A stretch of DNA of 58,543 nt from Candidatus Methylobacter titanis (GTDB lineage: Bacteria > Pseudomonadota > Gammaproteobacteria > Methylococcales > Methylomonadaceae): positions 1 through 58,543 of the forward strand of contig JAQSDX010000016.1 of the NCBI GenBank assembly GCA_029946125.1, written 5' to 3'. The position numbers and the translations under genes are program-made. Position 1 is the first letter of the stretch. Each line of letters begins with the position of its first letter. Below the pieces are notes generated by a model, which did not search any database, was not told where the DNA came from, and worked only from the letters and a program-made list of their open reading frames with translations. Shown in pieces: positions 1 to 58,543 of the stretch.

Positions 1-334
1 TCTTACTTCACGCCATCTCAGTTACCCTGATGGCAGGAGATACGCAGCAACAGCGTATCCAACAGAAAAATTATAAATAATGAGCAACCAAAGTCAAGAG
101 CATCCTTACATCCCCCACCTAAATGAAGGGACTTTACGGACTCTTTGGGTAAAATAGAGTAGAGCGAGAAAACCCATCAAAAAATTCTAATCGACTCCAC
201 TGGTATTTAATGTCTGATATTAATCAACACGACTTTTGTCTATAATCGTGAGGAATTTCAAACCTGCGTGGAGCAACGAAAATAAAACGTTGTTTTTTGA
301 TAAGGGTTAGGTTTCAGTTAACAGGAGTAACAAT
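1..334. other. Left-edge region without a confident gene
   Basis: No gene can be called with confidence. A frame open from base 3 to a TAA at 78-80 could be the last 25 codons of a gene entering from outside the window, but a second frame is also open to 74-76, so this is weak. A TATAAT hexamer lies at 241-246, about 90 bases before the metallophosphoesterase start. It has no convincing -35 partner, although a TG pair sits just upstream of the spacer. It is the best promoter candidate for that gene. Nothing else is recognised here. Confidence 0.3.
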
Positions 335-1018
335 GTGAACCCACAGAACAAGGTTTTATTTGCAGGCGATCCGCATGGGAATTTCAAGCCGCTGATAGCG
401 GCAGTGCATAAATACAAACCAGAAGCCGTCGTGTTATTGGGTGATTATGATTTGGATATACCCCTGGAAGTCTGTTTGCAGGAAATTGTCGGTTTAACTC
501 AAATCTGGTGGATTGCCGGGAATCATGATTTTGAAACGCCTAGCAAACATAAGCATTTGTTTGATTCAGCGTTAGCTGACAAGGGTTTGCACTTGAAAGT
601 CACGGAAATAGCAGGGTTGAGAATTGCCGGTTTAGGCGGTATTTTTTTAGGCCGGGTCTGGTATCCGCCGCAACAGCCTAAATGGCGGGGAAAGCAGCAT
701 TATCTGCATAATCAACCGGTCAATAGTCGGCATATGGCTATGTCGTTAAAATACAAGGGGGCGATTTGGCATGATGAGTTTGAGGCATTAAAGACGCTGA
801 GAGCGGATATTTTGGTGACCCATGAAGCGCCGGGATCTCATCGGCACGGCTTTGATGTGATTAGTGAGTTGGCCGCTGCGATGGGAGTAAAAAATATCTT
901 TCATGGCCATTTACATGAAAATTATGCCGGCATGGTTAAAAACAATATCAAGGTAGTCGGTGTGGCAGACAGGGCAGTTGCCGATTTGATGGGCAATACG
1001 TTAATGAACGGAAGTTAA
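335..1018 (+). CDS. Calcineurin-like metallophosphoesterase
   Basis: A 227-residue cytoplasmic metallophosphoesterase with the full set of metal ligands of the calcineurin-like fold: GDPHGN at 11-16, GDYD at 36-39, GNHD at 62-65, HE at 163-164 and GHLH at 191-194. The family hydrolyses phosphomono- or diesters using two metal ions; the substrate here cannot be told. The start is GTG at 335: an ATG two bases earlier is followed at once by TGA, while an AGGAG at 323-327 is well placed for the GTG. No signal peptide or membrane segment is visible. It stands alone, convergent with ybiT, and a hairpin separates the two. Confidence 0.85.
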   Translation: MNPQNKVLFAGDPHGNFKPLIAAVHKYKPEAVVLLGDYDLDIPLEVCLQEIVGLTQIWWIAGNHDFETPSKHKHLFDSALADKGLHLKVTEIAGLRIAGLGGIFLGRVWYPPQQPKWRGKQHYLHNQPVNSRHMAMSLKYKGAIWHDEFEALKTLRADILVTHEAPGSHRHGFDVISELAAAMGVKNIFHGHLHENYAGMVKNNIKVVGVADRAVADLMGNTLMNGS

Positions 1019-1020
1019 TC

Positions 1021-1052
1021 GCTGGGTTTTACGCGATTGCTTCAAACCCAGC
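1021..1052. terminator. Hairpin between convergent genes
   Basis: GCTGGGTTT at 1021-1029 is exactly complementary to AAACCCAGC at 1044-1052, giving a 9-bp stem with a 14-base loop three bases after the metallophosphoesterase stop. There is no T-run on either strand, so it may be a rho-aided or bidirectional terminator, or one arm of a repeat. Read on the minus strand it is preceded by GTAGGTCGG at 1071-1063, a head also found at 9747-9739 next to another inverted repeat. Confidence 0.4.
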
Positions 1053-1067
1053 TTACCATTTTCCGAC

Positions 1068-2654
1068 CTACGCTTGGCGGCTTAAATAATCCTCATAATT
1101 ACCGCTAAAATCAACAATCCCGGTCGGGGTTAATTCGATAATCCGTGTCGCCAGCGATGACACAAACTCCCGGTCATGGCTGACAAATATCAAGGTGCCG
1201 GGATAGCTTTCCAATGCGGTATTTAACGATTCAATCGATTCCATATCCAAATGGTTGGTCGGTTCGTCCATTACCAGGATGTTGTTCTTTTGCAGGATCA
1301 GCTTGCCGAACAACATGCGGCCTTGTTCCCCGCCGGAGATGACTTTAACCGATTTGTTGATGTCGTCTGCGCTGAACAATAACCGTCCCAGGGTGCCGCG
1401 TATGGCCTGGTCGTCGTCCGATTCTTTGCGCCATTGACTCATCCATTCGATAAGAGTGGTATCTTCGGCGAAGTCTTCGGCATGATCCTGAGCAAAATAT
1501 CCCACCTCCGAGTTTTCCGACCATTTAACCTCGCCGGCATCCGGCGTTAAATCGCCGACCAAGGTGCGCAGCAGGGTTGTTTTACCGATACCGTTAGGGC
1601 CGATAACAGCAATGCGTTCACCGACCGGAACCATCAAATTCAAGTTTTTGAACAGGGGTTGCGCGTCGTAACCTTTAGTTAAGTTGTCGACTTCCAGTGC
1701 TAAACGGTGCAATTTTTTGGTCTGGTCAAAACGGAGAAACGGATTAACCCGGCTTGAGGGTTTAACTTCATCCAGTTTAATTTTATCTAATTGCTTGGCG
1801 CGCGAAGTGGCTTGTTTGGCCTTGGAAGCATTCGCCGAGAAGCGTCTAACGAAGGTTTGCAGTTCGGCAATCTGGACTTTTTTCTTGGCGTTTCCAGCAA
1901 GTAAGCGTTCTCTAACCTCGGTAACGGCTACCATGTAATCGTCATAATTGCCGGGGTAAACACGCAACTCGCCATAATCCATATCGGCCACGTGGGTGCA
2001 GACGCTGTTTAAAAAGTGGCGATCATGCGAGATGATAACCATGGTGCAATCGCGTTGGTTCAGAATGTCTTCAAGCCAACGGATGGTGTTAATGTCCAGG
2101 TTGTTGGTCGGCTCATCGAGCAGCATGATGTCGGGATTGGAAAATAAAGCCTGTGCGAGCAAGACTCTCAGCTTCCAGCCCGGCGCTACCGAACTCATCA
2201 GGCCGTTATGCTGTTCCAGCGGAATGTCCAGACCCAGCAACAGTTCGCTGGCTCTGGATTCGGCGGTATAGCCGTTAAATTCGGCGAACACCGACTCAAG
2301 CTCGGCGGCGTGCATGTAGTCGTCCTCGGTAGCCTCCATGTTGGCGTAGATCGCGTCGCGCTCGGACATGGCCGCCCACATCTCGGCGTGTCCCATCAGT
2401 ACCACGTCCAGTACACGGTAGTCTTCATAAGCGAACTGATCCTGGCGCAAGTTACCCAAGCGTTCATTGGGGCTGATGCTGACGTTTCCCGCCGACGGCT
2501 CCAAATCACCGCTCAATATTTTCATGAAGGTCGATTTTCCGCAGCCGTTTGCGCCGATCAGGCCGTAACGGTTGCCGTCGCCGAATTTGACCGAGACGTT
2601 TTCAAACAGGGGTTTAGCCCCGAACTGCATGGTGATGTTAGCTGTAGAAATCAA
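1068..2654 (-). CDS. ybiT: ABC-F family ATPase YbiT
   Basis: A soluble ABC-F protein with two ABC ATPase domains joined by a charged linker, and no membrane domain. Family members act on ribosomes. The N-terminal ATPase has Walker [10 protein letters not shown] near residue 34 and the C-terminal one has GPNGIGKTT. The sequence follows E. coli YbiT almost end to end. Start choice: the open frame extends to 2741, but the extra 29 residues come from an A/G-rich intergenic repeat. A TTG at 2654 aligns with the first residue of E. coli YbiT and gives 528 residues, against 530 there. It follows yaeQ in the same direction. Confidence 0.93.
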
Positions 2655-2673
2655 GTTTTTGTTCCGAAAATTA

Positions 2674-2720
2674 AAAGTAAAAAAGGTAAAAGGTGCAAGG
2701 CTAAAGGCAAAAGGTTTAAA
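2674..2720. repeat. A/G-rich intergenic repeat (AAAGG family)
   Basis: This purine-rich stretch between yaeQ and ybiT consists of loosely repeated AAAGG-type words (AAAAGGT, AAAAGGTGC, AAGGCTAAAGGC, AAAAGGTTT). Similar tracts lie at 6880-6915, 12832-12871 and 24306-24345, all between genes. It inflates the open frame of ybiT but looks non-coding. Confidence 0.5.
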
Positions 2721-2733
2721 ACGTGTTGTTAGG

Positions 2734-3270
2734 TTAAACAAGCCATGTTTCAGGTACTATAGTGGCCGTGTTTTGATCGTCGCTGACCCAAATCTGCCCG
2801 TCCTGGATGCTGATTTGTAATTGCATGGTGCGCTTTACCATCGTTGCGAGCTGATCGGTAGCTGATTTGGGCAGGTTAATAACCGTCAGGTTTTTAAAGC
2901 GTTCCAGCTTGGGTTGAATCTGGTTCCACCAGATAGAATTGCGTCCGCCATAGGTATAAAGGATGACTTTATCGGCACGACTGGAGGCTTTGCGGATGCG
3001 TTTTTCATCGGGCATGCCGACATCAATCCACAGCTCGATATCGTCGGTCAGGCTTTTTTGCCAGAGCTCGGGCTCATCGTCGGTGCTCAGGCCTTTAGTG
3101 AATTGCAGCTGTTCATCGGCATTGATCACAAAAGCCAGCAGACGCGTCATCATGCGCTCTTCGGTTTCCGAAGGGTGCAAGGCAATGGTCAGGTTATGCG
3201 GTTGATAATAGCCTCTGTCCATGTCGGCAATCTGACAGTCGGCTTTATAGATGGTTGACTTAAGCGCCAT
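2734..3270 (-). CDS. yaeQ: YaeQ family protein
   Basis: A 178-residue protein that matches the YaeQ family over its full length (E. coli YaeQ, 181 residues). The conserved HPSET segment is near residue 32, then a DDEPE stretch, a [12 protein letters not shown] block and a C-terminal [11 protein letters not shown] block. YaeQ adopts a PD-(D/E)XK nuclease-like fold; its function is not settled, and an early link to RfaH-independent transcription was later questioned. It is cytoplasmic. It lies upstream of ybiT on the same strand, 79 bases from the corrected ybiT start. Confidence 0.93.
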
Positions 3271-3335
3271 TGAGCGATTTTTTACGGCTTTGAAAAATAA
3301 AGCCGTATTCTAACAGATTTTAGCCTTCGAATGTT

Positions 3336-3809
3336 TTACAGTAACAGCTTATCGTCTATGGCTATAAAACGGCCGGCCGAATTAATCAGCGAGGGCGCGG
3401 TCAGCGCAGGGACTCCGTAGACCTCCGTCGTTACGCCGTAAACGGTTCGGGCCTTGTCCAGTAACAGGTCGAAGTCGCCGTCGCCGGATAATAAAACAAT
3501 CACATCGACCTTGGCGGCATAGTCGATTACATCCAGCGTGATGCCGACGTCCCAATCGCCTTTTGCGGAACCGTCGCTACGCTGGATGTAAGGTTTCAGC
3601 TTAACGTCAAAACCGATATTCCTGAGTATCTGCTGGAATCCCTGCTGCTTGCTGTCGCCCTTGTCGATCGCATAAGCAAACGCCGCGACCACTTCCCTGC
3701 CTGCGGTCGCCTGCGTCCAGAAAGCAGCGTAGTTAAAATGCCGCTGATAACTTTGCTTGGTGGTGTAATAGATATTCTGCACATCGACAAAGATGGCGAC
3801 TTTTTCCAT
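3336..3809 (-). CDS. NYN domain (LabA/DUF88-like) PIN-fold protein
   Basis: A 157-residue single-domain NYN/DUF88 protein of the PIN-like nuclease fold. The expected acidic residues are present: Asp9 followed by Asn12 at the end of strand 1, Asp87 and Asp93 in the middle, and SGDGDFD at 108-114. Family members are presumed RNases, though many are untested. It starts four bases downstream of ppnP on the same strand, so the two are probably cotranscribed. No extra domain or membrane segment is visible. Confidence 0.85.
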   Translation of the reverse strand: MEKVAIFVDVQNIYYTTKQSYQRHFNYAAFWTQATAGREVVAAFAYAIDKGDSKQQGFQQILRNIGFDVKLKPYIQRSDGSAKGDWDVGITLDVIDYAAKVDVIVLLSGDGDFDLLLDKARTVYGVTTEVYGVPALTAPSLINSAGRFIAIDDKLLL

Positions 3810-3813
3810 GTCG

Positions 3814-4125
3814 TTATTTGATGAATGAGCAGCAATAATCGCTAGGGGTTTTGACTTTCATCGTGAATGCCGCATTGGCAGGCACGTTGAAAGATTCGCC
3901 GCCTTTTATATTTTGCCAGTCTGCGCCGGGCAATAAAACATCCAGATCGCCGTCGATGATTTCCATGAGTTCAGGGTCGGCGGTGTTAAAAGTGTATTCG
4001 CCGGGCAGCATAAAGCCCAAGGTTTTGGACGAGCCATCGCTAAACTTGATAGTCCGGCTGCTGACATTGCCGCCGAAGTAAACATTGGCTTTTTTGACGA
4101 TGGTTACGTTATTGAATTCTGACAT
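3814..4125 (-). CDS. ppnP: Pyrimidine/purine nucleoside phosphorylase PpnP
   Basis: A 103-residue protein of the DUF1255/YaiE family, now PpnP. In E. coli the enzyme phosphorolyses several nucleosides to the base and ribose 1-phosphate. It is a small cupin-like beta barrel. The typical N-terminal [13 protein letters not shown] stretch, the central [13 protein letters not shown] stretch and the [12 protein letters not shown] turn are all visible. It is slightly longer than the E. coli form (94 residues). It is first of a two-gene unit with the NYN protein. Confidence 0.93.
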
Positions 4126-4185
4126 GGGTTGTCCTTTATGGGTAATGGATAAATGAGGGGCGCAATGATACCAGATAGTCGTGAG

Positions 4186-4761
4186 CTATCGTATCTTGCG
4201 GATCACAAAAAGCCTGGGTGCTGTGTCTTTGTGTTCGCTGCTGTAAATGGCGCTGACTTCAAATTGCTGAGTATCCAGTTGCTCGCACCAGTTTTTAACC
4301 CGATCGGTTTCCATATCGCCGCCTGGGTGGCCGGGATAGGCCAGCAGGGTGATGATGCCACTGACCGCTAAAATCCGGGCGGCGACAGTTAAGGCGGTCA
4401 AGGTGGAATCGGTTAGGGTGATGACGCTTTTATCGCCGCCCGGCAGATAGCCCAGATTAAACATGATGGCTTTGATTTTGCCGTGAAGATCTGCGGGAAT
4501 TTTATCCGTCATGCCGGCATGACTGGCATGGACCAAGGTCAGGGAGTCCGAAAGGTGTGCTTGCCGGAATTTCTCCCGAGTCGAATCGATAGCCGCCTGT
4601 TGTATGTCGAAGCCGTAAACATAGCCGGAGGAGGTGACTTGTTCGGCGAGGAACAGGGTATCGTGACCGTTGCCGACCGTCGCATCGATCGCAATATCGC
4701 CGGGGCGGAGAATGTCCCGGATCAGGTCGTGAGCTGTATTAACCAGTGAAATGCGTTTCAT
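4186..4761 (-). CDS. MnmM/YtqB-like SAM-dependent methyltransferase
   Basis: A 191-residue class I methyltransferase of the family once called putative rRNA methylase (YtqB). A SAM-binding DATVGNGHDT motif is at 26-35 and the family NLGYLPGGD motif at 102-110. YtqB of Firmicutes has been shown to be MnmM, which methylates 5-aminomethyluridine at tRNA position 34. Here its start overlaps by 23 bases the end of an FAD oxidase resembling the C-terminal domain of MnmC, so a role in the same tRNA modification is a sensible inference. The substrate is not proven by sequence. Confidence 0.82.
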   Translation of the reverse strand: MKRISLVNTAHDLIRDILRPGDIAIDATVGNGHDTLFLAEQVTSSGYVYGFDIQQAAIDSTREKFRQAHLSDSLTLVHASHAGMTDKIPADLHGKIKAIMFNLGYLPGGDKSVITLTDSTLTALTVAARILAVSGIITLLAYPGHPGGDMETDRVKNWCEQLDTQQFEVSAIYSSEHKDTAPRLFVIRKIR

Positions 4762-5803
4762 AATGGCGTTGAATATTGCAGGTTTTGGGTAGGGGAGTGC
4801 CGTTTAATAAGGCATCGACAAAATGCTCGCTGTACCAAGGTACCTGCAAGCTGCCTTTGGCACCGAAGCCGTTGAAAATCGCCAGTTGCGGGTGTCTTGG
4901 ATGCAGGCCGATAAACGGCTGTTTGTCCTGAGTACAAGGCCTGACATTGGCTTGGTGGTTGACCAAGGTTATAGGCGTCAAATCGGGTGAGATTTGCTTG
5001 AGTGCATTTAACAAGTCATTTTTACCTTGCTCGGTGGTGTGGGTGTTCAGATGTTCCCGGTCAAAGGTTGCGCCTATCCTGATTCGATGGTCGTTTAACG
5101 GGATCAGCCAGTTGCCGCAATTGATGATTTTATCAGGCAATTCGGTTTGGTGTTCCAGCGTCAGAATTTCGCCTTTGACCGGTTGAAAAGGCAGGTAGGA
5201 AAACCAGGGATTTTGTGTTGCCTGATAGCCTTCGCAGAAAATAATCTGCTTGGGGAAAATGTCCTGCCAGCGCAAAGACGGTTCAAGGTGAATGTCCCGG
5301 TAATCAAAATCAGCCTGCCGGTAACTGTCTTGGGCAATGAAAAACGTTTTTAAGCCGCTTAATAATGGCTTGGTTAGTAAATAACCGGTCTGATTTTGTT
5401 CCAGAAAACCGAAAGGTGTTGCAAGATGGTTAATGGCTTCGCTCGGCGGCTGTGTGTCGCCCAAGTAGGCTTGATATTCGGGGTTGTTCAGGCGTTTGCG
5501 GGCGTTGTTTAATTCGCTTTCGCTACGGAAAAGCCGCAGCATCGGTTTTTCTACATAAAATTCTTGCTGAAAAAAATCGGCTAACTGTAAATAACGGTGT
5601 TTTGCCGCAGGCAATAAGGTATCGACATCGGCGGATTTTACAAAGCGCATGCCGGTTATCGGGTTGATCAATCCGGCGGCGACTTGCGAGGCATTTTCCC
5701 GGCCGTTATCGACAATGATGACTTTGCAACCGCGTTGTATGAGCTCCCATGCCAGCAAGCTTCCGGCGAGTCCTTGACCGATGATTAAGTAATCGATATT
5801 CAT
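4739..5803 (-). CDS. FAD-dependent oxidoreductase, MnmC C-terminal-domain-like
   Basis: A 354-residue DAO-family flavoprotein. The Rossmann FAD motif GQGLAG is at 9-14. The AAGLINPITG segment after the first fold unit, the C-terminal VRPCTQDKQPFIG block and the GFGAKGS block match the layout of the oxidase domain of MnmC, which converts cmnm5U34 to nm5U34 in tRNA. It has no methyltransferase domain of its own, but the next gene downstream, overlapping by 23 bases, encodes one. Together they could do the work of bifunctional MnmC. Another DAO substrate such as an amino acid is the alternative. Confidence 0.75.
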   Translation of the reverse strand: MNIDYLIIGQGLAGSLLAWELIQRGCKVIIVDNGRENASQVAAGLINPITGMRFVKSADVDTLLPAAKHRYLQLADFFQQEFYVEKPMLRLFRSESELNNARKRLNNPEYQAYLGDTQPPSEAINHLATPFGFLEQNQTGYLLTKPLLSGLKTFFIAQDSYRQADFDYRDIHLEPSLRWQDIFPKQIIFCEGYQATQNPWFSYLPFQPVKGEILTLEHQTELPDKIINCGNWLIPLNDHRIRIGATFDREHLNTHTTEQGKNDLLNALKQISPDLTPITLVNHQANVRPCTQDKQPFIGLHPRHPQLAIFNGFGAKGSLQVPWYSEHFVDALLNGTPLPKTCNIQRHYETHFTG

Positions 5804-5822
5804 TGGGTTGAATTTATTCTAC

Positions 5823-5868
5823 TGTGGGCGCGAATTTATTCGCGTTTTTTAATATCTGTCGGGCCCAC
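5823..5868. repeat. Nested palindromic (REP-like) repeat
   Basis: An inner perfect hairpin has arms CGCGAAT (5829-5835) and ATTCGCG (5838-5844) and is followed by six T residues. An outer pair, GTGGGC (5824-5829) and GCCCAC (5863-5868), encloses it. The inner stem plus T-run could terminate plus-strand transcripts, but both neighbouring genes run on the minus strand, so a REP-type repeat is the better reading. Confidence 0.55.
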
Positions 5869-5908
5869 GGCATTCAAGCTATTGACTGTAGTAAAGTCCT
5901 TATGAATC

Positions 5909-6259
5909 TTATTTAGCCATCAACGCTATATCTTTAAAACAAATACCAGCCCAGCCGTATTGCATGAAATTTCTGATGTTCTGGTGATTCGTGCCGTTCG
6001 GATCGTTTAAAACATCCCGGTAATAGTCGCCGAACAGATTTAAAGTTTGTTGTTGATTAAGCTCGTTAATTTGAGCAAAGTCGAAAATCTTGCAGGAGCC
6101 TTCGTTACTGCCTTCTTGATTAATTAATATATGTTCACCTAGGCCGTTGCGAAATTCGGTAGGCTGGTAATGGTAATTTTCGGTAATAACGGCGATCGTT
6201 TCATCAAAACTGACGGGGTCATTATTTTTTATTTTTTCAATGAAGGATGTAAGCGACAT
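5909..6259 (-). CDS. HopJ type III effector family protein
   Basis: A 116-residue protein matching the HopJ family over its whole length: an N-terminal helix with FDETIAVI, then ENYHYQPTEFRNGLG, then CKIFDFAQ, and a C-terminal QNIRNFMQYGWAGICF block. The family was named from a Pseudomonas type III effector, but most members are in free-living aquatic bacteria with no type III system, and the biochemical role is unknown. No secretion signal and no type III genes are seen here. It sits between the isochorismatase-like and FAD oxidase genes on the same strand. Confidence 0.85.
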   Translation of the reverse strand: MSLTSFIEKIKNNDPVSFDETIAVITENYHYQPTEFRNGLGEHILINQEGSNEGSCKIFDFAQINELNQQQTLNLFGDYYRDVLNDPNGTNHQNIRNFMQYGWAGICFKDIALMAK

Positions 6260-6284
6260 GGGTAAGATTCAATGTGAAATAGGG

Positions 6285-6851
6285 TTAACGAAGCAAGCCG
6301 GAAATCTTTTTAAATTCAGGACGTGTGGAGTCTTTGACCCATTCGAATAATACCGATTCATAATTGGTAATAGTGGCGTTTTGCTGTTGCATACGCTGCA
6401 AGGCATAGAATTTATGTTCCGCCTTACGTGAGCAAATGGCGTCTTCGACGACATGCACCTGATAACCTAAATGCAGCAATTCCAATGCGGTCTGTAATAC
6501 GCAAACATGGGCTTCCTGACCGATTAATATGACTTGCTTGCGATCGGTGTTGGCTACGGTGTCAGTAAAGCCGTCAGCGGCACAACAGGAAAAACCGGTC
6601 TTGTCGAAAATGAGAGTGTCTTCCGACAACAAGTCGGTGATGCTGGTATCGGTAGAGCCTAAGCCTTGGGGATATTGTTCGGTTAATAACACCGGGATGC
6701 TTAACAGTCCTGCGGCTTCAACCAGGCTGCGGGCGTTGGCCGTCATCAGCTCGGCTTCAGCTTCCGGCATGGCTACTGATAATTTAGTCTGCAAATCGAC
6801 GACGATCAGCAGGCTGTTTTCTATAGAAAGGAGATTAGGGTGTGTGGACAT
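6285..6851 (-). CDS. Isochorismatase family cysteine hydrolase
   Basis: A 188-residue cysteine hydrolase of the isochorismatase/YcaC-like superfamily. The catalytic triad is visible: Asp19 in VVDLQ, Lys84 in FDKTGFSCC and Cys117 in AHVCVLQ. Such enzymes hydrolyse amides or vinyl ethers (nicotinamide, isochorismate and others); the substrate cannot be assigned. Start choice: the open frame reaches 6896, but the extra 15 residues lie in an A/G-rich repeat, and the ATG at 6851 gives the usual family N-terminus. It follows smpB on the same strand, with the repeat between. Confidence 0.85.
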   Translation of the reverse strand: MSTHPNLLSIENSLLIVVDLQTKLSVAMPEAEAELMTANARSLVEAAGLLSIPVLLTEQYPQGLGSTDTSITDLLSEDTLIFDKTGFSCCAADGFTDTVANTDRKQVILIGQEAHVCVLQTALELLHLGYQVHVVEDAICSRKAEHKFYALQRMQQQNATITNYESVLFEWVKDSTRPEFKKISGLLR

Positions 6852-6879
6852 TTTAATGTGAAGGAATGGTTTAAGGGAA

Positions 6880-6955
6880 AGAAGGCTAAGTGCCAAGGGC
6901 GAAAGGTTAGAAACACATCCTTTAACCTTGCGCCTTTTATCTGTTTCTAGCCTTT
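6880..6955. repeat. A/G-rich repeat with long inverted repeat at smpB 3' end
   Basis: AAAGGTTAGAAACA (6902-6915) pairs with TGTTTCTAGCCTTT (6942-6955) with only one G-T wobble in 14 positions and a 26-base loop. The stop codon of smpB lies inside the right arm. There is no T-run in the direction of smpB transcription, so termination is possible but unproven. The left part belongs to the AAAGG family of intergenic tracts. Confidence 0.5.
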
Positions 6956-7432
6956 CTTCATGATCCGTGCTTTTTCACGTTGCCAGTCGCGGTCTTTTGA
7001 TGTGGCGCGTTTGTCGTGCAATTGCTTACCTTTGGCCAGACCGATTTCCAGTTTGGCTCGGCCGTTTTTCCAGTACATCGACAGCGGAATCAATGTGTAG
7101 CCTTTGCGTTCAACCGAGCCGATCAACTTGCTGAGTTCGTGCCGGTGCAACAACAGTTTTTTGGCGCGGATAGAATCAGGATTAACATGGGTCGATGCCG
7201 ATAACAGCGGTGAAATATGTGCGCCCGACAACCAGGCTTCGCCGCGTCTGATCACGACATAACTTTCTTTGAGTTGGATGCGTCCATCTCTCAGACTTTT
7301 AACTTCCCAGCCTTCCAAAACAATCCCTGCTTCAAACCGCTCCTCAATCGTATACTCATGAGTCGCCTGGCGATTAACGGCAATATTGGCGTTTTGCTGC
7401 TTGGTGTTTTTCTTCGACTTTTTATCGGCCAT
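6947..7432 (-). CDS. smpB: SsrA-binding protein SmpB
   Basis: A 161-residue SmpB, the tmRNA-binding protein needed for trans-translation on stalled ribosomes. The beta-barrel core with [20 protein letters not shown], the [10 protein letters not shown] stretch, the LLLHRHEL segment and the basic C-terminal tail with [14 protein letters not shown] are all present. The N-terminus is lysine-rich. The neighbourhood smpB, ratA, ratB, bamE is the usual gammaproteobacterial one, but a transporter gene is inserted and smpB is divergent from it. No ssrA gene is visible in the window. Confidence 0.97.
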
Positions 7433-7514
7433 AAGTGCGGATTAGTTTTTTTAAACTGACGTAAAGGAATAATTTTGTTATTTTACTCGATATTACTGCA
7501 ATAGTCAGAAAAGC

Positions 7515-7541
7515 TCACCACGAAAGAAACATCCGTGGTGA
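7515..7541. repeat. Inverted repeat upstream of the symporter gene
   Basis: TCACCACG (7515-7522) and CGTGGTGA (7534-7541) form a perfect 8-bp stem with an 11-base loop, 33 bases before the symporter start. It could be a 5' leader structure, an operator or part of a dispersed repeat; nothing decides between these. Confidence 0.4.
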
Positions 7542-7574
7542 ATTTATAACTTTTACGTTTTTACAGGAGCACAA

Positions 7575-8936
7575 ATGACGGGTACAGAAAAATCAGATCA
7601 TGGTCAATGGTCATCACGTTTCGCATTTATCCTGGCTGCGACAGGTTCCGCAGTCGGACTGGGTAATATTTGGAAGTTTCCCTATATTACCGGAGAAAAT
7701 GGTGGCGGGGCATTTGTGATCGTCTATTTATTGTGCGTGTTACTGATCGGTATACCCATTATGATGGCGGAAACCATGCTCGGGCGGCGAACCAGGCAGA
7801 ATCCGATTGATACCATGATAACCCTGAGCGACGAAGCCGGGGCCGATAAAAACTGGCATTATTTAGGCTGGATGGGCGTTATTGCCGGTTTTTTAATACT
7901 TTCTTATTACAGCGTTATTGCAGGCTGGGCTTCGGCTTATGTGTTAAAGGCCTTTACCGGCAGTTTTTTCGCTGCCGATGCCTCAGAGATAAAAGGTCTC
8001 TTTGACGGTCTTATTGCCAGTCCGATACAGCTGATTTTCTGGCATAGTCTGTTCATGCTGGCAACCATGTCGGTTGTAGCGCGTGGCGTTAAGACCGGTA
8101 TCGAGAAAGCCGTACGTTTTTTAATGCCCAGCTTGTTTGTGATGCTGATTTTACTGGTGGCCTATGCAATGACTACCGGCAGCTATGATCAGGGGCTCAA
8201 ATTCTTATTCACGCCCGATTTTAGCAAACTGACCGGTGATAGCGTATTGACCGCCATGGGACATGCTTTTTTTACTCTGAGTATCGGTATGGGCGCGATT
8301 ATGGTTTACGGCTCTTATTTGCCGAAAGACGTATCCATTTCCAAAACCGTATTTTTGATTGCCGGCACCGATACCGCAGTTGCCTTATTGGCGGGTATGG
8401 CTATTTTTCCGATTGTTTTTGCCAGCGGCCTGGAACCTGCCGCAGGTCCGGGATTGATATTTCAAACCTTGCCGATTGCATTCGGCAACATGACCGGCGG
8501 CTGGCTATTCGGCATTTTGTTTTTTGTGATGCTGGTGTTTGCGGCCTTGTCTTCGTCCATTTCATTGATCGAACCCGCTGTTGCATGGTTGGTTGAAAAC
8601 AAGGGCATGAACAGAAAACAAGCCTGTATCTGGTCAGGTTCGATAACCTGGCTGCTGGGATTCGGTACCATTTTTTCATTCAACATCTGGTCCGGATTCA
8701 AGATTTTCGACCGGACTATTTTTCAATTGCTGGATTATTTAACCGCCAATTTGCTGCTGCCTATCGGCGGTTTTTGTATCGCGGTGTTTGCCGGTTGGAT
8801 TATGAAGCGGCAACACTCCGAGCATGAACTGGGTATGCCAAACACGCTTAGCTATCAAGTGTGGAAGGTTTTAATTTGCTATGTGGCGCCTGCCGCGGTG
8901 TTTTTGGTGTTTCTGCATGTGGTTGGGGTTCTTTAA
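7575..8936 (+). CDS. Sodium-dependent transporter of the SNF/NSS family
   Basis: A 453-residue inner-membrane symporter of the neurotransmitter:sodium symporter family, which takes up amino acids or related amines with Na+. The signature GSAVGLGNIWKFPY lies in the first membrane helix (near residues 24-37), followed by about ten more hydrophobic segments. Bacterial relatives include TnaT and MhsT; the substrate is not readable from sequence. A GGAG ribosome site lies at 7566-7569. It sits between smpB and ratA, where related genomes usually have no gene, and ratA starts only two bases after its stop. Confidence 0.92.
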   Translation: MTGTEKSDHGQWSSRFAFILAATGSAVGLGNIWKFPYITGENGGGAFVIVYLLCVLLIGIPIMMAETMLGRRTRQNPIDTMITLSDEAGADKNWHYLGWMGVIAGFLILSYYSVIAGWASAYVLKAFTGSFFAADASEIKGLFDGLIASPIQLIFWHSLFMLATMSVVARGVKTGIEKAVRFLMPSLFVMLILLVAYAMTTGSYDQGLKFLFTPDFSKLTGDSVLTAMGHAFFTLSIGMGAIMVYGSYLPKDVSISKTVFLIAGTDTAVALLAGMAIFPIVFASGLEPAAGPGLIFQTLPIAFGNMTGGWLFGILFFVMLVFAALSSSISLIEPAVAWLVENKGMNRKQACIWSGSITWLLGFGTIFSFNIWSGFKIFDRTIFQLLDYLTANLLLPIGGFCIAVFAGWIMKRQHSEHELGMPNTLSYQVWKVLICYVAPAAVFLVFLHVVGVL

Positions 8937-8938
8937 CC

Positions 8939-9370
8939 ATGACCGTTGTTCAAAAAAGTGCCTTGGTCAAATTTTCAGCACAGCAGATGTTTGACCTGGT
9001 TAACAACATAGAAGACTATCCGAAGTTTTTGCCGTGGTGCAGCGGCAGTCGAATCCTCAAGCGTGAAGATGACATGGTTGAAGCCGAGCTGGTCATTTCC
9101 AAAGGCGGTTTTAAAAAATCCTTTTCGACCCGAAATAAGATAGTTAATGGACGCAGGATGACAGTCTCCCTGTTGAACGGCCCGTTTTCCTCTCTGGAAG
9201 GAACCTGGGATTTTATACCGCTACGTGAAGATGCCAGTAAAATCTCCCTGGATCTGGAATTCGAAATGTCGGGCAAACTGGCAAGCCTGGCCTTCGGTGC
9301 AGTCTTTAACCAGATCTGCAACACCATGGTGAGTTCTTTTACCTCAAGGGCTAAAGAAGTTTATGGTTGA
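8939..9370 (+). CDS. ratA: RatA-like START/polyketide-cyclase family protein
   Basis: A 143-residue SRPBCC (START-like) protein matching RatA (YfjG) end to end, with the typical N-terminal VNNIEDYPKFLPWC block and C-terminal FTSRAKEVYG. In E. coli, RatA overproduction blocks 70S ribosome formation; homologues are also described as a coenzyme Q-binding type (COQ10-like). The start is ATG at 8939; the longer open frame begins inside the transporter gene and adds unrelated residues. It overlaps ratB by eight bases, so the two are translationally coupled. Confidence 0.93.
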   Translation: MTVVQKSALVKFSAQQMFDLVNNIEDYPKFLPWCSGSRILKREDDMVEAELVISKGGFKKSFSTRNKIVNGRRMTVSLLNGPFSSLEGTWDFIPLREDASKISLDLEFEMSGKLASLAFGAVFNQICNTMVSSFTSRAKEVYG

Positions 9371-9638
9371 AATCGAAGTGGTCTACGCGAAACCCGAACA
9401 ACAGGTAATAGTCACGGTGGCAATGGAGGAAGGCGCGACTGTTGAAGCTGCGATAAAAGCGTCTGGCTTGCTGGAGCGTTTCCCTGAGATTGGCTTGTCT
9501 GAACTTAAGGTGGGTATTTTTGGTGCAGTCTGCAAACTGGAACAGCCGGTTAGAGAAGCCGATAGAATAGAAATTTATCGGCCTTTGCTTCATGATCCTA
9601 AAGAGGCTAGGCGGCAAAGGGCTTTGAAGCGTTTTTGA
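9363..9638 (+). CDS. ratB: RnfH/RatB ubiquitin-like family protein
   Basis: A 91-residue protein of the RnfH family (UPF0125), a small beta-grasp protein partnered with RatA in many genomes. The start VEIEVVYA, the central LSELKVGIFG and the C-terminal DRIEIYRPLLHDPKEARRQR are the family landmarks. Its role is unresolved; proposals include a component of the RatAB toxin-like pair and a ubiquitin-fold adaptor. It overlaps ratA by eight bases and converges on bamE. Confidence 0.95.
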   Translation: MVEIEVVYAKPEQQVIVTVAMEEGATVEAAIKASGLLERFPEIGLSELKVGIFGAVCKLEQPVREADRIEIYRPLLHDPKEARRQRALKRF

Positions 9639-9670
9639 TTGTGGATTGCTTGAGAACTATAGCTTCATAG

Positions 9671-9747
9671 GTTGAGTTACGACTGCATGGACAGATATTT
9701 GCCTAGACACTAGCCGTAACTCAACACTTTACGCGTACCCGACCTAC
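9671..9747. repeat. Inverted repeat with GTAGGTCGG head
   Basis: GTTGAGTTACG (9671-9681) and CGTAACTCAAC (9715-9725) are perfect 11-base inverted arms separated by 33 bases. On the minus strand the block is preceded by GTAGGTCGG (9747-9739), the same head seen near 1071. The repeat lies between the convergent ratB and bamE genes. It may serve as a terminator, but the shared head points to a dispersed REP-type element. Confidence 0.5.
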
Positions 9748-9753
9748 AAACGG

Positions 9754-10308
9754 CTAAAGTGGCAGTTGCCCCGATGCGGGTTCTGGTGATGGTTTTTTAT
9801 CAGACCTATCTGTCGCATGCTCATCATCGGTGCTATCGTAGCCAAACAGGCCGGTGATCATTTCCCACAGAGTTTTTTCAAGATTACGCTTCGGCACATC
9901 GACTGTAGTTTCACCCGATGTTTTGATTACGGGAATAACGCTAGGTTTGAAATCACCTTGTACGCCGATTAGTTGGTCATTATCAAAGTACAATGAAATT
10001 CTTTTTTGTTGTCTACTTTCGCCGCCCAGTTGCGCCGAATACAGATAGTCCCAACGTTGCTGATTAAAAAAATCAATTAGCATCGGTGAACCCATTATAT
10101 ATTGCACTTGGCGTTTGTTCATGCTCGGTCTGAGTTGGTCAATCATGTCCTGATCAACGATATTGCCTTGCTGGACATCTACGGTATAAACACCGGGCAG
10201 GTTGGTCAGGATGGTGGTGCATGATGTGAGTGTTAGGCTTGCCGCCATTGCAACGATGCAGGAATAGCGGTTTCCACGTAGGGTTAAAGCAAAAAGCGGC
10301 TTTCTCAT
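9754..10308 (-). CDS. bamE: Outer membrane assembly lipoprotein BamE
   Basis: A 184-residue BamE (SmpA/OmlA), the small lipoprotein of the BAM complex that inserts beta-barrel proteins into the outer membrane. A signal peptide ends in the lipobox LTSC, with Cys30 as the lipidated residue. The conserved core [14 protein letters not shown] and [10 protein letters not shown] follows. The C-terminal tail after residue 130 is longer than in E. coli and ends in a charged Ser/Asp/Pro-rich stretch. The start could also be Met21, which would give a very short signal. It is divergent from fur, as in Pseudomonas. Confidence 0.93.
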
Positions 10309-10459
10309 TTGAGCTTGCGGATATGTTGAAAATGCAAAATCATACAGGATGTTAAAGAATTATCCTATAAAACTGTCATGCGCAACTTACCAAAAAAAGG
10401 CTACAATGCGCGCAGTTCTATAATAAAGCCGCCTGTACGCAAGGCATAACCGGAGATGA

Positions 10460-10879
10460 ATGTTGGAACCCCATGATTTAAGGAATGCAGGTTTGAAGGT
10501 GACTTTACCTCGGATCAAGATTCTGCAAATTTTAGAAAAACAGGTTGATGAACGCCATTTAACTGCGGAACAGGTTTATAAAATTCTGCTGAGCGAGGAT
10601 GAAGAAATCGGCTTGGCTACGGTGTATCGCGTTTTAACCCAATTCGAAGCGGCGGGTCTGGTGAGCAGGCATCATTTTGAAGGCGGCAACTCTGTCTTTG
10701 AGCTGGATTCGGGTACTCATCATGATCACATACTCTGTATGAAGTGCGGCAAGGTAGATGAGTTTACCGATGAGGTTATTGAAACCCGGCAAAAAGAAAT
10801 TGCAGAAAAGCTGGGTTATGAATTAACCGATCACGGCCTTTATTTATACGGTTTTTGCGCTCAGTGCAGGAAATCCTGA
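10460..10879 (+). CDS. fur: Ferric uptake regulator Fur
   Basis: A 139-residue Fur. It has an N-terminal winged helix (residues 1-80) with GLATVYRVL in the recognition helix, then a HHDH cluster at 87-90 and two zinc-binding pairs, Cys93/Cys96 and Cys133/Cys136. Fur with Fe(II) represses iron-uptake genes. The ATG at 10460 has a GGAG at 10452-10455. The upstream 150 bases are shared with divergent bamE and contain TACAAT at 10402-10407 and TATAAT at 10419-10424 as possible -10 elements. No clear Fur box is seen there. Confidence 0.97.
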   Translation: MLEPHDLRNAGLKVTLPRIKILQILEKQVDERHLTAEQVYKILLSEDEEIGLATVYRVLTQFEAAGLVSRHHFEGGNSVFELDSGTHHDHILCMKCGKVDEFTDEVIETRQKEIAEKLGYELTDHGLYLYGFCAQCRKS

Positions 10880-10905
10880 TTTTTTAATTTTACCTTGTAG
10901 GCTTC

Positions 10906-12153
10906 ATGTTTAAACCTCTCGTTTTTTATATCGGCTTGCGTTATACGCGAGCTAAGCGTCGAACTCAGTTCATTTCTTTTATTACTTTAACGTCTGTTCT
11001 GGGCATAGCTTTGGGCGTTACTGCGCTGATTACCGTGTTGTCGGTGATGAACGGCTTTGAAGCCGAATTACGCGAGCGCATACTCGGCATGACCTCACAT
11101 GCGACTGCCACTGGAAAATACGGCCAGTTGGATGATTGGCAGGAACTGGAGCAGAAATTAAAAAATTATCCCCATGTAGAAGGCACGGCGCCTTTTATTA
11201 ATGGACAGGTGATGATTAATGCCGACCGGCGTGTTAGCGGCACTATGTTGACCGGAATCTTGCCGGAATACGAGTCCAGAGTCTCGGAAGTCGCCGATAA
11301 AATGAAAGAGGGCAAACTGTCTGATCTGGTTCCGGGCGAATACGGTATTGTTTTAGGCGTGGAGTTAGCCAATTATCTGGGCGTTTTCATGGGCGAAAAA
11401 ATTACCGTGATCAGTCCGCAGATTAACTCGACACCGGCCGGTATTGTGCCGCGCATGCGTCGGTTTACCGTAGTCGGTATTTTTAAGGTAGGCATGTATG
11501 AATATGACCGTAATATGGCGATGATTCATATTGATGATGCGGCCAAGTTGTTCCGCCTGGAAGGTTCGGTTTCAGGTCTTCGGATTAAACTGGACGATTT
11601 GTTTAACGCCCCGAAAATAACTCGTGAACTTTCAACCGCTTTATCTGGTGATTATCAGGTCAGCGATTGGACGCTGGCGCACAGTAATTTCTTTCGGGCG
11701 ATACAGACGGAAAAACGGGTAATGTTTATTATCCTGTTGCTGATCGTGGCGGTGGCGGCTTTTAATATTGTTTCGACCTTGGTGATGGTGGTTACCGATA
11801 AGCGTGGCGATATTGCTATTTTGAAAACCCAAGGATTAACCGCAGGTTCGGTGATGGGGATTTTTATGGTGTTGGGCGCGGTTATCGGCGTAGTCGGCAC
11901 GGCACTCGGAACCGTAGGCGGGGTGTTGCTGGCTTTGAATGTGGAAACCATTGTTCCGGCGATTGAAAAATTATTTCACATTCAGTTTATGGCGGCGGAT
12001 GTGTATTACATCAGCGAATTACCATCCAAACTGGTTTGGTCAGATGTTTATGCAATAGCAGGCATGGCCTTTTTCCTGTCATTATTGGCAACTATTTATC
12101 CTGCCTGGCAGGCAGCTAAAGTAAATCCAGCGGAAGTTCTCAGATATGAATAA
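10906..12153 (+). CDS. lolC: Lipoprotein-releasing ABC permease LolC/LolE
   Basis: A 415-residue inner-membrane permease of the LolC/LolE family (FtsX-type fold): one N-terminal membrane helix, a periplasmic domain of about 200 residues, and three C-terminal helices. The family extracts outer-membrane lipoproteins from the inner membrane for transfer to LolA. Only one permease gene precedes lolD here, so it may work as a homodimer (LolF-like arrangement). The last eight bases overlap lolD. Confidence 0.92.
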   Translation: MFKPLVFYIGLRYTRAKRRTQFISFITLTSVLGIALGVTALITVLSVMNGFEAELRERILGMTSHATATGKYGQLDDWQELEQKLKNYPHVEGTAPFINGQVMINADRRVSGTMLTGILPEYESRVSEVADKMKEGKLSDLVPGEYGIVLGVELANYLGVFMGEKITVISPQINSTPAGIVPRMRRFTVVGIFKVGMYEYDRNMAMIHIDDAAKLFRLEGSVSGLRIKLDDLFNAPKITRELSTALSGDYQVSDWTLAHSNFFRAIQTEKRVMFIILLLIVAVAAFNIVSTLVMVVTDKRGDIAILKTQGLTAGSVMGIFMVLGAVIGVVGTALGTVGGVLLALNVETIVPAIEKLFHIQFMAADVYYISELPSKLVWSDVYAIAGMAFFLSLLATIYPAWQAAKVNPAEVLRYE

Positions 12154-12826
12154 CACCAGTATCTTGCAGTGCCAGCAGTTGACCATGCGCTATGACCAGG
12201 GCGGGTTGAATGTTGAGGTTTTAAAAGGCGTCGATTTAAGTATTGGTGTCGGTGAGCGTGTCGCCATTATGGGCGCATCGGGTTCAGGCAAAAGCACTTT
12301 GCTGCATTTATTGGGCGGACTTGAAAAACCCAGCGGCGGTAAGGTGGTTTTGGATGGAGTGAATCTCAATGAAGTTGGCTCCGGTCAATTAGCTAAATTA
12401 AGAAATAAATCCTTAGGCTTTATCTATCAATCGCACCACCTGTTAGGCGAATTTACCGTATTGGAAAATGTGGCGATGCCTTTGTTGATTGGCGGATTGT
12501 CGGTAAAACTGGCGAGTGTCCGTGCGACTGAGTTATTGAAGCGGGTAGGGCTTGGACATCGAATTGAACACAAACCCGGTGAATTGTCCGGAGGGGAAAG
12601 GCAGCGTGCCACAGTGGCCAGGGCGCTAATTAATAAGCCAAGTGTGGTTCTAGCGGATGAGCCGACCGGAAACCTGGATAGCAAAACGGCTGACCAAGTT
12701 TATCAGTTAATGCTGGAATTAAATCAGGAACTGAATGTCAGCTTTTTGGTAGTAACCCATGATCATGAATTGGCCGCAAAAATGGGCAAGGTTCTGCACA
12801 TGGAAGATGGGGTTATATTAGGTTAA
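12146..12826 (+). CDS. lolD: Lipoprotein-releasing ABC ATPase LolD
   Basis: A 226-residue ABC ATPase. Walker A GASGSGKST lies near residue 43, the signature LSGGERQRATVARAL is complete, Walker B is VVLADEPTGNLD, and an H-loop THDHE is present. This is the LolD/MacB-type subfamily, and its eight-base overlap with the LolC-type permease fixes it as LolD. It powers lipoprotein release from the inner membrane. A good rho-independent terminator follows the stop. Confidence 0.95.
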   Translation: MNNTSILQCQQLTMRYDQGGLNVEVLKGVDLSIGVGERVAIMGASGSGKSTLLHLLGGLEKPSGGKVVLDGVNLNEVGSGQLAKLRNKSLGFIYQSHHLLGEFTVLENVAMPLLIGGLSVKLASVRATELLKRVGLGHRIEHKPGELSGGERQRATVARALINKPSVVLADEPTGNLDSKTADQVYQLMLELNQELNVSFLVVTHDHELAAKMGKVLHMEDGVILG

Positions 12827-12836
12827 AGATACAGGG

Positions 12837-12876
12837 CCAAAGGCACAAGTGCTAAGTTCTTTTGCCTTTGGTTTTT
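12837..12876 (+). terminator. Rho-independent terminator after lolD
   Basis: CCAAAGGCA (12837-12845) pairs perfectly with TGCCTTTGG (12863-12871), and five T residues follow (12872-12876). It lies 11 bases after the lolD stop and just touches the 3' end of the convergent DUF2062 gene. The A/G-rich left arm is of the same type as the other intergenic AAAGG tracts. Confidence 0.7.
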
Positions 12877-13414
12877 AATCTTTCGTCTGTAGCCTTTTTT
12901 CCTTTCGTTCTTTCCATTTTTTGGTTATATGATGTCGCCAGTAATATTGAATACCGAAATAACCGATGGTGGATGAGACTATGCCCATAATTAAACAACC
13001 AACCAGAAAAGGCTGCCAAATATCGCCAAGCCCTGAGAACATCGTGCTAAGTGAAAACTCGAAGTCATCGGCGCTGGCTGGCTGATTCATAAACCAGAGT
13101 CCCACTTTATAAGCAAAGTAAAACAGCGGCGGCATGGTGATAGGGTTGGTTATCCAGACTAGTCCCACCGAAAGCGGCAGGTTAGCGCTGAAATAAATGG
13201 CACCCGCTGCGGCAATAGCCATTTGCGTCGGCGTCGGAATCCAGGCACAAAAAAGACCCACGGCAAAAGCCATAGCGATAGAACGCCGGTTTAAATGCCA
13301 GAGGTTAGGTTCGTGCAGTTTATCGCCAAGAAATTGAAGGTTCTTGTGGCGCTTGATCACGTCAGGATCAGGAATGAGTTTGTTGATCAGTTGTTGTATG
13401 CGTTTTTTTGGCAT
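12875..13414 (-). CDS. DUF2062 membrane protein
   Basis: A 179-residue inner-membrane protein of the DUF2062 family. It has a short basic cytoplasmic N-terminus, then the RRSIAMAFAVGLFCAWIPTPTQM block that marks the family, and three to four hydrophobic helices, the central one with WITNPITMPPLFYFAY. The C-terminus is strongly basic. The function is not known; the family often sits between lolCD and comEC, as here. It converges on lolD. Confidence 0.9.
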   Translation of the reverse strand: MPKKRIQQLINKLIPDPDVIKRHKNLQFLGDKLHEPNLWHLNRRSIAMAFAVGLFCAWIPTPTQMAIAAAGAIYFSANLPLSVGLVWITNPITMPPLFYFAYKVGLWFMNQPASADDFEFSLSTMFSGLGDIWQPFLVGCLIMGIVSSTIGYFGIQYYWRHHITKKWKERKEKRLQTKD

Positions 13415-13489
13415 TAGTATTTTTTATTAAAGTTACATTTGTTTAAGTCTATCAGGTTTTTGCCGGCCTAAAAAACACCAAGGTGCTAA

Positions 13490-15865
13490 ATGGTTATTTC
13501 CGCCCTGTCATTTTTAGCCGGACTGCTGTTAGTTCAACAGTATCCGGTGTTGCCGGATATTAAATGGCTGATAGTCGGTGCCGTAGTGGCGGGCATTATT
13601 GCATGGTTGCGTTATTGGCAGTGGCTATTTTTTGTTCTCGGCGTTCTGTGGGCGATAGTGTTTGCCATGCACCGATTGTCTGACCAGTTACCTGAGCAAT
13701 TAGAAGGTGTCGAAGTTCAGGTGACCGGCACTATAGCCGATTTGCCTGAACAGGATGAAAGGCGCGTCCGTTTCGATTTTATCCCCAGGGATGGGGTGTA
13801 TGCCACAAACCCGTCGGGAACGGGTGCGGTGATCCCCAGGGATGGTGTGTATACCGGTAGGGGCGACCGGCCGGTCGCCTTTGAAAACGTGGCAACTATT
13901 CCAGAATCTGCACAACAATTGCCCGCTAAGCTGAGATTGAGTTGGTATTATCCGGATCAACAAATCAAGGCGGGGCAGCATTGGGCTTTTACGGTTAAAT
14001 TGAAGCGCATCCACGGCACCATGAATCCCGGCGGCTTTGATTATGAGCGTTGGCTATTTACCGAAGGTATCGGTGCGACCGGCTATGTGCGTCCGCATCA
14101 AAAGCCTGTTTTGCTGGGTCGCGATTCGGCCTGGAACAGCATTTCCGTCTGGCGGCAAAGTATCGCCGATCAGCTCTCCCTGATTTTGGGCAACAGTCGC
14201 AGTTTTGCGCTGATAAAGGCGCTGACTATTGGTGATGGCAGCAGTCTCATTCAACAGCAATGGGAGGTTTTTCGTAAAACCGGCACCACTCATCTGGTGG
14301 TAATTTCCGGCTCGCATATCGGTCTGGTTGCCGGGCTGGTTTATTTCTTGGTGCTGAAATTGTGGGCCTGGACCGGATGGCTGGCGTGGCCGCCGCAAAG
14401 AGTTGCGGCGGTTTCGGCGGTGCTGGTTGCCGTTTTTTATTCAGGGTTGGCTGGATTTTCCGTGCCTACCCAACGCTCCGTGGTTATGGTGTCTATCGCG
14501 ATGACCGCTATTATTCTGCAACGCAACAGTCGCCCCTTTAATACCTTGGCCATCGCCCTATTCGCGGTGTTGCTATTCGATCCGTTAGCGGTGTTGGCTG
14601 CGGGATTCTGGTTGTCGTTTCTGGCCGTGAGTGTGATTGTTTATGCCGTTTCCGGGCGCCTGGGCAAGTTGGGCTATTTTTGGGGCGCAATAAAAATACA
14701 TTGGGTCACGTCGCTGGGTTTATCGCCGTTGTTATTGCTGTTTTTTCAACAGGTTTCATTGATTGCGCCGCTGGCTAATTTGGTTGCCGTGCCGGTCATC
14801 AGTCTATTGGTTGTGCCCTTATCGCTGCTGGCCGTCATGGTCATGTTTGTTTCATCAATGCTGGCTGGCAAGTTGTTCTATTGGGTAGATCATGTGCTGC
14901 AAGGTTTATGGTGGCTATTGGATTATTTGGCGGAACTCCCGATGGCATCGATAACGCATGCGTCACCCTCGTATTGGGCGTTGTTTTTTGCTGTGCCGGG
15001 GGTGTTGCTGTTACTTGCTCCAATCGGCATTCCGGCGCGGTGGCTAAGCTTGGTGATGTTTTTACCGTTAGTCGTTACTGATACAAAACGACCTGAAACC
15101 GGCGACATCAATATGACTTTGCTGGATGTCGGGCAAGGTTTATCGGTGGTTGTGCAAACGACTGATCATCTGCTGGTTTACGATACCGGTATGAGGTTTT
15201 CTGCTGACAGCGACATGGGGCAACGGGTATTGCTGCCTTTTTTGCATGCGCAAGGCATAGCCAAAATCGACAGCTTAATCATTAGTCATGGCGATAATGA
15301 TCATATCGGCGGCGCGGCATCGTTAATGCACGGCATGGATACTGAAAAGGTGTTGACCAGTGTTCCGCAATTGCTAAGCGAGTATGCGCCAACCGAGTGT
15401 GTGGCCGGGCAATCGTGGCTATGGGATGAAGTCAAATTTACGATGCTGGCGCCGCAGCAGGCGTTTGTGTCGGAAAACGACAATTCCTGTGTGCTAAAAA
15501 TCGAGTCGAAACACGGTACGGTATTGTTGACTGGCGACATTGAAGCTACAGCAGAATCCTGGCTGGTCGAGACTTACGGCGAGGCTTTAAAAGCCAATGT
15601 ATTAGTCGCCCCGCATCACGGCAGCAAAACCTCATCGACAGCCGGTTTTTTGCGTGCGGTACAACCTGACTACGTGTTGATTCCGGCAGGTTATCGCAAT
15701 CAATTCGGTCATCCGCATCAGGATGTTTTAGCCGGCTATCGGCGAGTCAATGCTCTTTGGCTGAGTAGTGCCGACAGCGGGGCGATTGTGGTTAATGTTG
15801 AAAATAACGCTTGGGCAGTGCAGGGGATGCGGCAGACGGAAAGTAAATATTGGAATTTCAGATAA
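13490..15865 (+). CDS. comEC: DNA uptake channel protein ComEC/Rec2
   Basis: A 791-residue ComEC, the inner-membrane channel that imports single-stranded DNA during natural transformation. It has an N-terminal periplasmic OB-like region (to about 200), a multi-helix competence domain (about 225-500) and a C-terminal metallo-beta-lactamase-like domain with HGDNDHIGG, LTGDIEA and PHHGSKTSS, all metal ligands kept. The OB-like region carries an in-frame insertion from 13781 made of a 51-bp repeat unit, part of a second unit, and a REP palindrome. The reading frame stays open through it, so the gene may still be functional. Confidence 0.92.
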   Translation: MVISALSFLAGLLLVQQYPVLPDIKWLIVGAVVAGIIAWLRYWQWLFFVLGVLWAIVFAMHRLSDQLPEQLEGVEVQVTGTIADLPEQDERRVRFDFIPRDGVYATNPSGTGAVIPRDGVYTGRGDRPVAFENVATIPESAQQLPAKLRLSWYYPDQQIKAGQHWAFTVKLKRIHGTMNPGGFDYERWLFTEGIGATGYVRPHQKPVLLGRDSAWNSISVWRQSIADQLSLILGNSRSFALIKALTIGDGSSLIQQQWEVFRKTGTTHLVVISGSHIGLVAGLVYFLVLKLWAWTGWLAWPPQRVAAVSAVLVAVFYSGLAGFSVPTQRSVVMVSIAMTAIILQRNSRPFNTLAIALFAVLLFDPLAVLAAGFWLSFLAVSVIVYAVSGRLGKLGYFWGAIKIHWVTSLGLSPLLLLFFQQVSLIAPLANLVAVPVISLLVVPLSLLAVMVMFVSSMLAGKLFYWVDHVLQGLWWLLDYLAELPMASITHASPSYWALFFAVPGVLLLLAPIGIPARWLSLVMFLPLVVTDTKRPETGDINMTLLDVGQGLSVVVQTTDHLLVYDTGMRFSADSDMGQRVLLPFLHAQGIAKIDSLIISHGDNDHIGGAASLMHGMDTEKVLTSVPQLLSEYAPTECVAGQSWLWDEVKFTMLAPQQAFVSENDNSCVLKIESKHGTVLLTGDIEATAESWLVETYGEALKANVLVAPHHGSKTSSTAGFLRAVQPDYVLIPAGYRNQFGHPHQDVLAGYRRVNALWLSSADSGAIVVNVENNAWAVQGMRQTESKYWNFR
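13781..13880 (+). repeat. In-frame 51-bp repeat unit plus chimeric second unit (in comEC)
   Basis: Unit 1 (13781-13831) is a diverged copy of the 51-bp element also found in sufD and rsmJ. It begins ATCCCCAGGGATGG and encodes IPRDGVYATNPSGTGAV. Its inner stem ACCCGT/ACGGGT is intact while its outer stem is partly decayed. Unit 2 begins at 13832 with the same head (to about 13852) and then switches into a GTAG-headed REP palindrome, so the second hairpin has been replaced by another repeat family. The comEC frame reads through both. Confidence 0.85.
13857..13880 (+). repeat. REP palindrome with GTAG head inside comEC
   Basis: GTAG at 13857-13860 is followed by the perfect 18-base palindrome GGCGACCGGCCGGTCGCC at 13862-13879. 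A GTAG tetranucleotide next to a GC-rich palindrome is the hallmark of REP elements mobilised by RAYT proteins. It is unusual in lying within a coding sequence. Confidence 0.7.
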
Positions 15866-15879
15866 CAATTACCAACGAC

Positions 15880-15914
15880 TTTACTCTGTAATTAAATAGG
15901 ACTAGAATGGTCCT
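15880..15914 (+). promoter_or_regulatory. Probable suf operon promoter with overlapping operator
   Basis: TTTACT (15880-15885) and TAGAAT (15903-15908) make a -35/-10 pair with 17-base spacing. The inverted repeat AGGAC (15898-15902), seven bases, GTCCT (15910-15914) covers the -10 box. That is where an Rrf2-type repressor would bind, and the first gene downstream encodes one, so autoregulation is likely. A GAGGG ribosome site follows at 15922-15926. Confidence 0.6.
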
Positions 15915-15933
15915 CAATCGATGAGGGCAACAT

Positions 15934-16383
15934 ATGTTACGGTTGAGTAAGTTAACTGATTATGCAACGGTCATTTTAAGTTTTATGGCTAAAGACGAAA
16001 TACAAGTGCATGCCGCTATGGAAATAGCGGCGGTAACCGGTATTGCTTTGCCTACGGTCAGTAAAATTCTTAAGATGCTGGTTAACGCTAAGATGTTGAT
16101 TTCTACACGAGGAGCCAAAGGCGGTTATATTTTAGCCAGAATGCCCGAAGAGATTAGTGTTGCGGCGGTTATCAGTGCTCTGGAAGGGCCGATTGCCCTA
16201 ACCGAATGCAGTATTTCCCATCAGAGTTGCGAGCAGGCTTCGGGCTGTGATATTCGGGGGAACTGGGGTTTGATTAACCAGACTATTCATAATGCGTTAG
16301 AGTCGGTGACTTTGGCCGATTTAACTAGACCTGCTGCTGTGCCGGAAGAAGTGATGATTCCGCTCAGCAGTTTATATCGATAG
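15934..16383 (+). CDS. Rrf2 family SUF operon regulator
   Basis: A 149-residue Rrf2/IscR-type transcription factor of the group found at the head of proteobacterial SUF operons. The winged-helix domain (MLRLSKLTDYATVIL to GGYILAR) is followed by a three-cysteine cluster, Cys92, Cys99 and Cys105, that would bind an iron-sulfur cluster. It presumably senses Fe-S supply and represses the operon it heads. It is followed after nine bases by sufB. It lacks the exact cysteine spacing of IscR, as is usual for this subgroup. Confidence 0.92.
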   Translation: MLRLSKLTDYATVILSFMAKDEIQVHAAMEIAAVTGIALPTVSKILKMLVNAKMLISTRGAKGGYILARMPEEISVAAVISALEGPIALTECSISHQSCEQASGCDIRGNWGLINQTIHNALESVTLADLTRPAAVPEEVMIPLSSLYR

Positions 16384-16392
16384 GAAGTTTTT

Positions 16393-17841
16393 ATGTCAGC
16401 AAGCACACAAGAAATCAGTAATTTAATCAGTCAGGGTTACAAACAGGGTTTTGTCACTGAACTGGAAACCGATACTTTCCCGCCGGGACTTGATGAAGCG
16501 GTTATTCACCGCTTATCGAAGGTTAAAAACGAGCCTGAGTTTATGCTGGAATACCGGCTGAAAGCGTTCCGTCATTGGCAGACTATGAAGCCGCCTGAAT
16601 GGGCGTTCGTCAAGTTCGATCCTATCGACTATCAGGCAATCAGTTATTATTCGGCGCCTAAACGCAAGGAAGACGGACCGCAAAGTTTGGATGAGATCGA
16701 TCCGCAAGTATTGGAAGCCTACAAAAAACTGGGTATTCCTCTGGATGAACAGGAGCGTCTGGCCGGTGTTGCGGTCGATGCGGTTTTCGACAGCGTATCG
16801 GTAGCGACTACGTTTAAAGGTAAGCTGAACGATGTTGGCGTTATTTTTTGCCCGATTTCAGAAGCCTTGCGAGAACATCCCGAACTGATCAAACAATATC
16901 TGGGCTCGGTGGTGCCGCCTACCGACAATTATTTTGCCGCTTTAAATGCAGCGGTATTTACCGACGGTTCCTTCGTCTATATTCCCAAAGGCGTGCGTTG
17001 CCCTATGGAATTGTCGACCTATTTCCGGATCAACGCCGCCAACACCGGGCAGTTTGAACGGACCTTGATTATTGCCGATGAAGGCAGTCACGTCAGTTAT
17101 CTGGAAGGTTGCACCGCGCCGATGCGGGATGAAAATCAGCTGCATGCGGCGGTGGTTGAGTTAATTGCGCTGAAAGATGCGACCATCAAATACTCTACCG
17201 TACAAAACTGGTATCCCGGCGATAAAGAGGGCAAAGGCGGTATTTATAACTTTGTAACCAAACGCGCCGATTGCCGGGGAGAGAATTCCAAAGTGTCGTG
17301 GACGCAGGTGGAAACCGGATCGGCCATTACCTGGAAATACCCAAGCTGCATCCTGACCGGCGACAATTCCACCGGCGAGTTTTATTCGGTGGCGCTGACC
17401 AACAATTATCAGCAGGCCGATACCGGCACCAAGATGATCCATATCGGTAAAAACACCAGCAGTACCATTATTTCCAAAGGCATTTCAGCGGGGTTTGCGC
17501 AGAACACTTATCGCGGTTTGGTCAAGGTGTTGAAAAGCGCGGAAAATGCCCGTAACTATACCCAGTGCGATTCGCTGTTAATCGGCGATAAATGCGGCGC
17601 GCATACCTTCCCTTATGTGGAAGTCAGGCAGCCTTCGGCCCAAGTCGAACATGAAGCGACGACCTCCAAGATCAGCGAAGATCAGCTGTTCTTTTGCCAG
17701 CAACGCGGACTGTCGGCGGAAGATGCGGTGTCGATGATCGTTAACGGTTTTTGTAAGGAAGTATTCAGGGAGCTGCCGATGGAGTTTGCGGTGGAGGCTC
17801 AAGCGTTGTTGGGGTTGAGTCTGGAAGGTTCGGTCGGTTAA
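16393..17841 (+). CDS. sufB: Fe-S cluster assembly scaffold SufB
   Basis: A 482-residue SufB, the scaffold subunit of the SufBC2D complex on which Fe-S clusters are built. Landmarks are [20 protein letters not shown], the conserved [17 protein letters not shown] block and the C-terminal [17 protein letters not shown]. Its length and order match the family. In the expected operon sufC should come next, but here about 1.2 kb holding a toxin-antitoxin remnant and an AbiC-like gene separates them. Confidence 0.97.
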
Positions 17842-17858
17842 CGCGTGAGGTTAAGGTT

Positions 17859-18053
17859 ATGGAATTAAAAAGACAATATATTGTCGATGAAGACAACCAC
17901 AAAGTCGCGGTGCAGCTTGATATTGATACCTTCGAGAAAATTGAAGATGTTCTGGAAAATTACGCGTTAGTTCAGCTTATTAATGCGGATGAAAGCGAAA
18001 CACTGAGTATTGAAGAAGCAAAGAAATACTATGCGACTCTGGATAAAGCTTGA
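17859..18053 (+). CDS. RelB-like antitoxin
   Basis: A 64-residue acidic protein resembling small antitoxins paired with RelE/ParE toxins: a short beta N-terminus (YIVDEDNHKVAVQLD) and then helices. It begins 17 bases after sufB and overlaps by one base (TGATG) the start of a RelE-type frame, which is the normal antitoxin-toxin layout. The antitoxin is intact, while its partner carries a stop codon at codon 12. Confidence 0.75.
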   Translation: MELKRQYIVDEDNHKVAVQLDIDTFEKIEDVLENYALVQLINADESETLSIEEAKKYYATLDKA

Positions 18054-18319
18054 TGAAAGTCGAGTACAGTAAAAAATTCTTAAAATAATTGGCAGCGGTT
18101 CCCAGTGATATTCGGTCAAAGATTGAAAGTTTTGTATTTGAAGAATTAGTTTCAACCTCATCCATTTATGAAATCGGGAAGGTTGAAAAAATGAAAGGCT
18201 ATGATGGTTTTTATAAAGTCAGGTTTGGTAATTATCGACTGGGTTTGGTGATTGAAAATGAAATGATTACGGTAAAGACTGTTATGCACAGAAGAGAAAT
18301 TTATAAGTTTTTCCCTTGA
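18053..18319 (+). pseudogene. RelE/ParE family toxin with in-frame TAA
   Basis: From ATG at 18053 the frame reads 11 codons (MKVEYSKKFLK), then TAA at 18086-18088, then continues without shift as LAAVPSDIRSKIE to FFP at 18319. Both sides together form a complete RelE/ParE toxin of 88 codons. The commonest residue at that place in relatives is Gln, so CAA to TAA by one substitution is likely. RelE toxins cleave mRNA on the ribosome, and the family fold would be lost here. A TTG restart at 18089 would lack the first strand. Confidence 0.8.
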
Positions 18320-18335
18320 TTCTATAAGGCCGTTC

Positions 18336-18953
18336 ATGAGTAATTCGAATGAAACAAGTAATGCTGATTTAAAAAACTCCAAGACAGGATGGAGTCTAGC
18401 AATACTTATTGGAATAGGCTTGGTTATTGTCGGTTTCTATTTCTTTAATTTCAGTTCTCATATACTAAAAAATGAGGATTGGTGGAATGTTTTTCAAAAT
18501 CTGTCTAAAGATACTGGAAATTGGGGAACATTCGGCGATTATGTTGGCGGAATACTTAATCCTGTTATTGCCGCATTTGCATTTTATTTGATAAGAGAGA
18601 CTTATAAGTTACAAAAAACGGAATTAAAAGAAACAAGAAAGCTATTAGAAATTTCAACGAAAGCTCAGGAAGCTCAAGTGAAATTAGCCGCATTAACTGT
18701 ACGGCATAATATGAATTTAACAAGGATAAGTGTGCTTGAGTTAGAAAAAATGTCTTTGTTTGAAAGAGAGGCTAAATACGAGCGCCCCGGCAATCTTAAT
18801 GAAATTATGCGAGAACTTGAATCAGGGGTTTATGGAAAACCTAAAGCTTACTCTCAGGAAAAAATGGATACTATTAATTCTGAAATTAAGCGATTAAAAA
18901 GCAAGAATATCGAAATAGAAGAAAAAATAGAAACATTTGACTTGTACGGATGA
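18336..18953 (+). CDS. AbiC-like two-helix membrane protein with coiled coil
   Basis: A 205-residue protein with two hydrophobic segments (about residues 19-41 and 72-88) and a long helical C-terminus likely to form a coiled coil. The segment TFGDYVGGILNPVIAAFAF, then ETYKLQ, resembles the membrane part of putative phage abortive infection proteins (putAbiC). The likeness is by motif only and the function is not established. Its base composition is A/T-richer than the suf genes on both sides, suggesting it came in with the adjacent toxin-antitoxin pair. Confidence 0.6.
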   Translation: MSNSNETSNADLKNSKTGWSLAILIGIGLVIVGFYFFNFSSHILKNEDWWNVFQNLSKDTGNWGTFGDYVGGILNPVIAAFAFYLIRETYKLQKTELKETRKLLEISTKAQEAQVKLAALTVRHNMNLTRISVLELEKMSLFEREAKYERPGNLNEIMRELESGVYGKPKAYSQEKMDTINSEIKRLKSKNIEIEEKIETFDLYG

Positions 18954-18976
18954 AACTTAACAAAAATTTGTAGTCT

Positions 18977-19049
18977 GTAGGATACGCGCCGCGTACCTTT
19001 TGAGGGTTAATAAACCGGAATACTTAATAATAGTACGCAATGCGTACCC
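18977..19049. repeat. Inverted pair of REP elements between AbiC-like gene and sufC
   Basis: A GTAG (18977-18980) precedes the near-palindrome GATACGCGCCGCGTACC (18981-18997). A second palindrome containing GTACGCAATGCGTAC lies at 19033-19047 in the opposite sense. Two REPs in inverted orientation about 35 bases apart is the layout of a REPIN/BIME. It lies just before sufC. Confidence 0.6.
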
Positions 19050-19081
19050 AACGATTTACATTTTAAATTTAGGTAAAACAT

Positions 19082-19831
19082 ATGCTCAGCATAAAAAATC
19101 TTCACGTCAGCGTTGGCGACAAGCCCATTCTTAAAGGCATTAACCTTGAGATTAAGGCAGGTGAAATTCACGCGATTATGGGACCAAACGGCTCCGGTAA
19201 AAGTACCTTGTCGCATGTGTTGTCAGGCAAGGGTGGTTATACCGTGACCGAAGGTTCGGCGACTTATCAGGGTAAAGACTTGCTGGAGATGGCCCCTGAA
19301 ATCAGGGCGCGTGAAGGCGTGTTCTTGGCATTCCAATATCCGGTGGAAATCCCCGGCGTCAGCAATATTTATTTGTTGAAAGCGGCGTTGAATTCTATAC
19401 GCAAACATAACGGTCAGCCTGAAGTCGATGCGATGGATTTTTTAACGCTGGTTAAAGATAAAGTGCGCTTGCTGGAAATGGATGAGAAATTTCTTTACCG
19501 TGCGGTTAACGAAGGCTTCTCCGGCGGCGAAAAGAAACGTAATGAAATCCTGCAAATGGCTATCTTGGAACCTAAATTGTGCATCATGGATGAAACCGAT
19601 TCGGGTCTGGATATAGACGCGTTAAAAATCGTTTCGGAAGGCGTTAATTCCTTGCGTTCACCGGAACGTTCGTTTGTGATGGTCACGCATTACCAGCGCT
19701 TGCTGGATTACATCAAACCGGATTTTGTCCACGTTTTGGCGCACGGCCAGATCGTTAAATCCGGCGGTGCCGATTTGGCATTGGAGTTGGAAGAAAAAGG
19801 TTACGGTTGGGTCGAAGAGGCGGTAGCGTAA
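19082..19831 (+). CDS. sufC: Fe-S cluster assembly ATPase SufC
   Basis: A 249-residue ABC-type ATPase of the SufBC2D complex. Walker [10 protein letters not shown] is near residue 34, the variant signature is [14 protein letters not shown], and the Walker B region is [17 protein letters not shown], as is typical of SufC. Its ATPase activity reshapes the SufBD scaffold. The stop codon shares a base with the sufD start (TAATG). Confidence 0.97.
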
Positions 19832-21255
19832 TGAATACGGCAACAGCAAGCCGTTATGCGGCTGAATATCAAACCATAGCATCGGCATTGCCGGGGCAAA
19901 ATTTGCCCTGGTTGCAGGCGTTAAGAGCTCAGGCATTGACGGAATTCTCAGCGCATGGCTTTCCATCGCCACGTGAAGAAGAATGGCGCTACACCAATGT
20001 GTCCGGCATTGAAAAGAAACTGTTTTCGCCGTCGATAAGTTTAAGCATCGATGAAGTCGATGCCGAGTGGCTGAAATCGGTTCAACTGGAAGATGCCTGG
20101 GTTTTGGTTTTAGTGAACGGCCATTTCTCGGCAGAACTTTCGGTTTTAGACGGTTTGCCTGAAGCTGTTTCAGTCATGAGCATGGCTGATGCCTTGGCAA
20201 AACAGCCGGGCACAGTGGAAAAATATTTAGGTCGGGCCGCCGATCAATCGGAGCACAGTTTTATTGCCTTCAATACCGCGTGGTTTACCGACGGTTTGTT
20301 TGTACATGTACCGGCCAAGCAGGTTTTAGACAGACCGATACAGGTTCTGCATGTTGTGACCGGCGTCGATCAAATGGCGACCACCCGCAATATCATTATT
20401 GCCGACGCTTTGGCCGAAGTTAAGGTGATAGAAACTTTTATCTCCAGGGATGGAGTGTATGCCGAAAACCTGTCGGGAACAGGTTCGGCGATCTCCAGGG
20501 ATGGAGTGTATGCCGCAAGTCTGCCGGGAGCAGACGCGGCGGTTGGTTCAAATAATGCCTATTTAACCGCCGCAGTTACCGAGGTTTTTGTCGGGCAGAA
20601 TGCCGATGTGACGCTGTATAAGCTACAAAGCGAGTCTGAAAAAGCCTATCATTTTGGCGGCAGTTATATTAAACAGGCTCGGGACGCGCGCTTTACCCAT
20701 CACAATTTTGCCTTTGGCGGCATGCTGGCGCGCAGCGATATTCATGTCGATCTGGATCATGCGTCGGCGTGCGAACTGAATGGTTTGTACTTGGGCGTCA
20801 AGCGTCAGCATATCGACAACCATACCCGCATCAATCACTTGAAACCTTATGCAATCAGCCGCGAGCTGTACAAAGGCGTGCTGGATGACAGGGCCAGAGG
20901 CGTGTTTCAGGGGCGGGTGATTGTGGCTGAAGACGCCCAAAAAACCGATTCGCAAATGAATAACCGCAACTTGCTGTTATCGGATGATGCCGAAGTGGAT
21001 ACCAAGCCGCAGTTGGAAATTTATGCCGATGATGTAAAATGCGGACATGGTGTGACGGTCGGGCAACTGGATGAAAAATCCATTTTTTACCTGCAATCGC
21101 GCTGCGTTGACGAAGAAACCGCGCGTAACATGTTGACTTTTGCCTTTGCCAACGAAATGGTCGATAAGATCAAGATTAAAAGTTTGCACGACAGGGTTTT
21201 AGAACAGGTATTGGCGCGCTTCCCGCAGCAAGGCGTCAACAAGGAATGGTTATGA
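19831..21255 (+). CDS. sufD: Fe-S cluster assembly protein SufD with repeat-derived insertion
   Basis: A 474-residue SufD, the SufB-like partner of the SufBC2D scaffold. The N-terminus has the family EEEWRYTNVSGIEK block and the C-terminus has GVTVGQLDEKSIFYLQSRCVDEETARNML. The start is ATG at 19831, overlapping the sufC stop. Residues 204-237 are a 34-residue insertion encoded by two tandem 51-bp repeat units. Removing it restores the continuous motif ETF-VGSNNAYLTAAVTEV, as expected in the beta-helix core. The protein must tolerate this extra loop if the SUF system is active. Confidence 0.95.
   Translation: MNTATASRYAAEYQTIASALPGQNLPWLQALRAQALTEFSAHGFPSPREEEWRYTNVSGIEKKLFSPSISLSIDEVDAEWLKSVQLEDAWVLVLVNGHFSAELSVLDGLPEAVSVMSMADALAKQPGTVEKYLGRAADQSEHSFIAFNTAWFTDGLFVHVPAKQVLDRPIQVLHVVTGVDQMATTRNIIIADALAEVKVIETFISRDGVYAENLSGTGSAISRDGVYAASLPGADAAVGSNNAYLTAAVTEVFVGQNADVTLYKLQSESEKAYHFGGSYIKQARDARFTHHNFAFGGMLARSDIHVDLDHASACELNGLYLGVKRQHIDNHTRINHLKPYAISRELYKGVLDDRARGVFQGRVIVAEDAQKTDSQMNNRNLLLSDDAEVDTKPQLEIYADDVKCGHGVTVGQLDEKSIFYLQSRCVDEETARNMLTFAFANEMVDKIKIKSLHDRVLEQVLARFPQQGVNKEWL
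20440..20541 (+). repeat. Tandem pair of 51-bp in-frame palindromic units (in sufD)
   Basis: Unit 1 is 20440-20490 and unit 2 is 20491-20541, exactly 51 bases each and joined head to tail. Both begin ATCTCCAGGGATGGAGTG. Each folds as an outer 5-bp stem, an AA bulge, an inner 6-bp stem and a CGGGA loop. Outer/inner arms are GCCGA/TCGGC and ACCTGT/ACAGGT in unit 1, and GCCGC/GCGGC and GTCTGC/GCAGAC in unit 2. All stem changes between units are compensated. Neither unit has a stop codon in any of six frames. Confidence 0.92.
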
Positions 21256-22478
21256 CGACAAGTTTAGACATCAATAAAATTCGCGCCGATTTTCCGATAT
21301 TGGCTGAACTTATACGCAACAAGCCGCTGGTTTATCTGGATAATGCGGCCACCTGCCAAAAACCGCAGGCGGTTATCGACAGCATCGTACATTTATACAG
21401 CCATGATTATGCCAATGTGCATCGCGGCGTACATACCTTAAGCATACGCTCTACCGACAAGTATGAAGGCGCACGCACCAAGGTTAAAGACTTCATTAAT
21501 GCGGCCAGCGAAAAAGAGATTATTTTTGTCAGAGGGGCTACCGAAGCCATCAATCTGGTCGCGCAGACTTACGGCAAAGCCAATATCAAAGCCGGTGATG
21601 AGATTTTGATTACCGCAATGGAGCATCATTCCAATATCGTGCCCTGGCAAATGCTGTGTGAGCAGACCGGCGCAATCTTAAAAGTTGCACCAATTAATCT
21701 GCAAGGCGAGTTGATCTATGCTGAGTTTGAAAAGCTGATCAGCGATAAAACCAAGTTGGTTTCAGTCGTGCACATGTCCAACGCGTTGGGCACGATTAAT
21801 CCGGTTAAAAAAATTATCGCAGCGGCTCATGCCAAAGGCATTCCGGTGTTGCTGGATGGCGCACAGGCTATTCCGCACATGACGGTGGACGTGCAGGATC
21901 TGGATTGCGATTTTTATGTTTTCTCAGGTCATAAGCTGTATGGCCCGGCTGGCGTGGGCGTGTTATACGGCAAACAGGCTTTGCTGGAAGCTATGCCTCC
22001 GTATCAGGGCGGCGGGGATATGATCCGCAAGGTCACTTTTGAAGAAACCGAATATAATACGCTGCCTTACAAGTTTGAGGCAGGTACGCCCAGTATTGCC
22101 GATGTAGTCGGTTTGGGTGCGGCCATTGATTATCTGAATGCCATCGGCATGGATAATATCGCCGCTTATGAAGCCGAGTTGCTGGCCTATGCCACTGAAA
22201 AAGCTAAGCAAATTAAAGGCCTGCGAATTATCGGCGAGGCGGAGCATAAAGGTGCGATTTTGTCTTTTGTGTTGGATAAGATACACCCCCATGATATTGG
22301 CACCATGCTGGATAGCTTGGGGATTGCGATCAGGGCAGGGCATCATTGCGCGATGCCGGTCATGGACTTTTTTGAAGTCCCCGCGACGGCAAGAGCATCC
22401 TTTGCCATGTATAACACCAAAGCAGAAATTGACGTTTTAATGAAAGGCATAGAGTCCTTGATTGAGGTATTTGGCTAA
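21252..22478 (+). CDS. sufS: Cysteine desulfurase SufS
   Basis: A 408-residue PLP-dependent group II cysteine desulfurase, which supplies persulfide sulfur from cysteine for cluster assembly. The PLP lysine is in FSGHKLYGP, preceded by the MEHHSNIVPW block, and the active-site Cys is in RAGHHCAMP. The start is taken as ATG at 21252, overlapping the sufD stop and six bases after an AAGGA; an ATG two codons earlier has no spacing for it. SufU encoded downstream is its likely sulfur acceptor. Confidence 0.96.
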   Translation: MTTSLDINKIRADFPILAELIRNKPLVYLDNAATCQKPQAVIDSIVHLYSHDYANVHRGVHTLSIRSTDKYEGARTKVKDFINAASEKEIIFVRGATEAINLVAQTYGKANIKAGDEILITAMEHHSNIVPWQMLCEQTGAILKVAPINLQGELIYAEFEKLISDKTKLVSVVHMSNALGTINPVKKIIAAAHAKGIPVLLDGAQAIPHMTVDVQDLDCDFYVFSGHKLYGPAGVGVLYGKQALLEAMPPYQGGGDMIRKVTFEETEYNTLPYKFEAGTPSIADVVGLGAAIDYLNAIGMDNIAAYEAELLAYATEKAKQIKGLRIIGEAEHKGAILSFVLDKIHPHDIGTMLDSLGIAIRAGHHCAMPVMDFFEVPATARASFAMYNTKAEIDVLMKGIESLIEVFG

Positions 22479-22708
22479 TGTATTACACTATCAAAGCATA
22501 TATTCATACAGGCGAAGAATCAGGCTTTGTTGCTGAATGTGTCGAATTACCTATTGTTACTCAAGGCCAAACACTCGATGAAGTGACGTTAAATTTGCGT
22601 GAAGCGATAAGCTTGCATTTGGAAGGTGAAGATTTAGCCGCCTTAGGATTTGCGCCTAATCCACCCATTGTAGTGAATTATGAAATGGAATCTGTGTGCC
22701 AAAGTTAA
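22478..22708 (+). CDS. HicB-like antitoxin
   Basis: A 76-residue HicB-type protein with the partial RNase H-like fold of the family: YYTIKAYIHTGEESGFVAECVELPIVTQGQTLDEVTLNLREAI. It overlaps the sufS stop by one base (TAATG) and overlaps the following HicA frame by 13 bases. The antitoxin is intact, but its HicA partner has a nonsense codon. HicA is an mRNA interferase that HicB neutralises. Confidence 0.85.
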   Translation: MYYTIKAYIHTGEESGFVAECVELPIVTQGQTLDEVTLNLREAISLHLEGEDLAALGFAPNPPIVVNYEMESVCQS

Positions 22709-22941
22709 AGCGCTTAACAGCTAAACAAGTATTAGCTATTTTGATGCGGTTTGATTTTGTTATTGTTTCTCAGCGAGGTAGTCATATTAAATTGGAGCGA
22801 ATCGTTTATAGTTAAAAACAAATTCTGACCATTCCGAATCATACCCAATTGGATACCGGAACCTGTAAAGCCATTATGCGCCAAGCAAGCCGCCGCTATA
22901 TCAGTTCAGAAGAACTTTATCCCCATTTCTATACTGAATAA
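22696..22941 (+). pseudogene. HicA-like toxin with in-frame TAA
   Basis: From GTG at 22696 the frame reads as a HicA toxin: MPKLKRLTAKQVLAILMRF, then QRGSHIKLERIVYS, then TAA at 22813-22815, then KQILTIPNHTQLDTGT and ASRRYISSEELYPHFYTE to the TAA at 22939-22941. The catalytic GSH motif (codons 28-30) is before the stop, but the second half of the double-stranded-RNA-binding-like fold is cut off. Relatives have Gly-Glu or similar at that turn, so one substitution explains it. A mutation, not a frameshift, is implied. Confidence 0.82.
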
Positions 22942-22959
22942 CCACGCAAGAGAATAAAT

Positions 22960-23412
22960 ATGTTTGATGATTTACGCGACCTCTATCAGGAGGTTATTTT
23001 CGACCACAACCGTAACCCGCGCAATTTCCACGTCATGGAAAATGCCGACCGGAAAGTGGAAGGATTCAATCCGCTGTGCGGCGACCGTCTGACCTTATAT
23101 TTGAAAATGGACGGCGATAGAATTACCGATGCCAGTTTTCAGGGTTCAGGTTGCGCTATTTCGACGGCCTCGGTTTCGTTAATGACCGAGATAGTCAAAG
23201 GCAAAACCGAACAGGAAGCCGAGAATTTGTTTAAAAAATTCCATGAAATGACCACAGGTAAAGATGAAAACTTTAATCTTGAAGCGGTCGGCAAACTGGC
23301 GGTATTAGCCGGAGTTCGGGAATATCCGGCGCGGGTTAAATGTGCGACCTTGGCCTGGCACACGCTGGATGCCGCGTTGAAAAATGAACAAAAATCGATT
23401 TCGACAGAGTAA
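22960..23412 (+). CDS. sufU: Fe-S cluster assembly protein SufU
   Basis: A 150-residue SufU-type (IscU-like) protein. Cys40 with Asp42 in PLCGDRL, Cys65 in GSGCAIS and Cys128 in RVKCATLAW are the zinc/sulfur ligands, and the SufU-specific insertion after the second Cys is present. SufU acts as the zinc-dependent sulfur acceptor of SufS. It is usual in Firmicutes but is also found in proteobacterial SUF operons headed by an Rrf2 gene, as here. It is followed by rsmJ after three bases. Confidence 0.93.
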   Translation: MFDDLRDLYQEVIFDHNRNPRNFHVMENADRKVEGFNPLCGDRLTLYLKMDGDRITDASFQGSGCAISTASVSLMTEIVKGKTEQEAENLFKKFHEMTTGKDENFNLEAVGKLAVLAGVREYPARVKCATLAWHTLDAALKNEQKSISTE

Positions 23413-23415
23413 TCA

Positions 23416-24303
23416 TTGAGTACGAAAATTTCATCGCAAAAACACGCCGGCGCCGCGCCTGTTCCCGACAGGCTTGCGGCATGCACACCATCCCTGGCGA
23501 TTGCCGCGCCTGCTCCAGACAGGCTTGCGGCATACACACCATCCCTGGCGATAAAGCTGGCCGTACTTTATCAGGGGCAGGGCGATGTTCTTCCGTTCCA
23601 ACAGTTGGCAGAAAGATTGCACGTTCCTTTGTACCAGTCGCTTAGCGAAGATAGCCCAGAAGATTTTTTTTTAAGCTGGCGTGACGGCTGTTTAAAACTG
23701 CTTGACAGAGAGTTGCTTAAAAAAGGCGGTTTGGTCGTCGATATAGAGCCGCGTAATGGTGAGCAGCGATCATGGCCTGCACCGAAAGACGGCGCTTTAG
23801 CTCAGGCGCTTGGCCGCAAAACCAGAACCGTTATCGATGCGACTACCGGCTGGGCTCAGGACAGCTTGCATATCTTTCGCATGGGCTATGAGCTACTGTG
23901 TATCGAACGTTCTCCCGTCATGGCGGAACTGCTGACAGACGGCTTTGCCCGACTGGCGCAACTGGACTGGATGCTGCGGCTTAATCTTGAGCCTCCCAGC
24001 TTGCAGCAGGGTAATGCCATCGAGCTGTTGGCCGAATTGGAAAGCGCTCCCGATTGCATTTATCTTGACCCTATGTTTCCGCCCAAACGCAAAAAATCGG
24101 CACTGCCCAAAAAATCGATGATGGTATTGCGCGATCTGCTGGGCGACGATCAGGATAAGGAGCAACTTTTTGAGGCCGCCTTAAAAGCCGCCGGGAAGCG
24201 CGTGGTGGTCAAAAGCCCCGATTATGCCGAACCTTTGGGCGGCAAGCCCAGTCAAAGTTTTCAGGGTAAGTTGTTGCGTTATGATGTTTATTTGAAAGGA
24301 TAA
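23416..24303 (+). CDS. rsmJ: 16S rRNA m2G1516 methyltransferase RsmJ with N-terminal repeat insertion
   Basis: A 295-residue RsmJ, against about 250 in E. coli. The catalytic part is typical: VVDIEPRNGEQRSW, the SAM site VIDATTGWAQDS, the NPPY-like CIYLDPMFPPKRKKSA and VVVKSPDYAEPL. The start is TTG at 23416, three bases after sufU; no ATG or GTG is available upstream of the conserved strand KLAVLYQ. Residues 13-46 come from two antisense-oriented 51-bp repeat units, giving Ala/Pro-rich PDRLAAYTPSLAI segments. The insertion lies before the first beta strand, where it could be tolerated. Confidence 0.9.
   Translation: MSTKISSQKHAGAAPVPDRLAACTPSLAIAAPAPDRLAAYTPSLAIKLAVLYQGQGDVLPFQQLAERLHVPLYQSLSEDSPEDFFLSWRDGCLKLLDRELLKKGGLVVDIEPRNGEQRSWPAPKDGALAQALGRKTRTVIDATTGWAQDSLHIFRMGYELLCIERSPVMAELLTDGFARLAQLDWMLRLNLEPPSLQQGNAIELLAELESAPDCIYLDPMFPPKRKKSALPKKSMMVLRDLLGDDQDKEQLFEAALKAAGKRVVVKSPDYAEPLGGKPSQSFQGKLLRYDVYLKG
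23451..23552 (-). repeat. Tandem pair of 51-bp in-frame palindromic units, antisense (in rsmJ)
   Basis: Read on the minus strand, unit A is 23552-23502 and unit B is 23501-23451, both beginning ATCGCCAGGGATGGTGTG. Stems: both have outer GCCGC/GCGGC; inner GCCTGT/ACAGGC in B, and GCCTGT/GCAGGC with one T-G wobble in A; loops CGGGA (B) and CTGGA (A). Neither has a stop in any frame, so rsmJ reads through on the opposite strand. Relative to rsmJ the element is reversed, unlike the copies in sufD and comEC. Confidence 0.92.
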
Positions 24304-24305
24304 TA

Positions 24306-24345
24306 AAAAGGTGCAGGCTTCCAGGCGAAGGACGAAAGACACATC
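24306..24345. repeat. A/G-rich intergenic tract (AAAGG family)
   Basis: A purine-rich stretch between rsmJ and the Rieske gene contains AGGCGAAGGACGAAAGACACAT. It resembles GGCGAAAGGTTAGAAACACAT at 6899-6919, sharing the CGAAAG core and the ACACAT end. It is probably another copy of the dispersed intergenic tract seen at 2674 and 12837. Confidence 0.4.
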
Positions 24346-24386
24346 GCGGGTCGCCAGATTTAACATACAACGATAACGGATAAAAA

Positions 24387-24707
24387 ATGTCAGACTGGAT
24401 AGATGTAGTAGATCAAAATGCCTTGGCGAATGGCGAGAACATCGTCATAGACGTCGATGGTACCGATGTCGCGATCTTTAAAATTGACGACGCATTTTAT
24501 GCGATTGAAGATGTTTGTACCCACGACGGCGCTGAAATTGCCAGCGGTATATTGGAAGGCGATGAAATTATCTGCCCTCGCCATGGCGCACGTTTTTGTG
24601 TAAAAACCGGCGCAGTCACATCTCCGCCCGCCTATGAGAACATCGACTGCTTTCCGGTCAGAATCGAAAACGGTAAAGTACAGGTCAGAGACAATCGCTG
24701 GGATTAA
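24387..24707 (+). CDS. Rieske 2Fe-2S ferredoxin-type protein
   Basis: A 106-residue Rieske protein with both ligand motifs, Cys44-Thr-His46 (CTHDG) and Cys63-Pro-Arg-His66 (CPRHG). It is of the ferredoxin type used with non-heme iron oxygenases, without the disulfide cysteines of bc1-type Rieske proteins. Such a gene commonly ends proteobacterial SUF operons and may be an electron carrier for assembly or a client; neither is proven. It follows rsmJ after 83 bases with no obvious terminator. Confidence 0.9.
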   Translation: MSDWIDVVDQNALANGENIVIDVDGTDVAIFKIDDAFYAIEDVCTHDGAEIASGILEGDEIICPRHGARFCVKTGAVTSPPAYENIDCFPVRIENGKVQVRDNRWD

Positions 24708-24781
24708 CGTTGATCCTTGTTAGCCTATACTTTTCTTAAGTCTATGGCAGTGACGCAACGGAAGCAGATAAACCCAAAAAC

Positions 24782-26332
24782 GTGACTATCTTCAAAACAG
24801 CAAAACGCAGCCTGCAATTTTTTCGGATCGGACTGGCGGCAAAAAAACTGCAACGTACTCAAAACGAGACTGAACGCTTACTCGCCAAACAGGCGCTTGT
24901 CGGACTGTTTGCCGATGCGCGCGGCATTACCATGAAAGTCGGTCAGTTGTTTGCGGGCAACGATGGCTCGACGCCGTTTCAAGCACTGGTCGCAGGCATA
25001 GAGCCTTTGCCGTTAAAAACCCTGATTCCGCTGCTTGAAAGAGCATTCGGAAAAAAGATCAAAAGTGTTTTCCGCTCCATAGAGCCTGCCATCGCAGCAG
25101 CCTCACTCGGACAAGTGCATCTTGCCGAGCTTAAAAACGGTGACGAGGTGGCGGTCAAAATCCGCTATCCCGATATTAGCGATGCGGTCGATGCCGAATT
25201 GCGCTTGGTCGGCTTGCTGCCTGGTATTGGGCCGGTTAGCCGCTGGGGTTTTGATCTTGATGCGTATAAAAGAAGCCTGCGCGACAATATGCATCGCGAA
25301 CTCGATTACCGCTCGGAAGCTCAGCGGCAGGACTATTTCGGCAGGGCTGTACAGGTTACAGGATTGCGAGTTCCCGAAGTCTATAAGGATTTATGCAGCG
25401 AAGGTGTGCTGGTGCAAAGCCGGGCACAGGGCGTGCTGATCGACAAAATCAGCGACTGGGCAGAGCAGGATCGTCGCTCTATCGCGCAGACGCTGATGCT
25501 GACGCTATTTAAAAGCCTGTTTGTTGCCGGCGAAGTGCATGGAGACCCGCATCCCGGCAATATTTTTTATAGTCATGACGAAAATGGTCGGCCACTAGTG
25601 ACCTTGCTTGATTACGGTTGCACGATTACTATTGCTGAACAACGTCGGCTGGCGCTCCTTAAATTGATTGTCGGCTGTCGCGAACGAAGCGCCATCAAAC
25701 CGCTGGATTGCTTTTCAGCGCTGGGCTTCGACAGCAAAAAACTTGCGCCGATCAGCGGCTCATTGCCTGCCTTATGCCAGATATTATTCCGGCCTTTTTT
25801 AGTCAACCATCCGTTTAGTCCGGAGCAGTGGCAGTTAGGTCCAGCCTTTAACGATCTGCTGGGTGATTATCGCTGGTGGTTTCGGTCGGCCGGGCCTTCC
25901 GACCTGTTTTTACTGATGCGCGCTTTTCAGGGGCTTATCCAGCAATTACAACAGCTGGATATTAATTTGCCGTGGTGGCCGCTATTGCAACAAGCGGTTG
26001 GCTGGGAACTTATTCAGCAGGCAATGGCTTATGAGTTACCGGTAATTGAGCAGGAAGCTACCGCTACGGCGCTGAGCTTTGATCAGCAGGCAAGCAAACT
26101 CTGCGTGTGCGTCACCGATGGCGGTGAGCAGCGTGTTTCGCTTGCTATGCCCGCCGAAGCGGTACTGGATTTGGAGCATCTTATTCCGGAAGAGGTATTG
26201 GAACGCATCATCCGTTCGGGAAAAATCGACCTTAAACAATTGAGTTATTCTATCCGCGTCAATGGCATTACCCCTCAGCAACTGTTCATTTTTAACGATG
26301 GCAGTAAAACCTATAAGGTGTGGCTGGAATAG
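24782..26332 (+). CDS. ABC1/UbiB-family atypical kinase
   Basis: A 516-residue ABC1 (AarF/UbiB/ADCK) kinase-like protein. The family KxGQ motif (KVGQ, near residue 52) and the alanine-rich loop AAASLGQ (near 104) are present, then VAVKIRYP with the Lys, catalytic HGDPHPGN and LLDYGC in place of the usual DFG. Members support quinone or isoprenoid metabolism. UbiB proper has C-terminal membrane helices, which are not evident here, so it is a paralogous subgroup. The start is GTG at 24782 with no strong ribosome site. Confidence 0.85.
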   Translation: MTIFKTAKRSLQFFRIGLAAKKLQRTQNETERLLAKQALVGLFADARGITMKVGQLFAGNDGSTPFQALVAGIEPLPLKTLIPLLERAFGKKIKSVFRSIEPAIAAASLGQVHLAELKNGDEVAVKIRYPDISDAVDAELRLVGLLPGIGPVSRWGFDLDAYKRSLRDNMHRELDYRSEAQRQDYFGRAVQVTGLRVPEVYKDLCSEGVLVQSRAQGVLIDKISDWAEQDRRSIAQTLMLTLFKSLFVAGEVHGDPHPGNIFYSHDENGRPLVTLLDYGCTITIAEQRRLALLKLIVGCRERSAIKPLDCFSALGFDSKKLAPISGSLPALCQILFRPFLVNHPFSPEQWQLGPAFNDLLGDYRWWFRSAGPSDLFLLMRAFQGLIQQLQQLDINLPWWPLLQQAVGWELIQQAMAYELPVIEQEATATALSFDQQASKLCVCVTDGGEQRVSLAMPAEAVLDLEHLIPEEVLERIIRSGKIDLKQLSYSIRVNGITPQQLFIFNDGSKTYKVWLE

Positions 26333-26340
26333 GCTGAGGT

Positions 26341-26820
26341 TTATTCGTAAAAACATTCGCTTAAATCGGGCGCTTTAGCCGGTTTGGATAGATGGATCAT
26401 TTGAAAGGCCTTATCGAAATCCGCATTGATAAAACTTCTGGTTAAATGCACGCACAAGCAATAAACCGCCGAATAATCATCGGTGCTGCCGGAACTGCAG
26501 TTATGGATTTTGTCAGACAGGGCGCGCATGACCGATACCACAAAGCCATCGTGCCGCCATGTTACCTGATGATCGATAACATCGTCGCCTCGCATAGCCA
26601 CAGCGCCCAATGCACAATAGGCAAGGTTAATCAGACCTGCCAATATTTCAACCATCTCGCCCGCTTTAATGGCTTTTAAAACCGCGCTACCTTCATCCAT
26701 CAGTAAGGCTTGGCGGAAAATAACATCCATATCAGATAGCCGCATATTTGCTCCGTGTTCCGCTTGCGGGAATGAAAATGTATCGTGGAATTCCCTAACT
26801 AATTTCAAGTGCTTGTTCAT
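26341..26820 (-). CDS. MazG-like/PRA-PH superfamily NTP pyrophosphohydrolase-like protein
   Basis: A 159-residue all-alpha protein with an N-terminal KLVREFHDTFSFPQAE segment and a later AGEMVEILAGLINLAYCALGAVA segment, as seen in MazG-like and phosphoribosyl-ATP diphosphatase-like proteins. The metal-binding acidic pattern is only partly recognisable, so activity is uncertain. It is convergent with the ABC1 kinase gene (nine bases apart) and downstream of a small DUF6494 gene on the same strand. Confidence 0.6.
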   Translation of the reverse strand: MNKHLKLVREFHDTFSFPQAEHGANMRLSDMDVIFRQALLMDEGSAVLKAIKAGEMVEILAGLINLAYCALGAVAMRGDDVIDHQVTWRHDGFVVSVMRALSDKIHNCSSGSTDDYSAVYCLCVHLTRSFINADFDKAFQMIHLSKPAKAPDLSECFYE

Positions 26821-26845
26821 GGCTTTTGTCCTCTGTCCGGTTTAT

Positions 26846-27051
26846 TTAATCGAGTGCTATTTTCCCCTCGATGCAATGGCTGATGCCAATAGCAGGAGCT
26901 TCCAGCGTCATTTTAATGTCTAGGGTCTCGGAACCGTTCAGCTTCCGCTTTCAACGGCTTTGAATACAGCATGTTCGATCTCGCGTTGTGAGGTGATGCC
27001 GACATTTTTGAGAAATTTTCTGATGTCTACATTTAAGGTATCTTCATTCAT
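26846..27051 (-). pseudogene. DUF6494 family small protein, frameshifted
   Basis: ATG at 27051 (with AGGAAA eight bases upstream) opens MNEDTLNVDIRKFLKNV, then TSQREIEHAVFKAVESGS and a stop at 26938-26940. In the next frame the sequence continues KLNGSETLDIKMTLEAPAIG, then HCIEGKIALD, to a stop at 26846-26848. Together they make a 68-residue DUF6494-type protein. The span is 206 bases, one short of a whole number of codons, so one base is missing near 26944. It may be a real loss or a sequencing error. The function of the family is unknown. Confidence 0.65.
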
Positions 27052-27108
27052 TTGGATTTCCTAACGGTAAAGTGATGGTTTTTTTATGGTTGAAAAACTG
27101 ACAGCACG

Positions 27109-28665
27109 TCATTGCAAATAACGCCCAAAATGATCCAGCAGATTTTCCAGTACATCGTCGCGCTCGGTATTCAGCGTTATTACACTCGCTTGTTCATGTT
27201 CCGATAGCGGTTGCGCCGATCGCTGTTGCTGATGCAGGACGGCCACCGTCGCTTCCGAAGCATCGTCTTGCCGTTGCTTGATGCGTCTATATAATTCCTG
27301 ATCAGACGCTTGAAAATTAATGATATGAAACGGCACGCCGCAGCCTGCCGCAAGCTGCCGGAAAAGGTCGCGTTGTCCGGCTTTAAGAAAAGCCGCATCG
27401 ATAATGACCGGAAAACCGGCTTCAAGCACGGCTTGGGCAAGTTCTTTAAGATGCAGGTAAGTTTTTATGCTTGCCTGTGGGGTATAAACTCCGCTGTCTA
27501 TGTTGCTGCCGGTTTGCTCTAATGGCCGGTAGTCGAACAGCCGTTTGCGTTCTAGGTCGGAACGTATCTGGAATGCGCCGATTTGTTCGGCGAGTTGGCA
27601 GGCGAAAGTCGATTTACCGGAACCTGAATAGCCGTGGGTGATAATCAGAAAGGTTGATCGTCGCTGGGTAAGCTGTTCGGCCAGATTGGCAAAAACTGTG
27701 TATTCATCGCGCGCCTGTTTAACAACGGTATCGTCATCTTGCTGCTGAGCCATGCGCAATAAGGACACTTTAGCCCGAACCAGAGCACGGTAAATCAGGT
27801 AATAGCGAAGCAATGCCAGTCCTGGATAATCGCCGGTGTGTTGCAAATAGCGATTAAGAAAATGGTAAGCATAGCGATTGTAACCAAAGTGCAACAGGTC
27901 GATAAACAAAAAAGCCACTTCGCTGATCACGTCAATCCAATACAGCATCGGATTAAATTCGATGCAGTCGAACAGGGTTACTTTGCCGTTTATCATCGTC
28001 ATGTTGCCCAGATGCAGGTCGCCGTGGCATTCCCGTATATGGCCTTGCTGCTTGCGTCGTTGCATCAAATCAGCCAGATAACGCCATTCGCTATCGCCCC
28101 ATTGCTGAATATTTTGCAGCTGTTGTTTTTGACCGTTATCGACCAGCAAAGGCCTGATATGGTCGAAATTTTCGACAAACCAATGGTTGATGTTGGCACT
28201 ATCGCCATAGGGCGAATTTTCGCCCGCCTGAGCAATCGTTTGATGAAAACAGGCGACACTGTCGGCAAGCTGATCGATTTGATCTGTGCTTAGCTGTTCG
28301 CGCTGTGCATACTTGCTGAGCAATTGCCCGGAAGGAAACCGAACCATCTTGACGGCATACTCAATGGCATTGCCGATGCCGCCTATTTGTGGATGATCCG
28401 GGGTACCGGTTATCGGCACGACCTCAAGATACAGCTCGGCCGCCAAGCGTCTATTCAGTCTTAATTCTTCATGACAGAAAAAGCGGCGTTTTTCCAGCGT
28501 GGAAAAATCCAGAAAACCGAAATTAACCGGTTTTTTGATTTTGTAGGCGTGTTTACCGATCAGCAGCACCCAGGAAATATGGGTTTCAATGATGTTACAG
28601 GCATTAAAGTCAAATAACGCATTGATAAGGGTGAGGCTTGATTCCTGCGCTGTATTATTGCTCAT
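27109..28665 (-). CDS. Bifunctional APH-like kinase / AAA ATP-binding protein
   Basis: A 518-residue two-domain protein. The N-terminal half is aminoglycoside phosphotransferase-like, with KPVNFGFLDFST near residue 45 and the catalytic HGDLHLGN near 218 followed by FDCIEFN. The C-terminal half is a P-loop kinase-like domain with Walker A GYSGSGKST near 348 and RSDLERKRLF. This fusion is widespread in proteobacteria and its substrate is unknown; resistance should not be assumed. It is transcribed like the eCIS locus, but 112 bases separate it from the last eCIS gene. Confidence 0.85.
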   Translation of the reverse strand: MSNNTAQESSLTLINALFDFNACNIIETHISWVLLIGKHAYKIKKPVNFGFLDFSTLEKRRFFCHEELRLNRRLAAELYLEVVPITGTPDHPQIGGIGNAIEYAVKMVRFPSGQLLSKYAQREQLSTDQIDQLADSVACFHQTIAQAGENSPYGDSANINHWFVENFDHIRPLLVDNGQKQQLQNIQQWGDSEWRYLADLMQRRKQQGHIRECHGDLHLGNMTMINGKVTLFDCIEFNPMLYWIDVISEVAFLFIDLLHFGYNRYAYHFLNRYLQHTGDYPGLALLRYYLIYRALVRAKVSLLRMAQQQDDDTVVKQARDEYTVFANLAEQLTQRRSTFLIITHGYSGSGKSTFACQLAEQIGAFQIRSDLERKRLFDYRPLEQTGSNIDSGVYTPQASIKTYLHLKELAQAVLEAGFPVIIDAAFLKAGQRDLFRQLAAGCGVPFHIINFQASDQELYRRIKQRQDDASEATVAVLHQQQRSAQPLSEHEQASVITLNTERDDVLENLLDHFGRYLQ

Positions 28666-28777
28666 GTTGTTAACCTCGACGTAATCAATAGTCAGATGTT
28701 ATTACGTTCATGGCATCGAGCGCAATGTTGCAAGGACAGAGCAATGGTCAATGCGTAAGATCACCATTAACCCCCTA

Positions 28778-29662
28778 TTATTCCAGATACTCCAGGCAGC
28801 GTAGATAAGCTTCAGGATAATCTTTTTTAACCCGTTGTTCCAGATTGTTGGCAACGATGGCATTCTTTTTAGTGTCGGCAATCAGATGGGTGTATCCAGC
28901 GGCCGCCGATTTTTCGGCGTTGAACGCATCGGCTTCACAGGCAAACAGGTATTCCATAGTGATCGGCTGGCGACTTATATCCTGATGATTGCGATGGCTA
29001 ATACAGGCAGAAAGAAGGTGTTGCTCCAATAAAATGTTTCTCTCAATGGCGTCACCCAGGGTTTTCCACACAGAACGGTTGGCGTCATGTTCTATCGTGC
29101 GGATAGCCAAGTCGGCATAATAGTGAATAAACTCGATAGCGCAACCGCCAAATATACCGCAACACTCCGCCTGTTGAATATTCCCTTGCGACTGATACCA
29201 TTGCCATTCTTTTGGTAACCAGCCACCCTGTTGCCGTACTAACTCGGAAAGTTCATCGGGTTTGTAAAATGATTCGCCCAGTTGAAAATACTCAGGGTTT
29301 TGCGCAAATACTTGAGTGTGCGAGGTTACCGGTAACGGCTTCCATAAGAACACATCGCTGTCTATGTGGATAAAAGGCGCGTCTTGCAATCGATAGGCAT
29401 AAATTTTACCCAGCGCCCACCATTTGGAATCCTGCCGATCAAGTTCATTCAATACGATCTGTACTTCATCGAATTCCAAACGTAAACCATCCACTAACAT
29501 GTGCGCACCATACTCATCGGTTACCAACCGGGTCTTGCGAAAATGCTTGCGCGCTAACTGTAGCGACAATATCCAGGCCAACAAATGGTGCCTCTCAGTC
29601 GCCCAGATTTGTTTACGGCATGACAAATACGGCTTGCTCCAAAAAGACCAAACGGCAATCAT
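28778..29662 (-). CDS. DUF6734 family glycosyltransferase-like protein
   Basis: A 294-residue protein matching what I know of DUF6734: N-terminal MIAVWSFWSKPY, RHHLLAWILSLQLARKHF, then YAYRLQDAPFIHIDSDVFLW. The HIDSDVFLW segment has the Asp-x-Asp layout used by GT-A glycosyltransferases for metal and sugar nucleotide. Its start overlaps the DUF6519 gene by four bases, so it is translationally coupled to the end of the eCIS operon. It may modify a particle protein, be a cargo protein, or be a rider gene; the sequence does not tell. Confidence 0.65.
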   Translation of the reverse strand: MIAVWSFWSKPYLSCRKQIWATERHHLLAWILSLQLARKHFRKTRLVTDEYGAHMLVDGLRLEFDEVQIVLNELDRQDSKWWALGKIYAYRLQDAPFIHIDSDVFLWKPLPVTSHTQVFAQNPEYFQLGESFYKPDELSELVRQQGGWLPKEWQWYQSQGNIQQAECCGIFGGCAIEFIHYYADLAIRTIEHDANRSVWKTLGDAIERNILLEQHLLSACISHRNHQDISRQPITMEYLFACEADAFNAEKSAAAGYTHLIADTKKNAIVANNLEQRVKKDYPEAYLRCLEYLE

Positions 29663-31053
29663 TCTTCTTCAGGACATAGCAAACCAGTACCTATACCTTG
29701 TCCAAGTCGCCCGTAATAGCTGTACTGGCAACCGTACGCTAACGGTTTAAAACTGCACCGGAAATCGGGAACCCCTGTTGATAAATCGACATTGCCGCTT
29801 GCTGACACCATGATGATGGCAAGAGGCGCATAACGGTGTTCCACCCCGATCGGCCGCATGAAAGCCGGAACGATATTTCCGTCATTATCCCGCTGGCTGG
29901 GCCACTCCACTTGGCCGGTGCTGGTTCGGGCAGGGATAAGCCAGTAATCGCCAGTTCGCAAAGGTGTTTCCCCTAGTTTGAACTCAATTTCAATACCGGC
30001 CTCTATCGGTAACCAACCAGGAGACTTGATGGCAACACCGTCAGCATTAACATCCGCGCCTTTTTGATCCCATCGGCGTATCAATGGATGTTTATCGGGA
30101 TGATAGATAACAGGGCTGATTCCGGTCAGCACTACGGTTCTTGTCATGTTGTCTATGGAATAAACCTGACATAGCAGATTGTTTGTCTGTCTCAATACAC
30201 AGTCATCATCCACCAGTTCTACCCAATCATTGACCGACAGAGTCGACTTAGCATCGCGACCCAAATTTTCCAACTCGACAGTCATCGTTTTAGCGACTGC
30301 GTCGGCAGTTATGGCCGTAACCGGGAACGCCACAGCGCCGTTATCCCGAGACCACTTAAAAGTGGGGGTATGGTCACTATTGCCGGGATTATGAATTTCA
30401 ATCCGATATAACTGGTTTTCTGCGCCCCGATATGACGCATCAGGATGTTGGCAACAGGCATCTGATTTAGCCTCAACAGGGTGAACCCCAGCGCGTAAAC
30501 AGACCTCACTCAATACCCGCTCTTCTTTTAATGCCGATACGCCATCTAGCCAGGTTTGACCATTTGTCAGCTCTTTTGTTTTTACCTGCCATATCACTTT
30601 AGAGCGTGTGGAAGTATCCAAGCCATTCAGGGCTTTTTCGCGAATATCGTCGTCTTCCAGATAACTGATATGCCGTTCCCACACATCCAGGTAAACCAAA
30701 TGGACGCCTGGACTCAGAGCATCGGTTTTAGCGTCAAGCGGGTAATCCGGCTGCTTAAAATAGGTGGCATCGTCATGGTGATTTTCGCAAAGGACACCGT
30801 CCACATAGTAGCGGCCTTTACCGATGGATAAATTGGTTTTGTCGGCAGTCACATTAATTTTAAAACCTAAGTTATTGCCTTCAGGACCCGCATAAGGCCC
30901 GATCAAATCGGCTGCCAAGGTCTGCATATAATGCAGTAAGATGGCCACTTGTTCATTCTCATCGGCATCCAACTGAACCCGACCCTGTTGCATCAGTACA
31001 CGCAAGAAGTTTTTATCGGGAGCAAATGTCATTTTTGAAAAATCGCCTTTCAT
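29659..31053 (-). CDS. DUF6519 family eCIS-associated protein
   Basis: A 464-residue protein. The N-terminus MKGDFSKMTFAPDKNFLRVLMQQGRVQLDADENEQ is the DUF6519 hallmark, in a style shared by proteins placed after the baseplate genes of eCIS-like loci. The central region has predicted beta-rich segments and a CCQHPD cysteine pair. The likely role is an outer baseplate or fibre-related part, by position. It is followed by the DUF6734 gene with a four-base overlap. Confidence 0.7.
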   Translation of the reverse strand: MKGDFSKMTFAPDKNFLRVLMQQGRVQLDADENEQVAILLHYMQTLAADLIGPYAGPEGNNLGFKINVTADKTNLSIGKGRYYVDGVLCENHHDDATYFKQPDYPLDAKTDALSPGVHLVYLDVWERHISYLEDDDIREKALNGLDTSTRSKVIWQVKTKELTNGQTWLDGVSALKEERVLSEVCLRAGVHPVEAKSDACCQHPDASYRGAENQLYRIEIHNPGNSDHTPTFKWSRDNGAVAFPVTAITADAVAKTMTVELENLGRDAKSTLSVNDWVELVDDDCVLRQTNNLLCQVYSIDNMTRTVVLTGISPVIYHPDKHPLIRRWDQKGADVNADGVAIKSPGWLPIEAGIEIEFKLGETPLRTGDYWLIPARTSTGQVEWPSQRDNDGNIVPAFMRPIGVEHRYAPLAIIMVSASGNVDLSTGVPDFRCSFKPLAYGCQYSYYGRLGQGIGTGLLCPEEE

Positions 31054-31083
31054 AGGGGTAGTCCTCTAAAATAATTCTTGTGA

Positions 31084-33252
31084 TTAACTTGCCAAAATAA
31101 TGTCGACATCGGTTCCGGCAGGCGTAAATTGTTGCAAGCGCGCCTGCAGGTTGGCCAAGCGTTGCGGCTGGTAAAGGTCATGGAACACCCCCATTTCGGA
31201 CTCATCTTCAGCGCCGTGCGTAATCTCTATTGCGCCGTTTTGAGCCAATTGACAATAGCTCGGTCTACCATAACGGGTGCTGTTGAACTCGGGTCTTACC
31301 CGCAACTGTTCACGAATTTTTGCCTCCCCGGTTAAATTCTTGCTCACTCCATCCGGCTGACACATAAATCTGCGCGGCGTACGCGATTCGGGCGGAACAT
31401 AACAAAAACGCATACACCCTATTTGCCGTCGCGCCACACATACTTTGCCCATAAAAATAGAATCTTCCGCCTGCATGATTGCATGTGTCTCCACGCTGCC
31501 AAGCACAGTGCTACGGACTATCGACACCGAAGCATGGGCAAAACCCGAACCCGGAGAACCTATTGCCTCGCATTCCGGTCCTTCGCACTCCCAGCCGGTG
31601 GCATCGACAACGCTATCATTGATGCGCATAATGATTGGATCTGCGCCTACCTCATCATTGCTGACTTGGATTGAACCGACAATACTGTGTTGGATAATGA
31701 TGCAAGCCTGACTGTTTAGCACATACAAACTGGGTTCAGCGGGGCGGCAGGGCTGGCAATCCGGCGCCAAAGACCATCCGGGAACCAGCGTAGTGTGGCG
31801 TAGTAAGACACTGTTGACCGCCCCTTCCACCAAAACTCCGCGACCCTCGACCAATAAACCGTCAAGCACTAAATGACTGCCCGCTGCACCGGTTATGCTC
31901 AGACTGTCCGGCTGGTCGGTTTTGTAATCCAGCAAACGAATAACCGGTCTACGCTCATTGGCGGCACGAATCTGTAAGTGATGCATGGCATCCAATTCCA
32001 GGTTGATGGGCAGTACATAAACCCCGCTATCGATAATCTCGATAACCGCGCTGGGCGGTTGACCACTCAACGGCTGTCCTGCTTGCCAGGGTTCCAGTGC
32101 TTTTTGTAATTGCTCTTGTCCGCAGACTTGAATAAGCACACTGTTTTCCGGCTGTGCCAGCACACGCGTATATTCGCCGCCGCCGATATTGGCGCTAAAG
32201 CCGTAGTAATAAGAGACCCAGACTTTCTTGGGCAATTGTTTGGCTGGAAACACCATGCGTCCCAGGATCGGGTCAACCGCTAACTTGCCTTTGGGCGATT
32301 GGTATCGCCAGTCGGTCAAATCGGTGCTAGTTATCAGCTCACGGGGAACAGGTTGCCGGGAGTTCTTGTTTGGCCAACCGGGTGCCCAGATCGCAAAGCT
32401 GTTGTCTTCTCCGTAATACACCGGTTCTGCGATATTTTCATCGTCAAAAGCCCGCCTGCGAATAGGTACGGGCATATTCAATTCGCCGGCAAGCGAGGTG
32501 TCGTCAGTTTCCGGCACGGGCCGATTATAGAGCGGAGTATCGTTACCCAAAGCACTGAAGGTATAACAATGCGGTGCGACTTCTTCAATGCAGCAAGCCG
32601 GGGTTTTGCTTTTCGGTGAAGATTTGTTAACCGAATAAACCTGCAATCGCCAAACGAACAGTCCGACCGCAGCCAGGTTATAACGCCCGGGGACATAATT
32701 GGAATTGATGCGACGCACATCGACGGAATGCGCAAGCTCATCAAACGCGCCGCCCAAATGTTGCAAGGCATGGCTGTTGCGCAGGTCTACGGTACGGCCT
32801 TGATCCGGCCGAAGATAATTAAGGTGCTGCGTGCTAGCTAATAACGGATAAAACTCAACGGCTCTGGCCTTCCAGTCGGCCACGTCGTTAGCCAGGCATT
32901 CCAGCAGCGCCAGACTGCCTTTACGCCGTCGGTAACGCAGGGTATTGGCGATCTCGTGGCGGGGTATCAGCACCTTATTGCGCTGCCTGCCTTGTATCGT
33001 AGCGCTATCGCTGGGCGACCCGGCTTCGGCAACCGGCTGGTAGCCGATCAAATCGCCCAGGTAAGGCACCACCCAATCTTCACAGGTTTCGATAAACCAG
33101 TTTTCGTAAAGCTGGTTTATATCTTTTTCGACAATATCGGCCTGTTCGGAGATAACCTGCAACAACGCCCGCAACGGCTCGCCTTGCTCGGCATCGCGAA
33201 CACGGTAGATGGTCGGTAGTAGTTCGTATAACCGGTCTAAGTTTATGCTCAT
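31084..33252 (-). CDS. eCIS tail protein I-like baseplate protein (Pvc12/Afp12 type)
   Basis: A 722-residue protein. The first 170 residues (INLDRLYELLPTIYRVRDAEQ to RRRKGSLALLE) are typical of phage tail protein I-like wedge proteins in contractile systems. The remainder contains beta-rich stretches such as LVLDGLLVEGRGVLVEG, suggesting a beta-helix attached to the wedge, perhaps carrying a fibre or acting as one. It follows the 1089-residue J-like gene by seven bases on the same strand. Confidence 0.8.
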   Translation of the reverse strand: MSINLDRLYELLPTIYRVRDAEQGEPLRALLQVISEQADIVEKDINQLYENWFIETCEDWVVPYLGDLIGYQPVAEAGSPSDSATIQGRQRNKVLIPRHEIANTLRYRRRKGSLALLECLANDVADWKARAVEFYPLLASTQHLNYLRPDQGRTVDLRNSHALQHLGGAFDELAHSVDVRRINSNYVPGRYNLAAVGLFVWRLQVYSVNKSSPKSKTPACCIEEVAPHCYTFSALGNDTPLYNRPVPETDDTSLAGELNMPVPIRRRAFDDENIAEPVYYGEDNSFAIWAPGWPNKNSRQPVPRELITSTDLTDWRYQSPKGKLAVDPILGRMVFPAKQLPKKVWVSYYYGFSANIGGGEYTRVLAQPENSVLIQVCGQEQLQKALEPWQAGQPLSGQPPSAVIEIIDSGVYVLPINLELDAMHHLQIRAANERRPVIRLLDYKTDQPDSLSITGAAGSHLVLDGLLVEGRGVLVEGAVNSVLLRHTTLVPGWSLAPDCQPCRPAEPSLYVLNSQACIIIQHSIVGSIQVSNDEVGADPIIMRINDSVVDATGWECEGPECEAIGSPGSGFAHASVSIVRSTVLGSVETHAIMQAEDSIFMGKVCVARRQIGCMRFCYVPPESRTPRRFMCQPDGVSKNLTGEAKIREQLRVRPEFNSTRYGRPSYCQLAQNGAIEITHGAEDESEMGVFHDLYQPQRLANLQARLQQFTPAGTDVDIILAS

Positions 33253-33259
33253 ACTCGCC

Positions 33260-36200
33260 TCACAGGATCTGATTTAAAATCAGCGATTCGGGAACGTCTG
33301 GGCTCAGAAAAGCCATTTGTGCGGGCCGGATAACGCCACCTTCAGATTTGGCAAGATTGACTGGCAGGTATGGCTTGAGACTTTCTTGTTCGGCTATTTG
33401 CTGCACTCTTTCGGCAATCTGTCCAGGGGTAAGGGGCCGACGTTGCCCGGAAACCAGTTCTTTTTCGGGGAGTCCGCCAAACGCTTCGATGTCGATATAG
33501 TCCACGCCTGGAACACCCTGCATGACACCAATGATTTCGCTTAGCATCACATTCTGTCCCAGTTCCCTTTGTTCAAAACCCAAGGCCTTCAGCAGCGCCG
33601 TCCGTAATGAAACTACAACCCGTTCCCATTGATAATCGGCGTTGATCTTTATCTTGGCGCTGATCACCAATAACATCAGTTCGCGCACCGCCAGCTGTAT
33701 CGGTTGGAACGGATCGCCAAAATCATGTAGCGCCTGGCGCAAGTTGAGGAATAAATCCGAGCTTTCATCAATAGGCACATCGTCCGCGCCTGCAATCGTC
33801 ACATGCACGATTTGACGGCGGCCATCCGATAATTCGGTAGCACAGGCTTTGCCGATACCGGCATAAGTGCGGGAAAAATCCTGGTAATCCTGCACCGATA
33901 CCAGCCGATCCAATGCAGCCACCGTCAACGGCGCATTTTTACGGGCTTGGTCTCGGCTTTCCTTATCGGCTCCCCCCGATGCGCGCAACGGATTGATGAC
34001 TTCTTTGACGCCCAATGGCCGACTGACCAATAGACTGATCTGTTCGGCTTTGACATTGCCCGCTTTGCCGATACCGTTGCGATACTCCGCTTTGATATTT
34101 TCAATACCGGTTGGCAGCCGCGCGCCTTGGTGGCCGTTGCCAAAAATAACCGTAGTTTTGCCCTCGTCATCGGTTTTACTGATAAAACTACGGCCGGTTG
34201 CGGTCAGTGTATTCAGCGACTTGCTCTGATGCCATTCCACACCATTGACCCATACTTTCAGCGTGCTATCTGCGCCTGACGGGTTAGCTGCGGGGACGAA
34301 GGTCAGCGGCGGCTGTTTAAGCGTAAACGCCTGCAAGGCTTTGGCGCCATTGCCGCTGCCCAGCACTTCCTGCCGCGTTTCGCCGTGGGTGGCTTTGACC
34401 ACATTGCCGTAGATTTTAATGGTGTCGCGTTTAAAGCAGTAAGCCAAGGGTTTAGCCAGCTGGATAAAGCTGTGAATCTTATCGCCCGGCAAGGTATATC
34501 GACGTTTTCCCGGATGCAAATGAATCGTTTGCCGGTTAATATCCTGTTGCACCACCGACAGCATGGCCAATTCACTGAACCTGACCCCGGTCGTTCCGGG
34601 AATGTCGTCGCGTTCGCCGGTAACGATAACCCAGCGTCCAGCTTCCAAGGCTTCGTAATAATCCTCCAGCTCAATCAAATCATCCACGCCGCCGCAGATT
34701 GGCGTTGAAACGGGTTCTTCAGCCAGTTCCAGCTCTTCGCTCTGGATATAAACAGTGGTATCCCTAACCGTGCTGAAGGGTTCTTCCGACCTGATCCAGA
34801 CTTGCTGAAGATTCAGTTGCGTGGTTTTTCCGCTGATGCCGTAAGCCGCAAGCGCTTTATGCTGGATATGATCCTCATCCACACGCATGATCCGCTGCGT
34901 GCGCAGGGATTTATTTTCGATGACTATCCAGCTATCGGGCGTTATGTCGTAATCGGCATCCAAATACAGCACTTTGGGTTTATGGTAGTCCTCGGCGGTA
35001 ATGCTGGATTGCTCATTGTAAGGATCGGTAATAAGCCATTCCGCCACGTTGTATACGCCTTTGTCACGATTAAATGAAGTCGGGCGTAACGGCGCGTTGT
35101 AGCCGAATGGAGTGGCTTTCGCCCTTAACGCATAAACCTTGATCGGATTCGTCTCGGTGATGCCGGCGTTGGACGTGGCGATAGCCAGATTATCGTGCAG
35201 CATCGGCGCAAATCTTTTCACGACGGCATTGCTGCCTTCTGCAATCGTGCTGAGCCCCTTAATTAGAAAGCTCGCAGAAGCTGTTTTGGCTCCGGCGGAT
35301 ATAGACCTAAAAACCGGGGCCTCGCCATCATCGTCTTGAACCGTCGGCACGCCCAGAAACTGCTCGGTCAATCCCCGGTGTAAACGCGTTGCATTGCGAG
35401 GTTGCAGGGAAGGCCGGGTATTCAGTGCAGTTAACATGCTGCTGTAAAACTGCGCGCCTTGTAGCGTTAGACGTAGATAGGTCAAGCTGATGCCGTCGAT
35501 GATTTCAATGGCTTTGACCTCGTAGACCAAGTGTTCGTCGCCCCGACTTAGCTCGATAAATTGCGCGCCATTGGCGGTATGGGTAAACGACCACTCGTTG
35601 CCATCGCTGATGGAATAAAGCTTTGTACTGCCGTCGACATTGAAAGCAAAGCTGAAAAAACCGGGCAGTCCGTCGCCGCTATCAAGCAATATAAATTCAA
35701 TGTTCTTGTGTCTAGTCAGAATGTCCAATACATCGCGCGATGCGTCGAATTGTTGGTGTTTGGTTTGTAACATCACCAGCGTCCGGTTTCCGAGCGCATC
35801 GGCTACGACCTCTTTCACTCGGAACAAAATCGGATTGTTGTCGCCCATTACATCAACCAGCAACGGATCGTTAACCTTTAATTTAGTGTCGATGCCGCTA
35901 AGATAAATTCGCGGCCCTTTTACATCCAAAAACAGGGAATACACTGTTTGCGGCCTGCTCATGCGCGGCTTCAGATTGTTCCACGCCGCGCGGGCTTGCA
36001 AATCTTCGCTGGTCTCGAACGATTGCGGCAATTCGCCCGGCCCCGGAATGCTCTGGGCGCGCGTACCTTTGCCGATCAGCGCTTGTTCCTTCAATTTGTC
36101 ATCCAGCGTGTATCCCAGAAATACGCTGGCCGATACTCCCGGCCTGGGCTGGTAGCCGATCAGTCGGGCCAGTTCCAGTACTGAGCGCCGTTCGGTGGCG

Positions 36201-36529
36201 GTGCGCAGATAACCCTCATTGATCAGACGTTCCTGATAAAAAGTCAGGACATCGGCCACCGTCGCCCAGCCGTGCAATAACGCGATAGCGAAGTCATCGG
36301 CAGTGCGCGAGCTCAGTTTTTGTAGCGGATAAGTACCCAAGCCGGTCTTGCAGTCCTGCTCGGTGCCCAAACATAAGGTGGAAAGGCGCGCTAGCATGGT
36401 CTCCAGAAATGTCGCATAATCGCCAACACGGTAATGCAAACTATTCAGGCCGGGGCGGTTGTCAGTAGCCGCAGGCGTAGATTTTTTAATGCCGGTGCAG
36501 CAGCCGCAGGTTGTGTTGTTAAAGCTCAT
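33260..36529 (-). CDS. Baseplate J-like protein (large)
   Basis: A 1089-residue putative baseplate assembly protein of the J-like type (gp6/Afp11 relatives). The N-terminal HYRVGDYATFLETMLARL and the AIALLHGWATVADVLTFYQERL block mark the family, and the J-like core lies at the C-terminal end with FGNGHQGARLPTG and DYIDIEAFGGLP. It forms the wedge ring around the hub. It overlaps the second J-like gene by four bases. A cysteine-rich NTTCGCCTG N-terminus is unusual. Confidence 0.85.
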   Translation of the reverse strand: MSFNNTTCGCCTGIKKSTPAATDNRPGLNSLHYRVGDYATFLETMLARLSTLCLGTEQDCKTGLGTYPLQKLSSRTADDFAIALLHGWATVADVLTFYQERLINEGYLRTATERRSVLELARLIGYQPRPGVSASVFLGYTLDDKLKEQALIGKGTRAQSIPGPGELPQSFETSEDLQARAAWNNLKPRMSRPQTVYSLFLDVKGPRIYLSGIDTKLKVNDPLLVDVMGDNNPILFRVKEVVADALGNRTLVMLQTKHQQFDASRDVLDILTRHKNIEFILLDSGDGLPGFFSFAFNVDGSTKLYSISDGNEWSFTHTANGAQFIELSRGDEHLVYEVKAIEIIDGISLTYLRLTLQGAQFYSSMLTALNTRPSLQPRNATRLHRGLTEQFLGVPTVQDDDGEAPVFRSISAGAKTASASFLIKGLSTIAEGSNAVVKRFAPMLHDNLAIATSNAGITETNPIKVYALRAKATPFGYNAPLRPTSFNRDKGVYNVAEWLITDPYNEQSSITAEDYHKPKVLYLDADYDITPDSWIVIENKSLRTQRIMRVDEDHIQHKALAAYGISGKTTQLNLQQVWIRSEEPFSTVRDTTVYIQSEELELAEEPVSTPICGGVDDLIELEDYYEALEAGRWVIVTGERDDIPGTTGVRFSELAMLSVVQQDINRQTIHLHPGKRRYTLPGDKIHSFIQLAKPLAYCFKRDTIKIYGNVVKATHGETRQEVLGSGNGAKALQAFTLKQPPLTFVPAANPSGADSTLKVWVNGVEWHQSKSLNTLTATGRSFISKTDDEGKTTVIFGNGHQGARLPTGIENIKAEYRNGIGKAGNVKAEQISLLVSRPLGVKEVINPLRASGGADKESRDQARKNAPLTVAALDRLVSVQDYQDFSRTYAGIGKACATELSDGRRQIVHVTIAGADDVPIDESSDLFLNLRQALHDFGDPFQPIQLAVRELMLLVISAKIKINADYQWERVVVSLRTALLKALGFEQRELGQNVMLSEIIGVMQGVPGVDYIDIEAFGGLPEKELVSGQRRPLTPGQIAERVQQIAEQESLKPYLPVNLAKSEGGVIRPAQMAFLSPDVPESLILNQIL

Positions 36530-39072
36530 CGTCCGCCCTCCGTTTTTATAACTAATTTGCCGTTTTCGGGGAAGTTGGGGTCGTTGTCCAGTCTGGCAAT
36601 TTCCATGGCAGCCAGCGGTAACAGGCCGTTTTCAAGCGCATTATCCGGTGCTGCATACAGTCTGTTGAACACCGTCATCGTGACATTTTCCACCCCGGTA
36701 ACCGCCTGTGCCGCGGCAACCAGTTTGCTCAGATAAACGCCATCGCCGAAACTCAGGTTGTCGGGATGGAAAAATCCCCGTTGACCGTTCGCCAGCAAAC
36801 GGTTGCTGAACGCATCCAGCAATGCCGCTTTGACATGGGTTTGCAAATAGCCGGGCAGTACACAGACTTTCATCTCCAGATGCAGGGCGACATAGCGGGC
36901 AACAACCACTTGCACATCATGGCCGATGCGGCGATAACGACGCAGATGCCGGTCAATTTCGCATAATAATTGTGGACAGGCTTCGCTTGCCGCATAGGGA
37001 TCGACAGCAACCAACACTTCGTACCCGCTACCGGTCCAGCTCAGTGTTGCCGATGCTTTCTGCACTTTGCCGGCAAAATCACGCCGCACAATTTGCGCGT
37101 AATCGTCGGCGGTAATGGCGCGTTGCAAGGTGTCACGAAAGGCATGGGGTGCCAGCAACCGGGCTTCGGCCAGCGCTTCCGGCGAGGTTCCACCTTGAGC
37201 TGGCAACGGATTGCGCACTTGAATGATGGCATTGTTGAGGTTATTCCGAAACACTACGTGCGTGATGGTTCCAGCGCCGACATTGCCGACCGGGCTGTTG
37301 CCGATCCGATAGCGAGCCATAAAGCGTGTGCCCGGCGTAGGAGCGCGGCCCATTTCATTAGCGCCAAAGCGCAATTGCACCTGCCGGTCGTCATTGACTT
37401 CCGCAACAAAATGCCGGTCATCGTCACGGCTGTCCAGCAAATCGGCTTGGATATTCCACTTAACCGCGCCTGCTTCCTTGCAATGGTCATCGGAGGGTAT
37501 TTCGTAGAGTTCCAGTTGAGCTAAGGCCTTGCGTACATCCTGTTTAAGCAGCGATGATGCAGGCGTATAGCGGGGCAGGGGGCCGCAACTGTTGGACGTA
37601 TAACAGTTCGGCAACCGTTGGCTAAAACTCAACTCGGCACGGGTCAGCGTGGGCCTGTACCAGCCGCTTAGTTTGACGGCTTCCCGCAGTCCGCAGCGGT
37701 CGTCGCAATCGGGCAGCTGGGTGGTGCCGGGCACAGGTTCAAGTTCTTCTGAGATCGATTCGCCGTGATCGACCAACAGCACGTTGCCGTATACCACGCT
37801 GATATTGTCGATTAAGGAACAATCATCCTGCTTGATCGCTGATACGCAGACGGCAAACGGCAGCGCATCGTCACGGCTCCATTCGATCTCGACGATGAAT
37901 TGGCCTGTTAGCGGGTCGGTGCTGTTTTCTACTGAAGTTACCCGCACGGCATGGCGATGTGCGGGATCGGCATCGGCTGGATTGCCCGTTTTTGAACCTT
38001 TGACTTCTTCAAAGATCAGCACATCGCAGATTTTAAGTTTTAGCTGGTGTTCGGTTTCACCCGGATCGGCTAGCGTCGCTGAGGTAGCGCCTTTAACCAG
38101 ACAGCATTGGGCATCGCCCCAGGTGTAGATAGGGATGCTATTGTTCGCCGCGAACAACTCAATCGGACTTTGGCGCTTTTCAACCAGCGGCTCATAAATC
38201 AAATAAGGTCTGGGCAAGGTTTTCGGCAGCTCTTCCTGTTTCAGCAATATTTCTCGGTCCGCAGTGTCCGGGCTGGTAAGCACATAAAAATCGTCGGCCT
38301 TCAGCGATATATCTTGCGACACGGTCAAACAAACCCAAGCCCTGGCGTTGCAACCCTCATGTAACCGATAATCGACCAGGCGCACATGCCGACGCACTGA
38401 AATGCGCTGTCGGGCAGTGTCCAGATAGGCTTCTGTAGCTACCGCATCCTGATAATAACTGAGCTGGTCACCGACATAGGCTAATAACTCAACCAGGGCG
38501 ACGCCTAAATCCGGCACATGCCGTTCTTGCCAATCAGGCGAGACCAATGCCAAACGGTCATAAATCAGCTGGCGAAAACTGGCATAGTCTTTGGCCAAAT
38601 AGTTTATTTCAGGGATTGGCGCCGGCTCAGAAGGACAAATTGGAGTCTGCTTGCAATCCAGGTCGCTAGGGCAACTGACTTTGAAGTTAATATCCAGACA
38701 GACATAACGGGGATCGAAACCGGACAAGGGCAGGTCGGTCTGCCGACCTTGTTCATCCAGATCAACAAGGCAGAACGTGTAGGTTGAAAAATCGCCGTAA
38801 GGATAGATTTTGACCTGCATGCAATCATCCATCTCCAAGTCTTGTTCACGTTGCACGTCGATACTGAGTACAGCAATTTTCGTAACCCGCTGACCACCGG
38901 AAATACGAATATTGTCTTTGCTGATATTTTCAGGCGCTTTGCCCAAAAAATACACGCTCAGGGTTAGCTGATCCTCACTGACCTCCAAATAATCAAGACC
39001 GTTAAGTTTCGGCTTTGCTCTAAGCGCATTGCGTCGCCGTTCATCCCGGCATAGCAACATAGACGTAGTCAT
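36526..39072 (-). CDS. Baseplate J-like protein (second)
   Basis: An 848-residue J-like baseplate protein. The conserved block IPEINYLAKDYASFRQLIYDRL, then PDLGVALVELLAYVGDQLSYYQDAVATEAYLDTAR, is the family signature. The C-terminal part holds the J-like domain with GASALT-type strands and ends GRDQGRQ-like basic residues. Two different J-like genes next to each other are common in this class of injection system and may form inner and outer wedge layers. It overlaps gp25 by four bases. Confidence 0.85.
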   Translation of the reverse strand: MTTSMLLCRDERRRNALRAKPKLNGLDYLEVSEDQLTLSVYFLGKAPENISKDNIRISGGQRVTKIAVLSIDVQREQDLEMDDCMQVKIYPYGDFSTYTFCLVDLDEQGRQTDLPLSGFDPRYVCLDINFKVSCPSDLDCKQTPICPSEPAPIPEINYLAKDYASFRQLIYDRLALVSPDWQERHVPDLGVALVELLAYVGDQLSYYQDAVATEAYLDTARQRISVRRHVRLVDYRLHEGCNARAWVCLTVSQDISLKADDFYVLTSPDTADREILLKQEELPKTLPRPYLIYEPLVEKRQSPIELFAANNSIPIYTWGDAQCCLVKGATSATLADPGETEHQLKLKICDVLIFEEVKGSKTGNPADADPAHRHAVRVTSVENSTDPLTGQFIVEIEWSRDDALPFAVCVSAIKQDDCSLIDNISVVYGNVLLVDHGESISEELEPVPGTTQLPDCDDRCGLREAVKLSGWYRPTLTRAELSFSQRLPNCYTSNSCGPLPRYTPASSLLKQDVRKALAQLELYEIPSDDHCKEAGAVKWNIQADLLDSRDDDRHFVAEVNDDRQVQLRFGANEMGRAPTPGTRFMARYRIGNSPVGNVGAGTITHVVFRNNLNNAIIQVRNPLPAQGGTSPEALAEARLLAPHAFRDTLQRAITADDYAQIVRRDFAGKVQKASATLSWTGSGYEVLVAVDPYAASEACPQLLCEIDRHLRRYRRIGHDVQVVVARYVALHLEMKVCVLPGYLQTHVKAALLDAFSNRLLANGQRGFFHPDNLSFGDGVYLSKLVAAAQAVTGVENVTMTVFNRLYAAPDNALENGLLPLAAMEIARLDNDPNFPENGKLVIKTEGGR

Positions 39073-39428
39073 GACAGCCCCCGGACAAACACATCCGTGC
39101 GAGTTTCCCCGCTTCGACGCACTAGGTACTGAATGAATACCCGCAAACTGGCATCGTCGCTAACGACCTCTAAAGCCTGTACTTCCAGCACATCGCCCAA
39201 CCAACGTTGCAACCCGGCCTGAATAGTAAATTGCAGGGTCGCCGCCAGTTCCCCACTATTGGGCGCAAAAATCATTTGTAACAAACCGCTGCCAAAATCG
39301 GGCCGATTAACCCGCTCGCCATTGTTGGTAAACAGGAACTGTTCAATCATATCGTGGATATGATCGTCAAATCCGGTCATGGCGGTGCGTCCAAAACTAT
39401 CGAAGTGTAATGGAAAATCAATATTCAT
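39069..39428 (-). CDS. gp25/GPW-like baseplate protein (Pvc9/Afp9 type)
   Basis: A 119-residue lysozyme-like wedge protein of the GPW/gp25 family, which ties the sheath to the baseplate. FPLHFDSFGRTA, then NNGERVNRPDFGSGLLQMIFAPN, is the family motif, including the conserved Glu-Arg pair. The start is taken as ATG at 39428, seven bases after GAGGA; an upstream frame to 39449 overlaps the PAAR gene without a ribosome site. It overlaps the J-like gene by four bases. Confidence 0.88.
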   Translation of the reverse strand: MNIDFPLHFDSFGRTAMTGFDDHIHDMIEQFLFTNNGERVNRPDFGSGLLQMIFAPNSGELAATLQFTIQAGLQRWLGDVLEVQALEVVSDDASLRVFIQYLVRRSGETRTDVFVRGLS

Positions 39429-39438
39429 CATCTTATCC

Positions 39439-39762
39439 TCACAGTGCACTGACGCGCGTTTGCGTTAGCAGGATCACCAACGGCGTACCGGTCGGTGCAC
39501 AAATGGCCTGACTGCTTTGCACCACCAGCGGTTGTCCGTTGGAAGTCACCCTGGTGCTGCCCATCAGCCATTGCGCCGTCACACAAGGCCCATTGGCGAC
39601 GGTGGGAGGCGGCAAGGTACATCCGGCTACTAGGTAAGGTGCGGAGAGTAACACGGTCGGCTGACCGCTGACCGTAACCCGTGGATTGGGCACCGTTGGC
39701 GTCGCCTGACCCGCATGAGTACACAATACCTGCGCACCGACATGCACCAAAAAGCCCGGCAT
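39439..39762 (-). CDS. PAAR-like tip protein (Pvc10/Afp10 type)
   Basis: A 107-residue small protein rich in Pro, Thr, Val and Cys, with regularly spaced turns and four cysteines. MPGFLVHVGAQVLCTHAGQATP and NGPCVTAQWLMG are typical of the PAAR-like/DUF4280-like tip placed beside gp25 and the spike in contractile systems. It would sharpen the spike and may bind a metal through Cys/His. It lies one base from the spike gene. Confidence 0.75.
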   Translation of the reverse strand: MPGFLVHVGAQVLCTHAGQATPTVPNPRVTVSGQPTVLLSAPYLVAGCTLPPPTVANGPCVTAQWLMGSTRVTSNGQPLVVQSSQAICAPTGTPLVILLTQTRVSAL

Positions 39763-39763
39763 G

Positions 39764-40321
39764 TCAGGTCACCACCAAGGCCAGTTTGTTAATCATTACC
39801 GTCGGCCCCAACATTTCAATGGACGCCCCTTTGCCGTTATTGATAAAGATACCGGCATCATTGACCACGATATAAGCGCCGGTGGTGCTGCGTAAAATGA
39901 CGCCACCCGTGGTCGGAATCGGCGGCATTAGCGGCGGCGGCACCGACGGCGGCATATCACTGATAATCACTGCCTGCTGCAACAGCGACTGGATGACGAT
40001 GCTGGGATCGGCGGGATTGCCTGCCAGTGCTGCCAGCGGAATATCGGATTGCAAGCCCCAGCGGCAGCCCACCCAAATCGGCTTGTCCGGATCGCCATGC
40101 TCAAATTCAACCCAGACGCCGGCACCGATAGGCGGCACCATATAAACCCCCATCGGGGGGCCAGTAGGCCCTGCCAGTGGTACGCAGGGTTCAGCGAATG
40201 TAGTGGGTATCACCGAGTTGACATCCGGCACCAATACCTGCAAGCGTCCACGCTGCTCGGGGTCTATGTTATTAACCACCGTGCCGCGATATTTACCCCA
40301 GTATTTTTTTTCTTCACTCAT
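39764..40321 (-). CDS. Spike/baseplate assembly protein V (gp5-like OB-fold)
   Basis: A 185-residue spike protein. The N-terminal OB fold has YRGTVVNNIDPEQRGRLQVLVPDV, then PPIGAGVWVEFEHGDPDKPIWVGCRWG, as in gpV and the gp5 part of VgrG. The C-terminus is a short Gly/Pro/Ile-rich beta stretch. In Afp/PVC the hub and spike are one fused protein (Afp8); here they are separate genes overlapping by four bases, as in P2-type phages. Confidence 0.88.
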   Translation of the reverse strand: MSEEKKYWGKYRGTVVNNIDPEQRGRLQVLVPDVNSVIPTTFAEPCVPLAGPTGPPMGVYMVPPIGAGVWVEFEHGDPDKPIWVGCRWGLQSDIPLAALAGNPADPSIVIQSLLQQAVIISDMPPSVPPPLMPPIPTTGGVILRSTTGAYIVVNDAGIFINNGKGASIEMLGPTVMINKLALVVT

Positions 40322-41445
40322 GGCAGCACCCTTGGCGTATTGGCAATCAGTCCATCACGAGATAAGGTAAAGCTTTGCTTGTACTCGCCATGCTTGATGT
40401 TGTGGGTTACGGTATCGACGTAATACAAACCATCGTAAGCCAAACCGGCGCCCCGAACGCCCACCAGCATTCGGGATCGCAACACCCGCCCATAGCGCAA
40501 GACATCCAGCGAACCATTGCCGGTAATGGCATTGGCAGATCCTTTCATCAAAAGCCCGACGGTTTCCTTTAATACTGTCGCCACTCTTTTGTTGGCTACG
40601 TTGTCGGCAAAGCGGATTTTTGCAGGCGGTGTTGGCCGCGCGCCCAGCGGAGGCTGGAAAATACTGATATTGGGAATGGGAATCGGGATGGGGATTTTGT
40701 GTGTAATAGGGTCCATGATCGTCACAATCATTACTTCCTTGGCTAAGCCATTCAAAGAAAAACTTAACGATTCCACATTAGTGTGAACATCCATATTTAC
40801 GTTTAACGCAGGTTGCGGCACCGGCAAACGGATATTGGGGCCGAAGTAAGCAAGACTCTGTCCCGGTAACGGCCCCGGTTCCAGATAAAAGACATAACCG
40901 TTACGCGTCGTTAACTTTTGAATATGCGCTAAATCGGTAGAATCCTGGGACTCCCAGCCCTCTGTCGGCGACATAAAATCCAGGAACAGCGACGGCATGA
41001 CCAGCGGCACGATGCCAAACGCGGCATACGGCGTCAAAATAGTCAGCATTTGTAAAGTGTCATCCATGCCCGGAAACGGCCGTTTCAACTCAACCACATC
41101 CATCAGCACGCTCAAGTCTTCCCCTGTTATCGTCAACTTTGATTGCCCCGGCTCACTGCTGGGCGACATCTCCTGACGGGTGACAATGCCATCCATCAAC
41201 ACATTAGGCAGGCCGTTGATGGTGGCCATAATAATGACCCGCGTCAGCATCGGATCAAAATAACCCACCGGTAGCAGCGTCGTCAGTAACAAGGACTTTT
41301 TGCTGACGCTAAAAGACAGCTGAAAACCGCTGCGCCCGCCACCACTGTTGACCTGGATACTATGTAGCGCATCCATTACCGCCTGCGGTGCCGGTACCGG
41401 CACCGCAGGGCCAATCAACAAAGTGAGATTAATGCCGTTAAGCAT
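40318..41445 (-). CDS. Baseplate hub protein (gp27/gpD-like)
   Basis: A 375-residue hub protein of the phage late control gene D family, which crowns the spike. Visible parts are SGFQLSFSVSK, a MDVHTNVESLSFSLNGLAKEV stretch and a C-terminal YDGLYYVDTVTHNIKHGEYKQSFTLSRDG, typical of the second tube-like domain. The start is set at ATG 41445, overlapping the LysM gene stop by eight bases; a longer frame to 41568 would overlap it by 131 bases and adds an atypical Cys-rich lead. Confidence 0.85.
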   Translation of the reverse strand: MLNGINLTLLIGPAVPVPAPQAVMDALHSIQVNSGGGRSGFQLSFSVSKKSLLLTTLLPVGYFDPMLTRVIIMATINGLPNVLMDGIVTRQEMSPSSEPGQSKLTITGEDLSVLMDVVELKRPFPGMDDTLQMLTILTPYAAFGIVPLVMPSLFLDFMSPTEGWESQDSTDLAHIQKLTTRNGYVFYLEPGPLPGQSLAYFGPNIRLPVPQPALNVNMDVHTNVESLSFSLNGLAKEVMIVTIMDPITHKIPIPIPIPNISIFQPPLGARPTPPAKIRFADNVANKRVATVLKETVGLLMKGSANAITGNGSLDVLRYGRVLRSRMLVGVRGAGLAYDGLYYVDTVTHNIKHGEYKQSFTLSRDGLIANTPRVLP

Positions 41446-41803
41446 TGGGCATCCCTGGTACGCCTTCGGGTAAGGTAATACGCAGCTTTCGCCCGAATTG
41501 CTCCAGCTCGCGAGGATGCAAGGCCCGATTGGCATCGCACAAGCGCCAGAACTGTTCAGGGTCGCCAAGGTATTGGGCAGTAATGTTGTCTAGCCGTTCG
41601 CCTTGAGTGACCGTATGTTCCTGCAGCAAATCAAAACGTTCCGGTTGCGGCACCCACCGGCGCTGAAGATAAGCCGTCTTCGTGCCAGCGCCCGTTTCCA
41701 ACAGCACCGTCGCGAGTCCGTAATAACGGCTGGTCGGCGGAAACATCGTCGCCGCACCGCCTAGTTGCAACAATTGCTGTAACGCCAGAGTAGACTCCGT
41801 CAT
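41438..41803 (-). CDS. LysM-like tube-baseplate adaptor
   Basis: A 121-residue protein ending in a LysM-type domain: VTQGERLDNITAQYLGDPEQFWRLCDANRAL. In Afp/PVC the LysM-bearing protein (Afp7-type) connects tube and spike. Here that protein seems split: the tube-like domain is in the next gene upstream and the LysM domain is here, with no overlap between them (15 bases apart). The first 45 residues carry a family-typical RYYGLATVLL stretch. Confidence 0.8.
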   Translation of the reverse strand: MTESTLALQQLLQLGGAATMFPPTSRYYGLATVLLETGAGTKTAYLQRRWVPQPERFDLLQEHTVTQGERLDNITAQYLGDPEQFWRLCDANRALHPRELEQFGRKLRITLPEGVPGMPNA

Positions 41804-41818
41804 CGCAATACCCTCCTG

Positions 41819-42469
41819 TTAAAACCCGTTAACCCCAAGCGCCGACAAAGCGCCACTACTGATTTTTTTAGCCAACTGTTCCTTATTTTGCAGATAACTC
41901 ATGAACAAGCTGCCACCCTTGTGCGCAAAACCGATGTCATTAACACTCAACACCCGCATGCTCAAACTGATCTTGGCGCGAATCGGATTTAATGCGATAT
42001 CGAAAGCTTCTTCAGTAATGCTGAATTCGGTTAACCGTACCGGCACAATGCGCTGCTTGCTCCAGATAAACAGCATCAGTGCTGACTCCATCGGCGCAAT
42101 TTCCAGTGTCCCCGACTGCGCTAAGCTATTGCTGGATTGCAGCTGTGCACTGGTCGGGTAAACAATCAGCTCCAGCGCAGCAAGCTGCGGATGCAACCCC
42201 ACCTGAGTTGCGATGCCGTCAGCAACTTCCAGCTGGTCGATGGCATCGATTTCCGCCTCGACTTTAATCGTTTCTACCGGCGGCCCTTTTAAACGCAAAG
42301 CTTCGGAACGATCACCGCTTTCTGCGCCCGCACCCTGCACTTGCAACGTCCGCGAAATGCTGTCGGGATTGTATTGCAGGGCAATAATTCGCCTGACCGA
42401 CGAGGTAATCGGGTCTATCAGCACAATGCCGCCTTTTAAAAGCTTGGGTGAGTTGGAAAGAGCGGTCAT
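41819..42469 (-). CDS. CIS tube-like adaptor protein
   Basis: A 216-residue protein of the contractile-injection-system tube-adaptor type. LLKGGIVLIDPITSSVRRIIALQYNPDSISRTLQVQG is the marked N-terminal motif (QYNP), and FSITEEAFDIALNPIRAKISLSMRVL is the tube-fold strand pair. It would cap the tube where it meets the hub. It lies between the cargo genes (52 bases after) and the LysM gene, and starts the baseplate part of the operon. Confidence 0.78.
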   Translation of the reverse strand: MTALSNSPKLLKGGIVLIDPITSSVRRIIALQYNPDSISRTLQVQGAGAESGDRSEALRLKGPPVETIKVEAEIDAIDQLEVADGIATQVGLHPQLAALELIVYPTSAQLQSSNSLAQSGTLEIAPMESALMLFIWSKQRIVPVRLTEFSITEEAFDIALNPIRAKISLSMRVLSVNDIGFAHKGGSLFMSYLQNKEQLAKKISSGALSALGVNGF

Positions 42470-42521
42470 GGCGAATAGTCCATCCTTACGTTTTTAAGTA
42501 TTAATGCTTGATTGTCGGTAT

Positions 42522-45131
42522 CTATTTTTTCTTGCTGATCGATTTCAACGCGTTAGCAATCAGCTTCTTGACCCATGCCACGATACTGTCACGCAGATTC
42601 GCGTGCTGTTTCTCCGATGTCGCGCTGCCGGTAGGTGCAGGCAGGTAGGGCACATGTAAATGACCGACCGGGACGGATGATTTTTCGTCGGCTTTCAGCA
42701 ACGCGGTTCGATAGAAGATCTCGTTGGAGAGGAATCCTCCGCCCGATCCGGCCGCCGCTTTGCCCTCCGGTGTTTCATGACGCTCAGTCTCTGCCGGTGT
42801 TTCCTCCCGACCGGACATCTCTTTACGGGGAAGGGAGCTCTCTAGGAATTCGTCGCCTTTGCCCAACCGCTTGCCCTCCTTCAGCCCGCTCGGCCCCGCT
42901 GGGTCAATACCGGTATTGTCGGGTCCTGATGGTGCTCGCCTGCGTCCGGCATAGCGTTCGAGCTCGAAGGCCTCCGATTGTTTGGCCTCTGGCGCTGCGG
43001 TGTCAAGCGTAGAACTACCCTGGCTAATGGTCATGATCATGTCCACTTTTTTAGTCGGTTCCTTCAAGTATGGCCGGAACGTTGTTTCCACGATTCCGCG
43101 ATCGAAGTCGGCGAAGCGCACCGGAAAAATCACACCTTCAACTCGACCATCGCCGCCTCCAGCGGCGGCGATGGTCTGGCCATCAAGAGCCAGAACCGCC
43201 GCGCCGGAGGGGTTGGCTTTACGCATACCTTCGCTACGTAGGCCAAAAGGATCGAACCCCGATACCAGTACCCGCCGCGTCCCTGCTGTCGTCGCTGCCG
43301 CCGGGAAGTCGATACCGGTACGACCGCGGGACGAGGCTTCGAGTACATCCAGGAGAATCCCCTTTTCTACAGGCGTCAAGGTGTAAGAAGAGGGCACGAA
43401 CGAACGTAGGTAAGCTGCCCCTGCTAGGCGAGCCCAATAAAGAGGTCGGTCGTCGGTATCGGCATTCTTAGTATCTTGTGCCCGGGTCTTCGAGAGTTCC
43501 CAGAGTTTCGTCCCGAAGTCCTGCACGGTATCCCGTGCTATCAAATGAGTGGACAAGGTGGGGAGCTGCTTTTCGAAATCCGCAACCAGCAAATCGTAGC
43601 CGCTATCTTTGAGAATCTGTTTAGGGACTGCCTCGGAACCTGGCTGCTCCTCCTTGGTCGGACTTTCCTTCGTTGTACTGAGTATCGTATTCTTCAATTT
43701 GAAGAACACGATGCTGCGGAAATTGGACCTCAAAAAAGCCATGTTCTTGGCGAGTAAATGATCACTATCCGGGCCGTGAGGATTATAAAAATCGGCGGTC
43801 TTATTCGCCGGGTGTACGTTCCTCAGCGCGTAGGCATGGTTGCTTATGACTCCCGTATCCAAAGACTTTTTCTTCGATTCTTCCTTCACTTTGGGGGAGA
43901 AAATCGTAATCGGCTGTTTAGCCGAGAAATGCTGCGACAGCCGGTCGAATAATGCGGCCTCCGAAAGCTTGCCCGGAAGGGGAAAGTCCTCTCTTTCGCC
44001 GCCGGTCATCGCGATTGCGTGTTTCTTCGTGTCGACTTTGCCGCCTTCGATGCCGAGCCAGGAGCCGTTGGCCTGCATCCATGCCTTCTCAATCAACATA
44101 GGCCAGATTTCTTTGCCATAAACCTGGCTCTGCTCTCCGAATTTTGCATACGCAGGATCTCCCGACTTAAAGGTAGGAAAAGTCGGGGTGACTGTCTGAT
44201 GAACCCGCTTTCCATCCGGGGCAAAAAACGAAACGGTAAAGGTTCCGTCATCGTTCGGTTTCACCATCTGTTCGATAACCTCGGGACGCACCTCCGCTAT
44301 TGCTGCCAAAAGTGCCATGAAGTAGCAGTCGCCAAGATAACCCTGCTGCACATCCGAAGGATCGATGGCGCGCCGGTCATTCTCGCCCCAAACGAAAGCT
44401 TCGCCTTCGTGCCGACGTTCGGGGTAATGACTCGGATCATTCGCGGCCGGAGCGGACTCAGGATCCGCTTCAGCAGGCTTACTTTCTCCTGACCGCAACG
44501 CGGCGACCCATCCCAGAACCTGAGGAGTCAGCGGGAGCTTCTCTTCCGCGTTGCCTTGTTCGCCTGTCTTCAGCTTATCCAACAGTACATTGGAAACGTG
44601 ACTTGTTGGGTTCGTGTTCGCTTTTCTTCGAATCGTGGCGGCTTCCGAGGGCTGAAGATTCGACTGCTGCGTCACATGAGCAAGTTCATGGGCCAACAAA
44701 GATCGTCCCGAGGACGATGAAGGGGCAAAGCGATTCTCGGCAAAGACAATATCCGAACCCAGTGTGTAAGCAAGAGCGTTAACCTGGCGAGCCGACTGTG
44801 CCGCGACAGAACCCGCATGAACTCGCACCTGAGAAAAATCGTGGCCGAAGCGATGCTCCATGTCTTGCCTGAGCGTCGGTTCCACAGGCTGGCCGGAGCC
44901 GATACTTAATCTATCGGGGTTGGGAGCCGCCCGATGGGGTGATCCTTCCGTATGCTTGCCGGCGCGCGTCGAACCCGCTAACGCTTGGTCGGCAAGTCGG
45001 TCCGCCTCGCGCTCCGTTTGGTCGTGCTCCGGTTGCACTTTGATCGATTGATGAGGCGACAGTATCGGGCTGAAGCGGCTAACAGGCGCAGTCTTGGTGT
45101 TCGATGGCTGAAGCCGAAGAGTCGATTTCAT
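42522..45131 (-). CDS. Putative eCIS cargo: DUF4157 + calpain-like protease + peptidase C15-like domain
   Basis: An 869-residue three-part protein. Residues 85-160 are DUF4157 (eCIS core) with the zincin-like HELAH at 148-152. Residues about 245-480 form a calpain-like protease: GYLGDCYF with Cys269, SNHAYALRNV with His432, and FYNPHG with Asn450, a full triad. Residues about 618-835 resemble pyroglutamyl peptidase: VLVSGFDPFG, NPS, FELER and GHLHVPYLP, but the nucleophile motif reads FLSNEIFY, so Cys is Ser802. DUF4157 proteins are proposed eCIS cargo. Start ATG 45131 overlaps the previous stop (ATGA); the longer frame is spurious. Base composition looks GC-richer than the structural genes. 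Confidence 0.82.
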   Translation of the reverse strand: MKSTLRLQPSNTKTAPVSRFSPILSPHQSIKVQPEHDQTEREADRLADQALAGSTRAGKHTEGSPHRAAPNPDRLSIGSGQPVEPTLRQDMEHRFGHDFSQVRVHAGSVAAQSARQVNALAYTLGSDIVFAENRFAPSSSSGRSLLAHELAHVTQQSNLQPSEAATIRRKANTNPTSHVSNVLLDKLKTGEQGNAEEKLPLTPQVLGWVAALRSGESKPAEADPESAPAANDPSHYPERRHEGEAFVWGENDRRAIDPSDVQQGYLGDCYFMALLAAIAEVRPEVIEQMVKPNDDGTFTVSFFAPDGKRVHQTVTPTFPTFKSGDPAYAKFGEQSQVYGKEIWPMLIEKAWMQANGSWLGIEGGKVDTKKHAIAMTGGEREDFPLPGKLSEAALFDRLSQHFSAKQPITIFSPKVKEESKKKSLDTGVISNHAYALRNVHPANKTADFYNPHGPDSDHLLAKNMAFLRSNFRSIVFFKLKNTILSTTKESPTKEEQPGSEAVPKQILKDSGYDLLVADFEKQLPTLSTHLIARDTVQDFGTKLWELSKTRAQDTKNADTDDRPLYWARLAGAAYLRSFVPSSYTLTPVEKGILLDVLEASSRGRTGIDFPAAATTAGTRRVLVSGFDPFGLRSEGMRKANPSGAAVLALDGQTIAAAGGGDGRVEGVIFPVRFADFDRGIVETTFRPYLKEPTKKVDMIMTISQGSSTLDTAAPEAKQSEAFELERYAGRRRAPSGPDNTGIDPAGPSGLKEGKRLGKGDEFLESSLPRKEMSGREETPAETERHETPEGKAAAGSGGGFLSNEIFYRTALLKADEKSSVPVGHLHVPYLPAPTGSATSEKQHANLRDSIVAWVKKLIANALKSISKKK

Positions 45132-46666
45132 TGGTCGACATCCTCGACAACAGCCGGAGGGCTTTGTCTGACGTCGACGTCCAAGCCGGACTCCGAAAGC
45201 AGCGGAATCGTCTCTCCTTCGGTCGGGGGCTCGAATCCGGACGGTGCAGAGGGAAAGCCTTCGCCCCCGATATCGGGAGATATTTTCTGGTTCGATGCCG
45301 AAATCCATTTTTCCTTGACGGCTCTGGCCTTTATCTCGTCCACCAGCTTCTGGTATTGCGGCGCACCGTCATCGTAGGCACGCGACTCTTGCTGCGGGCT
45401 GTAAGCCTTGCAGGCATTCTGATAGGCGTCGATCATGTACTTGTCCAGGTCTGTCCGCACCTTGGCTACTGCGGACGCCGAATCGCCGGCGTCTTTTTCA
45501 GGGAGGGTGTGACTGCGAACATTGGCCTCGGCCTTTACCAGTTCTGCACGGTACATCGTCTCCCAATCTTTGCGATGAAAAGCCTCGTGATCCTCGACGA
45601 ACTGGCGATTCCAGAACGCATCTCTCAGCGAGTAAGTTTTCACTTTATCGTCGTATTTATCAGTGCCGCAGCCCGGATGAAAGGTCACCTTTCGGTTGGG
45701 ACGCAGATCCGCCATGATGTCCGTCACTTGATCCTGGGTGACCGCAGAATCGCTCGCACTGGCGACGTTGATGCGGAAACCCTGAGGCTGGACTTTTGAA
45801 GTGATCATCGCTTCAAGTTTGTTCAGATGAAAGTGCCATTGGCCCTTGTCCTTACAGGCACCAAAGCCGAAGTTAGCCGCAAGTTTCGAGGTGCTGCCAA
45901 ACTCTTTGGCACCGAGTTGCGGATCCCAGGTTTTCCCTCCCCAGGTGTTTGTTGGCTTGAATTTGTCGGCAAGCGTTGCCGATTGACAGGCATCGCTGGG
46001 TTGCGGCTGCTTCGGAGGCAGTTTATCTCTTTGTAGGTGAAGATTCGAAGAAGGCAAGCCGGTTTGTTCACTGGACAGACGACTTCCTCCGGTCTGCTGC
46101 ACCACATGAGTCAGCTCGTGAGCAATCAATCTTCTTCCCTCATGCAAGTTGGGGGCGAACCGACCCGCACCGAACACAATATTTTGCCCTACGGTGTAAG
46201 CATTGGCATTGACCTCGCGCGCCGATTGCTCGGCGGCAGCGCCAAGATGCACTTGAACTTGAGAGAAATCGTGACCAAAACGCGATTCCATGTCTTTTCG
46301 TAAGGCAATATCCAGCGGTCTGCCGGAGCTGCCAAGAACTCGTTCTACGCTAGCAGGGACTTTTTCCGGCTGCGCCGAGGTTTGGCCTGTATGGCGTTGA
46401 ATTCTTGGTGTTGAGCTGCTGACGACAGAATGCGTCGGCGCAGCCGTCACCTGTTCGGCAACCCGGTCGGCTTCCCGTTCCAGCGGATCGTTACTGGCAC
46501 CGATGGTCGGTTTCCGGCGCAGACCGCTTGTCTTCTTTGCACATTCCGCGCACTCGCCGCCAGCAATCGTGTGGTTGCCGCACGCGCACTTGCGCTGGAG
46601 TATGCCTTGTGCGAACGGCAAAAAACTTGCGCTTTGAACTGACTGAGTCACGGCTATTTTATTCAT
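45128..46666 (-). CDS. Putative eCIS cargo: DUF4157 protein with second HExxH motif
   Basis: A 512-residue protein. The N-terminus has a small zinc-ribbon-like cluster (Cys27, Cys29, Cys39, Cys42), then DUF4157 at about 120-195 with HELTH at 183-187. A C-terminal region of unknown family follows, holding HEAFH at 360-364, which could be a second metalloprotease site. Start ATG 46666 overlaps the preceding gene by eight bases; ten extra residues upstream look spurious. The C-terminal domain is the likely payload, and its target is unknown. Confidence 0.78.
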   Translation of the reverse strand: MNKIAVTQSVQSASFLPFAQGILQRKCACGNHTIAGGECAECAKKTSGLRRKPTIGASNDPLEREADRVAEQVTAAPTHSVVSSSTPRIQRHTGQTSAQPEKVPASVERVLGSSGRPLDIALRKDMESRFGHDFSQVQVHLGAAAEQSAREVNANAYTVGQNIVFGAGRFAPNLHEGRRLIAHELTHVVQQTGGSRLSSEQTGLPSSNLHLQRDKLPPKQPQPSDACQSATLADKFKPTNTWGGKTWDPQLGAKEFGSTSKLAANFGFGACKDKGQWHFHLNKLEAMITSKVQPQGFRINVASASDSAVTQDQVTDIMADLRPNRKVTFHPGCGTDKYDDKVKTYSLRDAFWNRQFVEDHEAFHRKDWETMYRAELVKAEANVRSHTLPEKDAGDSASAVAKVRTDLDKYMIDAYQNACKAYSPQQESRAYDDGAPQYQKLVDEIKARAVKEKWISASNQKISPDIGGEGFPSAPSGFEPPTEGETIPLLSESGLDVDVRQSPPAVVEDVDQ

Positions 46667-46916
46667 GACCGATACCCCTATAGACCGATTGTGCAATTTG
46701 CTGCCCCATTTGCGTTGGGTTGTTGCCCGTCATTTGTAAACCGCTTGCGGATAGATGAGACAAGGCAAGGCCTTCGATTAAATGGGGAGACAAGCCGTTT
46801 TGCATCAGTAACCGGGTCAGCTCCATCGTTACGCTGGCTTGCAACAGGTGACGCTGACCGGGCGCGATGTTGACGCCGTCCAAAACGAGCCGTTCAATGT
46901 GCAGGTTGATGTTCAT
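46659..46916 (-). CDS. Small eCIS-associated protein
   Basis: An 85-residue protein of the small type found beside AAA+ ATPase and DUF4157 genes in eCIS loci: MNINLHIERLVLDGVNIAPGQRHLLQ, then a helical segment and GIGHE. I know no function; a loading or chaperone role for the adjacent DUF4157 cargo is a guess from position. It overlaps the AAA gene by four bases and the cargo gene by eight, so the three are translated as a coupled set. Confidence 0.7.
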   Translation of the reverse strand: MNINLHIERLVLDGVNIAPGQRHLLQASVTMELTRLLMQNGLSPHLIEGLALSHLSASGLQMTGNNPTQMGQQIAQSVYRGIGHE

Positions 46917-48991
46917 GACTTGGCTCCGGCAATTTCCACAATACGGAATTCGGCTTCGTTCACCGGCTTGTCGAGTTTGCGAAATTCATTGCGCATGGCC
47001 TCGAAAATCAACGCCATGGTGACTTTGGGTGAATCCGCCCGTGCGGCTAAAAATGCCGCGTTCAGGGCAATGTTGTGGATGCTGCCGCCGGTTAGGTTGA
47101 AACGCGCCAAATGTTGGTAATCCAGCTCGCCCACGGGAGTTTCCGGCGGAAACACCTTGCGCCACAGGTCGCCTCGCTCCGTAGCGCCGGGAAACGGGAA
47201 GTTGACGATAAAGCGTAACCGGCGCATGAATGCTTGATCCAATGCGCTTTTCATGTTGGTCGCCAGTATCGCTAAGCCTCGATAAGACTCTATGCGTTGC
47301 AACAGGTAGTTGATTTCGATGTTGGCATAACGGTCATGGCTGTCTTTGACTTCGCTGCGCTTGCCAAACAAGGCGTCGGCTTCATCGAAAAACAGCAAAG
47401 CGCCGCCGTCTTCCGCCGCATCAAATAGGCGACGCAGATTTTTCTCTGTTTCGCCGATATATTTGCTGACCACGGCGGCAAGATCGATACGGTAAAGATG
47501 TAAGCCAAGCGCATTGGCAATCACTTCTGCCGCCATGGTTTTGCCGGTGCCGCTTTCGCCGGCAAACAATACGCTAAGACCCAATCCCCGGTTCATTTTG
47601 GCTAAAAAGCCCCAATCGTTATAAACCTTGCTGCGTTGGCCGACTTGATCGGTAATTTGCCGTAACAATGCCATGGGTTCTTTGGGTAACACCAAATGTT
47701 CCCAGCGGGCTTTAGCGTCTAAGCGTTGCGCTAATTGATCCAGCCGAGGACTGGTTTTAATAAGACAAGCTTGCCAGATACTGGGTTGCAGATCGGCAGG
47801 TTCGGGTTGTTCTGCCAAAGCGGCGTTGGCAATTTGCCTGATGACGGCAAGATTGAGGTTGAATTGTCCGGCCAGGCGTGCCGCCAACTCGCCGGATGAC
47901 GGCGCCAACGCATCATGCCATGCGGTTTGTTGTTCGCTGGCGGTAGGTTTGTTTATTTCCAGGGTCAGGCTGTCGAACTCGGGTCGGAGGTCTCGTGTAC
48001 CCAGCACCACGATACCGCCGAAACCTGACAGCAGACGTTGCAGTACGGTTGTTGCCGCTATAGACGCATCGTCTGCTTGATGCGCGTCAAGATAAAACGC
48101 AAGCGGCAACAATAGGCATTCACGTCCCCATAAACGCAGGAAGTTTTCCAGCTCGCCGGTTTGGGTAGGCAATGCTTCCAGCGGAAACCGGATTATCTGT
48201 AATCCCAGTGGGGATAACGCATGAGCGGTTATCACCCATTTTGCCTGCGGGTCTGCGCCGGTGAGTTGAATAAGACAATATTGCCCGGCATTGTTCGAAT
48301 GCAGGTCTAAGTAATGGCGTAGCGCTTGTGCGGTCTCAAGTTGAGAGGGTGATAGTGTGGTGGTATCGGTATCGGCTATTGCCAACGGTACGACAAACGG
48401 CAACAGTCTATCGTCCAACCTCTGTTTGGGTTCAACCAGGTAATTGACGATGCGTTCGTCGGCTCGCAAAGCGCTGGTTGTCAGCGGTTCGGCTCCAGGT
48501 TGGTTAATCTCCACTAAGCGCCAGTAACGTAACGGCCTATTCGAGGATAACGCATCCCAGGCGGGCTGTTCGAATAATGTCAGCGCCAGGGAGAAAGTGG
48601 GGTAGGGCTTATAAGGATTATCCTGAGCTTTGGCGCACAGGGCGGCGGTTTTGCCATCCAACTCCATTGCGGTACAGAGTAACAATATGTCCTGTTCAAA
48701 ACGCGTCAGACCCAACTGACGACTAAGGATAAGCAAAGCAGGAGGCGGTTCCGCAGCTTCCGCTGCAGTCAATTTTTTAGCGATTGCTGCTATGGCTTTA
48801 TCGTTTTCGGCTTTATCGTTTTTTTCCGAAGGTGGGCTATAGGATCGCTTAAACCAATTAGTTTTTCCATTATCATCGGCCGGTACAGATCCCCGTTCTG
48901 CAATCAGCCGTTCCAGTCGCAGGTGCAGCCACTTTAAGGCATCGCGCAAATACGCATTATTGTCTTGCAGCCATTGCTGGTGGTCGTTCAT
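46913..48991 (-). CDS. eCIS AAA+ ATPase (Pvc15/Afp15 type)
   Basis: A 692-residue AAA+ ATPase, a conserved eCIS component of uncertain role (particle assembly or cargo handling). The long N-terminal region (1-430) is a winged-helix/degenerate domain typical of this family. The C-terminal ATPase has Walker A GESGTGKT at 478-485, Walker B LLFFDEADALFG with DEADA at 536-540, and a sensor-1 stretch ILATNMKSALDQAFMRRLRF. It overlaps its neighbours by four bases on both sides. Confidence 0.92.
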   Translation of the reverse strand: MNDHQQWLQDNNAYLRDALKWLHLRLERLIAERGSVPADDNGKTNWFKRSYSPPSEKNDKAENDKAIAAIAKKLTAAEAAEPPPALLILSRQLGLTRFEQDILLLCTAMELDGKTAALCAKAQDNPYKPYPTFSLALTLFEQPAWDALSSNRPLRYWRLVEINQPGAEPLTTSALRADERIVNYLVEPKQRLDDRLLPFVVPLAIADTDTTTLSPSQLETAQALRHYLDLHSNNAGQYCLIQLTGADPQAKWVITAHALSPLGLQIIRFPLEALPTQTGELENFLRLWGRECLLLPLAFYLDAHQADDASIAATTVLQRLLSGFGGIVVLGTRDLRPEFDSLTLEINKPTASEQQTAWHDALAPSSGELAARLAGQFNLNLAVIRQIANAALAEQPEPADLQPSIWQACLIKTSPRLDQLAQRLDAKARWEHLVLPKEPMALLRQITDQVGQRSKVYNDWGFLAKMNRGLGLSVLFAGESGTGKTMAAEVIANALGLHLYRIDLAAVVSKYIGETEKNLRRLFDAAEDGGALLFFDEADALFGKRSEVKDSHDRYANIEINYLLQRIESYRGLAILATNMKSALDQAFMRRLRFIVNFPFPGATERGDLWRKVFPPETPVGELDYQHLARFNLTGGSIHNIALNAAFLAARADSPKVTMALIFEAMRNEFRKLDKPVNEAEFRIVEIAGAKS

Positions 48992-50265
48992 GTGATGGTC
49001 ACCTTCTGATTGTCGGCAAACACAAAACGCGGCGGATTGTCCTTACGCTCGAGGGGCAAACTGTCGATACCGGCAACACGCACATAAACCGGTTGTAAGG
49101 TTAGTTCCGGTGCGTTCTCGAGCATAAATTCCAATGGACTGTTTGCCGCAAGCCGCGGCTCGGCCTGCACTTCGCGGTCGCCCAACAATAACCGCGCGGA
49201 CTGTTCAATCAGCACTTCCGGGCTACAAGTGACGGTTAGCGAGGCATTACCGGCAATGCGAACAACTGGATTGGCGGGTGCAATCTGATTGACCTTAATA
49301 GTTAGCGGCAGGCTTAATTGATTGGTCGTCCGGGTCGTTCCGGCCTGTTCGATAATCGCTGTAACCGTATATAATCCGGCTGCCCAGTCGGTTTGCGCCT
49401 GGGCGTCATTTGGCAATTCAAAACGGATTTTTGTATCGCTACGGTTGTCGATGGGAATGTCAACGTTTCGTGTGCCAAGGCGAGGATGGCTAAAGCGTAA
49501 AGTGACGGTGTCGCCGCTCAAGTGTTGCCCCTGCACGGTCAACAACAAGCCTAGCCACGCATTAGGCAAAGACGGTAGGCGCTCAGGCGATTCGCTGTCT
49601 TCGGTAAAGCTGATGTGAATTTTTTCCAGTCTTGGCAAAGAGCCTAACAAGGCCTCAACACCCTGGTCATTTTGGCCGCGTTGCAACACCGGCGGCGCTG
49701 GGTTAACGGCGTCATCTGTGTCAATCACGACCACACTGGCCCGGTAAGCAATCGATAGCGCATGCGGGGTTTGAAAAAATACCGACCACAATTTAGATAA
49801 TTCATCGAGATTGAGCGGTATCGAAGTGAGTCTAATCTGCTCGATGGCTTCATCAAGATTGGAGTCGGTCAGTTCAGTGCGGCTGGCTATGGCATCGTGA
49901 ACTGCCTTGCGCAATAACACCGGGTTGGCGTGCAGGTCGCGTGTAACCGCCCCCAACATACGTTGCGGTTCCAGCTCCTTTTCATCGCCGTAAAACGCGA
50001 GCAGGTAATGTAAATCCAGCGCCACTTGCGGGCGTTGGGTGATTTTTCCAGCGGGATTGCGGGTTGGCAAATCGGCATTACGCAATGCTGGATTCGACAT
50101 GACTTGATAGAGACAAAGCTGTACCCAGCGTTGTGTATTGGCAGGCGGGGTATTTTGCGGTCGCCCGATAATCACCTCGGCACCCCCTACGGCTTGCTGT
50201 GCCGATTTTTGTATCAGTGCCGCAAGTGTTGCCGTCACCGTGGCGATGGCGAGTGAATTGCTCAT
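48988..50265 (-). CDS. DUF4255 protein, tail cap (Pvc16/Afp16 type)
   Basis: A 425-residue protein. The N-terminal 190 residues are a DUF4255/Pvc16 domain (NSLAIATVTATLAALIQ, then QRWVQLCLYQVMSNPALRN and LHYLLAFYGDEKELEPQRMLG), which caps the tube and sheath end. The C-terminal part has repeated Ig-like beta stretches (VTLRFSHPRLGTRNVDIP, YTVTAIIEQAGTTRT). Such Ig-like tails are known in this family. It overlaps the AAA and 284-residue genes by four bases. Confidence 0.88.
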   Translation of the reverse strand: MSNSLAIATVTATLAALIQKSAQQAVGGAEVIIGRPQNTPPANTQRWVQLCLYQVMSNPALRNADLPTRNPAGKITQRPQVALDLHYLLAFYGDEKELEPQRMLGAVTRDLHANPVLLRKAVHDAIASRTELTDSNLDEAIEQIRLTSIPLNLDELSKLWSVFFQTPHALSIAYRASVVVIDTDDAVNPAPPVLQRGQNDQGVEALLGSLPRLEKIHISFTEDSESPERLPSLPNAWLGLLLTVQGQHLSGDTVTLRFSHPRLGTRNVDIPIDNRSDTKIRFELPNDAQAQTDWAAGLYTVTAIIEQAGTTRTTNQLSLPLTIKVNQIAPANPVVRIAGNASLTVTCSPEVLIEQSARLLLGDREVQAEPRLAANSPLEFMLENAPELTLQPVYVRVAGIDSLPLERKDNPPRFVFADNQKVTIT

Positions 50266-51116
50266 GCTCTCCCCCCGTTGCGTTGCTTGAGATAGTCGTC
50301 CAGGCTCATTGCGGTGTTGACCCGAGTCTTTAATACGGGTTTGTCTGTAACCTGAGTTGCGCGGATTTCGATACGGCCTATGGTGACCTGAACGGTTGGG
50401 GCAGGCGTTGTCGCTGTAGCCGGTGGTGCAGCTTGGTCTCGTGTATGTTGCCCGGCTGTCGATTGCTCAGGCCGGACGATGATACTGCTCGGTTTGACTG
50501 GGGTAGGATGCGGTAACTCTCCAGGTTTGCTGGTTTTTTGATTGGCATCGGGTGAAGCCGCCTCCTTGATGATCAGTTCACTGCGACGGGTTTCGGTAAA
50601 ACGTTCCTGAATACGATCAATCAGCGCGTATGAGTTTTCTGTCGGCAGCGCCTCTTTACGGATTCCGTAAGCTGTTGGCGTTGGTGCCACGGGTTTATCT
50701 ACGGGTTGGATAGTAGACGTTGATTGCCTTGTGTTGGGTTTTACATCAGGTTTTACATCAGAAGAAGCCACGCCTTGGACGGGCGACGGTTTTGGCCAGG
50801 CGCCGTTTAGCTCCGACGGGTTAATGATCAATTCGCTCGGCTCAACGATTTTAGCTGGGTCTTGTTTGCCTGACTCTTTTTTGGCTGGCCTATCAACTGG
50901 CGCTATGACTGATTTTTGCGCCATAGTGGAAGGGTCTGTCGTCCTTGCCATTGAGGTTTGTCTGTACGCAGGTAGCGCGTCCTGAAATGTATCTAAGCCC
51001 TTATTGTCGTAAGGCACTATATCAATGGGCGTCTCAAACCTACTCATCTGACGCGGCAGCAGCGGTTCCAGCCGATTCAGCGTTAATGCGGCAAGACGGC
51101 TCAGGTATCGGCTCAT
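50262..51116 (-). CDS. Pro/Thr/Ser-rich eCIS-locus protein of unknown function
   Basis: A 284-residue protein of low complexity from about 50 to 240, rich in Pro, Thr, Ser and Lys, hence probably disordered. A short ordered N-terminus (LSRLAALTLNRLEPLLPRQ) and a C-terminal VTIGRIEIRATQ then MSLDDYLKQRNGG motif flank it. The C-terminal motif resembles that of small proteins beside tube genes in other eCIS loci. I cannot assign a function; a tape-measure or cargo-tether role is possible but untested. It overlaps both neighbours by four bases. Confidence 0.6.
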   Translation of the reverse strand: MSRYLSRLAALTLNRLEPLLPRQMSRFETPIDIVPYDNKGLDTFQDALPAYRQTSMARTTDPSTMAQKSVIAPVDRPAKKESGKQDPAKIVEPSELIINPSELNGAWPKPSPVQGVASSDVKPDVKPNTRQSTSTIQPVDKPVAPTPTAYGIRKEALPTENSYALIDRIQERFTETRRSELIIKEAASPDANQKTSKPGELPHPTPVKPSSIIVRPEQSTAGQHTRDQAAPPATATTPAPTVQVTIGRIEIRATQVTDKPVLKTRVNTAMSLDDYLKQRNGGRA

Positions 51117-51847
51117 TGCAGCACCCGTTCCAAATAAAATCGGCGACGAGCAGGACTCATCGCTAAAATATCCGCCTCACACCAGCAGTAAGCCTTGGCT
51201 AACAGGTGTACCTCATTCAACACGCGCTGCGCCCAAGCGCTGATTTCGCTCCAAAGAAATGAGGCAATATCGAAAGTCGCCAACCAGCTGTGTTGGCAAG
51301 CAGGACAGGATAAATCCAGCTGTACATCGGCTTGGGGATCAGCAGCCGACATTGCTGCGTCAACGTTGTCGAGAATCTGTTCGGGCAACTGCTCCAGCGC
51401 ACAGAGTTGGCCGTTACGCGAGGCAGATAATAAACAACGCTGTAACAATATTCGGCGTGCTGCGTCAATGCTGCTGACCGCTTCAATCAACATCAAATCC
51501 TGGCTATCCGGTAGACGGAACCTGAGTTCAAAACCTTCCGCTTCTAAGGTTAAAGGTGTCTCGGTAGAACCGTTCGATGCCACTTTAATATCGGCCACAT
51601 CCAATGCCAATTCCAGCCGTTCGGAGCAGGACGGGCAAACTGACAAACTGATAAGCTGAGATCCAAATAATATTTCGCGCAGCTCCAACGCCAAGCCATC
51701 TCGTTGTCCAATAGGCAGTTTTAGTAGTTGCTGTTCGGGTATTTCCGGGTACATTGCTGCAAGCAGCGTCAATAAGCGCCTGGAACCCGACTGCGATGAG
51801 CCGCGTTCCCACGCCGTCAGCAAATCCGCAGTCGCGATAGCAGCCAT
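51113..51847 (-). CDS. Zinc-ribbon protein of eCIS locus (T4 baseplate-chaperone-like)
   Basis: A 244-residue protein with two CxxC pairs, VCPSCSERLELALD near 85 and LSCPACQHSW near 183, which together would bind zinc. It starts with LLTAWERGSSQSGSRRLLTLLAAM and includes LPIGQRDGLALELREILFG. It resembles small T4-type baseplate assembly (gp26-like) proteins that accompany tube genes in contractile systems; I am not certain of the family. It lies three bases from the tube gene and overlaps the 284-residue gene by four bases. Confidence 0.6.
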   Translation of the reverse strand: MAAIATADLLTAWERGSSQSGSRRLLTLLAAMYPEIPEQQLLKLPIGQRDGLALELREILFGSQLISLSVCPSCSERLELALDVADIKVASNGSTETPLTLEAEGFELRFRLPDSQDLMLIEAVSSIDAARRILLQRCLLSASRNGQLCALEQLPEQILDNVDAAMSAADPQADVQLDLSCPACQHSWLATFDIASFLWSEISAWAQRVLNEVHLLAKAYCWCEADILAMSPARRRFYLERVLQ

Positions 51848-51849
51848 GG

Positions 51850-52374
51850 TTATTGCGGCTCGGTAAAGGTTTCTTCGGAAGGTTCGGCTACTTCATAATC
51901 CCGCTCCCAGCCCTCGTTTTCCAGTTTGATATGCTGTATGGCAACGGCATTGGCATTGGCATCTAAATCAGGCAGCGCCTGAAATTCGGAGACCCAGCAG
52001 CGAAATAGCTTATAGGCGACCGCTAATTGACCGGCTTCGTTGTATAGTTCAATGATAATGTCTTTGCGAAAGTCTTTGAGCGACACTTCCGCGCCTAGTC
52101 CCGAACCGAAGTTCCAAACCTTATTCGCCCACTGCTCAAATTCCTTGTCGTGGGTAACACCCCGCTCCAGACTGATCGCCTCATATTCGGTGCGTCCTGG
52201 AGATTTCCGGCTACTGCTGGGATCGCCGCCTTCGCGGTGTTTGACGACTTCCGTGGTGCGTTTGAGTGCGCCGACCTTACTAACTCCCGCTACATATTTG
52301 CCATCCCATTTGACGCGAAACTTGAAGTTTTTATAGGGATCGAATCGTTGTGCATTCACGCTAAACTGTGCCAT
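51850..52374 (-). CDS. eCIS inner tube protein (gp19-like)
   Basis: A 174-residue tube protein. FRVKWDGKYVAGVSKVGALKRTTEVVKHREGGDPSSSRKSPGR and then EYEAISLERGVTHDKEFEQWANKVW carry the gp19/Hcp-like signature of contractile tails. Six-subunit rings stack into the tube that is driven out on contraction. Only this one full tube gene is seen, whereas Afp has two. It lies 12 bases after the sheath gene. Confidence 0.92.
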   Translation of the reverse strand: MAQFSVNAQRFDPYKNFKFRVKWDGKYVAGVSKVGALKRTTEVVKHREGGDPSSSRKSPGRTEYEAISLERGVTHDKEFEQWANKVWNFGSGLGAEVSLKDFRKDIIIELYNEAGQLAVAYKLFRCWVSEFQALPDLDANANAVAIQHIKLENEGWERDYEVAEPSEETFTEPQ

Positions 52375-52386
52375 GACCTGTGCTCC

Positions 52387-54130
52387 TTAAACTTCAATTT
52401 GCCCAGCCATCTGCTGGAGCTTGATGACGACAAATTCGGCTGGCTTTAAAGGCGCAAAGCCGACCACGATATTGACGATGCCCGAATTGATGTCGGTTTG
52501 AGTGGTGGTTTCCTTATCGCATTTGACGAAATAAGCCTCTCTAGGCGTGCTGCCCTGAAATGCGCCCTGACGGAACAAGTTGTGCATAAACGCGCCGATA
52601 TTCAGGCGAATCTGCGCCCATAGCGGCTCGTCGTTAGGCTCGAATACCACCCACTGGGTGCCGCGATACAGGCTTTCCTCAATAAACAATGCGGTACGGC
52701 GAACGGGGATGTATTTCCATTCATCTGCCAATTGATCGGCACCGCGAAGAGTGCGAGCGCCCCATACCACCCGGCCAGTAGTGGGGAATGCACGAAGGCA
52801 GTTGATACCCAGCGGGTTGAGCATGCCGTTTTCGGCATCGTTGAGAGTGACATTTACGCCTTGTATGCCATTAATGGAGGCATCCAAACCAGCCGGCGCC
52901 TTCCAAACGCCTCGGTTAGTATCGGTGCGCGCCATAATGCCGGCAATAATGCCGCACGGAACGAAAGTATCAATTTGTCCATCACGCAGAGGATCGGCTT
53001 CCAATACCCGAGGAAAATAGAGAGCGGCATTACGGGCTGTCTCGCCTGATAATCCCAGCGTCGCCAAGCCATGTCTTGCTTTGGCCGCCGCCGTGTCTTT
53101 GTTGGCGCTCCACTCGGCAGGCGCATCGACAATCAGCAAGGCGCGTCGTTCTTTACAGTAGCTCATTGCCGTTTGATAAACGGCAATAGGTGTGTTGCCC
53201 TCACGGGTGTCAGGTGGGAAACATAGCAGATTGAACAGATCGGCTTTATCCAGTGCATATAAGCCTGTCTTGTCGACCTTTTGGCCTTCATAGGCCGCTT
53301 GATCAAGCGCTCCGCCGTCCGAGCCTTTCATGTTGTCCTCAGCGGTTTTTATTTTAGCTTGAGCTGTCGTAATGTCGGCCGGTACTTGAGGTTTGGCAGC
53401 TAATGCGGCAGCCAGCTCTTTTTCGGCTTTGGTCGCATCATCATCCAAATCAACCTTGGCGGCTTCATATGCGGTTTTCTTGGCCGCATCGTTGGGTGCG
53501 GCCAGCAACTCCTTATAGGCAACGGCGGCTGCTTTAGTCTTGGTCATAGTTGGTGCCGTGCCGGGCCAAGCTACTCCTTCAGGCCATTGCACCAAGCTTG
53601 ATTCCGCTTTAAGTACCCGGTCAATACGCCGGGCATTGTCAGTCACAGTGACATTCAGAAATTTTTCGCTGGTATTGCCTAGGCGAATAGTAAGATTAAA
53701 AAGTGCGTCACTGGCAGCCAAGCCCAGACGCGTTCTTACCTCATCGGAAACTTCGACATCAAAAGTGGCGCGCAATTTCTTACCCCATACCCCAGGGCTT
53801 TTGGCAGTGATGTTCAGTCCATCAACAGTAAGCTTAGCCTTGTCATCGGTAGCTGTTGACGGAGCTTTATAGAGCCTGACGATAATCGCCTGACTACCGC
53901 CATTGAGATAAAAATCGCGAACGGAGTAACTCAAGGGATAATCAACAGCTAATCCGCCAAATTGCCGTTCGAAATCGCCAAAGCTGTTTAATAGTGACCG
54001 GGTCATTGATAGGTCCCAAGCGCGCTCGTCCAAGAAAGGCGGTAATCGAAGTCGCAACCCCGGTAATTGTGCGTACCCCGCTGGGAATCTCTTCAATGTA
54101 AACGCCCGGATATGAGAGTGTTGCAGGCAT
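52387..54130 (-). CDS. eCIS tail sheath protein, split by a one-base frameshift
   Basis: The sheath contracts to drive the tube. The true N-terminus is MPATLSYPGVYIEEIPSGVR from ATG 54130, behind a strong AGAGGAG site. After 47 codons (ending DPVTI) the frame is lost at AAA (53987-53989). In the +1 frame the protein resumes NSFGDFERQFGG and runs to the stop at 52387. Dropping one A gives DPVTINSFGDFE, the normal family sequence, and a 580-residue protein. The long frame open to 54339 starts in non-coding sequence. An Ala/Lys-rich helical insertion (about 190-290 of the corrected protein) is usual for eCIS sheaths. Confidence 0.85.
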
Positions 54131-54552
54131 GACGTGCTCCTCTTTAGTATTATTTGACAGCAGATCACGCACTCCACACACGCATAATCTTGTATGTCGA
54201 AACAGGCTGCTAACGGCAGAAACCTAAATCCTGATCTTGCTTTGCAAGCCAACCGAAATAAAAAGTCGTGCATAAAAACACATGATTTTTTTTCTGGACA
54301 GAATTTTGCGCGCATATTATCGCTGCCTGCAATATGCATAAATACGTAGGAGGAGCCGGTTTATATGGCCTCAGGGCTTTAAATGTTAGTTTGAATGTGC
54401 CTCAGGAGGCCTGATCCAGTCTACGACTTCGGTCTTTAATAGGCCGCTCTGTGTCGAACAATGCTCAACTACTGTGAAGTGGTTTTCGTTGGGATATTGC
54501 GGATATTTATGGCATCGGGAGCAACGCCGGAAGGGAGGCCCGTTAAAAAGAC
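54131..54552. other. Upstream region of the eCIS locus
   Basis: This stretch of about 420 bases between rlmA and the sheath gene has no gene I can support. It should hold the promoter of the whole eCIS operon on the minus strand, and I find no convincing -35/-10 pair: GATAAT (minus, 54321-54316) is the best -10 but lacks a -35 at proper spacing. A small hairpin GCCTC/GAGGC lies at 54399-54410. AAGAGGAG just before the sheath ATG is the ribosome site. Confidence 0.4.
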
Positions 54553-55401
54553 TTAATCCGCTGTTTTTATCGCCAGCGTCAAAATAAAGTCGGTTTCAAT
54601 GTCGAGTTGGTCGGCATCTTTAATGGTTTGCAGGACGCTTTCATTGGCTCGCCAGGCAAAAGGCGTCATCTGTAACAGGGCGATTCGTTGTTGGGGATTC
54701 GGGGAGATTTTATAGCGGATGCGTTGGCTATCGATGCGCTCAAAGCCTTGGGGGACAACGCTTTCTAAAGTATGTTCTTGCACCTCGGCATAGATAAATT
54801 CTTTTAATTGCCATAGATGTCGGGGGCCCGGTGTCACCGTTAGCAAAAGTCCTGACGGTTTCAGTACACGCCCCAGTTCATCGTCATTTGACGGGGCAAA
54901 TACTCTCAGCACAAAATCAAAATACTGACCGACATAAGGCAGCCGGTTTGAGCTGGCCACTATAAATCGGGCATTGGGTTGTTTTTGGGCGGCAGCGCGT
55001 ATCGCAAACTTGGCAATGTCGACACCGTGCAACATCATGAGGGTTGAGCAATCCGTTTCAATCTTTCGGCTGTAGTAGCCCTCGCCACAACCCAAATCCA
55101 GAAGATGTGTAGGCTGGCTTGCCTCGATGATCATTGCCACCGATTTGGCCATCGCTGCATAATATCCGGCTTCCAAAAACTCGCGTCTGGCTTGCATCAT
55201 TTGCTTACTATCGCCCGGTTCTCCGGAGCGTTTATGCTGAACCGGCAACAGATTTAAATAACCTTCTTTCGCAAGATCAAAATGATGGTTGTTTTCGCAA
55301 ATATAACTTTTAGTGGATGGCGTTAATGTTAATGGTGCGGCACAGAGCGGACATAGATAACAGGAGCTTGGATTGTGATGTTGATGTTGATGTTGATGCA
55401 T
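54553..55401 (-). CDS. rlmA: 23S rRNA m1G745 methyltransferase RlmA
   Basis: A 282-residue RlmA-type enzyme. The zinc site is CPLC at 17-20 with Cys35 and His39, then KEGYLNLLPVQHKRSGEPGDSKQMMQARREFL, a highly conserved block of the family. The SAM motif is LDLGCGEGYYS near 97. It methylates guanine 745 in helix 35 of 23S rRNA. The N-terminal MHQHQHQHH is encoded by a tandem hexanucleotide repeat and is not part of the family core, so a downstream start is conceivable, but none is better placed. Confidence 0.93.
   Translation of the reverse strand: MHQHQHQHHNPSSCYLCPLCAAPLTLTPSTKSYICENNHHFDLAKEGYLNLLPVQHKRSGEPGDSKQMMQARREFLEAGYYAAMAKSVAMIIEASQPTHLLDLGCGEGYYSRKIETDCSTLMMLHGVDIAKFAIRAAAQKQPNARFIVASSNRLPYVGQYFDFVLRVFAPSNDDELGRVLKPSGLLLTVTPGPRHLWQLKEFIYAEVQEHTLESVVPQGFERIDSQRIRYKISPNPQQRIALLQMTPFAWRANESVLQTIKDADQLDIETDFILTLAIKTAD
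55376..55399. repeat. Hexanucleotide repeat at rlmA start
   Basis: Three exact copies of TGATGT plus a fourth TGATGC, read on the plus strand, encode the His-Gln run of RlmA right after the start codon. Being six bases long, slippage would add or remove residues without a frameshift. Confidence 0.6.
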
Positions 55402-55537
55402 GCAAACAGGGAAGGGGCTTTTACTCGTAGCTTAAGCTACGCGGTGTAGGAATTTCAGGGGGATTGAACGATGGTTTTTGCTATAAGACAGGATCAACAA
55501 CGTTAACCCTGTCGACATTAAAAGCCAGATCTAATGA

Positions 55538-55867
55538 TTAGATTGACTTGTAAAAACCTAATGCTTTGTTTAATTCAGCAGCGGCTTTTTCAGTTTCTGC
55601 TTTTTTACCGAGTATCTGCGCTTGAATTATGCTTTGGTATCCTTGTTTGGCAACGGCTTCGTTGCTGGTGATTTGCTCGGAAGCTTCACGCGCTGCTTTC
55701 TCATGCAAATAAGCGGCATTGAAATCATTTTTTTCGATTTCAGCTAAAGCGGCTTCAATATGTGCAATAACTTCAGTGGCTTTTGCATCTTCGGCGAAAG
55801 CAACGTTAGTTGCGCCTAAAGACATTGCCATAAAAAAAGTAAGAACTGCTTTTTTGATTAAATTCAT
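55538..55867 (-). CDS. Small secreted helical protein
   Basis: A 109-residue protein with a signal peptide (MNLIKKAVLTFFMAMSLGATNVAFA, cut before EDAKA) and an all-helical mature part rich in Ala, Glu and Lys with regularly spaced helices, such as VIAHIEAALAEIEKNDFNAAYLHEKAAREASEQ. It looks like a periplasmic four-helix protein. I know of similar small periplasmic helical proteins (SmbP type), but the His-rich metal sites of SmbP are absent. Start ATG 55867 is preferred over upstream codons because the leader begins there. Confidence 0.65.
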   Translation of the reverse strand: MNLIKKAVLTFFMAMSLGATNVAFAEDAKATEVIAHIEAALAEIEKNDFNAAYLHEKAAREASEQITSNEAVAKQGYQSIIQAQILGKKAETEKAAAELNKALGFYKSI

Positions 55868-56246
55868 CATATACCTATGAAGTGTTTTGATATGATTTCC
55901 AGACACTGTCTGAAAATTAATGATTGGAAAGTAAAGTTCTTTCCGGGTTCTATGATATAGGATTAATCGATTGCTTATACAGTCAATTTCAAATTAAAAG
56001 TTTTTCCCACGCTAAATAAGGCTGGAGTTATTTTCGCTTAAAATATATTAATATTTTGATTTTAAAGGATAATTTTTAGTTTTTTTCATGGGTAAAATCG
56101 GCTGAATCACCGTGCAATATTATTTGCCGACAGTCTTTGAATTTACCTGAACAGTGGGTAGTCGCCAGCAGGATTTAAGTGAATTTCGGTATTTTCGCTG
56201 GCTTCCAATTCGCCAAATCGGAAACCAGCGTCATCGCTATAGCCAA
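55868..56246. other. A/T-rich intergenic region with hairpin
   Basis: No gene is supported in this stretch. It is A/T-rich around 56030-56090, with a near-palindromic AAAATATATTAATATTTT. A hairpin with arms CGCTGGCTTCC (56196-56206) and GGAAACCAGCG (56220-56230), one mismatch, lies 16 bases from the end of the SnoaL-like gene and could terminate it, though no T-run follows on that strand. The promoter of the secreted protein should lie between 55880 and 56000 but is not clear. Confidence 0.4.
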
Positions 56247-56654
56247 CTATTTGCTAACTTGAGCGATCCAATCTTGCAGGTTGTAATAGTTAGTAATGCG
56301 AGCCACTTTATTATCGCGGATGTCAAAAAAAGCGCCGGCCGGCAGGCGATATTTCTGTCCCTGTGCGGCAGGTAAGCCTTCGTCGGTTTTAATGTATTCA
56401 CCCAGCACGACAAATTCGGCAGCTGCGCGGTTGCCGTCAGGCGTAGCCATGATCACCATGTCGACCAGTTGTTCTTGGTAATTGTTATTCATGCAGGCCA
56501 TGAATTGGGTGAAGGCGTCTTTGCCGACTTCGCGTTTGCCTTGATTGATGTCGTGGATGACATCGTCGGTCAGCAGGTTAAGGAAGGACTCCATGTCGCC
56601 GCCGTTGAATGCGGCATAGTATTGTTCTACAAGCTTGATGCTGTCTTGGTTCAT
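56247..56654 (-). CDS. SnoaL-like/nuclear transport factor 2 family protein
   Basis: A 135-residue single-domain NTF2-like (SnoaL) protein: KLVEQYYAAFNGGDMESFLNLLTDDVIHDIN at the start and FFDIRDNKVARITNYYNLQDWIAQV at the end. Members are ketosteroid-isomerase-like enzymes or ligand binders with many substrates; the role here is unknown. It is cytoplasmic and lies 40 bases downstream of glnS on the same strand. Confidence 0.85.
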   Translation of the reverse strand: MNQDSIKLVEQYYAAFNGGDMESFLNLLTDDVIHDINQGKREVGKDAFTQFMACMNNNYQEQLVDMVIMATPDGNRAAAEFVVLGEYIKTDEGLPAAQGQKYRLPAGAFFDIRDNKVARITNYYNLQDWIAQVSK

Positions 56655-56694
56655 AGTAATTCCGTGGTTGATAAGTTAACTAGGTATTGGTTGA

Positions 56695-58359
56695 TTAGCC
56701 TTTTTCTCCATTATCCCGCAAGGTCACGGTGCGGTTAAACACCAGCTTGCCATCGACGCTGTCTAGCGCATCAAAACAGAAATAGCCGATGCGCTCAAAC
56801 TGGTAGCGACTTTCCGGTTGCGGATTAGCCAGACTGGCTTCCACTCTGCAATCAGTCAAGACTTCCAGGGAACTCGGGTTTATCGCATCCAGGAAGTTTT
56901 CTTCATTGTCAGGGTTAGGTACGCTGAATAAACGGTCATATAAACGCAGTTCCGCAGGTTGGGAGTGTTGCTCGGAAACCCAGTGGATCACGCCTTTGAC
57001 TTTACGGCCTTCAGGATTTTTGCCCAGCGTGTCCGGGTCGTAGCTGCAACGCAGTTCGGTGATGTTGCCGCCTTCATCCTTGATGATTTCGTTGCATTGG
57101 ATAACGTAAGAACCGCGCAAACGGACTTCGCCACCAGCCACCAAACGCTTGAATTTCGGCGGTGGAATTTCGGCAAAATCATCCTGTTCGATCAGTATGA
57201 CTTTGGAAAAAGGCACGAGGCGTTTGCCCAGTTCAGGCTTTTGCGGATGATTGCCGATTTCCAGCTGTTCGGTTTGGTCTTCAGGATAATTGTCGATAAC
57301 TACGCGCAACGGCTGTAAAACCGCCATGGCTCTGGGCGCATTGTCGTTTAAGTCTTCGCGGATGCAGTATTCCAGCACGCCCATTTCTATCCATGAGTTT
57401 TGCTTGGTCAGGCCGATGCGCTCGCAAAAATCGCGTATCGATTTTGGCGTAAAACCGGCGCGGCGTAAACCGGCGATAGTCGGCATGCGCGGGTCATCCC
57501 AGCCGTTGACGTGTTTTTCAGTGACTAACTGGTTGAGTTTGCGTTTGCTGACGATGGTGTATTCCAGCTGCAATCTTGCGAACTCTATTTGTTGCGGGTG
57601 GCTGGGTGTTTTCAGTTGATCCAGCACCCAGTCGTAAAGCGGGCGGTGATCTTCAAATTCCAGCGTACACAGCGAATGAGTGATGCCTTCCAGCGCGTCG
57701 GAAATGCAATGGGTGTAATCGTACATCGGGTAGATGCACCAGTCGTTGCCGGTTCGTTGGTGATGCACGCGGCGAATCCGGTACAACGCCGGGTCGCGCA
57801 TGTTGATGTTGGGCGAGGCCATGTCGATTTTGGCGCGCAGTACGTATTGACCGTCGGCAAATTCACCGGCGCGCATGCGTTTAAATAAATCGAGGTTATC
57901 CTCTATCGTGCGGCTACGGTCGGGGCTTTCCTTGCCGGGTTCGGTCAAGGTGCCGCGATATTCCCTGATTTGTTCGGCGGACAGGCTGTCGACATAGGCT
58001 TGGCCTTGCTCAATCAATTGCACCGCATAATCGTAAAGCTGTTCAAAATAATCCGAGGCGTGGTGCAGTTCCGACCATTCAAAGCCCAGCCAGTCTACGT
58101 CGCGTTTGATCGCTTCCACATATTCATCGCTTTCTTTTTCGGGATTGGTGTCGTCAAAACGCAGGTTGCAGGCACCGTTATTTTCGGCGGCGATGCCGAA
58201 ATTCAGGCAGATCGATTTGGCGTGACCGATATGCAGATAGCCGTTAGGTTCAGGTGGAAAGCGGGTGACGACTTTGCCGTTGTTTTTGTTGTCTTTGAGG
58301 TCACTGGCAATGATCTGGCGGATAAAATTTGACGCAGCTGGGGTATCGTTTGTGGACAT
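56695..58359 (-). CDS. glnS: Glutaminyl-tRNA synthetase GlnS
   Basis: A 554-residue class I aminoacyl-tRNA synthetase that charges tRNA-Gln. The HIGH motif is in [23 protein letters not shown], the KMSKS-like motif is VSKRKLN, and the two C-terminal beta-barrels that read the anticodon are complete. The start is ATG 58359, giving exactly the E. coli length (554); the frame runs on to a TTG at 58398, but those 13 residues do not match the family. The enzyme is essential and serves as a clear anchor for the right end of the window. Confidence 0.97.
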
Positions 58360-58470
58360 TGGGTTGGTATGAGTTATTGAAGGAAATTTGTGTGTCAAAA
58401 AATCAAATTATACATTGAATGAATCTGGAAAAAGCGCTTGGTCGATGAAAAACACTAAAAGCACCGGGAA

Positions 58471-58543
58471 AAAGGGGTCAGGTTACATTTTCATTGCCAT
58501 TGTTCATTTTTTTGGTCGTCCCTGCGGTACAATTTTGGAGCGC
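58471..58543 (+). other. Leader-like sequence at right edge, possible RAYT gene upstream region
   Basis: AAAGGGGTCAGGTTACATTT at 58471-58490, followed by a T-rich stretch and TACAAT at 58528-58533, resembles the conserved leader I associate with IS200/REP-associated tyrosine transposase genes in several proteobacteria. The gene itself would start beyond the window. The likeness is from memory of the motif only. Confidence 0.35.

Follow-up and report, generated by a model that had tools for sequence, protein, structure and literature searches.

In this work, we are presenting a 51-bp repeat found in unrelated protein genes of Methylobacter, which probably represents a family of mobile elements that are short, palindromic and non-autonomous, similar to REPs and Rickettsia palindromic elements (RPEs) and adapted to coding sequence. 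The analysis started from a window, i.e. the whole analysed stretch of 58,543 nucleotides, for which the original prediction had reported the repeat in comEC, sufD and rsmJ. It is present at these places (Table 1), and the five intact units (comEC unit 1, two in sufD and two in rsmJ) are 84–98% identical to the consensus. With up to three mismatches allowed, the head pattern was matched six times in the window, while 100 shuffles gave no match. Mobility had been considered doubtful should the genome hold no other copies; dozens are present, since 62 heads with up to two mismatches were noticed in its 3.5 Mb, with zero in the reversed-pattern control.

Table 1. Copies of the 51-bp repeat in the window and their host genes
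Feature	Positions	Strand	Remarks
comEC unit 1	13781..13831	+	intact; frame +0; IPRDGVYATNPSGTGAV; frame open through the gene
comEC unit 2	13832..13882	+	degenerate; head kept, right half is a GTAG-type palindrome, core 13862-13879
sufD unit 1	20440..20490	+	frame +0; ISRDGVYAENLSGTGSA; empty sites in relatives
sufD unit 2	20491..20541	+	tandem; frame +0; ISRDGVYAASLPGADAA
rsmJ unit 1 (first on the element strand)	23502..23552	-	antisense, frame -2; empty sites in relatives
rsmJ unit 2	23451..23501	-	tandem; antisense, frame -2
comEC host gene	13490..15865	+	791 aa; Competence, DUF4131 and Lactamase_B domains
sufD host gene	19831..21255	+	474 aa counted from ATG; insert separates SufBD_N and SUFBD_core
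rsmJ host gene	23416..24303	+	295 aa; PF04445; TTG start, insert 11 codons later

With the head pattern at up to one mismatch, the element was found in 22 of 23 Methylobacter genomes, in 3 of 14 other genera of the same family, and in none of the 24 genomes from other families of the order. A Sedimenticola metagenome-assembled genome (MAG) gave 12 model matches. Viral contigs searched with the exact head pattern, as well as plasmids and phages searched with one 102-base query each, did not yield the element. No report of a 51-bp element in Methylobacter was found in the open-licence literature, where six stretches of the element sequence matched six papers with unrelated titles. The locus scan covered at least 109 loci, and the arrays are not independent, because some of these loci also belong to the genus genomes. 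Array counts given below exclude eight loci of other hosts and retain a few from other Methylococcales genera; a ninth locus of another host, L188 of Sedimenticola, is still counted and contributes one array, scored genic.

Each 51-bp unit comprises two hairpins, both of which covary: the head forms a small hairpin, in which positions 3-7 pair with 12-16 around a GGGA loop, and after it comes a long bulged one with an outer 5-bp stem, a 2-nt bulge, an inner 6-bp stem and a 5-nt loop. Directly before the long hairpin stands a near-invariant unpaired TGTAT, and unit positions 18-21 are conserved as G in 99, T in 97, A in 99 and T in 98% (these positional percentages, like the stop count of 212 units given below, were made with loci of other hosts still included). 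The fold proposed originally, with a 5-bp stem, AA bulge, 6-bp stem and 5-base loop, matches the long hairpin; the head hairpin had been missed. When single units were folded, four of the five intact window units did better than most of their own shuffles, whereas comEC unit 1 (z -0.44) did not. Co-variation, claimed for the inner stem, was recovered in 64 units, with 95.5% of cells paired and a score of 0.341 against 0.146 in shuffled data (0 of 500 shuffles reached 0.341), falling to at most 0.085 when the structure was slid out of register. A weaker measure, counting pairs with any two-sided change, gave 8 against 6.1 in shuffled data and was reached by 47 of 500 shuffles. An Rfam search with the element was without match, and that database may not hold RPEs.

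When 13 units at the comEC site were compared pair by pair, two-sided pair changes numbered 199, one-sided changes 70 and broken pairs 24, the comparisons being non-independent. These counts would suit a domesticated structure, with copies retained since the hairpins serve the host, and not through spread. We consider this improbable, as the genes that carry copies are unrelated, the copies occupy both strands and their positions vary, and the rsmJ units (n=8) drift, with no two-sided changes, 35 one-sided and 35 broken. Moreover, copy replacement or palindrome-templated repair also yields two-sided changes; compare sufD unit 1, in which three such changes are the sole differences between two genomes (G000 and G015).

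At the sites that allowed a direct comparison of filled with empty alleles, the difference was 51n bases, without target duplication. As for the orthologues, whose comparison had been proposed as a check, other species are without the inserted residues and have empty sites in sufD, rsmJ and glnE, by which an ordinary protein repeat is ruled out. The broader alternative, ordinary protein sequence or a slippage-born tandem repeat, draws on the observation that adjacent units are more alike than random unit pairs; with the same DNA present in unrelated genes in both orientations, and with covariation, it retains next to no probability. The glnE copy at aa103 is private to the genome of the window, being empty in 8 of 8 relatives, while the copy at aa704 is filled in two other species and empty in six. 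The interpretation as a mobile element holds only in so far as presence and absence between species and one private glnE insertion are concerned; movement between strains was not found.

A relic family, which spread in the past and is now immobile, with patchiness arising from loss and gene exchange between Methylobacter species, was also considered. The comEC site is old: most Methylobacter and some other genera have it filled, there are also degenerate units and in-frame remnants that have shrunk, and a recognisable head is present in 17 of the 30 comEC loci compared and absent from the remainder. In one genome (G004) the comEC units are degenerate, and the pattern search gave no intact head of either subfamily. 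The private glnE insertion speaks against a relic, as does sufD, where the sufD trees require 4 to 5 changes at site A and two species have a unit 12 bases away; these changes may be inflated by gene exchange and by the weak support of the trees. Altogether we regard a relic as unlikely.

The element lies directly 3' of a T in a fixed orientation. Among the matches listed, T is found at -1 in 99% of arrays, usually as part of a T-run, and 114 of 152 arrays (75%) have G at +4, i.e. four bases downstream; the corresponding numbers for the genome of the window alone are 41/42 and 34/42. The TTTAT described earlier as preceding each insertion is only in part a feature of the host, which provides the T-run, whereas AT belongs to the element, and the rule becomes T at -1 and G at +4. 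Comparison of filled and empty alleles revealed no target duplication at the rsmJ and glnE sites.

Copies were counted in genes and between them, as had been suggested. In the coding-score test 38 of 42 arrays of the genome of the window lie within coding-like ORFs, and so do 102 of 112 other arrays among the matches listed (101 of 111 without L188), random expectation being 79-80% of equal-length windows, with 85-87% of points genic. In the score-free test enrichment in genes is absent, because ORFs contain 94 of 133 arrays and 73% of random windows. Methylobacter arrays are intragenic no less often than randomly chosen positions. The host genes include valS, aceE, uvrD, purH and glnE (twice), and 34 of 35 host ORFs in the genome of the window carry Pfam domains.

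Stop codons are absent from all six frames in five of five intact window units, as had been stated for those of sufD and rsmJ and as is also true for comEC unit 1, while the degenerate comEC unit 2 has TAG in one frame. Among the matches listed, 103 of 212 distinct units (the genome of the window plus named loci, a few from other hosts) are stop-free in six frames, against 5.5–5.9% in two nulls. The suggestion that the element enters either strand and any phase stands with respect to the strands, both of which are used, but "any phase" is too strong, because frames +0, -0 and -2 hold 132 of 140 genic arrays among the matches listed (139 arrays in total without L188), and frame +2 holds none. 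Frame use is also uneven relative to the target-based expectation, in the genome of the window alone with P of about 0.0005. Tandem spacings in Methylobacter and its kin are 51 in 69 cases and 54 in two, so that 71/71 are multiples of three. SV96 and OWC-G53F also have single copies that deviate in length, three being of 50 nt and one of 52, and these lie in no open frame. Since the frame runs through conserved genes, the inserts are presumably translated, adding 17n residues to host proteins. Removal of the insert from RNA, or its bypass by the ribosome, would make the frame irrelevant; mitochondrial byp elements are skipped in such a way, and the hairpin is stable. This is nevertheless very improbable here, as skipping would need neither spacings in multiples of three nor such strongly uneven frames. 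An AlphaFold model of SufD had a mean pLDDT of 36.6 and was discarded.

Tandem arrays would arise through successive insertions at one and the same point, together with local duplication. As a tentative first guess, mobilisation may occur in trans by a Y1/HUH single-strand transposase of the TnpA-REP or IS200/IS605-like type. IS200/IS605 elements, as described in parts of PMC6006769, insert 3' of a short target without duplication and have hairpins near their ends. Insertion 3' of the target without duplication is seen here as well, at a loose target (T, with G at +4 in three quarters of arrays). To our knowledge, G at +4 is not among the target features of IS200/IS605. None of 30 loci of the Y1 transposase family PF01797 (best match per genome, 18 of them in the genus) has a unit in the flanks retrieved, two weak nearby matches with up to five mismatches being judged non-units. 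The best five of seven PF01797 matches in the genome of the window are all on contigs without units, and the Sedimenticola MAG has no PF01797 match. A lagging-strand mechanism predicts a strand bias, which is absent in the cleaner tests, with 10/20 in SV96 (where each array contributed one of the 38 model matches, 20 in all) and 18/33 in the genome of the window; a pooled, non-independent set leans in replication strand (81/129 among the matches listed, P 0.005). The lack of bias in SV96 and the genome of the window, the 30 Y1 loci without adjoining units and the G at +4 would suit another mobiliser, for example an RNA-guided or reverse-transcribed route, or a different transposase or recombinase targeting T|NNNG. 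We consider this possible, yet less likely than not: no candidate gene was found, and most DDE elements duplicate their target, unlike what is seen in rsmJ and glnE.

According to parts of PMC6006769, REPs are short and palindromic, a tag at the foot of the hairpin stays unpaired, and a 1-3 nt bulge is carried by long REP hairpins, and parts of PMC3733652 describe some in ORFs, often as dimers or groups. The GTAG/CGTC REP hairpin plan of basal stem, 1-3 nt bulge and distal stem is that of the 51-bp unit. The Methylobacter foot, however, is GTAT and not GT[AG]G or CGTC; there are two hairpins per 51 bp, in head-to-tail tandem; the copies do not avoid genes, whereas REPs are predominantly extragenic; and in contrast to REPs beside a RAYT (Y1) gene, no unit adjoins the 30 PF01797 loci. 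Like MITEs, the element is small, dispersed and without a gene of its own, but its ends are not mutual inverted repeats (by inspection) and the target duplication is missing at rsmJ and glnE; MITEs are normally intergenic (described in part of PMC10969869).

The likeness to RPEs had been aptly drawn, the lifestyle being the same and the length and host different. RPEs, known from Rickettsia and Wolbachia, are palindromic repeats of 100–150 bp in frame within unrelated protein genes, and parts of PMC3767692 and PMC10969869 describe them as absent from non-rickettsial orthologues; the rickettsial orthologues aligned in the relevant part of PMC3767692 were filled at the same locus. In-frame placement in protein genes is thus common to both, while the Methylobacter unit is only 51 bp, often tandem, and, compared with the RPE description, is hosted by gammaproteobacteria that are free-living, has a defined target and includes a private insertion. 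Such elements are best known from Rickettsia, which is obligately intracellular and whose sites, as far as they have been aligned, are common to relatives. The same lifestyle in free-living methanotrophs comes with cultured named strains and many empty-site species, which makes testable the adaptation of selfish DNA to translation, its mover, and the tolerance of 17-residue inserts by proteins such as SufD, UvrD and GlnE.

For contrast, there is a sister lineage in Alteromonadaceae Bs31, with units of 50-52 nt that are mostly intergenic. Because the codon score was trained without the Bs31 genome, only the score-free test was applied: of 20 regions one containing N's (L439) was excluded, and 2 of the remaining 19 arrays lie in ORFs, against 65% of random windows. 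As most of the sister elements lie between genes and their unit length varies, the length and sequence of the Methylobacter element would appear to be selected for tolerance in coding DNA. There may be nearly an even chance that this is a transposable lineage which evolved to live in coding genes, with whole-codon length, units often stop-free in all frames, insertion at T|NNNG, single sites that are cleanly gained and perhaps also cleanly lost, mobilisation by some enzyme, and an origin in intergenic elements. Spacings in Bs31 are 50 (14 cases), 51 (12), 52 (3) and 57 (1), the last spanning a run of N.

The repeat proposed for comEC, sufD and rsmJ is present at all three places, and its head pattern gave six matches in the window against none in 100 shuffles. 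All five intact units are free of stop codons in six frames, as had been claimed for four of them, and a sixth unit, in comEC, is half replaced by another palindrome. We confirmed a long bulged hairpin for each unit and noticed that each also contains a small head hairpin. Aligning 64 units showed pairing in 95.5% of paired cells, and the covariation noted originally was borne out by two-sided changes in 105 cells versus 30 in shuffles; less striking is the number of pairs with any two-sided change (8 versus 6.1), which 47 of 500 shuffles reach. Positions 32 and 42 pair with each other in 89% of 212 distinct units, versus 42% when shuffled. The GTAG-type palindrome GTAGGGGCGACCGGCCGGTCGCC, located inside the right half of the comEC unit, occurs at about the same point of comEC units of several species and at other loci (L177; L310, L348), with seven copies elsewhere in the scanned loci.

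Coordinates of the element and of neighbouring or dispersed features
Feature	Sequence	Positions	Strand
comEC array	window	13781-13882	+
Sixth, half-replaced unit (comEC)	window	13832-13882	
GTAG-type palindrome	window	13857-13879	
sufD array	window	20440-20541	+
Short reading frame like a HicB-type antitoxin (presumably that family), then apparently disrupted partner frame (by eye)	window	22479-22943	
rsmJ array	window	23451-23552	-
Longer dispersed repeat, ~185 bp	locus L035	2515-2699	
Longer dispersed repeat, ~232 bp	L035	9006-9238	

Further copies, expected of a mobile element, were found in the own genome as 62 heads with at most two mismatches (control 0), forming 42 arrays with enough flank and 1-4 units per array, and orthologues of sufD, rsmJ and glnE yielded empty sites. 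In a 30-row sufD alignment one or two units follow ACTTTT or a variant thereof in six species, a unit lies 12 bases further on in two species, and the 22 other rows, 13 of these in Methylobacter, are empty. An rsmJ carrier (L291) and an empty species (L292) are distinguished by 51 bases; read on its own strand, the element is flanked by TTTT and CCGG, with no duplication. The glnE copy at aa 103 is private to the own genome and its site is empty in 8/8 relatives, while that at aa 704 is common to the own genome and two others (G007, G009) and absent from six other Methylobacter genomes and from a more distant one. Filled and empty alleles both exist for pilB and a heptosyltransferase gene. A different, 24-base insert (a multiple of three) was observed in glnE of genome G008 (L351), ~50 bases upstream of the aa 103 site.

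Of the 152 arrays with a 3' flank that does not resemble a unit, 99% have T directly ahead of the element and 114 have G as the fourth base downstream of it (P about 5e-38, tested against 0.25); both bases are mostly already there in the empty alleles read (sufD, rsmJ, glnE). As a first guess, a Y1/HUH enzyme is a candidate for moving the element, since hairpins, a short target and lack of duplication would suit it, as would GTAT, which is unpaired at the foot of the hairpin, the place of the tag in REPs. However, no unit was found near the 30 Y1 (PF01797) transposase loci examined, one per genome and 18 in the genus, a carrier MAG had no Y1 match, and replication-strand bias was absent in M. 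tundripaludum SV96 and in the own genome, although the pooled set leans in strand (81/129).

By a codon-score test, 38/42 own arrays and 102/112 others lie within one ORF, whereas 79-80% of random equal-length windows and 85-87% of random points are genic; four own arrays fall outside genes. A score-free test demanding 30 codons on each side placed 94/133 arrays in ORFs versus 73% at random (own genome, 29/41 versus 72%), and therefore the safe claim is that arrays do not avoid genes; a preference for genes goes beyond it. Judging by Pfam and PDB matches, the 35 own host ORFs encode, among others, valyl-tRNA synthetase, pyruvate dehydrogenase E1, a dihydrolipoamide-dehydrogenase-like protein, RNase R, GlnE (twice), PilB-type ATPase, RecO, HolC, aconitase B, PurH, aspartate carbamoyltransferase, squalene-hopene cyclase, Sua5 and UvrD, in which three units map to an alignment gap between residues 522 and 523 of chain 2is1_A. 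Palindromes within genes are a known kind, since PMC3733652 reports REPs inside ORFs, UvrD/REP helicase genes among them. Our RPE and REP comparisons draw on that source and on PMC10969869, PMC3767692 and PMC6006769; no report of this 51-bp element was found in the open-licence literature searched.

The original prediction of entry on either strand and in any phase holds for the strand but is too strong for the phase. The 140 genic arrays are read in frames +0, -0, -2, +1, -1 and +2 in 68, 34, 30, 4, 4 and 0 cases, against about 34, 30, 14, 27, 25 and 10 expected from target sites in the same genes; the own genome alone gave 17, 8, 9, 2, 2 and 0 (skew P about 0.0005). Even in the disfavoured frames most units (75-84%) are open, and selection therefore seems to act on the encoded peptide, not on stops alone.

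On sufD trees, site A of sufD requires no fewer than 4 or 5 changes, and on a four-gene tree 6, support being weak in places. Three two-sided pair changes are the sole difference between sufD unit 1 of genome G000 and that of G015, and exchange of a whole unit, re-insertion or repair templated by a palindrome would explain them alike; differences among rsmJ units are all one-sided or broken changes. Neighbouring units have a common inner stem in 19/64 cases, where 6% would be expected, and in 28 of 42 decided arrays (P 0.04) the first unit resembles the consensus more closely than the last does, a pattern consistent with local duplication together with new units joining on the T side.

Heads with at most one mismatch occur in 22/23 Methylobacter genomes, the exception (G004) having degenerate units in its comEC, in 3/14 other genera of the family and in 0/24 genomes from other families of the order. 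The matches listed in a named scan (at least 109 stretches) are mostly from Methylobacter, the others being from Methyloglobulus, Methylovulum-labelled MAGs, Alteromonadaceae bacterium Bs31, Sedimenticola and other Gammaproteobacteria. In a class-wide sample, covariance model matches (E <= 1e-6) were obtained in 5/274 genomes, own genome counted, under strict filters with ~21 candidates scored per genome. Bs31, with a sister lineage, gave 49 model matches (E <= 0.001); many arrays in its fetched regions begin after TT, and 2/19 are in an ORF versus 65% of random windows. Unit spacings there are 50 (14), 51 (12), 52 (3) and 57 (1, spanning an N run), and in Methylobacter and kin 51 (69) and 54 (2). 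Length is not absolutely fixed in Methylobacter, as single copies of 50 nt (three) and 52 nt (one) occur in SV96 and M. tundripaludum OWC-G53F; an open frame runs across 0/4 of them. The simplest history would be an intergenic ancestor inserting behind T-runs, from which the methanotroph form may have arisen as its length and sequence came to suit coding DNA. By eye, a copy was seen to follow directly on the T-run of a terminator-like hairpin in five loci of Sedimenticola and other Gammaproteobacteria (L117, L132, L144, L188, L260), where further copies are not so placed.

A related second 51-bp subfamily, about CGACTGCCAGGGATGGCGGAAGTGTCGCAATCGGTAGGGAACCGATGCGACC (L443-L472, L403-L422), was present in 14/15 Methylobacter genomes searched, G004 lacking it; it is tandem at 51 bp, with 22/34 arrays in ORFs versus 79% of random windows. 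A third variant of ~50 nt, starting after CTTCTG in SV96 and OWC-G53F (L405, L408, L413, L414, L416), is not clearly genic. The two longer repeats of L035 each have several own-genome copies and further copies in genomes G002 or G005.
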